Of a DNA stretch of 53,233 nt, positions 1 through 53,233 are shown piece after piece. The stretch is taken from contig JAGCOF010000033.1 in NCBI GenBank assembly GCA_017645585.1, positions 1-53,233 of the forward strand, in the 5' to 3' direction. Below the pieces are notes generated by a model. That model was not told the origin of the DNA. It saw only the letters and a program-made list of their open reading frames with translations, and made no database searches. Source of the stretch: Bacteroidales bacterium (lineage in GTDB: Bacteria > Bacteroidota > Bacteroidia > Bacteroidales > P3). Position 1 is the first letter of the stretch; the number at the start of each line of letters is the position of its first letter. Both the position numbers and the translations under genes were made by a program.

Positions 1-553
1 CCCCTCTCTAGCTAATTGATGTCTAAACCCTCCCTTGTAATATGCTTTCAGAGAGGTCAGAAAGAGAGGATATTACACATACCATTACACACCTTCCGAG
101 ACCCTGAAAGGCACTGTAAGGGTTGAGGGAATAGTAAAGGATAGATGAGATAGAAATGATAGAGATAATAGACAGAATAGAAAGATTATACCCCCTTTAA
201 TATTTCTCAATGCTCCTTTACTATTCCTTCTACAACCATTCCACTATACACCTCTTTCTTCAATCTCTTAAACGGACATTTTCAATATCCGTTTAAAGTC
301 TTCTCTATATCCTTTCCAACCTTCTCCTTTTTATACTATTTACCCCCTTTTTTTACTCTCTTATAATAACAAACATCAAGTCAAAAAAAAGGGGGTAATA
401 TATTCTACTTCAAAGACATCAAACTATATCCTCGGCATCAGGATTACGATATAGCACAGGAGGAGTTGTGGGGTCTGGTATTATGGATCTCAATCCCCAT
501 ATCATATCCAGGTCATCCATAAAACTGTTCGAGAATAGTTCGGTTAGGGGTAC
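1..553. other. Non-coding AT-rich region with inverted repeats
   Basis: No convincing gene is visible here; the only reading frame touching it is a shadow of the neighbouring gene. Base composition is far more AT-rich than the flanking genes, with long pyrimidine- or purine-biased tracts. Three perfect inverted repeats stand out: 128-141 with 214-227 (14 bp, extended by GGTTG/CAACC at 121-125 and 233-237), 268-276 with 288-296 (9 bp, 11-nt loop), and 341-354 with 384-397 (14 bp, built on ACCCCCTTT). The ACCCCCTTT motif also occurs alone near 189-197. It could hold a structured RNA or a decayed mobile element; I cannot tell which. Confidence 0.55.
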
Positions 554-584
554 AAAAAAAGCCTCCCCAAACAGGGAGGCTTTT
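554..584 (-). terminator. Rho-independent terminator of the LiaF-like gene
   Basis: GCCTCCC (561-567) pairs with GGGAGGC (574-580) around a 6-nt loop. Read on the minus strand the hairpin is followed by a seven-U run (554-560). It lies 18 bp past the stop codon of the minus-strand gene at 602. Confidence 0.85.
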
Positions 585-601
585 CTGTTTCCTATTATTT
601 G

Positions 602-1300
602 TTACTTGATTTCGATGCCGCCGAAGCTGCAGTTGCCCTTGACGTAGAGCGTCTTGATGCCTTCGGAAGGCTGGGTGTCGCTCTTGCACTCGATGCCGGC
701 GAAGGCTGACTCGACGGCACACTTCACGCAGATGTTCTTGTCGACGCGTATCTCCATGCCGCCGAAGCTACATTCAACGTCGACGATGGCACCGTCGAGC
801 ATGTCGGCGCCACGCAGGTCGAGGGAGGTGAAGCCGAAGCTGGTTTCCACGTTGGCGCCTTCGAAACGCTGGCCGCTGAACTCGTAGAGGTGCTTGCCGA
901 AGCTGACGTTAATCTGGCGTATCTGACGGCCGTCCTGGTTGATCTGCTTCAGCTCGTCGACGGTCTTGCGGTCGCTCTGCTTGCGGCTGCAGCCGTTCTT
1001 CTGGCCGAATATGAGGGAGAGGCCCCACACCACCGCCACCAGGCAGACAACGTATTTCCAGAAGTCAAACCAGGGGACGATGTCGCGGGTGGCCAGCAGG
1101 AGCAGTATGCCCACGCCGAGGCCGATAAGGGGGCCGCTTTTGCTCTTGTTGCCGAAGAGTGACGCGAAGCAGGGAATGATGATGAAGAGTGTCCACCAGC
1201 CGTCGAGGTTGATGTCGATGACGTTGCTGAGTTCGAGCATCCAGCCGATGCCGAAAGCCAGGAAGGCGATGCCGCAGATGATTCTACTTGTGCGATTCAT
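602..1300 (-). CDS. LiaF-like membrane protein (DUF5668 / cell-wall-active antibiotic response type)
   Basis: This 232-residue protein has a short N-terminal half with about four hydrophobic segments (residues ~7-24, 34-49, 56-72, 81-98). A basic, cysteine-containing linker follows, then a C-terminal half (~125-232) of repeated glycine-rich beta strands such as SFGFTSLDL and SFGGMEI. That layout matches the LiaI/LiaF-like transmembrane domain joined to the LiaF C-terminal beta-helix domain. In Firmicutes LiaF modulates envelope-stress signalling; in Bacteroidota the role is not established. It is a monocistronic minus-strand gene with its own terminator, divergent from truA. Function beyond the family level is inference. 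Confidence 0.75.
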   Translation of the reverse strand: MNRTSRIICGIAFLAFGIGWMLELSNVIDINLDGWWTLFIIIPCFASLFGNKSKSGPLIGLGVGILLLLATRDIVPWFDFWKYVVCLVAVVWGLSLIFGQKNGCSRKQSDRKTVDELKQINQDGRQIRQINVSFGKHLYEFSGQRFEGANVETSFGFTSLDLRGADMLDGAIVDVECSFGGMEIRVDKNICVKCAVESAFAGIECKSDTQPSEGIKTLYVKGNCSFGGIEIK

Positions 1301-1388
1301 GGTGTTTTGTCGTTTTTATTACTTTAACGCCTAACCGTTTGTTTTATTGCATTGAGAAAAAAACTAAACCCAATTCTGGAAAAATGCG

Positions 1389-1396
1389 TATCTTTG
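1389..1396 (+). promoter_or_regulatory. Bacteroidetes -7 promoter element (TATCTTTG) for truA
   Basis: TATCTTTG followed by CACC matches the Bacteroidetes primary sigma -7 consensus TAnnTTTG. No good TTTG box lies 19 nt upstream. Transcription would start near 1403, giving an almost leaderless truA mRNA and favouring the ATG at 1408 over upstream in-frame starts. Confidence 0.6.
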
Positions 1397-1407
1397 CACC
1401 GTCAATT

Positions 1408-2196
1408 ATGGGACGCTATTTTATACATCTGGCCTATAACGGAGCGAATTACCACGGCTGGCAGACGCAGCGGATCGCGACCGAAGTGGAGCGAACTGCG
1501 CCTTTGCAACCGGGCTTGCCGACGGTGCAGCAAACGCTGGAGAAGGCGCTCTCCACACTGTTGCGGCAACCCATCGCCGTGGTGGGCTGCGGCCGCACCG
1601 ACACGGGTGTGCACGCCAGCGACTTCTACGCACACTTCGATGAGAGTTCGGAATTCGGAATTCAGAGTTCGGAGTTGACTTTCAAGCTGAACAACCTGCT
1701 GCCGCCAGACATTGCCATCTTCGATATCTTTCCCGTGGCCGACAACGCCCACGCGCGCTTCGACGCCGTTGCGCGCACCTACCAATACCACGTCAGCGAC
1801 CGTCGCTTGCCGTTCCGACAGGGGCAGTATTGCCGCATCTACTTCAAGCCCGACCTCGATAAGATGAACGAGGCGGCACACGTGCTGATGCAATACGACG
1901 ACTTTACCAGCTTCGCCAAGCTGCACACGCAGGTGAAGACCAACATCTGCCACCTCACCGAGGCCCATTGGGACACGGTGGGGGAGGAGTGGGTGTTCAC
2001 CATCCGCAGCAACCGCTTCCTGCGCAATATGGTGCGCTCGGTGACGGGCACGCTGCTCGACGTGGGGCGCGGCAAGCTGAGCCTGGACGGGCTGAGAGAA
2101 ATCATCGAGAAAAAGGACCGCTGCGCCGCAGGCGTGAGCATGCCGGCCTGTGGTCTGTTCCTGACCAAAGTGGAATATCCGGAAGGTGAGGTTTAA
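1408..2196 (+). CDS. truA: tRNA pseudouridine(38-40) synthase TruA
   Basis: TruA isomerises uridines 38-40 of the tRNA anticodon arm to pseudouridine. The 262-residue product begins MGRYFIHLAYNGANYHGW, a typical TruA start. It has the catalytic GRTDTGVHA motif (Asp65) and the C-terminal RNFLRNMVR-like motif (here SNRFLRNMVRSVTG). The ATG at 1408 is chosen over 1384 because it sits just after the promoter -7 box. Two insertions relative to the usual family pattern are visible: residues ~22-36 between HGWQ and the LPTVQQ helix, and residues ~79-90, encoded by a 7-bp tandem repeat. It heads a truA-prmA-topB operon. Confidence 0.95.
   Translation: MGRYFIHLAYNGANYHGWQTQRIATEVERTAPLQPGLPTVQQTLEKALSTLLRQPIAVVGCGRTDTGVHASDFYAHFDESSEFGIQSSELTFKLNNLLPPDIAIFDIFPVADNAHARFDAVARTYQYHVSDRRLPFRQGQYCRIYFKPDLDKMNEAAHVLMQYDDFTSFAKLHTQVKTNICHLTEAHWDTVGEEWVFTIRSNRFLRNMVRSVTGTLLDVGRGKLSLDGLREIIEKKDRCAAGVSMPACGLFLTKVEYPEGEV
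1644..1678 (+). repeat. In-frame 7-bp tandem repeat inside truA
   Basis: Five consecutive 7-bp units: GAGTTCG, GAATTCG, GAATTCA, GAGTTCG, GAGTTGA. They encode the low-complexity stretch SSEFGIQSSEL between the catalytic region and the following conserved segment. Because 7 is not a multiple of 3, each unit is read in a different phase. Confidence 0.85.
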
Positions 2197-2217
2197 GATT
2201 TAAGGTTTAAAAGAACG
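2190..2217 (+). repeat. 7-bp repeat spanning the truA stop codon
   Basis: Units GGTTTAA, GATTTAA, GGTTTAA and a degenerate fourth. The truA stop codon TAA is the end of the first unit, so the last residue and termination signal of TruA come from the repeat. It fills the truA-prmA junction. Confidence 0.7.
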
Positions 2218-2221
2218 AGGA

Positions 2222-3070
2222 ATGAAGTATATCGAAGTGACTTTTACGATGGAGGACACCAGCCTCTTCCGCGACCTGCTGGTGGACACCCTCGGCAACG
2301 AGGGCCCCTACGAGAGCTTTGTGGAGACCAAGGACGGCCTGCAGGCCTATGTCCCCATAGATAAATATGACGAGACGTGGCTTCGTCAACAGCTGCAGGA
2401 ACTTCGCGAGCAGTTTCCAACTTTCAATTTTCAATTCTCATCCCACGAGATGGAGGACCGCGATTGGAACGCCGAGTGGGAGAAAGGCCATCAGGCTGTG
2501 CTTGTTGAATACAACGGCGGCTCCATCTGGGTGCGCGCACCGTTCCATCCCCACCGCACCGACGTGGACTACGAGCTGCTGATAGAGCCCAAGATGAGCT
2601 TCGGCACCGCCCACCACCCCACCACCTACATGATGCTCAGCTATGTGGCCGAGCTCGACATGCAGGGCAAGCGGGTGCTCGACATGGGCTGCGGCACCGC
2701 CGTGCTGGCCATCCTCGCCAAGCTGCGCGGGGCCAGCTACGTGGAAGGCGTGGATATCGACGAGTGGGCTTTCAACAACGCCCGCGAGAACGCCGCCTCC
2801 AACGGTGTGGAGATCACTCTCAAACTCGGTGACGCCAGCACCCTCGGCGGCACCTTCGACGTGATTATAGCCAACATCAACCGCAATATCTTGCTGGCCG
2901 ACATGGACAAATACGCTGCGGTGCTCAACGCCGGCGGCACACTGTTGCTCAGCGGCTTCTACGAGGCCGACGAGCCAGCCCTCGTCGCCAAAGCCAACAC
3001 CCTCGGCATGACCTTGAAGGGCAAGAAGAACAGACAGCAATGGTCGGCTTTGCAACTCGTTAAAGCATGA
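2222..3070 (+). CDS. prmA: Ribosomal protein L11 methyltransferase PrmA
   Basis: PrmA trimethylates ribosomal protein L11 using S-adenosylmethionine. The 282-residue protein has the family layout: an N-terminal L11-recognition domain (~1-100) and a class I Rossmann methyltransferase (~125-282). The SAM loop is VLDMGCGTAVLAI (~144-156), and IIANINRN (~217-224) fills the position of the usual IxANI motif. It follows truA by 25 bp, and its TGA overlaps the topB ATG (ATGA), so it is co-transcribed with both. A 7-bp repeat encodes residues ~65-73 at the end of the N-terminal domain. Confidence 0.93.
   Translation: MKYIEVTFTMEDTSLFRDLLVDTLGNEGPYESFVETKDGLQAYVPIDKYDETWLRQQLQELREQFPTFNFQFSSHEMEDRDWNAEWEKGHQAVLVEYNGGSIWVRAPFHPHRTDVDYELLIEPKMSFGTAHHPTTYMMLSYVAELDMQGKRVLDMGCGTAVLAILAKLRGASYVEGVDIDEWAFNNARENAASNGVEITLKLGDASTLGGTFDVIIANINRNILLADMDKYAAVLNAGGTLLLSGFYEADEPALVAKANTLGMTLKGKKNRQQWSALQLVKA
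2414..2441 (+). repeat. In-frame 7-bp tandem repeat inside prmA
   Basis: Four 7-bp units (TTTCCAA, CTTTCAA, TTTTCAA, TTCTCAT) encode FPTFNFQFS in the linker between the substrate-binding and catalytic domains. Its A+T content is much higher than the surrounding gene. Confidence 0.75.
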
Positions 3071-4875
3071 TAGTTTGTATAGCAGAGAAGCCGAGTGTGG
3101 CGCGCGAGATTGCCAAAGTGCTGGGGGCCAACAGCCAGCACGAGGGCTACCTGGAGGGCAACGGCTATCAGGTGACCTGGACCTTCGGCCATCTCTGCAC
3201 CCTCAAGGAGCCACAGGACTACTGCGACCAATGGCGTCATTGGAGTCTGGGCAGCCTGCCGATGGTGCCGCCCCGCTTCGGCATCAAGCTGATTGACAAC
3301 GAGGGTTACAAGAAGCAGTTCGCCGTCATCGAGCGCCTGATGCAGGCCGCCGACGGCATCATCAACTGCGGTGATGCCGGCCAGGAGGGCGAGCTCATCC
3401 AGCGCTGGGTGATGCAGAAAGCCAAAGCCACCTGTCCCGTGCAGCGTCTGTGGGTCTCGAGCCTCACCGAAGAGGCCATCCGCGAGGCCTTTGCCAACCT
3501 CAAGCCGCAGGACGACTACCAGAGCCTCTACGAGGCGGGCCTCTGCCGCGCCATCGGCGATTGGCTGCTGGGCATGAATGCCACCCGCCTCTACACGCTG
3601 CGCTTCCGCCAGCAACAGGGGCAGGTGCTCAGCATCGGTCGCGTGCAGACCCCCACGTTGGCCATGATTGTGAAGCGCTACTTCGAAATCAAGAACTTCA
3701 AGCCCGAAAAGTATTGGATACTCTCGACCCTCTATCGCAATGTGGTCTTCACCAGCACCAAAGGCAAAATCAAGAAGCCCGAGGAAGGACAGGCAGCGAT
3801 GGAGGCCATCCGAGGTAAGGATTTCACCATCACCGACATACAGCAGAAAGCCGGCACCGAGGCACCGCCCCGCCTCTTCGACCTCACCAGCCTGCAGGTG
3901 GAGTGCAACAAGAAGTATTCCTTCTCGGCCGACGACACGCTGAAGCACATCCAGAGCCTCTACGAGAAGAAGCTCACCACCTATCCGCGCGTCGACACCA
4001 CCTACCTCTCCGACGACGTCTACGCCAAGTGCCCCTCCATCCTGCAGGGCATCACGCCCTACGCGCCGCTGGTGCAACCCCTGATGGGCAAGAAGCTGAA
4101 GAAGAGCAAGAAGGTGTTCGACAGCTCGAAGGTGACCGACCACCATGCCATCATCCCCACCGGCCAGAACCCGCAGAACGTCAGCCTTTCGCACGACGAG
4201 AAGCGCGTCTACGACCTCGTGGCGCGCCACTTCATCGCCGTCTTCTACCCAGACTGTGTGTTTAGTACTACTACGGTTCTGGGTGATGTAGAGAAAGTGG
4301 AATTCAAGGCCACCGGCAAACAGATATTGGAGGAAGGTTGGCACGTGGTATTCGGCGGGAAATCAGAGTCTTCTGAGAACTCTGAGAATTCAGAAAACTC
4401 CGACAAGGAGCAGGTGCTGCCCAAGTTCGAGCAGGGCGAGCACGGCCCCCATGAGCCCAGCCTCACCGAGAAGCAGACCACCCCGCCCAAGCCCTACACC
4501 GAGGCCACCCTGCTGCGCGCCATGGAGACCGCCGGCAAGACGGTGGAAAACGAGGAACTGCGCGATGCGCTGAAAGCCAACGGCATCGGCCGCCCCTCGA
4601 CACGTGCCGCCATCATCGAGACCCTCTACAAGCGACAGTACATCAGCAAGGTGCGCAAAAGCCTCGAACCCACCCCCACCGGCATCGCCCTCATTGGCGT
4701 TATACAGGAGGAGCTGCTCAAGAGCGCCGAGCTTACCGGTCAGTGGGAGAAGAAGTTGCGCGACATCGAGGCCCACAAGTACAACGCCGCCCAATTCATC
4801 GAGGAACTGAAGCAGATGACCCTCCAGATAGTGCAAGAAGTGATGGCCGACGGCACCCGCCGCATGACCCCCTGA
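3067..4875 (+). CDS. topB: DNA topoisomerase III (type IA)
   Basis: A type IA topoisomerase that relaxes or decatenates DNA through a 5'-phosphotyrosine intermediate. The 602-residue protein has an N-terminal TOPRIM domain (Glu7; acidic motif DAGQEGE at 103-109). The active-site region is TTYPRVDTTYL with the predicted nucleophile Tyr306, and the GRPSTRA motif lies near residue 515. No C-terminal zinc fingers are seen, as in many TopB proteins. Residues ~433-447 are a SEN-repeat loop encoded by 9-bp tandem repeats and look like a tolerated surface insertion. Its ATG overlaps the prmA stop. Confidence 0.93.
   Translation: MIVCIAEKPSVAREIAKVLGANSQHEGYLEGNGYQVTWTFGHLCTLKEPQDYCDQWRHWSLGSLPMVPPRFGIKLIDNEGYKKQFAVIERLMQAADGIINCGDAGQEGELIQRWVMQKAKATCPVQRLWVSSLTEEAIREAFANLKPQDDYQSLYEAGLCRAIGDWLLGMNATRLYTLRFRQQQGQVLSIGRVQTPTLAMIVKRYFEIKNFKPEKYWILSTLYRNVVFTSTKGKIKKPEEGQAAMEAIRGKDFTITDIQQKAGTEAPPRLFDLTSLQVECNKKYSFSADDTLKHIQSLYEKKLTTYPRVDTTYLSDDVYAKCPSILQGITPYAPLVQPLMGKKLKKSKKVFDSSKVTDHHAIIPTGQNPQNVSLSHDEKRVYDLVARHFIAVFYPDCVFSTTTVLGDVEKVEFKATGKQILEEGWHVVFGGKSESSENSENSENSDKEQVLPKFEQGEHGPHEPSLTEKQTTPPKPYTEATLLRAMETAGKTVENEELRDALKANGIGRPSTRAAIIETLYKRQYISKVRKSLEPTPTGIALIGVIQEELLKSAELTGQWEKKLRDIEAHKYNAAQFIEELKQMTLQIVQEVMADGTRRMTP
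4363..4407 (+). repeat. In-frame 9-bp tandem repeat inside topB
   Basis: Five degenerate 9-bp units of the type TCTGAGAAC encode the tripeptide repeat Ser-Glu-Asn (SESSENSENSENSDK). Period 9 keeps each unit in the same reading phase, unlike the 7-bp repeats elsewhere in the window. Confidence 0.8.
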
Positions 4876-4914
4876 CCACCGTCTCCGACCACCGGCCACC
4901 AGCTACCGAATACC

Positions 4915-5214
4915 TATTTATATCGTGCACGACCTATCCGTATCGGCGCCGCACCGACACCGTATCTACACCGTCTTTTCTCCGACTGCAGTCGGACTTG
5001 AGTCGGACCACACTCGGACTTGAGTCGGACCACAGTCGGAGGGGGCGCGGCATCAAAGTGGGGTATTGTGCTCTGAAACAGTGATTATTAACGCGCTGGA
5101 AACACGCTGTTTCCTGTTTTTGTCCGACAAAGAGGCTTTCTGGGAGTAGGTTGGAGGTAGAACTGACAACTGACAACTAACAACCGATAACTATTTATAT
5201 CGTGCACGACCTAT
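4915..5214 (+). repeat. Dispersed TCGGAC element, copy A (full length)
   Basis: A ~300 bp intergenic element bounded by two same-orientation copies of TATTTATATCGTGCACGACC (4915 and 5192), each with the palindrome TCGTGCACGA (4923-4932, 5200-5209). Inside, TCCGACTGCAGTCGGA (4981-4996) starts an array in which TCGGA(C/G) recurs every 11 bp to 5041. A distal motif TTTTTGTCCGACAAA lies at 5117-5131. A 7-bp repeat (AACTGAC type, 5160-5190) abuts the right end. The element starts 39 bp after the topB stop. No transposase is present. Related copies are at 13657, 18759, 24314 and 36358. Confidence 0.85.
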
Positions 5215-5290
5215 TTTCTCCCGCCATCGGCGTCATCTATAAATCTATATTTTGGATGAATGAAATTATGCGTAATCAATAGGGATAGCC

Positions 5291-5323
5291 TCGGAGTAAT
5301 CTCGGGATGACATCGGGATAACT
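5291..5323 (+). repeat. Variant 11-bp array (TCGGGA type)
   Basis: Three consecutive 11-bp units TCGGAGTAATC, TCGGGATGACA and TCGGGATAACT, followed by TTGGGGA at the next register. The period is the same as in the TCGGAC arrays but the hexamer differs. It lies 80 bp downstream of copy A and upstream of yggS. The rest of 5215-5400 shows no gene. Confidence 0.65.
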
Positions 5324-5400
5324 TTGGGGAGGCGAGGAGATGTGCAGTTTTTTTTACTTTGGTATATAATAATTCGCGCGAAGCGGCGTTAAATAGTATC

Positions 5401-6063
5401 ATGATTGCGGAAAACATTGCACGTATCAAGTCGAACCTGCCTGCAGGGGTGCAGCTGGTGGCGGTGAGCAAACTGAAGCCCGTGGAGGACATCATGGAGG
5501 CTTACAACGCCGGTCAGCGTGCCTTTGGCGAGAACTATGCCACCGAGTTGCGCGACAAGGCCGCCGTGCTGCCCAAGGACATCGAGTGGCACTTCATCGG
5601 CCACCTGCAGGGCAAGCAGCTGAAGTATTACATTCAGTTTGTGAGTATGATACACGGCGTGGACAGCGTGGAGCACCTGATGGAGGTGGAGCGCGCCGCC
5701 GCCAAGGTGGGCCGCACGGTCGATGTGCTGCTGCAGGTGCATGTGGCACAGGAGGAGACCAAGTTCGGTTTCAGTCCGGAAGAAGTGGAAAGTGAACTGC
5801 CGCATGTGAGGATCCGGGGCTTGATGGCGATGGCCAGCAACACGCCCGACGAGGCGCGTGTGCGCGACGACTTCCGCAGGGCCAAGTCGCTGTTTGATGG
5901 GCTGAGAGAGGGGCTGTTCAAGGGGCATCCCGAGTTCGATGTCCTTTCTATGGGCATGAGCCACGACTACCCGGTGGCCGTCGAGGAGGGCAGCACGCTG
6001 GTGCGCATAGGCAGCAGCATCTTCGGCGCCAGAGACTATTCCAAAATGAAAAGTGAACTATGA
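5401..6063 (+). CDS. yggS: YggS/PROSC-family pyridoxal phosphate homeostasis protein
   Basis: A PLP-binding alpha/beta-barrel protein of 220 residues that buffers pyridoxal 5'-phosphate; the family has no firmly known enzymatic reaction. The PLP lysine is in AVSKLKP (Lys24). FGENY, HFIGHLQ and the C-terminal SMGMSHDY and VRIGSSIFG motifs are all present. The ATG at 5401 matches the family N-terminus; an upstream in-frame TTG would add residues without homology. The last codons are part of a 7-bp repeat, and the stop overlaps the next ATG. It heads the operon yggS-yitT-like-rpe-rlmI. Confidence 0.92.
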   Translation: MIAENIARIKSNLPAGVQLVAVSKLKPVEDIMEAYNAGQRAFGENYATELRDKAAVLPKDIEWHFIGHLQGKQLKYYIQFVSMIHGVDSVEHLMEVERAAAKVGRTVDVLLQVHVAQEETKFGFSPEEVESELPHVRIRGLMAMASNTPDEARVRDDFRRAKSLFDGLREGLFKGHPEFDVLSMGMSHDYPVAVEEGSTLVRIGSSIFGARDYSKMKSEL

Positions 6064-6084
6064 AAACTGAAAAAATGAAGAACG
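6043..6084 (+). repeat. 7-bp repeat across the yggS/yitT-like junction
   Basis: Units AAAATGA, AAAGTGA, ACTATGA, AAACTGA, AAAAATG, AAGAACG. The repeat encodes the last residues and stop codon of YggS and the start codon and charged N-terminus (MKTEKMKNEK) of the next protein. The true start of the downstream gene (6060 or 6075) is therefore uncertain. Confidence 0.75.
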
Positions 6085-6965
6085 AAAAACAGAAGAATGT
6101 CAGACACGTCATTCTGTCCTATGTGCTGATTACGGTGGGCATCCTGACCTACACCTTCGCGTGGTCGGCCTTCATGCTGCCGGCCAAGATTGTGGGTGGC
6201 GGCGTGAGCGGCATCTCGTCGGTGCTCAACATCGCTGTGGGCATCCCGCTGCCCATCGGTGTGTTGAACTTCATCATCAACGGCATCCTGCTGGCTGTGG
6301 GCTTCAAGGTGCTGGGCTCGAAGTTCGGCGCCAACACCATCTACGGCATCGTGATGAGCTCGCTCTGCTTCATCCTCTGGCAGCAGGTGCTGCATGTGGA
6401 GAACCTGTTCGACGTGGCGCAGTTTGGCGACTTCATGTGCGCCATCATCGGCGGCGCCCTCTGCGGTGGCGGCATCGGCCTCACCTTCGCCATGGGCGGC
6501 AACAGCGGCGGCACCGACATCATCGCCCTGATCATCAACAAGTATCACAACGTCTCGCCCGGCAAGGTCATCCTCTACCTCGATATCTTCATCATCGGCT
6601 GCTCGTGGTTTGTGAGCCACCGCGTGGAGAACGTCATCTTCGGCTACATCGTGATGGTCACCATGACCTATGTGCTCGATATGGTGCTCGACGGCAACAA
6701 GCAGAGCTATCAGGTGATGGTCTTCTCGCAGAAGAACGACGAAATCGGCGAGGCGGTGACCCGCGAGGTGGGACGTGGCGCCACGTTGCTCGACGCCGAG
6801 GGCTGCTACACCAAGCAGCAGCAGAAGGTGCTCATCATCATGGTGCACCGCACCGACAAGCCCCACGTGATGCAGATTATACACCGCATCGACCAGAACG
6901 CTTTCATCAGCGTCAGCAAGGCGCAGGGCGTCTATGGCAAGAACTTTGAGAAACTGAAACTGTAA
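6060..6965 (+). CDS. YitT family membrane protein (DUF161 + DUF2179)
   Basis: A 301-residue integral membrane protein. It has about five or six membrane segments (~20-40, 50-75, 80-100, 125-150, 165-185, 195-215) with the glycine-rich GGGVSGIS and GGNSGGTDI motifs of DUF161. The cytoplasmic C-terminal DUF2179 domain runs from ~225 to 300 (ending KNFEKLKL). Members have been proposed to act in transport, but the substrate is unknown. The start overlaps the yggS stop (ATGA). An alternative ATG at 6075 would remove five residues made by the junction repeat. It is co-transcribed with yggS and rpe. Confidence 0.88.
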   Translation: MKTEKMKNEKQKNVRHVILSYVLITVGILTYTFAWSAFMLPAKIVGGGVSGISSVLNIAVGIPLPIGVLNFIINGILLAVGFKVLGSKFGANTIYGIVMSSLCFILWQQVLHVENLFDVAQFGDFMCAIIGGALCGGGIGLTFAMGGNSGGTDIIALIINKYHNVSPGKVILYLDIFIIGCSWFVSHRVENVIFGYIVMVTMTYVLDMVLDGNKQSYQVMVFSQKNDEIGEAVTREVGRGATLLDAEGCYTKQQQKVLIIMVHRTDKPHVMQIIHRIDQNAFISVSKAQGVYGKNFEKLKL

Positions 6966-6981
6966 TTCAAGCAATCAAGCA

Positions 6982-7626
6982 ATGAAACTCATATCTCCCT
7001 CTCTGCTCAGCGCCGACTTCGGCAATCTGCAGCGCGACATCGAGATGCTCAACGCCTCGGAGTGCGATTGGCTGCATGTGGACGTGATGGACGGCCTCTT
7101 TGTGCCCAACATCAGCTTTGGTCAGCCCATTGTGAAGCACATCAAGAAACACGCCAAGAAGCCTCTCGATGTGCACCTGATGATTGAGGAGCCGGGCCGC
7201 TATGTGCAGGACTTCCGCGATGCGGGTGCCGACCTGCTTACCATCCACTACGAGGCCTGCCACCACCACGACCGTGTGCTGCACGCCATCCACGATGCCG
7301 GTATGAAGGGTGGGGTGGTGCTCAACCCCTCGAGCCCCGTCAGCCTGCTGGAAGACATCGTGCAGCTGTGCGACCTGGTGCTGTTGATGAGCGTCAACCC
7401 GGGCTTCGGAGGACAGAAGTTCATCGAGAACACCTACAACAAGGTGCGCCAGCTGAAGGAGTTGTGTCTGAGGAAGAACCCCGAGTGTCTGATTGAGGTC
7501 GACGGGGGTGTCAACCTGCAGAACGCGCCGCTGCTCTACGAGGCCGGTGCCGACGTGCTGGTGGCCGGCAACGCCGTGTTCAGGAGCGACGACCCCATTG
7601 CCACAATACACCAGATGAAACAATGA
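6982..7626 (+). CDS. rpe: Ribulose-phosphate 3-epimerase
   Basis: Interconverts D-ribulose 5-phosphate and D-xylulose 5-phosphate in the pentose phosphate pathway. The 214-residue TIM-barrel has the family signatures SLLSADFGNL (residues ~6-15), LHVDVMDG with metal ligands, the DVHLMIEEP strand, VNPGFGGQ (~134-141) and VDGGV (~174-178). It is the usual family length. An 8-bp repeat (CAATCAAG type, 6966-6982) precedes the ATG. Its stop overlaps the ATG of the next gene (ATGA, 7623-7626). Confidence 0.95.
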   Translation: MKLISPSLLSADFGNLQRDIEMLNASECDWLHVDVMDGLFVPNISFGQPIVKHIKKHAKKPLDVHLMIEEPGRYVQDFRDAGADLLTIHYEACHHHDRVLHAIHDAGMKGGVVLNPSSPVSLLEDIVQLCDLVLLMSVNPGFGGQKFIENTYNKVRQLKELCLRKNPECLIEVDGGVNLQNAPLLYEAGADVLVAGNAVFRSDDPIATIHQMKQ

Positions 7627-8810
7627 AGCGTCCGCAGCTCATCATCGCACCGGGCAAGGAGAAAGCCCTCCAGCGCCGCCACCCCTGGGTGTTCTCGGGG
7701 GCGGTGAAGCGTGTGGTGGGTGAGCCGCAGGAGGGCGACCTCGTGTATGTGGTCTCTCCCCAGGGCGAGTGGATGGCTGCCGGTCACTATCAGAACGAGA
7801 GCATCATCTGCAAGGTGCTCAGTTTCGACACCCCGCAGATTGACGACGACTTCTTCCGTCAGCGTCTCGCTTCTGCTATTGCCTACCGCCGCAACTTGGG
7901 CTTCTTCGACCGGCAGGACACCAACGTCTTCCGTTTGGTGCACGCCGAGGGCGACGGGTTGCCGGGCTTGGTGTGCGACTGGTACAACGGCGTGCTGGTC
8001 ATGCAGGCGCACTCGGTGGGCATGCATCGCCTCTTCCCGCTGTTCACCGCCCTTTTCCGTGACCTGCTCGGCGACCGCCTGAAGTCCGTCTTCGACAAGA
8101 GCAGCGCCACATTGCCGGCTGAGTCGACTGACGGTTATCTTTGGGGCATTGAGCCACAGGAGCACGAAATCACCGAGAACGGCGTCAAGCTGCTCATCAA
8201 CTTCTATGAGGGCCAGAAGACGGGCTTCTTTATCGACCAGCGCGAGAACCGCGCCCTTGTGCAACAGCTCGCTCGCGGGCATCGTCTGCTCAACTGCTTC
8301 GGTTACACCGGTGGCTTCTCGTTGGCTGCCCTCAAGGGCGGTGCCGACTATGTGGAGACGGTCGACATATCGAAGAAAGCCATCGAACTCTGCAACCGCA
8401 ATGTGACCCTCAACTTCGGCCCCGAAGCCAAGCATCAAGGCACCGTCGCCGATGTTCTCCAATTCATTCAGACAATCAAGCAATCAAGCAACCAGGCATT
8501 TGATTTCATCATCCTCGATCCGCCGGCCTTTGCGAAGAACCACCGCTCGCTGCAACAGGGTTTGAAGGGCTACCGCTCCATCAACCAGCGCGCTATGGAG
8601 GCATTGCCCGCAGGGGGCTTGCTGATGACCTTCAGCTGCAGCCAGGCTGTCAGCAAGGAGGAATTCCAGACGATGGTCTTCACCGCCGCCATGAACGCCC
8701 ACCGCCGTGTGCGCATCGTGCGCCAGCTGCCCCACGCGATGGACCACCCCGTCAGCATCTGCCACCCCGAGGGCGAATACCTCAAAGGGCTGTTGTTGCA
8801 GGTGGAGTGA
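7623..8810 (+). CDS. rlmI: Class I rRNA large-subunit methyltransferase (RlmI family)
   Basis: Likely the 23S rRNA m5C1962 methyltransferase. The 395-residue protein has an N-terminal PUA-like domain (~3-75, with HPWVFSGAV), a middle RlmI-type domain, and a Rossmann SAM domain. The SAM domain shows LLNCFGYTGGFSLAAL (~222-237), DFIILDPPAF (~295-304), and the catalytic-cysteine motif FSCSQAV (~341). Residues ~281-290 (QTIKQSSNQA) come from an 8-bp tandem repeat just before the IILDPP strand. It overlaps rpe by 4 bp and ends the operon. Confidence 0.92.
   Translation: MKRPQLIIAPGKEKALQRRHPWVFSGAVKRVVGEPQEGDLVYVVSPQGEWMAAGHYQNESIICKVLSFDTPQIDDDFFRQRLASAIAYRRNLGFFDRQDTNVFRLVHAEGDGLPGLVCDWYNGVLVMQAHSVGMHRLFPLFTALFRDLLGDRLKSVFDKSSATLPAESTDGYLWGIEPQEHEITENGVKLLINFYEGQKTGFFIDQRENRALVQQLARGHRLLNCFGYTGGFSLAALKGGADYVETVDISKKAIELCNRNVTLNFGPEAKHQGTVADVLQFIQTIKQSSNQAFDFIILDPPAFAKNHRSLQQGLKGYRSINQRAMEALPAGGLLMTFSCSQAVSKEEFQTMVFTAAMNAHRRVRIVRQLPHAMDHPVSICHPEGEYLKGLLLQVE
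8462..8495 (+). repeat. In-frame 8-bp repeat inside rlmI
   Basis: ATTCATTCAGACAATCAAG and following CAATCAAG-type units encode a Gln/Ser/Asn-rich loop. The same CAATCAAG unit occurs in the yitT-like/rpe junction at 6966-6982, 1.5 kb upstream. Confidence 0.65.
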
Positions 8811-8848
8811 AATAAAAACGTAGTAAAACGAACTAAAAGATATAGATT

Positions 8849-9730
8849 ATGAAAAAGACAAGCGTTCTCCTGTTGGTAACCATGCTTCTCGCGGGGCTCA
8901 TGCTCGCCTCGTGCGAGAAGGAGCGCCAGCCCGTCGGGTCGAGCGGCCTCACCGGATTCGACGCCAACGGCGCCAGCGAGGCACTCTTCTCGGTGAGCAC
9001 CTCCAAGCGTGTGCGTTTCTCGCGTGGCAACCTGCAGTATACTGCTTCCACCAACTCGTGGGCCTTTGCTCAAAGCCAGTATGACTACACGGGCACCTTC
9101 AATACAAACCTGTTCGACCTCTTCGGATGGGGCACCAGCGGCTGGCCCAACCCCGCACATGAGTATGACCCCAACTCCACCAGCAATCGGAACTCCGACT
9201 ATTGGCCTGGCGGCAACTTCGAGGCAGATCTTACCGGCATTTGCGACAGCGCCGACTGGGGTGTCTACAACGCCATCACCAACGGCGGCAACGCTCCCGG
9301 CATGTGGCGCACCCTCACCAGCAACGAGTGGCAGTTCCTGATGGGCATCACTGCCGACTCGAACCGCATCGACAAGTGGGGCATCGCCACCATCGTCGAC
9401 GGCTATCACGGCATGATTATCCTTCCCGACATCTGGGAGTGCCCCGAAGGACTCGAATTCCATCCGGGCGCCCACGGGTGGGAGACCAATGTCTATTCCG
9501 CCTCGCAGTGGAGCGATATGGAGGCGGCCGGTGCCATCTTTCTGCCTGCCGCTGGTCGTCGCTTTGCCAACGGCGTGGATGAAGCGTCGGAGGCTGGCTA
9601 CTATTGGTCCGCCACGCACTACAACGCAGAGCACTCCTACTATATGGGCTTCGATGCCGTATCAATGGGAGCCACCAACCGCTGTTTCCGCAGCAATGGC
9701 CTCAGCGTAAGACTTGTTATGGATAAATAA
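8849..9730 (+). CDS. Fib_succ_major-type lipoprotein of unknown role
   Basis: A 293-residue predicted lipoprotein. The signal peptide ends in LMLASC, so Cys22 would be lipidated. The exported part has the features of the Fibrobacter succinogenes major paralogous-domain group: [26 protein letters not shown], a central [13 protein letters not shown], and a terminal YYWSATHY...RLVMDK block. Such proteins are abundant in gut Bacteroidales and Fibrobacter, but their function is not established. It is 38 bp after rlmI and 11 bp before folE, so it may be co-transcribed with folE. Confidence 0.75.
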
Positions 9731-9741
9731 ATAACCCTTCT

Positions 9742-10347
9742 ATGGAGTTAGGATACCAAAAGATAGACAAATACGACGAACAGTGCGTCAGCGAGATGGC
9801 TGAACACTACCGCGCCATCCTGCGCCTCCTCGGCGAAGACCCCGACCGCGAAGGTCTCATCAAGAGCCCCGAGCGCATCGCCAAAGCCATGCTTTTCTGC
9901 ACCAACGGCTACGACCTCGACCCCGAGGAGATACTGCGTTCCGCCATCTTCCACGAGGACTACAAGCAGATGGTGGTTGTCAAAGACATTGAGATATACT
10001 CCCTCTGTGAGCACCACATGGTGCCCTTCCTCGGAAAGGCCCACGTGGCCTATATCCCCAACGGCACCATCGTGGGACTGAGCAAGATTGCCCGCGTGGT
10101 CGACGCCTATGCCCGCCGTCTGCAGGTGCAGGAGCGCCTCACCAAGCAAATCAAGGACTGCATCCAGAACACCCTCAACCCCTTCGGTGTCGCTGTGGTC
10201 ATCGAGGCTCAGCACATGTGCATGAGCATGCGCGGCGTGCAGAAGCAGAACTCCGTCACCACCACCTCCGACTTCACCGGCGCCTTCATGAAAGACCCCA
10301 AGACGCGTGAAGAATTCATGAACCTCATCGGCGTCAAGCTGCATTGA
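9742..10347 (+). CDS. folE: GTP cyclohydrolase I
   Basis: Opens GTP to 7,8-dihydroneopterin triphosphate, the first step of folate (and pterin) synthesis. The 201-residue protein has the family core: [15 protein letters not shown] near the N-terminus, the zinc-site motif CEHHMVPF, the [10 protein letters not shown] strand, [10 protein letters not shown], and the second zinc ligand in [11 protein letters not shown]. The length is typical. The product ends 2 bp before the rmuC ATG, so the two are translated from one message. Confidence 0.96.
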
Positions 10348-10349
10348 TT

Positions 10350-11684
10350 ATGACCCTGACCATCATACTTGTGTCTGTAGCGACGCTGGCTGTGGGTGTC
10401 CTCGTGGGTTGGCTGCTCATGCGTCCGCGCCAGGTGGAGTTGCAGCAGAAGCTCTTCACCGCCGAAGCCGAACGTGAGCGCAAAGCGTCGGTCGAAGCCA
10501 CGCTGACGTCGCAACTCGAGAACCTGCGCAGCGAACGTCAGCAGCTGCAGGTCGACTACGGCAGCCTGCAGAAAGAGGTGTCGATGCTCAAGGAGCAGGC
10601 CGAACGCGACGAGAAGGCGCGCTCCGAGGCCTTCGAACGCCAACTGCAGATGGTCAAGGAACAGATGCAGAACGAGAGCCGCCAGCTGCTGGAACAGCGG
10701 GCCGAAGCCCTCGGCAAGAGCAACAACGAGCAGATGAACCATGTGGTGGAGCCGCTTAAAGAACAACTCGAAGCCATGCGCAAGCAGGTGGGCGAGAGCA
10801 TGAAGACCTCCACCGAGAGCCGCGTGTCGATAGAGAAAGCCATCGAGAGCCTCGTGAAACGCACCGAGGAGATGGCCGGCGAAGCCAACAACCTGGCCCG
10901 TGCCCTGAAGAACGAGAACAAGACACAGGGCAATTGGGGCGAGATGATATTGGACACCCTCCTCGAAGGCTCCGGCCTCGAAAAAGGGGTGCACTACGAG
11001 ACCCAGGTCACCCTGCGCGACGAACAAGGCCACATCCTCAGCAACGACGAGACCGGCCAGCGCATGATTCCCGACGTCATCGTGCACTACCCCGACGGCA
11101 AGGATGTGATCATCGACTCCAAAGTGTCGCTGGTGGCCTATATCGACTACTGCAACGCCACGAGCGACGAGGAGCGCGAGGACGCCGCTGTGCGCCATGT
11201 GGGCAGCGTGCGCCAGCACGTCAAGGAGCTGCGCCAGAAGAACTACGCCAACTATATCAAGCCGCCCCGTCAGGCGCTGCAATACATGCTCATGTTCGTG
11301 CCCAACGAGACCGCCCTCCAGCTCGCCCTGCAGCGCGACCCGGCCCTCTGGCGTGAAGCCTTCGAGAGCGGCATCTGCATCACCTCCGAGCAGAACCTCA
11401 TCGTGCTGCTGCGCATGATACAGCTGGCGTGGACACAGGTGCAGCAGTTCCAGAACCAGCAGGAAATCATCGCACAGGCCAAGACGATGCTCGACCGAGT
11501 GCAGCGCTTCATCGAGCGTTTCGACAAGGTGAGCGCTGGCATCGACCGCCTGCGTGTCGACTACGACGAGGCCCGCCGCGCGTTCGACGGACGGCAGGGT
11601 ATCCTCGGGGCTGCCAAAACGATGGAACGCCTTGGTGCCAAATCCAGCCAGCAACGCCAGCTGCCTGAACCCAACGACGATTAA
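10350..11684 (+). CDS. rmuC: DNA recombination protein RmuC homologue
   Basis: A 444-residue protein with one N-terminal membrane anchor (~3-22), a long coiled coil rich in Glu/Gln/Arg (~28-185), and the RmuC domain (~190-400). The domain is recognisable by NWGEMILDTLLEGSGLEKG, DVIVHYPDGKDVIIDSKVS and YMLMFVPNETAL. RmuC proteins limit inversions and rearrangements at repeats and have a nuclease-like fold. An in-frame TTG six bases upstream exists, but the ATG at 10350 directly precedes the hydrophobic anchor. Its presence is notable beside the repeat families of this window, though no functional link is shown. Confidence 0.9.
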   Translation: MTLTIILVSVATLAVGVLVGWLLMRPRQVELQQKLFTAEAERERKASVEATLTSQLENLRSERQQLQVDYGSLQKEVSMLKEQAERDEKARSEAFERQLQMVKEQMQNESRQLLEQRAEALGKSNNEQMNHVVEPLKEQLEAMRKQVGESMKTSTESRVSIEKAIESLVKRTEEMAGEANNLARALKNENKTQGNWGEMILDTLLEGSGLEKGVHYETQVTLRDEQGHILSNDETGQRMIPDVIVHYPDGKDVIIDSKVSLVAYIDYCNATSDEEREDAAVRHVGSVRQHVKELRQKNYANYIKPPRQALQYMLMFVPNETALQLALQRDPALWREAFESGICITSEQNLIVLLRMIQLAWTQVQQFQNQQEIIAQAKTMLDRVQRFIERFDKVSAGIDRLRVDYDEARRAFDGRQGILGAAKTMERLGAKSSQQRQLPEPNDD

Positions 11685-11700
11685 CCCAAACCGATATACA

Positions 11701-12378
11701 ATGAAAACGACCGGACATTATCTCTTGCTTCTCTGTGCAAGCCTGCTTTTCACTTTTAACATCTCACTTTGCACTTCAGCGCAGGCCCAGATTACCCACG
11801 CCTCGCAGGGACAGCTCGACCAGAACGCCACCGAAGCGCTCCAGAAGGCGTCGGCCCGTTTCCAGCAAAACGTCAGCTTCAACGTCACCGCCACCATCCT
11901 CGACGGCAACAAGAAGCAGCTCGCCAAGCAGACCGCACAGGTGCGCTACTTCAAGGGTAAATATCACCTCATCGTCGAGGGCCAGGAGCTCATCTCCGAC
12001 GGCAACGTCGTGTGGCAGTGGAACAAGCAGGCCAACGAGGTGACCGTCAACAATCTCTCCACCGACGACATCGACCTCCTCAACCCGGGCCGTCTGCTGG
12101 CCAACTACCAGAAGAATTTCAAAGCCAAGTATATCCGCACCGACGAGGACGGCACCGCCGTTGTCGATCTCACTCCGCGCTCGGCCCGCAGCTATCACAA
12201 GATACGCCTCTTCATCAAGGAGGCTGACGGCCTGTTGCGCCGCATCGAAGTGCAGAAATACGATTCGGGACGCGAGATTTACGACATCAGCGACTTCAAG
12301 CGCGCCTCCAATGCCGCCTCACAGTTCACTTTCGACCCCGCGAAGCATCCCGGTGTCGAGGTGATCGATATGCGATAG
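11701..12378 (+). CDS. LolA-like outer-membrane lipoprotein carrier family protein
   Basis: A 225-residue periplasmic protein with a signal peptide ending around AQAQ (~30). The mature part has the LolA-like pattern: a helix with LQKASARFQQNVSFNVTATI, then beta strands of the form GKYHLIVEGQELISDG, VWQWNKQANEVTV, the DIDLLNP turn and IRLFIKEADGLLRRIEV. LolA shuttles lipoproteins from the inner to the outer membrane; this one could be LolA itself or a paralogue. The start at 11701 gives the only sensible signal peptide. Part of that signal peptide is encoded by a 7-bp repeat. It converges on the next gene with only 4 bp between. Confidence 0.82.
   Translation: MKTTGHYLLLLCASLLFTFNISLCTSAQAQITHASQGQLDQNATEALQKASARFQQNVSFNVTATILDGNKKQLAKQTAQVRYFKGKYHLIVEGQELISDGNVVWQWNKQANEVTVNNLSTDDIDLLNPGRLLANYQKNFKAKYIRTDEDGTAVVDLTPRSARSYHKIRLFIKEADGLLRRIEVQKYDSGREIYDISDFKRASNAASQFTFDPAKHPGVEVIDMR
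11747..11774 (+). repeat. 7-bp repeat encoding part of a signal peptide
   Basis: Units TTTTCAC, TTTTAAC, ATCTCAC, TTTGCAC encode the hydrophobic stretch LLFTFNISLCT of the LolA-like signal peptide. The pattern belongs to the same TTTCAAC family seen in prmA and tsaB. Confidence 0.6.
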
Positions 12379-12382
12379 GGCG

Positions 12383-13480
12383 TTAGTCCTCGCGGATAAA
12401 GCGGTTGATATTGTCTTCCTTCACCCCCTGCTGCATCGTGGTGATGTAGTCCGAGAAGGCTTCGGCCTGCGAGTAGAAGCCGATTTCGTCCGACGAGTAT
12501 TTGCTCGGGAAGGCCAGGATGGCCTCCGTCGGGCGCTGGTATTCGTTGTGTGTGGGCTTCACCAGCCAGCAGCTCATCGTCAGGTAGTCGTTCATCGGCA
12601 GCAGCTCGATGCCGCTATGCAGATAGGTCTCGGCGATAATCTCGCTCATGCCGCGATACATGCGCTCATAGTCGGCGAAAGTCACCTCCTTGGCCGGTTT
12701 GTCAAGACAGGCGTGCTTCAGTGAGTCTATTCTCAGGCACATGCGGTCCACAATCAGGATGGCTGTGTCGAGCATCACCGTCGTGTCTATGCCCGCAATC
12801 AGCGCCGAGTCGAGGTAGCCCTGTATGTCCTTGCCGAACTTCTCCAGGTTGGCCCGCTTGCCCTTCGCGAAGTAGAGCTCGCACACCGCCGAGTCCACAC
12901 TCGCCATCGCGCTCCAACCTCGGTTGCCGGTCAGGGTGCGCAGCCGTGCGCGACGGTCCGACGCCATCATCGGTATGTATTCCGCGTTGATGCGGCTCTC
13001 CACAATCATCTTGTGGAACACGCCCTCCCACACCGGCTTGCCGCTGGTCGAGTCGGCATCATAGTCGTAGTAGGCCACCAGCACATGGTTCCCTTTCAGC
13101 GCGTGCTTCACCAGCTGGTGGTTATACTTGCGGAACTCCTCCGGGCGGCTCTTGATGCCGTAGTACAGCACATCCTCGAACACAATCACCGAGTCGCCCT
13201 CCTGGATACTGTAGAACAGGTCGCAGATATTGGTGATGTAGCCCGGGAAGATGCCCAGGAAGCGCGTCGACAGCGACTGCTCGATGGTGCTCAGCCCCTC
13301 CAGCGTCGTATTCAGCTGACGGCGAGTCTCTCTCTCCTGTTTGTTGCCGTTGGCCCATTCAACGAAAAACAGCACCAGCGTGATCATCAAACCGATGATG
13401 GCCGACTTAGAGATGAAATTCAGCACGCGGTAGAAGCCCGAGTTCTGCAGATAGTTCCAGATTTTTACGAAGATGTTCAT
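12383..13480 (-). CDS. Membrane-anchored protein of unknown function
   Basis: I do not recognise this 365-residue protein. From the ATG at 13480 it begins MNIFVKIWNYLQNSGFYRVL. A single strong membrane segment follows (~24-46, IIGLMITLVLFFVEWA), then a charged region and a large soluble domain. The soluble part has two DSVIVFEDVLYYG-like strands, conserved-looking YYDYDADS and an acidic C-terminus. The orientation of charges suggests the soluble part is outside the cytoplasm. Upstream in-frame starts to 13579 would include non-homologous promoter sequence, because a -7 box lies at 13522-13529. It is a single gene, convergent with the LolA-like gene. Confidence 0.7.
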   Translation of the reverse strand: MNIFVKIWNYLQNSGFYRVLNFISKSAIIGLMITLVLFFVEWANGNKQERETRRQLNTTLEGLSTIEQSLSTRFLGIFPGYITNICDLFYSIQEGDSVIVFEDVLYYGIKSRPEEFRKYNHQLVKHALKGNHVLVAYYDYDADSTSGKPVWEGVFHKMIVESRINAEYIPMMASDRRARLRTLTGNRGWSAMASVDSAVCELYFAKGKRANLEKFGKDIQGYLDSALIAGIDTTVMLDTAILIVDRMCLRIDSLKHACLDKPAKEVTFADYERMYRGMSEIIAETYLHSGIELLPMNDYLTMSCWLVKPTHNEYQRPTEAILAFPSKYSSDEIGFYSQAEAFSDYITTMQQGVKEDNINRFIRED

Positions 13481-13521
13481 ACTGTGTTGTTTAGGTATGA
13501 GTAAGTTCTGATTTATGACTG

Positions 13522-13529
13522 CAAATATA
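13522..13529 (-). promoter_or_regulatory. Bacteroidetes -7 element (TATATTTG), minus strand
   Basis: On the minus strand TATATTTG followed by CAG fits TAnnTTTG; no clear TTTG box is seen 19 nt upstream. The predicted leader before the ATG at 13480 is about 35 nt, supporting that start. Confidence 0.6.
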
Positions 13530-13656
13530 CAAAGAATTCTTGATATGTATGCTGTCCGGAAGCATTTTTTCATTCGCAAAAAACGCTATCTCGCTCACCC
13601 CCTCCTGAAGGGCGGGGGCTGATATTTGGATTGTGCCGGACAGGAGTTGAAAACGG

Positions 13657-13962
13657 ATTTATGTCGTGCACGACCTAATCGTATCAACACCGTGGATGCA
13701 CCGTCTTTTGTCCGACTGCAGTCGGACATCACTCGGACCATAGTCGGACTTGACTCGGACTTCAGTCGGACTTGGTGGGTCTTCAGCGTTGAAAATCAAC
13801 CCTATGACTTGTGTTTTATGCTATGTGTGTTGATATTCAGTATTTTATATGATAATTCCCGTCTATTGCGTTTCTGCTGTCCTGTCCGCTGCTATGGCTC
13901 GGGGACCCTCCAGGAAGCTCCTTCTTATCCCAAGAAATACCAAATAGGTCGTGCGCGATATA
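13657..13962 (+). repeat. Dispersed TCGGAC element, copy B (inverted right end)
   Basis: The left end ATTTATGTCGTGCACGACC (13657) contains the full 12-bp palindrome GTCGTGCACGAC. The hairpin-like GTCCGACTGCAGTCGGAC (13710-13727) opens an array with TCGGAC every 11 bp to ~13772. The right end differs from the other copies: it is the inverted form TAGGTCGTGCGCGATATA (13945-13962), with one base changed in the palindrome. The internal TTTGTCCGACAAA block is missing and the interior between ~13780 and 13940 is unrelated to copies A, D and E. No gene is seen in 13580-14030. Confidence 0.8.
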
Positions 13963-14015
13963 TTTTTCGGAGAGATTTATTATGCTAAAAAGGATACGGT
14001 TTTGACAAAAAGTTG

Positions 14016-14023
14016 TATCTTTG
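14016..14023 (+). promoter_or_regulatory. Bacteroidetes -7 element (TATCTTTG) for the C10 protease gene
   Basis: TATCTTTG followed by CACC, preceded by TTTTGACAAAAAGTTG. The leader to the ATG at 14052 would be about 22 nt. A TTTG lies upstream at 14001-14004 but only 11 nt away, so the -33 box is not canonical. Confidence 0.6.
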
Positions 14024-14051
14024 CACCCCGAATTGAAATATACAATAAGCT

Positions 14052-15092
14052 ATGGGCAAAGTAAGTTTTACTGTATTGTTTCTGGTTTGCGCTCTCACCG
14101 GCTGGGCGCAACAACCGCTGCTCACCACGCATTGGACTCAGGAGGCGCCCTACAACCAGCTCTGTCCGGCCGACCCCCTCGAGAACTACGAACACTGCTA
14201 CGCCGGCTGCCCGGCGGTCGTCATGGGGCAAATTCTCAACTACCTGCGCACCACCCAGGGCACCCGTTTTGACGACGGCGACGACTACGACGCCAACTAT
14301 TTCGGGCGGCTGTTCAGCATCGACGACGATTGGGAGACCTACCTATTCCCCTCGTTCCCACAATTGAACACGATGTTCGACTCCATCGACTCTGTCTTCC
14401 AGCGCGGCGGAACGCTCCCCGACTCGCTGAAGGCGGCCTTGGTCTTCGCCAGCGGTGTGGCCTGCCGGCAGGTCTATTCCGCGTCGGATACCTACGGTTC
14501 GGGCACCTTCAGTGTGGACCAGGCGTTTGCGGCCTACCAGCGGTTCGGCTTTACCAACTGCCGGCTGTTCCGCCAGGCCGACTCGGCGATGTATGCCACC
14601 CTCAACGCCAACCTTCAGGCCGGCTATCCTGCCCACCTGGCTGTCGAGAACGCTGCCGGGACCTCGGGCCACAATGTGGTGGTCGACGGCTACCGCGAGA
14701 GCGACGGCAAATACCACATCAATTTCGGCTGGGGCGGCTACAAGGACAATTGGTACAAGATTCCCGACCCGGGCGGCTTCTCCTACGGATGGACCAAAAT
14801 CGAGGGCATTATCGTGAACATTATCCCCTCGACCGACCCGATGGGCGTTTCGCAACCCGCGCCCCGTGCCCCTCGGCTCACCGTCTATCCCAACCCCGTC
14901 GCGGAGGTGCTCTATCTGAAGGGCCTTCCCGCCGAAACGGTGGATTATGCCGTCTTCAACGCCCTGGGCCAGAAGGTGACGGCTGGTTCGTCGAGCGGCA
15001 CTATCCGCGTTGCGGAATTGGAGGCTGGCGTCTACCTGTTGCAGATCAAGGGTGCCGAATACCTCGAGACGGCAAGGTTTATTGTGAGATGA
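14052..15092 (+). CDS. Secreted C10-family cysteine protease with T9SS sorting domain
   Basis: A 346-residue protein. Signal peptide ~1-19 (ending GWAQ). The peptidase C10 (streptopain/SpeB-like) domain has a cysteine motif YAGCPAVVMGQIL (predicted nucleophile Cys53). The histidine motif is SGHNVVVDGY (His207), followed by YHINFGWGG (~221-229). The C-terminal T9SS type A domain (~275-346) starts LTVYPNPVAEV and ends ARFIVR. Unlike SpeB there is almost no room for an inhibitory propeptide: the catalytic Cys lies only ~33 residues after the signal peptide. It is monocistronic with its own promoter. Confidence 0.88.
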   Translation: MGKVSFTVLFLVCALTGWAQQPLLTTHWTQEAPYNQLCPADPLENYEHCYAGCPAVVMGQILNYLRTTQGTRFDDGDDYDANYFGRLFSIDDDWETYLFPSFPQLNTMFDSIDSVFQRGGTLPDSLKAALVFASGVACRQVYSASDTYGSGTFSVDQAFAAYQRFGFTNCRLFRQADSAMYATLNANLQAGYPAHLAVENAAGTSGHNVVVDGYRESDGKYHINFGWGGYKDNWYKIPDPGGFSYGWTKIEGIIVNIIPSTDPMGVSQPAPRAPRLTVYPNPVAEVLYLKGLPAETVDYAVFNALGQKVTAGSSSGTIRVAELEAGVYLLQIKGAEYLETARFIVR

Positions 15093-15170
15093 CGGGCGGC
15101 TGTCTCGCACGCAGTAAATAAATTATCTCCGGCGGAAAATAATACGGTGGCATCGGCGTTATTAAAAATC

Positions 15171-15878
15171 ATGAATCTACTGCTTATCGAAACCGCCACC
15201 TCGGTCTGCTCGGTGGCCCTCGCCCAGGACGGCCGCATCGTGGCCAGCCGCACGAGCCATGAGCCCAACGCCCACTCCACTCAGCTGCCGCTGTTTGTCA
15301 AGGAGCTGATGGCTGTGGCCAGGCCCGATGCCGTGTGCGTAAGCGCCGGCCCGGGAAGCTACACGGGCCTGCGCATCGGCGTGAGCACCGCCAAGGGCAT
15401 CTGCTACGCGCTCAATATCCCGCTGCTGTCGGTCCCTACGCTGCTCAGCATGGCGTGCCTTTACTATCGGCAGCATCCCGACTATCGGGGGCTTGTGTGC
15501 TCCATGATCGACGCCCGTCGCATGGAGTGCTACACGATGATTGTAGATGTCAACCAGAATATCCTTCGCGACACTCATGCTGATGTTTTTGATGCGTCAG
15601 CCGATTCTCAACTTTCAACTTTCAACTCTCAACTCGATAGGGGCGAGGTGACCTTCATCGGTGACGGTGCCGGGAAGACGCGCGACCTGCTGGGTGTTCA
15701 CCCCAACGCACGCTACGACGGCGACTTCTGCATCGGTGCCGAAGGGCTGCTGCCGTTGGCCGAGGAGAAGCTGCGCAAGGGCGAGGTGGAGGATGTGGCC
15801 TACTTCGAGCCCTTCTACCTCAAGGACTTCGTGGCCAAGAAAAGTGTCGTCCACGGACTGAGGGAAGGTGAAAGGTGA
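15171..15878 (+). CDS. tsaB: tRNA threonylcarbamoyladenosine biosynthesis protein TsaB
   Basis: TsaB is the non-catalytic ASKHA-fold partner of TsaD in making t6A37 on ANN-decoding tRNAs. The 235-residue protein begins MNLLLIETATSVCSVAL and has the family motifs SAGPGSYTGLRIG (~60-72) and AKGICYAL. The ATG at 15171 is used because upstream in-frame codons lack homology. A 7-bp repeat encodes residues ~146-154 (SQLSTFNSQL). The C-terminal residues GEGER and the stop lie in a second 7-bp repeat that runs into the next gene. Confidence 0.92.
   Translation: MNLLLIETATSVCSVALAQDGRIVASRTSHEPNAHSTQLPLFVKELMAVARPDAVCVSAGPGSYTGLRIGVSTAKGICYALNIPLLSVPTLLSMACLYYRQHPDYRGLVCSMIDARRMECYTMIVDVNQNILRDTHADVFDASADSQLSTFNSQLDRGEVTFIGDGAGKTRDLLGVHPNARYDGDFCIGAEGLLPLAEEKLRKGEVEDVAYFEPFYLKDFVAKKSVVHGLREGER
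15606..15633 (+). repeat. In-frame 7-bp tandem repeat inside tsaB
   Basis: Four units TCTCAAC, TTTCAAC, TTTCAAC, TCTCAAC encode SQLSTFNSQL. They closely match the prmA repeat family (TTTCAAT type), 13 kb away. Confidence 0.85.
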
Positions 15879-15910
15879 AACTGCTGACAACTAATAACTG
15901 ACAACTAAAA
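15862..15910 (+). repeat. 7-bp repeat across the tsaB/ABC permease junction
   Basis: Seven consecutive 7-bp units from GGGAAGG and TGAAAGG through ACTAATA, ACTGACA to ACTAAAA. They include the last codons and stop of tsaB and fill the whole spacer up to the next ATG at 15912. Confidence 0.75.
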
Positions 15911-15911
15911 A

Positions 15912-16991
15912 ATGTTGCGCTTTATTGCTAAACGGTTATTGTATGGTCTCCTGGTGCTGCTGGGGGTGGTGACGCTGGTGTTCTTCCTGTTCAACATCCT
16001 GCCGGGCGACCCAGCCCGCATGATGCTGGGCCAACGCGCCGACGCCGAAAGCATCGCCATCATCAACCGCGACCTGGGGCGCGACAAGCCCGTCGGCATG
16101 CAATACCTCAACTACCTCAACGACCTCGTGCCCCTGTCGCTGCACAACAACAGCGACTCCTCCAGTTACTTCTTCCTTGCACCCGAGAAATATGCCCCCT
16201 ACACCACGCTGCTCAAGATGGGTTCCACCTCGCTTGTGGCCAAAGCGCCCTACCTGCGTCGCAGTTACCAGAGCCAGCGCAAGGTGAGCGAGATTATCGC
16301 CACCGCCTTCCCGCAGACGGCCCTGCTGGCCCTTGTGGCTATGCTGTTCGCACTCGCGGTGGGCATCACGCTCGGCGTGGTCTGCGCCCTGCACAAGGAC
16401 ACCTGGATCGACCGCACCACGCTGGTGCTCTCCACCCTCGGCATGTCGCTGCCTTCGTTCTTCGCCGCCATCCTCATCGCCTGGCTTTTCGCCTATGTGC
16501 TGGCCGATTGGACGGGCCTCAATATGTTTGGCAACCTCTACACCGTCGACGACTACGGCGAAGGGGAGTATATCGACCTCAAGAACCTTATCCTGCCGGC
16601 TCTCACGCTTGGCATACGCCCCTTGGCGACGCTGACGCAGCTCACCAAGAACTCGATGCTCGAGGCCCTTAGCCAGGATTATATACGCACCGCCCGCGCC
16701 AAGGGCCTCAGTCGCCGTCGGGTAGTGGTGCACCACGCGCTGCGCAACGCGCTGAATCCTGTGGTCACTTCGGCTACCGGTTGGCTGGCCGGCCTGCTGG
16801 CGGGCGCCGTCTTCGTCGAATATGTCTTCGATTGGAAGGGTATGGGCATCGTCATCGTCGACGGCCTGGAGAAGTACGACTTCCCCGTCGTGATGGGCAC
16901 CATCCTCTTCATCTGTCTGCTGCTGGTGCTCATCAACATCCTCACCGACATCCTTTACGGCCTCCTCGACCCCCGCGTGCGTGTGCAATGA
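15912..16991 (+). CDS. DppB/OppB-type ABC transporter permease
   Basis: A 359-residue inner-membrane permease of the peptide/nickel (DppB) class. The N-terminal segment MLRFIAKRLLYGLLVLLGVVT and the LPGDPAR motif are typical of the family. About six membrane segments follow (~5-30, 130-155, 165-190, 230-250, 290-310, 325-350). The ATPase-coupling EAA loop is EALSQDYIRTARAKGLSRR (~255-273). No ATPase, second permease or binding protein lies beside it, so partners must be encoded elsewhere. The periplasmic loop between segments 1 and 2 (~35-125) is long. It may be transcribed with tsaB and ends at a strong bidirectional hairpin. Confidence 0.88.
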   Translation: MLRFIAKRLLYGLLVLLGVVTLVFFLFNILPGDPARMMLGQRADAESIAIINRDLGRDKPVGMQYLNYLNDLVPLSLHNNSDSSSYFFLAPEKYAPYTTLLKMGSTSLVAKAPYLRRSYQSQRKVSEIIATAFPQTALLALVAMLFALAVGITLGVVCALHKDTWIDRTTLVLSTLGMSLPSFFAAILIAWLFAYVLADWTGLNMFGNLYTVDDYGEGEYIDLKNLILPALTLGIRPLATLTQLTKNSMLEALSQDYIRTARAKGLSRRRVVVHHALRNALNPVVTSATGWLAGLLAGAVFVEYVFDWKGMGIVIVDGLEKYDFPVVMGTILFICLLLVLINILTDILYGLLDPRVRVQ

Positions 16992-16992
16992 A

Positions 16993-17031
16993 AACGAGAG
17001 AGGGCCGCACGGCGTGCGGCCCTCTCTCGTT
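16993..17031. terminator. Bidirectional terminator between permease and MFS genes
   Basis: A perfect 18-bp stem (16993-17010 with 17014-17031) and a 3-nt loop, flanked by A-rich and T-containing ends. It lies directly after the permease stop codon and 17 bp from the MFS stop on the other strand, so it can serve both convergent genes. Confidence 0.88.
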
Positions 17032-17047
17032 AATTACCATACATCTA

Positions 17048-18673
17048 TCAGTCCTTGATGTTGGGCTGCTCGAGACCGTAGCCTTTCTTCTTGTCGACGG
17101 CCTTGAGGTAGACCGAGATAAGCAGAGCGGCGATGCCGAGGGCGGCCAGCATGACGAGGGCCCAGGTGTAGTTAAGTTCGTGGGCGGCAGTGCCTTCGGG
17201 GTTGGTGTTGTTGAGCACCATGCCGATGAGGGCGGGGAAGAGGCCGAGTCCGATGTTCTGAATCCAGAAGATGGCGGCGTAGGCCGAGCCGATAATCTTC
17301 TCGTCGACCAGCTTGGGTACCGAGGGCCACAGGGCGGCGGGAACCAGCGAGAACGAAGCGCCGAGGACGAGGATGGTCACATAGGCCACCACAGTGCCAC
17401 CGACGGCGCTACCCTTGAACATGGGCAGGATGAAGGCGAAGGTGAGGTGGCAGATGACCAGCAGGATGGAACCGAGCATAAGCATGGTGGCAGCCTTACC
17501 TTTGTGGTCGACATAGTTGCCGAGGATGGGGGTGATGGCCACAGCCAGCAGCGGGAACACGGCGAAGATAGTCTCGGCGGTGCCACGCATGTAGCCCATG
17601 TAGCAGTAGACAATCAGGGCGATGACAGCCAGGCCCATGAGGCCGAACTTCAGGCCTTTCTTCTTGGAGAAGTTGCTGGCGAAGGCGCAGACGGCGACGA
17701 CAAGCATGATGATGTACTGCACGATGGTCACTGAGCTGCTGGCCCAGAATGTGCCCTCCTGGGCGGGGTTGAGCGTCAGGTTGCACTGCAGCATGTTGAC
17801 GGCGTATTTCTGGAAGGGGAAGATGGCGCTGTAGTAGAGCACGCAGAGCAGAGCCACAAGCCAGAAGCCCAGGCTGGTGAAAATCTTGCCCAGGTCGCTG
17901 ATCTTGAAGGGGTCGTCTTTCTCCTCGGCTTCGCCGGTCTGGCTGTCAAGCTTTTTGTCCATGAAGAAGTAGGTGATGAACATGATGAGGGCGATGCAGA
18001 GCAGCACGACGCCGAACTTGACGGCATTGTCGACATGGATTTCGCCGCCCAGCTTGGCAAAGTAGGGGCTGAAAATCATGCAGGTGGCCACACCCAGACG
18101 GGCGAGGGCCATCTCGGAACCCATGGCAAGGGCGGTCTCGCGGCCTTTGAACCACTTGACGATACCGCGGCTCACGGTGATGCCGGCCATCTCGCAGCCG
18201 CAACCGAAAAACATGAAGCCCAGGGCGGCCAGCTTGGCCGAAGCCGGCATACCGGCGGCGAAGGGCAGGATGGCGCCGATGACGGGCAGCTCGCCGTTCC
18301 AATTGAGGTTGTCGGTGAACCAACGCTCCAAGCCGGTGCCGACGAAGTAGTCGCTGACGGCGTAGAACTTGATCAGACCGCCGAAGAGCATCACAGCGCC
18401 CGAAAGCACAGCTGTGAAGCGCACACCCATCTTGTCGAGGATGATGCCGGCAAAGATGAGGAAGAACACATAGACGTTGAGGAACACCTCGGCGCCCTGC
18501 ATGCGGCCGAACGAGGCGCTATCCCATCCGCGGGTGTCCTGCATCAGGTCTTTGATGGGCGACAGAATGTCCATGAATACATAGCTGCAGAACATGGCCA
18601 GAGCCAGCAGCAGCAGAGCAATCCAGCGCATGGCAGCGTTGTCTCTCAATGTTTTGATACCTGTTTGAGTCAT
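17048..18673 (-). CDS. MFS transporter
   Basis: A 541-residue major facilitator with about twelve membrane segments and a charged central loop (~225-245, EAEEKDDPFK). Recognisable MFS features are the loop ILDKMGVR after segment 2 and GNYVDHKGKAA in the second half. The sequence ALWPSVPKLVDEKIIGSAYA recalls the MFSD1-like branch, and the substrate may be small peptides or organic acids, but this is inference. It has a perfect Bacteroidetes promoter (18712-18742) and shares the bidirectional terminator downstream. It is divergent from the thioesterase gene. Confidence 0.85.
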   Translation of the reverse strand: MTQTGIKTLRDNAAMRWIALLLLALAMFCSYVFMDILSPIKDLMQDTRGWDSASFGRMQGAEVFLNVYVFFLIFAGIILDKMGVRFTAVLSGAVMLFGGLIKFYAVSDYFVGTGLERWFTDNLNWNGELPVIGAILPFAAGMPASAKLAALGFMFFGCGCEMAGITVSRGIVKWFKGRETALAMGSEMALARLGVATCMIFSPYFAKLGGEIHVDNAVKFGVVLLCIALIMFITYFFMDKKLDSQTGEAEEKDDPFKISDLGKIFTSLGFWLVALLCVLYYSAIFPFQKYAVNMLQCNLTLNPAQEGTFWASSSVTIVQYIIMLVVAVCAFASNFSKKKGLKFGLMGLAVIALIVYCYMGYMRGTAETIFAVFPLLAVAITPILGNYVDHKGKAATMLMLGSILLVICHLTFAFILPMFKGSAVGGTVVAYVTILVLGASFSLVPAALWPSVPKLVDEKIIGSAYAAIFWIQNIGLGLFPALIGMVLNNTNPEGTAAHELNYTWALVMLAALGIAALLISVYLKAVDKKKGYGLEQPNIKD

Positions 18674-18711
18674 ATAGTTTTATTTTATGTTAATATTTTC
18701 AAATGAATGTG

Positions 18712-18742
18712 CAAAGATACGAAGAAAAAACGACATGACAAA
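18712..18742 (-). promoter_or_regulatory. Perfect Bacteroidetes promoter for the MFS gene
   Basis: On the minus strand, TTTG (18739-18742), exactly 19 nt, then TATCTTTG (18712-18719) followed by CAC. Predicted start ~18704, leader ~30 nt to the ATG at 18673. The TCGGAC array of copy C begins 17 bp upstream of the -33 box. Confidence 0.85.
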
Positions 18743-18758
18743 ATAAAAAACGCACCTT

Positions 18759-18820
18759 GTCCGACCAAGGTCCGACTGATGTCCGAGTTTTGTCCGACTG
18801 ATGTCCGACTGTGGTCGGAG
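18759..18820 (-). repeat. Dispersed TCGGAC element, copy C (core array only)
   Basis: Read on the minus strand, a CTCCGACCACAGTCGGAC hairpin-like start is followed by TCGGAC at exact 11-bp steps (five hexamers). Neither the GTCGTGCACGAC ends nor the TTTGTCCGACAAA block is present. The array sits between the divergent MFS and thioesterase genes, just upstream of the MFS -33 box, where it could influence that promoter. Confidence 0.75.
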
Positions 18821-18881
18821 ATTTTGTGTTCCGGGGGCGGTGTCGGGATACTAAAAAAGGGGGGCCGTCGTTACCTTTTAC

Positions 18882-19271
18882 ATGGAATATATTTTTGAAA
18901 ACAGGGACCGTGTGCGCGACTATGAGTGCGACCTGCAGGGCATCGTCAACAATGCCAACTATCAACATTACATGGAGCACTCGCGCCATCTGTATATCAT
19001 CAGCCGAGGGGTGACCTTCAATGAATTGCACGAGCAGGGCATCGACGTGGTGGTGGCGCGCTTCGAGGCGGCCTACAAGGTGCCGCTGCGGCCCGATGAC
19101 GAGTACATCTGCCGCCTGCGGCCCGTGAAGGAGGGTATCCGCTATGTGTTCCACCAGGCCATCTTCCGCGCTTCGGACAACAAGCTCTGCTGCCAAGCCA
19201 AGGTCGACTGCGTGGCAACGAAAGAAGGCCGGCTGATGGCCGGCCTCCCTGAATTGGATGCGTTGCTGTAA
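18882..19271 (+). CDS. Acyl-CoA thioesterase, hotdog fold (YbgC/4HBT family)
   Basis: A 129-residue single hotdog domain of the YbgC/4-hydroxybenzoyl-CoA thioesterase type. The signature near the N-terminus, VRDYECDLQGIVNNANYQHYMEH-like, includes the active-site acidic residue followed by GIVNN and the Y..Y/EH helix. Such enzymes hydrolyse acyl-CoA or acyl-ACP thioesters; the substrate here is unknown. The gene ends exactly where the convergent tyrS gene ends (19271/19272), leaving no spacer. It lies downstream of copy C of the TCGGAC element. Confidence 0.88.
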   Translation: MEYIFENRDRVRDYECDLQGIVNNANYQHYMEHSRHLYIISRGVTFNELHEQGIDVVVARFEAAYKVPLRPDDEYICRLRPVKEGIRYVFHQAIFRASDNKLCCQAKVDCVATKEGRLMAGLPELDALL

Positions 19272-20549
19272 CTACTCGACGTTAAGGATGTAGTAGTTCT
19301 TCTTGCCTTTTTGAACGAGGATGCAGCCGCTGGCCAGGATGTCGGCGGGGGTGAGGGTGCAGCCTTCGGCCACTTTTTGCTTGTTGACACTGATGCTGTT
19401 CTGCTTCAGCTCGCGACGGATCTCGCCCTTGCTGGCGAACATGCCCACTTCGGCGGCCAGGTCGACCAGCGAAGCACCGGCCTCGATGGTAGCGCGGCTG
19501 ACGTTGTACTGCGGTACACCGTCGAAGACGCTGAGTAGGGTAGCGCGGTCGAGGCTGTTGAGCTGCTCGGTGGTGGCTTTGCCGAAGAGCAGTTCGCTGG
19601 CGGCGATGGCGGTGTCGTAGGCCTGCTGGCCGTGCACGCGGACGGTGATATCCTTGGCGAGGGCTTTTTGCAGGATGCGCTGCTCGGGGGCTTCGGCGTG
19701 TTGCTTCTCGAGGGCCTCAATCTCCTCGCGGCTGTAGAGGGTGAAGATGCGGATATACTTGGCGGTGTCGACATCGGAGCAGTTGAGCCAGAACTGATAG
19801 AACTTGTAGGGGCTGGTCTTCTCGGGGTCGAGCCACACGTTGCCGCCCTCGGTTTTGCCGAACTTGGTGCCGTCGGCTTTGGTGATGAGAGGGCAGGTGA
19901 GGGCGAAGGCTTCACCGCCTTCCATGCGGCGGATGAGCTCGGTGCCGGTGGTGATGTTGCCCCATTGGTCGCTGCCGCCCATCTGCAGCTTGCAGCCTTT
20001 GGTGCGGTAGAGGGTCAGGAAGTCGTAGCCCTGCAGCAGTTGGTAGCTGAATTCGGTGAACGAGATACCGGTCTCCATGCGCTTCTTGACGCTGTCCTTG
20101 GTCATCATGTAGTTGACGGTGATGTGCTTGCCTACGTCGCGGATGAAGTCGAGGAAGAGGTAGTCTTTCATCCAATCGTAGTTGTTGCATATCTCGGCGC
20201 CGTTGACAGGATTGTCGAAGTCGAGGAAGCGCTCAAGCTGATGCTTGATGCACTGTACGTTGTGCTGGATTTCTTCGACGGTGAGGAGCTTGCGTTCCTG
20301 GGCCTTGAAGGAGGGGTCGCCAATCATGCCGGTGGCGCCGCCCACGACGGCGAGGGGCTTGTGGCCTGCCATCTGGAGGTGCTTGAGGAGCATGATGCTG
20401 ACGAGGTGACCGATATGGAGCGAATCGGCGGTGGGATCGATGCCCACGTAGGCCGTCGTCATTTCTTTGTTGAGTTGTTCTTCGGTACCGGGCATGATGT
20501 CGTGGATCATGCCGCGCCATGTGAGTTCTTCAACGAGGTTGGTGTTCAT
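19272..20549 (-). CDS. tyrS: Tyrosyl-tRNA synthetase
   Basis: Charges tRNA-Tyr with tyrosine. The 425-residue class I synthetase has the HIGH motif in [10 protein letters not shown] (~38-47), the tyrosine-binding QLLQGYDFL segment, and GGSDQWGNI (~192-200). Its KMSKS loop is of the form KFGKT (~229-233). The C-terminal S4 RNA-binding domain runs from ~355 to 425. Length and motif order are standard for bacterial TyrRS. The ATG at 20549 matches the family start. It converges on the thioesterase gene with no gap. Confidence 0.96.
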
Positions 20550-20585
20550 TGTATATTATATAATGTATTATTCTTTTATTAAATA

Positions 20586-20619
20586 AAAAGAGGTACTGCC
20601 GGCGGGCGGTACCTCTTTT
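20586..20619 (-). terminator. Terminator after the 1060-residue T9SS protein gene
   Basis: AAAAGAGGTAC (20586-20596) pairs with GTACCTCTTTT (20609-20619) around a GC-rich loop. Read on the minus strand the hairpin is followed by a T-rich run. It lies 25 bp past the stop of the gene at 20644 and upstream of tyrS, isolating the two. Confidence 0.85.
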
Positions 20620-20643
20620 GTTGTTAGAGCTTCGCGCCCATGT

Positions 20644-23600
20644 TTAACGCACCAGCATCTTGGTGGCGGCGGTGTGGCCACCGATGATGACGTTGATGAG
20701 ATACATGCCCTTGCTGAGGCCATCGGTGCTGATGGTGTAGACCTGCTCGCCTTCGGCGGCGTAGCCGAGGTCGCGGTTGGTGACCATGCGGCCGTTGAGG
20801 TCATAGATGCGCAGGGTGGCGCGTCCGGCTTCGGCGGCGGTGAGGGCCAGGTGGGCTTCGCCGCTGACGGGGTTGGGATACACGCTGACGCTGTTCAGAC
20901 CCACGGTGCTGACACGCGGAATGTCAAGATAGTCCTCGGGGTCGCTAATTTCATTGACGGGGTCGGTAACCATCGTGGTGTCCATGAAGATACCGCGGCC
21001 GTAGGTGCCGAAGTAGATGGCGCCCGGCCATTTGGTCTTGGCGTAGACGAGGTTGTTGGGGTTGATACCGGTGTGGGTCAGGTGGTGACGCACGGGCAGC
21101 TCACGATACTGCTGCACGATGGAGGTCACGGGGATGCCCTTCAGGTTGCTGTATTGGCTCCAAGTTTGGCTCTGGTTGTTGTAGATGAAGACGCCGTCCG
21201 AGGTGCCCACCCAGATGTCGCCCGAGGTGCGCTCAATCATAGCGCTGTAGGCGGGGATGCCGTTGAGGTTGCCAATGCCGGTGCCTCTGATACCAATCTC
21301 CTGGATGGTGCAGTTGCCGTTGGTGTCGCTGGCGTTGTTGATGATGATCACATTCTCATAGTTGTCGTTATAGTCCTCGAAGGTGACAACGATGCGGTCG
21401 ACGCCCGGACGCGGGTCGGCAGTGATGGAGCTGATGGGGCGCTGGAACCAATCGCCACCGGCGCTGATTTGGGTCTGCTTCAGCAAACGGGAAGAGGAGG
21501 CAGTGGCATCAATCTGGCGGAAAATGTCGCGGTAGGCTTGGTGGAAGTTCGCATTCTCAAAGCCACGGATGCGGAAGAGCTGTGACTTGTGCTGAGCGGT
21601 CTGATAGGTGCTGACATAGGCGGTACGGCCGTCGGTGCTCAGGATAGCATCGCGCGGATAGAGGTCGTTATCCATCACGTCGCCGTGGACGCATTGGAAG
21701 ATGGAGCACCAATACATGCGTTTGTCGGCCTCAATGTCGGAGCCGGACACGCGGCTGAAGTCGTTAGGCATCCAAGTGTAGATGACGTCGTAGCTGGTGC
21801 CGGTGCCTGCAATGGCAAGGAGGCGCGATACGACGGGAGTCTTGACCAAGAAGGAGTCGGCTACGGTAGCATCATGACCATGCTCGGCTTTGAACTTGTT
21901 GAGGAAGCTCTGAGTGAAGGTGAACTCGAAGGGATATTCGGCGTTGCCACGGTGGACAAAGACGGCTTTTTCGCCAGCCTTCAGCTTATAGGGGTAGGCC
22001 GAGCTGTCCTGATTGACCCAGGCGGTGTCGCCGTTGCTGTAGAAGTAGTAGCCCAACTGGTCAATGGCCACCTTGATGCTGTCCTTGTAGTAGGTGTCGG
22101 TGTTGCTCTCCCAGAGCGAGATGCTGCCGACGTGGCCGGTGTAGTTGGTGGTGGCGCTGGTGAGGAAGGCGCTGCCATAGGTCCAGGTCTGGGTGTTCGT
22201 GTAGTCGAGGTAATCGGCAAAGGCACGGCCGATAGAGGAACCATTGCCAGAGACGAAGATGTTGCGACGCGACTGCGGGGTGATCTGGTAGAAGGCCGAG
22301 GCGGCCACTTTGTTGCCGCTGGCGGTCCAGAGGACGTTGCCGCTGTGGTTGAAGTTGCCCATCGTGCCATAGTCGTACCACGAGATGACGGGGTTGCCGC
22401 CGTCGTGTTCGGTGCGCGAGCCGATGAAGGGGCATCCGTTGAACGCGGCACCGCTGATGACCGAACCGTCGGGGCAGACAGCGATGTGGGCAATCTGCAC
22501 GTTGTTCAGACCCATGTTGATGTTGCTGAAGGAACGGAAGTCGTTGCTGGTGCTGTAGATGCCGCCGTCGGTGGCAATGTAGTAGGTGTGGTAGACAGAC
22601 TCAGTGGTGGTCTGATAGACCGGAGTGGTGCTATAGACGGGGAGTATCTGCTGGATGCCGGAGTGCACAAAGGAAGGATTGATGAAGACACCTCCCATAT
22701 AGTCGCCATGGTTGAGTTCATGCTCGCTGTAGGACGACTTGGTCCACTGATATTTGGCGCCATCGACGTAGCCCTGGCCAATCCAGATGTTGGTGCCGGC
22801 GATGATGATGCGTTTTTCGTTGGAGGGGTCGACGGTGATGGTGCCGCAAGTCTTGCCTGCGTTATAGCCGCCGATGATGGGACGGATGGTCTCGGTGGTG
22901 AGGGTCGTCCAAGCCTGGCCGTTGGTGGTGAGGTAGACGTTCTCCGACTCGCCGTCCTCGTTGATGACCATCACATAGAGGTATTGGTTGTTCGAGGGAG
23001 CCAAGGCCAGCTTGAGGCTGGTGTTGGGGGCGTTGAAGGCCGAGTTGGCGGCCGAAATGTCGTAGGCTGTGGGATTGGCAGCCGTGAGGTTGCTGATCTT
23101 GTAGAGCTTGGGACCGATGGAGAAATAGCCGAGGTTGAGGGTGCGCGAGAGCACAAGCTGGTCGACATTGCCCGTCTGCACCGGCACGGCGTTGGCGCTC
23201 CAGCCTGCTTCGGGGTTGGCGTCGGTGACGGTCCAACGGAAGACACCCGAGTTGGTGGCGGCGAAGAAGTAGAGAACGCCGTCACGATAGATGTAATCGA
23301 GGGCCCTGACTGCACCGAAGTTGGTGAGGTTGGAGGTGAAACTAATCAGCGAGAGGGTCTTCGTCGAGGGGGCGTAGCGGTAGATGCCGCGGCCCTTGGA
23401 AGACATTATGCCGGTATACATGCTGCCGAGGATATGGGCGTCATCGCCGGTACCCAGAATGAGGTCGCCGTTGGGCAACTGCACCATGGCGCTGATGGGC
23501 AGTGTGACCTCTTCGTTGTTGAGCTTGAGGGTGACCTTGTGCCACGAGGTGGTGTCGGCCACAATTTCCTCTATCGGAACTGTGCTGCCGAGGTCGGAGT

Positions 23601-23826
23601 AAAGATTGTTGAGCACGTCACTGTTGGTCGTGCGCAGGAAGAGACCGCCGGATGTGGCGCCTGCATAGAGCGTGGAGCGGCTTGCATCCTGATTGTCGAG
23701 GACAAGACTCGAGACCTGACCGCCGATGTTCGCCGGACCGATCTCGTAGAATTGGGCGTTCGCCACCCCTCCGTTCAAAGCCAAAACGCCTGCAAACAAG
23801 CCGAGAAGTACTTTGTAAATTTTCAT
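20644..23826 (-). CDS. Large T9SS cargo protein with beta-propeller-like repeats
   Basis: A 1060-residue secreted protein. Signal peptide ~1-24 (ending VANAQ). The long middle region is rich in Trp/Tyr/Asp/Gly strands such as TLYAGATSGGLF, GVLYFFAATNSGVF and GDIWVGTSDGVFIY. These resemble blades of VPS10/sortilin-like or two-component-regulator propellers. The C-terminal T9SS type A domain (~980-1060) starts VSVYPNPVSGEA and ends TKMLVR. No catalytic motif is recognised; a binding role on the cell surface is plausible but unproven. It is a single-gene unit with its own promoter element and terminator. Confidence 0.82.
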   Translation of the reverse strand: MKIYKVLLGLFAGVLALNGGVANAQFYEIGPANIGGQVSSLVLDNQDASRSTLYAGATSGGLFLRTTNSDVLNNLYSDLGSTVPIEEIVADTTSWHKVTLKLNNEEVTLPISAMVQLPNGDLILGTGDDAHILGSMYTGIMSSKGRGIYRYAPSTKTLSLISFTSNLTNFGAVRALDYIYRDGVLYFFAATNSGVFRWTVTDANPEAGWSANAVPVQTGNVDQLVLSRTLNLGYFSIGPKLYKISNLTAANPTAYDISAANSAFNAPNTSLKLALAPSNNQYLYVMVINEDGESENVYLTTNGQAWTTLTTETIRPIIGGYNAGKTCGTITVDPSNEKRIIIAGTNIWIGQGYVDGAKYQWTKSSYSEHELNHGDYMGGVFINPSFVHSGIQQILPVYSTTPVYQTTTESVYHTYYIATDGGIYSTSNDFRSFSNINMGLNNVQIAHIAVCPDGSVISGAAFNGCPFIGSRTEHDGGNPVISWYDYGTMGNFNHSGNVLWTASGNKVAASAFYQITPQSRRNIFVSGNGSSIGRAFADYLDYTNTQTWTYGSAFLTSATTNYTGHVGSISLWESNTDTYYKDSIKVAIDQLGYYFYSNGDTAWVNQDSSAYPYKLKAGEKAVFVHRGNAEYPFEFTFTQSFLNKFKAEHGHDATVADSFLVKTPVVSRLLAIAGTGTSYDVIYTWMPNDFSRVSGSDIEADKRMYWCSIFQCVHGDVMDNDLYPRDAILSTDGRTAYVSTYQTAQHKSQLFRIRGFENANFHQAYRDIFRQIDATASSSRLLKQTQISAGGDWFQRPISSITADPRPGVDRIVVTFEDYNDNYENVIIINNASDTNGNCTIQEIGIRGTGIGNLNGIPAYSAMIERTSGDIWVGTSDGVFIYNNQSQTWSQYSNLKGIPVTSIVQQYRELPVRHHLTHTGINPNNLVYAKTKWPGAIYFGTYGRGIFMDTTMVTDPVNEISDPEDYLDIPRVSTVGLNSVSVYPNPVSGEAHLALTAAEAGRATLRIYDLNGRMVTNRDLGYAAEGEQVYTISTDGLSKGMYLINVIIGGHTAATKMLVR

Positions 23827-23879
23827 AAATTATTATTAATTAGTTTGTTATTTCAAAAAGCGATTAATCATTTAATGCA

Positions 23880-23887
23880 CAAAGATA
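23880..23887 (-). promoter_or_regulatory. Bacteroidetes -7 element for the 1060-residue protein gene
   Basis: On the minus strand TATCTTTG followed by TGC. Leader about 45 nt to the ATG at 23826. No TTTG box at the expected 19-nt distance. Confidence 0.55.
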
Positions 23888-23946
23888 CAAAAAAATTGGA
23901 ATATATAAATAATTTTTCTTTAAAATTATATTTTTGTGGCCTGTAA

Positions 23947-24228
23947 TTATATTGAGTGATACGATGCTATTCCCGTTGGCCCACCTTCTATGGCGTTGTA
24001 TACGAGTAACAGGTCTCCAATACAGATAATAGGAATGAATGTCGCTTTGCCCTTGTGGCTTTTGTAAGTGAACGTCCCCTCGAATAAATCGGGATAGAGG
24101 AAGTCACAAACGCCGTTTCCTCCAGAATTTTTCCATTCATTTTTTTTCATGTGCATTGTCTGCAGTGCCTCGATTCCGATGGCGAGGGCTACAATAGCAA
24201 GCATTGTCAGTATCACTTTCTTCTTCAT
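23947..24228 (-). CDS. Small membrane-anchored or secreted protein, unknown
   Basis: A 93-residue protein of unknown family. It opens MKKKVILTMLAIVALAIGIEAL, a clear signal peptide or membrane anchor, followed by a short domain with FTYKSHKGKATFIPIICIGDLLLVYNA. Base composition is AT-richer than the main genes. It stands alone upstream of the promoter of the 1060-residue protein gene and downstream of copy D. It has no recognisable promoter box. It could be a diverged member of a larger secreted family or a recent acquisition. Confidence 0.55.
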   Translation of the reverse strand: MKKKVILTMLAIVALAIGIEALQTMHMKKNEWKNSGGNGVCDFLYPDLFEGTFTYKSHKGKATFIPIICIGDLLLVYNAIEGGPTGIASYHSI

Positions 24229-24313
24229 TGCCTATTTGTTTGTTTTCACTTCTTTAACGACTCCGTTCTTTTTTTATTGTTTAAAGGGGGAGTGAGGACG
24301 ATGTGAAAATGAA

Positions 24314-24607
24314 ATTTATGTCGTGCACGACATATTTGTACCAACCACGAGGGAAGACCGTGTTTTGTCCGACTGCGGTCGGACTTTGGTCGGACCACAG
24401 TCGGAGTTGAGTCGGACATGAGTCGGAGGGAGTGGGGTGATGTTCCGACGTTTTTGTTGTTTATTATGTGGTTGTTAGCATATTTGGTTGCCCTTGTGGC
24501 CTGTTTTTGACCGACAAACGGCAATTTCAGGAGCTTTTTGAGGCCGGACCGACCACCACCAAACGGCTGCTGAAAATCGATTTATGTCGTGCACGACCTA
24601 ATTTTTT
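24314..24607 (+). repeat. Dispersed TCGGAC element, copy D (full length)
   Basis: Left end ATTTATGTCGTGCACGACAT (24314) and right end GATTTATGTCGTGCACGACC (24579) are direct repeats, each with the perfect palindrome GTCGTGCACGAC. The array starts with GTCCGACTGCGGTCGGAC (24367-24384) and continues at 11-bp steps to ~24428. The distal block is CTGTTTTTGACCGACAAAC, then TTTCAGGAG and a GACCGACCACCA segment shared with copy E. No gene is seen between 24229 and 24718. The element precedes the moxR-bat operon by about 110 bp. Confidence 0.85.
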
Positions 24608-24718
24608 GTGGCGTTTTTGTCCGACCGATTATTGTATAAAAAAAGTTAAAAATACAATAAAGTATATAAAATGTAGTTACTGAAAGATAACAAAGAACGA
24701 TTTAACACAATTATAGTA

Positions 24719-25723
<1,005 letters not shown>

Positions 25724-25725
25724 TA

Positions 25726-25760
25726 GGTTTAAGGTTTAAAGTTTTAGGTTTAAGGTGGAC
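25726..25760 (+). repeat. 7-bp repeat across the moxR/DUF58 junction
   Basis: GGTTTAA, GGTTTAA, AGTTTTA, GGTTTAA, GGTGGAC. The GTG start codon of the DUF58 gene (25755) is inside the last unit. The unit is the same as in the truA/prmA junction at 2190. Confidence 0.8.
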
Positions 25761-26618
25761 GAAGAAATTTTAAAGAAGGTCCGCAAGATAGAGATTAAGG
25801 CGCGCGGCTTGTCGCAGCAGATGTTCAGCGGCGAATACCACTCGGCTTTCAAGGGGCGTGGTATGGCGTTCAGCGAGGTGCGCGAATATCAGTATGGCGA
25901 CGATGTGCGCAGCATTGATTGGAACGTCACCGCCCGTCTGGCGCACCCTTATGTGAAGATTTTCGAGGAGGAGCGCGAGCTGACGGTGATGTTGCTGGTC
26001 GATGTGAGCGGCAGCGGACGCTTCGGCACGCACAGCCAATTCAAGGAGGAGTTGGCCGCCGAGGTGGCCGCCACCCTGGCGTTCAGTGCCATTGCCAACA
26101 ACGACAAGGTGGGCGTGCTGCTGTTCAGCGACCGCATCGAGAAGTTCATACCGCCCAAGAAGGGCCGCTCGCATATCTTGCGCATCATCCGCGAACTCAT
26201 CACCTTCCGCCCGCAGAGCAACGGCACCGACATTAGCCTGGCCCTCGGCTATTTCTCCAATGTCATCAAGAAGCGCTGCACCACCTTCCTGCTCAGCGAC
26301 TTCTACGACAGTGGCTACAGCGAGGCCCTCAAGCTGGCCGCCGGCAAGCACGATCTGGTGGCCCTGCGCCTGGTGGACCGCCGCGAGGAGCACATGGAGA
26401 ACCTGGGGTTGGTGAAATTCTATGACCCTGAGAGCACCCAGACGCTGTGGGTCGACACCGGCAGCGCTGCCGTGCGCCGCGCCGTCGACGCCCGTGCCGC
26501 CGCCCACACCCGCGAGGTGGAGGAGACTATGCGCCGCTACGGCATCGAGATGGCCACCATGCATACGGGCGAGGACTTTGTGAAGCCCCTGAGGGCGCTT
26601 TTTGCAAGGAGAAGTTAA
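25755..26618 (+). CDS. DUF58 domain protein of the MoxR/Bat operon
   Basis: A 287-residue DUF58 protein, the standard neighbour of MoxR. The family signature is FKGRGMAFSEVREYQYGDDVRSIDW-like: GRGMAF, then YGDDVRSIDWNVTAR at ~45-60. A von Willebrand-like fold follows (VMLLVDVSGSGRF, ~77-89, with DVSGS as MIDAS). A GTG start at 25755 gives MDEEILKKVRKIEIKARGLS, matching the family N-terminus; no ATG lies near. The start lies inside a 7-bp repeat, which may have replaced the original ATG. It ends 0 bp before the next ATG. Confidence 0.9.
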   Translation: MDEEILKKVRKIEIKARGLSQQMFSGEYHSAFKGRGMAFSEVREYQYGDDVRSIDWNVTARLAHPYVKIFEEERELTVMLLVDVSGSGRFGTHSQFKEELAAEVAATLAFSAIANNDKVGVLLFSDRIEKFIPPKKGRSHILRIIRELITFRPQSNGTDISLALGYFSNVIKKRCTTFLLSDFYDSGYSEALKLAAGKHDLVALRLVDRREEHMENLGLVKFYDPESTQTLWVDTGSAAVRRAVDARAAAHTREVEETMRRYGIEMATMHTGEDFVKPLRALFARRS

Positions 26619-27497
26619 ATGAAGAGAATAAAAAAAATAGGACTGATAGGTCTTATAGGACTGATAGGACTGACAGGGGAGGTGAGGGGCCAAGCTACTC
26701 TTGGCGCCGACACCATCGCCCTCGGTGACCAGACGGTGCTGAGTGTGCCCCTGTCTGCCGACAGTATGCCCGGCATGCAGTTGCCGCAGCAGGTGGTGGT
26801 GCTCGCGCAGTCGGTCGACACTGCCACGCGTTCGCTGCAGTCGACCATCACCAGCTTCGAGCCCGGCGAGTATGTGCTGCACACCTCGGCCTACGACTCG
26901 CTGCTGCTGGTGGTCACCGATGTGGAGGTGGACACCACGACCACCGAGATACGCGACATTGCCCCCATCCAGCGGGTGCCCTATACCTTCTGGGAGCTGT
27001 TTCGCTGGGTGTTGTTGGCATGGGCGGTGGCTGCTGTGGCCATCGTGGTGTGGTGGCTGCTGGATAGGCGCAAGCGTCACGGAAGCATTTTTGTGCACCA
27101 CGAGCCTGTCGACACCCGCACCCCCGAAGAGCGTGCCCTGCAGGCCCTCGAGGAATTGCGCAACAGCCACATGTGGCAGAGCGGCAAGGTGAAGGAATAC
27201 CATACCGAACTGACCGACATTGTGCGTCGCTTCATCGAGGAGGCCACCGGCATTCGTGCCACCGAGATGACCAGCGACGAGACAGTGGAGGAAGTTGAAG
27301 GTTTGAAATTGAAAGCGGAAAGCGGTTTGCTCCGCAGCATATTCACTGTCGCCGATCTGGTCAAGTTCGCCAAGAGTGAGCCGCTGCCCCACGAGCATGA
27401 GGCCTCGTTGAGTCAGTCGGTGCAGTTTGTCAAAGACTTCTGGCAGCAGGTGAAGCCTGCCGAGGAGCCTGCCGGTGAGGAGGCGGCGACGAAATGA
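26619..27497 (+). CDS. DUF4381-like membrane protein of the Bat operon
   Basis: A 292-residue protein. Its signal peptide MKRIKKIGLIGLIGLIGLTG is built from repeated GLI triplets encoded by a 9-bp repeat. A short exported beta domain (~25-115) follows, then one membrane segment (~128-148, FRWVLLAWAVAAVAIVVWWL). The cytoplasmic helical domain has KVKEYHTELTDIVRRFIEE, typical of DUF4381-like proteins found between DUF58 and BatA genes. Residues ~225-235 (KLKAESG) come from a 7-bp repeat. It overlaps batA by 4 bp. The molecular role is unknown; an accessory to BatA/BatB is inferred from context. Confidence 0.72.
   Translation: MKRIKKIGLIGLIGLIGLTGEVRGQATLGADTIALGDQTVLSVPLSADSMPGMQLPQQVVVLAQSVDTATRSLQSTITSFEPGEYVLHTSAYDSLLLVVTDVEVDTTTTEIRDIAPIQRVPYTFWELFRWVLLAWAVAAVAIVVWWLLDRRKRHGSIFVHHEPVDTRTPEERALQALEELRNSHMWQSGKVKEYHTELTDIVRRFIEEATGIRATEMTSDETVEEVEGLKLKAESGLLRSIFTVADLVKFAKSEPLPHEHEASLSQSVQFVKDFWQQVKPAEEPAGEEAATK
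26640..26675 (+). repeat. 9-bp repeat forming a signal peptide core
   Basis: Units GGACTGATA, GGTCTTATA, GGACTGATA, GGACTGACA. They encode the Gly-Leu-Ile triplets of the hydrophobic core, so a repeat expansion directly sets signal-peptide length. Confidence 0.8.
27293..27325 (+). repeat. In-frame 7-bp repeat in the DUF4381-like gene
   Basis: Degenerate units AGTTGAA, GGTTTGA, AATTGAA, AGCGGAA, AGCGG encode EVEGLKLKAESG. Two units match the GGAAAGC register of the moxR repeat. Confidence 0.6.
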
Positions 27498-28486
27498 ACG
27501 GCATACAGTTTGTTCATCCCTGGTATCTCCTCGGGCTGGTGCTCGTCCCGCTGATGGTGGTGTGGTATATCTGGCACTACCGCAAGCAAGACCCCGCCCT
27601 GCAGCACTCCGACATTGCTATCTTCGACGGCATCGGCAAGAGCCTCCGTGTGCGGCTGCGCTGGCTGCCCTACGCTCTGCGAGTGGTGGCTGTGGCTGCC
27701 ATGGTGGTGGCCTTAGCGCGTCCGCAAAGTCGCCTCAGCCGCCAGGAGATGAAGGTCGAGGGCATCGACATCGTGCTGGCAATGGATATTTCGGGTTCCA
27801 TGTTGGCCGAGGACTTCAAGCCCAACCGTCTGGAGGCTGCCAAGAAGGTGGCCGCCGACTTCATCGAAGGACGCAAGAGCGACCGCATGGGCTTGGTGGT
27901 TTTTGCCGGTCAGGCCTTCACACAAGTGCCTCTCACGGTGGACCATCATGTGCTGTTGCAGCAGCTTGGCAAGCTGAAGAGCGGCATTGTGCGCGACGGC
28001 ACCGCCCTGGGCGACGGTTTGGCTACCGCCATCAACCGCATCAAGGACAGCGAGGCCAAGAGCAAGGTGATTATCCTGCTTACCGACGGTGTCAACAACC
28101 AGGGCAGCGTCGATCCCCTGAGTGCTGCCGAGATTGCCACCCTTTACGGCATCCGCCTCTACACCATCGGCGTGGGCTCGCTTGGCAAGGCACCCTATCC
28201 TTTCCGCGACCAATTCGGCAGGGTGCACTACCAGAACATCGACGTGGAGATTGACGAGGAGTTGATGAAGCAGATGTCCGAGTTGACAAGCGACGGTCGC
28301 TACTTCCGCGCCACCAACAAGAAGGCATTGCAGGAGATTTTTAGCCAGATTGATGAGATGGAAACGAGCAAGATAGATGTTACGCAGTATGCCCAGACCA
28401 AGGACGAACAGGCGCCGTGGCTCTGGCTGGCGTTCCTCGCCCTCGCCCTCGAGGCGCTCATCCGCTGGGTATGGTTTAAATGGTAA
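27494..28486 (+). CDS. batA: BatA, von Willebrand factor A membrane protein
   Basis: A 330-residue inner-membrane protein of the Bat (Bacteroides aerotolerance) system. Two N-terminal membrane segments (~10-27, 58-76) and one C-terminal (~308-326) bracket a VWA domain (~90-290). The metal-ion site is DISGS (98-102) with later GDGLATAI and LTDGVNNQG. An Arg-rich loop LRVRLRWLPY lies between the first two segments. It overlaps the preceding gene by 4 bp and precedes batB by 6 bp. Confidence 0.92.
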   Translation: MNGIQFVHPWYLLGLVLVPLMVVWYIWHYRKQDPALQHSDIAIFDGIGKSLRVRLRWLPYALRVVAVAAMVVALARPQSRLSRQEMKVEGIDIVLAMDISGSMLAEDFKPNRLEAAKKVAADFIEGRKSDRMGLVVFAGQAFTQVPLTVDHHVLLQQLGKLKSGIVRDGTALGDGLATAINRIKDSEAKSKVIILLTDGVNNQGSVDPLSAAEIATLYGIRLYTIGVGSLGKAPYPFRDQFGRVHYQNIDVEIDEELMKQMSELTSDGRYFRATNKKALQEIFSQIDEMETSKIDVTQYAQTKDEQAPWLWLAFLALALEALIRWVWFKW

Positions 28487-28492
28487 AACGAC

Positions 28493-29542
28493 ATGATTCA
28501 TTTCGAACATAAAGAATATCTGTGGCTGCTGCTTGTGGTGGCGGTGCTGGGTTTGCTGTGGGGCTACTCCCTGTGGCGCAACCGTCGCCGCCTGGCTGCC
28601 TGGGCCGATACGCCGATGTTCCCGCGACTCATTCCCGACCGTTCGGGCTGGCGTCCTGCCTTCAAAATGACCCTCACACTTCTGGGCCTCGGCCTGCTGG
28701 TGGTAGCGTTGGCCAATCCGCAGTTCGGCACCCGCATCGAGAAAGGCAAACGCGCCGGCAGCGACGTGGCTATCTGCCTCGACCTCAGTAACAGCATGAT
28801 GGCTGAGGATATACAGCCCAACCGTCTGGAACGCAGTAAACGTGTGGTGACCAACCTGCTGAACTCCTTTGCCGGCGACCGCGTCAGCCTGGTGGCCTTT
28901 GCCGGCACCAGCTTCATACAGATGCCCCTCACCGGCGACTACAGCGCCGCCAAGCTCTTCCTCGACGACATGGATTGCAGCATGATTTCAGAGCAGGGCA
29001 CCGCCATTGGCGACGCTATAGAGAAGGCCATGCAGACCCTTGGCTACGGCGATGAGGAGCGCGAGTGGCAGAAAGGCAAGAACCGCGCCATTATCGTCAT
29101 CAGCGACGGTGAGAACCACGAGGACGATGCCGTCGGTGCCGCTCGCAGCGCCGCCAAGGAGGGTGTGCGTGTGTGCACTATCGGCATGGGTCTGCCTGAA
29201 GGTTCGCCCATCCCGGAATACGACAGCCGTGGACGCAAGAACAACTACAAGCGCGAGTCGGGTGGTAGCATCATTATGACCCGCCTCAATGAGCAGATGC
29301 TCCGCGAAGTGGCTGCGGCCGGCAACGGCGTGTATGTGCGCGCCAGCAACGCCGGCAGCGGCTTGGGCGACATTACCAACCTCATTGCGGGCTTGGACAA
29401 GGAGGAGTTCGGCGAGGCACAGTTTGCTGCCTATGAAAGCCGCTACATGTATCCCCTTGCTGCCGGCTTGCTCTGTCTTCTGGCCGAGGTGCTCCTCTTC
29501 GAGCGCCGCAACCGCAAATGGAATTTAGACGATATGCTATGA
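28493..29542 (+). CDS. batB: BatB, von Willebrand factor A membrane protein
   Basis: A paralogue of BatA, 349 residues. Two membrane segments lie near the N-terminus (~10-26, 57-75), with one at the C-terminus. The VWA domain has a slightly altered metal site, DLSNS (97-101), followed by GTAIGDAIEKAM and VISDGENHE. The region GSIIMTRLNEQML is the expected BatB second half. The TGA overlaps the batC ATG (29539-29542), implying coupled translation. Confidence 0.92.
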   Translation: MIHFEHKEYLWLLLVVAVLGLLWGYSLWRNRRRLAAWADTPMFPRLIPDRSGWRPAFKMTLTLLGLGLLVVALANPQFGTRIEKGKRAGSDVAICLDLSNSMMAEDIQPNRLERSKRVVTNLLNSFAGDRVSLVAFAGTSFIQMPLTGDYSAAKLFLDDMDCSMISEQGTAIGDAIEKAMQTLGYGDEEREWQKGKNRAIIVISDGENHEDDAVGAARSAAKEGVRVCTIGMGLPEGSPIPEYDSRGRKNNYKRESGGSIIMTRLNEQMLREVAAAGNGVYVRASNAGSGLGDITNLIAGLDKEEFGEAQFAAYESRYMYPLAAGLLCLLAEVLLFERRNRKWNLDDML

Positions 29543-30282
29543 AAAAGATACTCACCATAATTACCTTGCTCGTTCTCTGCTTCTCGGCATCGGCGCAGGC
29601 CAGCCGTCATCAGCTGCGCGAAGGCAACCGCGCCTACAACAAGCAGCGCTATGACGATTCAGAGGTGGCCTACCGCAGGGCCCTCGAACGGGACTCTACC
29701 CACTACCGTGGGCAGTACAACTTGGCCAATGCCCTCTACCGGCAGGAAAAGTACACCGAGGCCGCCAGCCACTACCAGCAGGCCCTCGGCAGTCAGAATA
29801 TCACCAAGAAACAGCGTGCCCAGGCCCTGCACAATCAGGGTAACAGTTACTTGAAGGCCGCACAGCAGTCGGATCAGATGGAAGGCTTGCAACAGGCTGT
29901 CAACAGCTATCAAGAAGCCCTGAAACTCGACCCCAAGAACGAGGACACTCGCTACAACCTCGCCTATGCCCGCCGCCTGATGCAACAGCAGCAACAAAAT
30001 CAGCAACAACAGCAGAACCAAAATCAGCAGCAGCAAAACCAGCAGCAACAGCAGGACCAACAGCAACAGCAGCAACAAGACCAGCAAAATCAACAACAAC
30101 AGCAACAGGACCGCCAGCAACAGCAAGACCAGCAGCAACAGCAGAACCAACCCCAAAACCGCAAGCGTGAAGATGCTGAGCGCATGCTGGAGGCTGTCAA
30201 GAACAATGAGCGCCAAACCCTGCGCGAGAAGAACCGCGCCGACCAGCCTGTGCGTGTCCAGAAAACAGACAAAGATTGGTAA
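29539..30282 (+). CDS. batC: BatC, TPR protein with Gln-rich tail
   Basis: A 247-residue periplasmic TPR protein. The signal peptide ends near SASAQA (~19). TPR units span ~22-150 (NRAYNKQRYDDSEVAYRRAL, YNLANALYRQEKYTEAASHY, NQGNSYL..., DTRYNLAYARR). A 59-residue Gln/Asn tract (~149-207) follows, then a short conserved basic tail (RKREDAERMLEAVKNNERQT). The Gln tract is typical of BatC but long here, coded by mixed CAG/CAA. It probably links BatA/BatB to BatD/BatE in the periplasm. It overlaps batB by 4 bp. Confidence 0.88.
   Translation: MKKILTIITLLVLCFSASAQASRHQLREGNRAYNKQRYDDSEVAYRRALERDSTHYRGQYNLANALYRQEKYTEAASHYQQALGSQNITKKQRAQALHNQGNSYLKAAQQSDQMEGLQQAVNSYQEALKLDPKNEDTRYNLAYARRLMQQQQQNQQQQQNQNQQQQNQQQQQDQQQQQQQDQQNQQQQQQDRQQQQDQQQQQNQPQNRKREDAERMLEAVKNNERQTLREKNRADQPVRVQKTDKDW
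29983..30159 (+). repeat. CAG/CAA repeat tract in batC
   Basis: About 59 codons almost entirely Gln, with Asn, Asp and occasional Arg interruptions. Codon mixing (CAG/CAA/AAC/AAT/GAC) suggests it is old or under selection against slippage. Confidence 0.85.
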
Positions 30283-30285
30283 ACA

Positions 30286-32088
30286 ATGAGAAAGACACTA
30301 CTGACACTGATACTCCTTAATATCTTCGGCTTCATATGCGCCCAGGAGATGACCGTGCAGGCCCCCTCATCGGTTTATGTGGGCGACAACTTCACCGTTC
30401 GGTTCGTCGTCAACGAGCAGGCCAAGGACTTCCGCGGCCCCTCCTTCAAGGGCTTCAGCCTGCGTTCGGGTCCCAACACATCCTCATCCACCAGCATGAG
30501 CTTCGTCAACGGGCAGATGTCGCGTTCCGTTTCCACCACCTTCTCTTACACTCTTCTTGCCGACGTCGAGGGCACCTTCACCATCGATGCAGCCACCTGC
30601 ACCGCCGCGGGCAAAAAGGTCTCCTCCTCGCCCTTCACCATCAAGGTGGAAAAGGGCACCGGCAAGCGTCAGCAACAACAACAGCAGCAGGCCTATGACC
30701 CCTGGGGCCGTCAGCAGCAGGAGCAGCCTGCCAAAATCGACGACAAGTCGCTCTTTGCCCGTGCTTCCGTCAGCAAGAGCAACCCCTACCAAGGTGAGCA
30801 GGTAATCATCACCTATAAAATCTACACGCAGATACCTATCCGGCAGTTCGCCATCGACAAGCTGCCCGGCAACAAGGGCTTCTGGGCCGAGGACCTCAGC
30901 GAGGGCCGTCAGATCAAGCAGTATGAGGAAACCATCGGCGACCGCCGCTACCAAGTGGCCGAGATACGCCGCGGAGCCCTCTTCGCACAGGAGAACGGCA
31001 AGCTCACCATCGAGCCGCTCAACCTCAATGTGCTGGCCATGGTGCAGCAGCAGCGTCGCCGCACCGGCACCATCTTCGACCTCTTCGACGACCCCTTCTT
31101 CAGCAGCCAACAGGCCGTTGAACACGCCCTCGGCACCAACCGCATCAACGTCAATGTCCGTCCGCTGCCCACGGCCCCCGAAGGCTTCACCGGTGGGGTG
31201 GGGCGCTTCGACGTTATGGGCGGCGCCAATCTAGACAAGGTCAAGGCCAACGAGGCCGTCAGCTATCGTGTCACCATCTCTGGCACCGGCAACCTCATGC
31301 TTATCAATGCACCGTCGCCCGAGTTCCCCAGCATCTTCGAAGTCTACGACCCACAGATTACCGACAATATCAAGAAAGGCGAGAACGGCGTCAGTGGCAG
31401 CCGCAGCTATGAGTGGATACTCATACCGCGCAGCAAGGGCCACTACACCATCCCGCGCCTCGCTGTCATCTTCTTCGACCCCTCTACAGGCCAATACGTC
31501 ACCAAATACATCGACAAACAGGAGATTGAGGTGGCCGGCGGCCAGACCACCACGGTCGGTAGCGGCCAGAAAGACGATGTGCTGCACCTCAACAGCGACA
31601 TCAACTACCTGCATCCCACCTGCCCTCTGCAGCCTGTCCGTCATCAGGAGCATGCTGGCCTTGGTTTCTGGCTGGCCCTGGGTGCTATCCTCCTGCTCAC
31701 CCTCGCGGCGCTTCTCTTCGGCAAGCGCCGTCAGGCCGAGCTGCAGGATGTCGTGGGCATGCGTAAGAAGCACGCCGTCCGCATGGCCCGCAAGCGCCTC
31801 AAAACCGCCGAGAAATACCTCAAGGACAGCGACAGCAACCGCTTCTACGAGGAAATTTACCGCGCCATTTGGGGCTGCCTCTCCGACAAATACAATATCC
31901 CGCTCTCCAACCTCAACCGCGACACCGTCACCGAGTGCCTGAACAGCAAGCAGGTGCCCGAGGCGCAGCAGCAGAGCATCATGCAGGTGCTGCAGGATGT
32001 CGACCTCGCACGCTTCGCCCCGGGCGACGCCCACTCGCAGATGCAGTCTATCTATGACGAGGCCCTGAATATGATTGTTGCACTATAA
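30286..32088 (+). CDS. batD: BatD, oxygen-tolerance family membrane protein
   Basis: A 600-residue BatD. It has a signal peptide (~1-19), three Ig-like exported modules (~20-130, 150-265, 285-420), a membrane segment (~455-475, GFWLALGAILLLTLAALLF), and a cytoplasmic helical domain (~490-600). The opening QAPSSVYVGDNFTVRFVVN is characteristic. A short Gln-run (QQQQQQQ, ~128) links module 1 to 2. It follows batC by 3 bp and is followed by batE after 14 bp. Confidence 0.9.
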   Translation: MRKTLLTLILLNIFGFICAQEMTVQAPSSVYVGDNFTVRFVVNEQAKDFRGPSFKGFSLRSGPNTSSSTSMSFVNGQMSRSVSTTFSYTLLADVEGTFTIDAATCTAAGKKVSSSPFTIKVEKGTGKRQQQQQQQAYDPWGRQQQEQPAKIDDKSLFARASVSKSNPYQGEQVIITYKIYTQIPIRQFAIDKLPGNKGFWAEDLSEGRQIKQYEETIGDRRYQVAEIRRGALFAQENGKLTIEPLNLNVLAMVQQQRRRTGTIFDLFDDPFFSSQQAVEHALGTNRINVNVRPLPTAPEGFTGGVGRFDVMGGANLDKVKANEAVSYRVTISGTGNLMLINAPSPEFPSIFEVYDPQITDNIKKGENGVSGSRSYEWILIPRSKGHYTIPRLAVIFFDPSTGQYVTKYIDKQEIEVAGGQTTTVGSGQKDDVLHLNSDINYLHPTCPLQPVRHQEHAGLGFWLALGAILLLTLAALLFGKRRQAELQDVVGMRKKHAVRMARKRLKTAEKYLKDSDSNRFYEEIYRAIWGCLSDKYNIPLSNLNRDTVTECLNSKQVPEAQQQSIMQVLQDVDLARFAPGDAHSQMQSIYDEALNMIVAL

Positions 32089-32102
32089 CACACTGAAAAA
32101 CA

Positions 32103-32849
32103 ATGTTACACACGATATTACTCCACTTTATCCTGCTGACCTCTTTTGTCCATCTGCAGGAGACCACTGCTCGCGAGGCCGACGAGGCTTACCGTCAGGG
32201 CGATTATGCCTCGGCCATCGAGCAATATGAGGCTGTGCTGGCGAAGCAGTGCACCTCGGCCGACCTTTACTACAACCTCGGCAATGCCTACTACCGCACC
32301 GGCCAGATGGGCTTGTCTATCCTCAACTATAGCCGTGCCCTGCGCCTCAAACCCACCATGAGCGACGCCAAGGAGAACCTCGCGCTGGCGCAGAGCCACA
32401 CCGTCGACCGCATCACCGTACTGCCCAAGTTCTTCCTCGTCCGCTGGATTGATACCCTCTGCACCGTCATTTCGCCCGCCGCCTGGCGCCTCATCGTCCT
32501 CATCCTGCTGGCCTTGGTGGGCGTCTCCTTTGTGGCTTTCCGTCTGGGCAGCCTGCTCTCGGTGCGCAAGGCGGGCCTCGTTGTAGGCATCGTCTTGGCT
32601 TTCATCCTCCTCCTGTCGGTGCTCTTCATGCTGCGCTCCACGCACCACTACAACGCCCGCAGCGAAGCCGTCGTGATGGCGCAGTCGCTCACCGTCAAGG
32701 GCTCGCCCGAGGCACAGAGTGTCGACAAACTCATCCTCCACGAGGGCACCACCGTCACCATCAGCGACAGCCTGGCCGGATGGTACAAAATCACCATCGC
32801 CGACGGCACCACCGGCTGGTGCACCACCGAAGACATCGAACGAATATGA
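32103..32849 (+). CDS. batE: BatE, TPR and SH3-like membrane protein
   Basis: A 248-residue protein. It has a short signal or anchor (~3-18), two TPR motifs (~25-95: YRQGDYASAIEQYEAVL, YYNLGNAYYRTGQMG...), and two membrane helices (~125-148, 157-178). The C-terminal SH3-like domain (~185-245) includes VKGSPEAQSVDKLILHEGT and GWYKITIADGTTGW. This domain order is that of BatE, the usual last gene of the bat operon. Its TGA overlaps the next ATG, so translation continues into a WG-repeat gene here. Confidence 0.88.
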   Translation: MLHTILLHFILLTSFVHLQETTAREADEAYRQGDYASAIEQYEAVLAKQCTSADLYYNLGNAYYRTGQMGLSILNYSRALRLKPTMSDAKENLALAQSHTVDRITVLPKFFLVRWIDTLCTVISPAAWRLIVLILLALVGVSFVAFRLGSLLSVRKAGLVVGIVLAFILLLSVLFMLRSTHHYNARSEAVVMAQSLTVKGSPEAQSVDKLILHEGTTVTISDSLAGWYKITIADGTTGWCTTEDIERI

Positions 32850-34129
32850 AACACCACGCCATAACCCTCACCCTGATGCTGCTGGCCACGCCGCTGGCAG
32901 CCATCGCACAGGAAGTCAAAATCCTTGAAGACGAGAAGTGCGGCTGCGACATTTTCCTCGTCGACGGCATCGAAACCACCCGCGAGGGCGACCGCTACGG
33001 CTTCCGCCTCGAGGACGGCACCGTCATCGTGCCCAACATCTACCGCTTTGTTGGTCAGTTCAACGAGGGCTACTGCAAGGTACAGCTCGACTACGACAGT
33101 GTGGGCCTCATCGACCGTACCGGCCGTCTCGTCGTCCCCTGCCTCTACAGCGACGTCGACCTGCCCTCCGAGGGCCGCATCCTGGTGGTCAAGAACGGCC
33201 TCATCGGTTACACCGACCTCGAAGGCAACGAGGTCATCCCCCCGCGCTTCCCCAAGGCCAGCAGCTTCTCCGAAGGCACCGCCTCCGTCTACCTCTACAC
33301 CGATAGCCTGGGCACGCATTGCAATTACATCGACACGATGGGCCGCATTGTCTTCCCCACCGATTTCCACAACGTGCTGCCCTTCACCGAAGGCTATGCG
33401 CCCGTCAGCATCAACGGCCTCTGCGGCATGATCGACCACTCGGGCCGTGTCGTGCTCCCCATCATGTACGAGATGGTCACCAACATCTCCGACGGCATCT
33501 TTTTCGCCGGCACCCCGGGCGCCCTCGCCCTCTTCAACACCCGCATGGAGCCCATCACCGACTTCATCTACAACGAGGTCACCGACCCCATCGAGGGCCG
33601 TATCCTCGTCAAGCGTGACGGCAAATACGGCTTCCTCGACCTCCAGGGCCACGAGGTGGTGCCCTGCATCTACGACGAGACCGGCATCTTCCGTCAGGGA
33701 CGCACCCTCGCCCGCATCGGCAGCCATTACGGCATCATTGACACCAACAACCGCGTCATCCTGCCCTTCGAATACGACAACCGCACCCCCAAGGGCATGA
33801 AATACATGTACTACGACAGCCTCGCCCTTGTCGAGAAGGACGGTAAACTCGGCTACGTCGACCTCGAGGGCAAGCTCGTCATCCCCTTCTACTTCGAGGA
33901 GGCTTTCCAATTCTCTGAGGGAGTCGCCGCCGCCCGCTTCAACGGCATGTGGGGCTATGTCGACACCAAGGGCGACATATTCATGCCCTTCATCTTCGAC
34001 GCCGCCACACCCTACAAATACGGCCGCGCCGAGGTTATCTACCAGGGCAATGTCAGCAAGGTGAACCGCAAGGGCAAATGTGTACGCAACTGTAAAGGAA
34101 TTATCGCATGGAGAGATTGGAACGAGTAG
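32846..34129 (+). CDS. WG-repeat (KWG) exported protein
   Basis: A 427-residue protein with signal peptide ~1-20 (ending AIAQ). At least eight WG/KWG-type repeats of about 40-45 residues fill the rest, each like GxxGYVDLEGKLVIPFYF or GLIDRTGRLVVPCLY. The repeats form short beta hairpins of unknown binding partner; such proteins are common in Bacteroidota. The start at 32846 gives a proper signal peptide and overlaps the batE stop by 4 bp. The 3' end overlaps the rseC-like gene by 22 bp. Its presence in the Bat operon is an addition to the standard set. Confidence 0.88.
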   Translation: MKHHAITLTLMLLATPLAAIAQEVKILEDEKCGCDIFLVDGIETTREGDRYGFRLEDGTVIVPNIYRFVGQFNEGYCKVQLDYDSVGLIDRTGRLVVPCLYSDVDLPSEGRILVVKNGLIGYTDLEGNEVIPPRFPKASSFSEGTASVYLYTDSLGTHCNYIDTMGRIVFPTDFHNVLPFTEGYAPVSINGLCGMIDHSGRVVLPIMYEMVTNISDGIFFAGTPGALALFNTRMEPITDFIYNEVTDPIEGRILVKRDGKYGFLDLQGHEVVPCIYDETGIFRQGRTLARIGSHYGIIDTNNRVILPFEYDNRTPKGMKYMYYDSLALVEKDGKLGYVDLEGKLVIPFYFEEAFQFSEGVAAARFNGMWGYVDTKGDIFMPFIFDAATPYKYGRAEVIYQGNVSKVNRKGKCVRNCKGIIAWRDWNE

Positions 34130-34542
34130 CCTCGCACGCAGGCATAGTCCAGGAAGTCAAGCACGGACGCCTCTTGGTGAAGATTGAGGCCGTCAGCGCC
34201 TGCGCCTCCTGTGCGGCCCATGGCAAGTGTGGCTTTGCCGAGTCAAAGGACAAGACGCTTGAGATACCCACCGCCGATTGGCAGCAATACTGTGTTGGCC
34301 AGCCCGTCACCGTCCACATCGACGAGAGCCGCGGCATGCTGGCCGTCTGGATAGCCTATGTGCTGCCGGCCGTGCTCATACTGGCAGCCATCATCGGCCT
34401 CTCGCTGGCTCGCCTCCCCGAGTGGGCCGTCGTCCTCGCCGCCTTCGCCGTCCTCGCTCTCTATGTGCTGGTCCTCTACCTACGCCGCCGCAAGGTCGAA
34501 AGCCACTTCACCCTCACCCTTACTCACGCAATAACGCAATAA
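34108..34542 (+). CDS. rseC: RseC/SoxR-reducing-system family membrane protein
   Basis: A 144-residue RseC-family protein. The cytoplasmic N-terminal part carries a cysteine cluster CASCAAHGKCGF (~31-42, four-Cys pattern), followed by two membrane helices (~74-93, 98-118) and a basic tail. In other bacteria RseC is linked to the Rnf/Rsx complex or sigma-E control; in Bacteroidota it usually precedes rnf genes. Here no rnf gene follows: ruvC does. The last residues THAITQ and the stop codon come from an 8-bp repeat. Confidence 0.85.
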   Translation: MERLERVASHAGIVQEVKHGRLLVKIEAVSACASCAAHGKCGFAESKDKTLEIPTADWQQYCVGQPVTVHIDESRGMLAVWIAYVLPAVLILAAIIGLSLARLPEWAVVLAAFAVLALYVLVLYLRRRKVESHFTLTLTHAITQ

Positions 34543-34558
34543 CACAATAACGCAATAA
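34527..34558 (+). repeat. 8-bp repeat across the rseC/ruvC junction
   Basis: CGCAATAA, CGCAATAA, CACAATAA, CGCAATAA in tandem. It supplies the last codons and TAA stop of the rseC-like gene and fills the spacer to the ruvC ATG at 34561. Confidence 0.88.
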
Positions 34559-34560
34559 AA

Positions 34561-53233: not shown

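Follow-up and report, generated by a model that had tools for sequence, protein, structure and literature searches.

Bacterial intergenic repeats are usually defined by their sequence. The window analysed here, a contig of 53,233 nucleotides from an uncultured gut Bacteroidales lineage, contains dispersed intergenic copies of about 300 bp in which TCGGA motifs recur every 11 bp, i.e., once per turn of the DNA helix, which raises the question of what these copies are and what holds their period constant. The assembly that holds the window (genome G000) comprises 1.93 Mb in 62 contigs and is 83% complete, and the setting is that of an ordinary chromosome, with genes for a topoisomerase, SecA, RuvC and tyrosyl-tRNA synthetase. 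Genes were called with a simple hexamer-based caller; a Pfam scan of 40 window genes identified a type IX sorting domain in several proteins and no transposase or integrase. No tRNA was found in the window, and no Rfam 15 family matched it at the gathering score. A blastn comparison of the first copy (element A) with 50,697 phage and 72,556 plasmid records returned no match, and the exact end motif described below was present in none of the viral contigs; a phage or plasmid origin was therefore rejected. Nothing ties the copies to a known transposon or to an rRNA-like gene. Elsewhere in the window, a CAG/CAA-rich repeat (29970-30168) lies inside a TPR-protein gene (29539-30282) and probably represents a glutamine-rich stretch.

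Architecture and register of the copies

The initial annotation of the window had described four copies of about 300 bp and one core-only copy, all of which were found at the positions that it gave. Element A extends from palindrome to palindrome at 4918-5214 on the forward strand (277 bp site to site). Its left end palindrome (4918-4937) is followed by the central dyad TCCGACTGCAGTCGGA (4981-4996), five TCGGAS units at 11-bp register on the forward strand (4992-5041), the landmark TGTCCGACAAA (5121-5131), which is present in 21 of 49 full copies at no more than two mismatches, and the right end palindrome (5195-5214). Elements B (13659-13963) and D (24316-24601), both on the forward strand and between divergent genes, carry five-unit forward arrays at 13722-13771 and 24379-24428, respectively; the right end of element B (13944-13963) is the degenerate one among the eight window ends. 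Element E (36361-36658, forward strand; 36358-36662 as first delimited) starts 7 bp past the stop codon at 36353, and its five-unit forward array (36424-36473) consists of four TCGGA motifs and one ACGGA, the second unit being ACGGAC, all in register. The core-only inverted array (18759-18820, reverse strand) is without end palindromes. A sixth intergenic stretch with an 11-bp period, located at 48242-48301 by a sequence-blind lag scan, is built of the unrelated unit ACGCTACCCTG.

The full copies follow one order: a palindrome of about 20 bp of the TTATRTCGTGCACGACMTAA type, which recurs at the other end of each full copy; a left arm of CACCGT units; the dyad GTCCGAC-TGCR-GTCGGAC; a run of five GTCGGAS units separated by 4 bp each; a middle part of low conservation; in the copies that have it, the TGTCCGACAAA landmark; often degenerate 7-bp repeats; and the second palindrome, after which comes a short T-run. 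The 7-bp repeats occupy the right quarter of the full elements (for example GACAACT / GACCACC at 5160-5190 of the window). The earlier account of the extent of the element had missed both the pairing of the end palindromes and the continuation of the register through the dyad into the inverted left arm. Its TCGGAC/TCGGAG hexamers do recur every 11 bp, and the unit is better described as the 7-bp GTCGGAC/G plus 4 bp. Its statement that full copies closely follow a stop codon or precede a promoter stood, as to the stop codon, for two copies only.

The histogram of TCGGA-TCGGA distances bears out the 11-bp recurrence in all five copies: 18, 14, 9 and 5 cases were counted in the window at 11, 22, 33 and 44 bp, respectively, and none or one at each of the other distances between 6 and 45 bp. 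Runs of four units occurred eight times in the window and never in 100 first-order Markov simulations. Among 324 units of G000 selected for the presence of CGGA, the first G of GTCGGA was conserved at 77% and the T at 94%. The register also crosses the dyad, since the left-arm CCG is in phase 0 (modulo 11) with the right-arm CGG in 188 of 227 cases in G000, and it is kept despite the reversed polarity of the left arm in three other genomes of the genus (phase 0 in 138 of 223 cases in G010, 44 of 74 in G012 and 9 of 10 in G002). It is weaker in G009 (7 of 22 in phase 0, a small sample in which merged arms may distort the count) and shifted in G020 (none in phase 0 and 10 of 21 in phase 1, likewise a small sample).

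In an alignment of 49 copies framed by two palindromes, the end cores had a mean pairwise identity of 0.976, the five hexamers one of 0.89-0.97 and the spacers one of 0.63-0.85, and the middle dropped to 0.46. Because the identity of hexamers and end cores exceeds that of spacers and middle, motif and spacing appear to be kept more than the overall sequence, in agreement with the earlier proposal that selection acts on the position of the hexamers and leaves the spacers free. Site to site, 10 of these copies measure 267 bp and 22 measure 277 or 278 bp, and the other 17 are spread over 14 further lengths. The 17 distinct lengths are consistent with an 11-bp period (Rayleigh p=0.0006, R=0.66), and among all periods scanned 11.1 gave the best fit. 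Length steps of 11 bp can, however, arise from the loss or gain of units alone. The distance from end site to array was 63, 74, 85 or 96 bp in 46 of the 49 copies and one base off in the other three.

End palindromes and dispersal

The end pattern matched G000 119 times per strand at no more than three mismatches, compared with two matches for the reversed control. Around arrays and palindromes, the latter drawn from 100 of the 238 strand-matches, we took 68 stretches of the genome, which together with the window hold 63 arrays of at least three exact units (one locus, L199, supplies two of them as its two arms). Two palindromes frame 49 of the 63 arrays; of the 14 without such a frame, two have one recognisable end and one that is decayed, as judged by eye. 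Conversely, at L171 and L209 an end pair surrounds an array whose exact units are too few for this set. As judged by eye, the palindromes of these stretches are paired, and those that stand alone are near contig ends or have a partner that has decayed.

The same palindromes also enclose a second, unlike cargo, an inverted 11-mer of the GGGACAACA type with ends 387-408 bp apart. Five complete copies share 0.79-0.90 identity inside, and their flanks 0.34-0.53 in 9 of 10 pairs; in the remaining pair, the flanks are 0.72 alike. Insides that are alike between mostly unrelated flanks provide the strongest indication that what the palindromes delimit is a moving unit. Nevertheless, some copies may not have inserted independently, given this pair and the repeated modules that certain flanks have in common as far as the palindrome. 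The second cargo was located at L142, L191, L196, L203 and L172 and, in part, at the contig ends of L143, L147, L154 and L170, and is thus a probable cause of breaks in the assembly. A further dispersed module (ACCTCCCCGCC..GGCGGTAATCTATAAATC) adjoins the palindromes, whether left or right, with one and the same end facing inward, as seen by eye in the flanks of L148, L164, L168, L173, L182, L202, L204, L207 and others. The intergenic regions of G000 look like mosaics of repeat modules.

Beyond G000, 17 of the 23 arrays of G012 lie between two such end sites, mostly with different central bases (by eye). The exact end pattern, with which variants would be missed, was present in two of 59 genomes of the genus, G000 (105 matches) and G012 (5), and a variant like TACATCGTACACGATATAG lies beside an array of G036 (L025). 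No ends were seen around the array copies of G010, in which the repeated part is an inverted array of about 110 bp only. As read from these sequences, mobility is supported in G000 and G012, and the full copies look like delimited, dispersed, MITE-like mobile units with paired end palindromes. The earlier statement that they are not a standard insertion sequence agrees with the absence of transposase Pfam domains among the 40 window genes scanned and was incomplete, since the copies are delimited, dispersed and mobile-looking, with paired ends. No target-site duplication was detected (best p 0.0013 among 2304 tests), no Y1/RAYT transposase (Y1_Tnp) matched in G000 at its 83% completeness, and no end pair around gene-sized DNA that could represent a parent element was seen by eye among the 100 of 238 strand-matches.

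The ends are near-palindromes that can be read both as direct and as inverted repeats, and the consensus flanks favour the direct reading. At the variable stem positions of the left and right sites, complementary pairs were within 0.06 of the expectation from base frequencies, and two right ends out of 49 that were folded gave -0.4 and -3.8 kcal/mol (z 0.20 and -0.48). With no covariation at these positions and such weak folds, hairpin ends were rejected, and so was the reading of end palindrome plus T-run as an intrinsic terminator, since the two folded right ends lack a stable hairpin. We read the end palindromes as probable duplex sites for a dimeric protein, and not as hairpins or terminators.

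One period and many unit sequences in the genus

Four-unit TCGGA arrays, with one mismatch allowed, were found in 19 of 59 genomes of the genus including G000, and in 14 of the 34 of good quality; 11 of the 19 have at least five matches and eight only one or two. The reversed control of the pattern gave one to three matches in five genomes of the genus. Of 197 genomes from the rest of the order, five gave one or two matches each, and three matched the control. In viral contigs, four-unit arrays of TCGGA numbered 27 at 11 bp, 17 at 10 bp and 5 at 13 bp, and two control motifs at 11 bp reached similar counts (20 for AGGCT and 30 for GCTGA). The idea that TCGGA 11-mers recur across bacteria and phages was accordingly rejected, and matches outside the genus were treated as background; the phenomenon is one of copy number inside the genus and not of the motif in general. 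In a wide scan, at least 96 TCGGA stretches with 11-bp spacing were found, 39 of those 96 in an open frame, and in other taxa TCGGAG 11-bp arrays were seemingly inside ORFs (L047, L058, L063, L066, L068 and L084, by eye).

Within the genus, the unit sequence changes from species to species. The arrays of G010, G020 and G029 are built of TCGGACCATCC, TCGGAGCTACC and TCGGAGAACAA, respectively, and those of G012, G009 and G002 of mixtures of units. Additionally, G010 has a second 11-bp family, CTTAGGATATG, and G000 has further 11-bp units, among them CTCGGGATAAC, GGATACCAAGA and TTGAGTAGGGG. Downstream of arrays, a loosely shared CTGATTTACAGGTGGTTATGA-like block was noticed by eye in G002, G009, G012, G024 and G070 and, reversed, in G029.

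Most arrays beyond the window were found via TCGGA patterns. Independent of that motif are the lag scan (44-base window, 28 matches, lags 6-18) and the comparison of G010 based on any 11-bp array that is described below. In 381 kb of G010, the lag scan detected 45 intergenic stretches at lag 11 and 0-8 at the other lags; in the window, the counts were six at lag 11, four at lag 7, one at lag 9 and zero at the rest. The samples of the lag scan were the first 20 kb of chosen contigs and are non-random. Among seven further genomes of the genus (40 kb each), lag 11 was found 14 times, in six of the seven, compared with six cases at lag 7, three at lag 14 and 0-2 at the others, and three outgroup genomes (116 kb) had four stretches at lag 10 and no stretch at lag 11. 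In G001, G004, G014 and G016, lag-11 stretches are present and a TCGGA match is absent. The 11-bp spacing is kept in the other genomic copies, its loss there being one of the refutations named in the initial annotation. The persistence of the period while unit sequences differ within and between genomes points to spacing as the selected quantity. The second commonest intergenic period in the parts of G000 examined was lag 7 (32 cases, against 81 at lag 11).

A constant period with a free sequence is also what would be expected of intrinsically curved DNA that positions supercoils, in which an 11-bp repeat would phase small bends and help to place plectoneme tips. The constancy of the period among units that differ within and between genomes agrees with such a role. 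A/T tracts of four or more are nonetheless present in only 10 of 324 units in G000 and 1 of 213 in G010, which speaks against curvature by A-tracts; a purely helical requirement would also permit 10-bp units, which are rare here, and the conservation of the hexamers would be left unexplained. We regard this role as distinctly improbable.

Location, known systems and a possible reader of the arrays

No array overlapped a called gene in G000 (0 of 68 under a looser definition than that of the 63-array set), G010 (0 of 44) or G012 (0 of 23). The G000 arrays lie between tandem (30), divergent (28) and convergent (5) genes or at contig edges (5); the corresponding tandem, divergent and convergent counts were 28, 13 and 3 in G010 and 13, 4 and 4 in G012, the rest being at contig edges. 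With respect to tandem genes, same and opposite orientations were balanced in G000 (16:14) and G012 (7:6). A larger, array-selected set of G010 gave 8 same and 20 opposite, and in its 381-kb stretch 5 of 15 tandem cases were on the same strand (p=0.30). No promoter or orientation rule was detected in G000, relative to a background set of intergenic regions that had likewise been selected near arrays. In G010, the TCGGA family agreed with GC skew in 14 of 25 cases at 2 kb; with this count and the gene orientation in the 381-kb stretch, the earlier suggestion of a chromosome-organising repeat found no support for this family.

A different pattern was observed for the second family of G010. The direct CTTAGGATATG arrays (contigs C10, C19 and C1; L341-L360) are located at local GC-skew peaks, and their polarity agrees with the flanking skew in 15 of 15 cases at 2, 4 and 8 kb and in 14 of 15 at 15 kb, leaving out one array without clear polarity. 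Downstream of the arrays, the oriented skew amounts to 0.28 over the first 500 bp and has faded by about 3 kb, and it is visible at third codon positions on both gene strands; in absolute terms it exceeds that of other intergenic regions (17 vs 88, p=1.7e-5). In small samples from elsewhere, arrays agreed with skew in 6 of 7 cases in G001, G004, G014 and G016 and in 9 of 21 in G009, G029, G000 and G012.

The inverted arms raise the alternative that the arrays act as hairpins of RNA or single-stranded DNA, in the manner of REPINs or of attenuators. Three window cores do fold better than shuffled sequences (z -2.6 to -5.3, both strands), and the one G029 copy folded forms a long, almost perfect hairpin (z -10.1 and -12.9), a result better predicted by a hairpin model than by one of a protein-binding platform. 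However, one G010 copy folds much like its shuffles (z -0.12 on one strand and -1.95 on the other), so that the property common to the arrays looks like register and not structure, and orientation to genes is inconsistent in G000. By inspection, the left-arm CACCGT units of G000 are not complementary to their right-arm partners. REPINs and REP sequences with RAYTs resemble the present copies, in the parts of the reports drawn on here, as short, inverted, extragenic, multi-copy families (PMC3116915; PMC3733652); the arms here are instead multi-unit 11-bp arrays, with ends that fold weakly. The RAYT partner (Y1 HUH) had no match in the array-rich genomes G000, G009 (95% complete) and G029 (97% complete). 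Y1_Tnp was present in 12 of 19 genomes with arrays and in 27 of 40 others of the genus, and mobilisation of the RAYT/REPIN type was rejected because this presence is not associated with arrays. On this evidence, we consider hairpin action unlikely.

Arrays of this form could also be ordinary operators of a single transcription factor that define a non-mobile regulon. The portion of the Streptomyces PhoP study used here describes 11-nt direct repeat units, with initial protection of four core units and, at higher protein concentration, protection of weaker outer units as well (PMC7866108). The present arrays resemble such PHO boxes in their 11-nt head-to-tail direct units, conserved core and weaker outer units, and the 7+4 grammar of OmpR/PhoB operator arrays is found here at the level of sequence; many arrays, moreover, lie upstream of genes. 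They differ in being inverted about a dyad, in their tens of copies, in their location within dispersed units and in being untied to promoters. Since 12 of 135 arrays lie between convergent genes, positions common to several species were not borne out and, in G000, the end palindromes travel with the arrays, a regulon of this kind seems highly improbable. It is our guess, drawn from this likeness, that the genus may use a PhoP-like regulator of the OmpR/PhoB type on the arrays.

Positional orthology was assessed between G000 and G010. In a comparison biased towards arrays, both genomes had one at two junctions, G010 only at one and neither at ten (p=0.038). This signal was not borne out in the 381 kb of G010 that had been taken without selection for individual arrays, where TCGGA arrays were co-located in 0 of 1 two-sided and 0 of 7 one-sided comparisons, which cover six distinct array junctions of G000. 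When any 11-bp array was counted, with repeated junctions retained, co-location was seen in the single two-sided comparison (1 of 1, p=0.067) and in 2 of the 8 one-sided ones (p=1).

The closest known system of those compared is BrickBuilt of Porphyromonas gingivalis, reported as a 23-nt minisatellite nested in a MITE with 12-nt IS5-like TIRs that match IS elements (PMC4596501). As far as the cited parts of that report go, both are intergenic, non-coding tandem minisatellites of Bacteroidales within a MITE-like unit that has a leader and a tail, with a variable number of units and no transposase inside (PMC4596501). In contrast to the 23-nt unit of BrickBuilt (PMC4596501), the units here are of 11 bp, in two inverted arms and one register; the ends are palindromes of about 20 bp of the TTATRTCGTGCACGACMTAA type whose parent was not found, instead of an IS5-like GAGACC TIR; and the period persists across the genus while the units change. 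We file the copies as MITE-like and BrickBuilt-like and as members of neither, since the defining feature of each was looked for and was absent. A text search of the literature with TCGTGCACGA retrieved nothing related by title, and searches on 11-bp repeats, minisatellites and MITEs retrieved no description of these units, an absence claimed within those searches only.

The neutral reading of BrickBuilt, so far as its source was consulted, is matched by a further explanation, namely a selfish, minisatellite-bearing mobile unit with no bound protein, in which copying errors would favour slippage by 11 bp and arrays would be by-products of dispersal. The dispersal of copies in mostly unrelated flanks, the eight TCGGA comparisons without co-location, the non-significant result for any 11-bp array, the several unrelated 11-bp units within one genome and the lack of an orientation rule in G000 all agree with it. 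Slippage should nevertheless spread the periods, yet hardly any stretches were detected at lags 10 and 12 in the samples of the genus; hexamers and end cores, at 0.89-0.98 identity against 0.46 in the middle, and the register kept across the dyad in G000 also argue against it. We hold this selfish unit to be possible, with more doubt than confidence.

The explanation that we favour, to which we assign an even chance, is that the copies of about 300 bp are non-autonomous mobile units that carry a platform for a putative protein, which would bind on one face of the DNA in steps of 11 bp. Mobility is supported by the 49 of 63 framed arrays, the excess of end matches over the control and the shared ends of the second cargo. 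Constraint is seen in the identities of end cores and hexamers, in the fit of the lengths to a period of 11 and in the constancy of that period in the genus; the arrays lie outside called genes, and a duplex is favoured over a hairpin because the ends lack covariation and fold weakly, the G010 copy is shuffle-like and CACCGT is not complementary to its partners. The palindrome of about 20 bp at each end would be recognised by a dimeric enzyme acting in trans, and the cargo would consist of some eight to ten units of 11 bp, arranged as an inverted array in phase with the helix. The array would act as duplex DNA along one face of which subunits of the predicted protein line up head to tail, one for each helical turn, in the way that a regulator of the OmpR/PhoB type covers 11-bp direct repeats. 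Such binding, whether it serves the mobility of the unit or the regulation of its neighbours, may be what holds the period at 11.

A wider and rather doubtful proposal is that the genus possesses an intergenic code, independent of sequence and with a fixed period of 11 bp, in which the units differ between species and several unrelated ones coexist in a genome. Mobile units would spread this code, and its reader would be DNA topology or a protein that co-evolves with it and senses helical phase. If this code were true, it would amount to a fast-evolving system of nucleoid organisation or transcription insulation. In G010, 26 TCGGA arrays were counted in 381 kb containing 100 intergenic regions of at least 100 bp, so a reader of the arrays would touch much of the chromosome. 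The conserved quantity here looks like the spacing of one helical turn, which is maintained even as the sequences diverge among species, and selection on helical phase thereby becomes a testable idea. The end palindromes, in turn, may provide a handle on the mobilising enzyme in an uncultured gut lineage.
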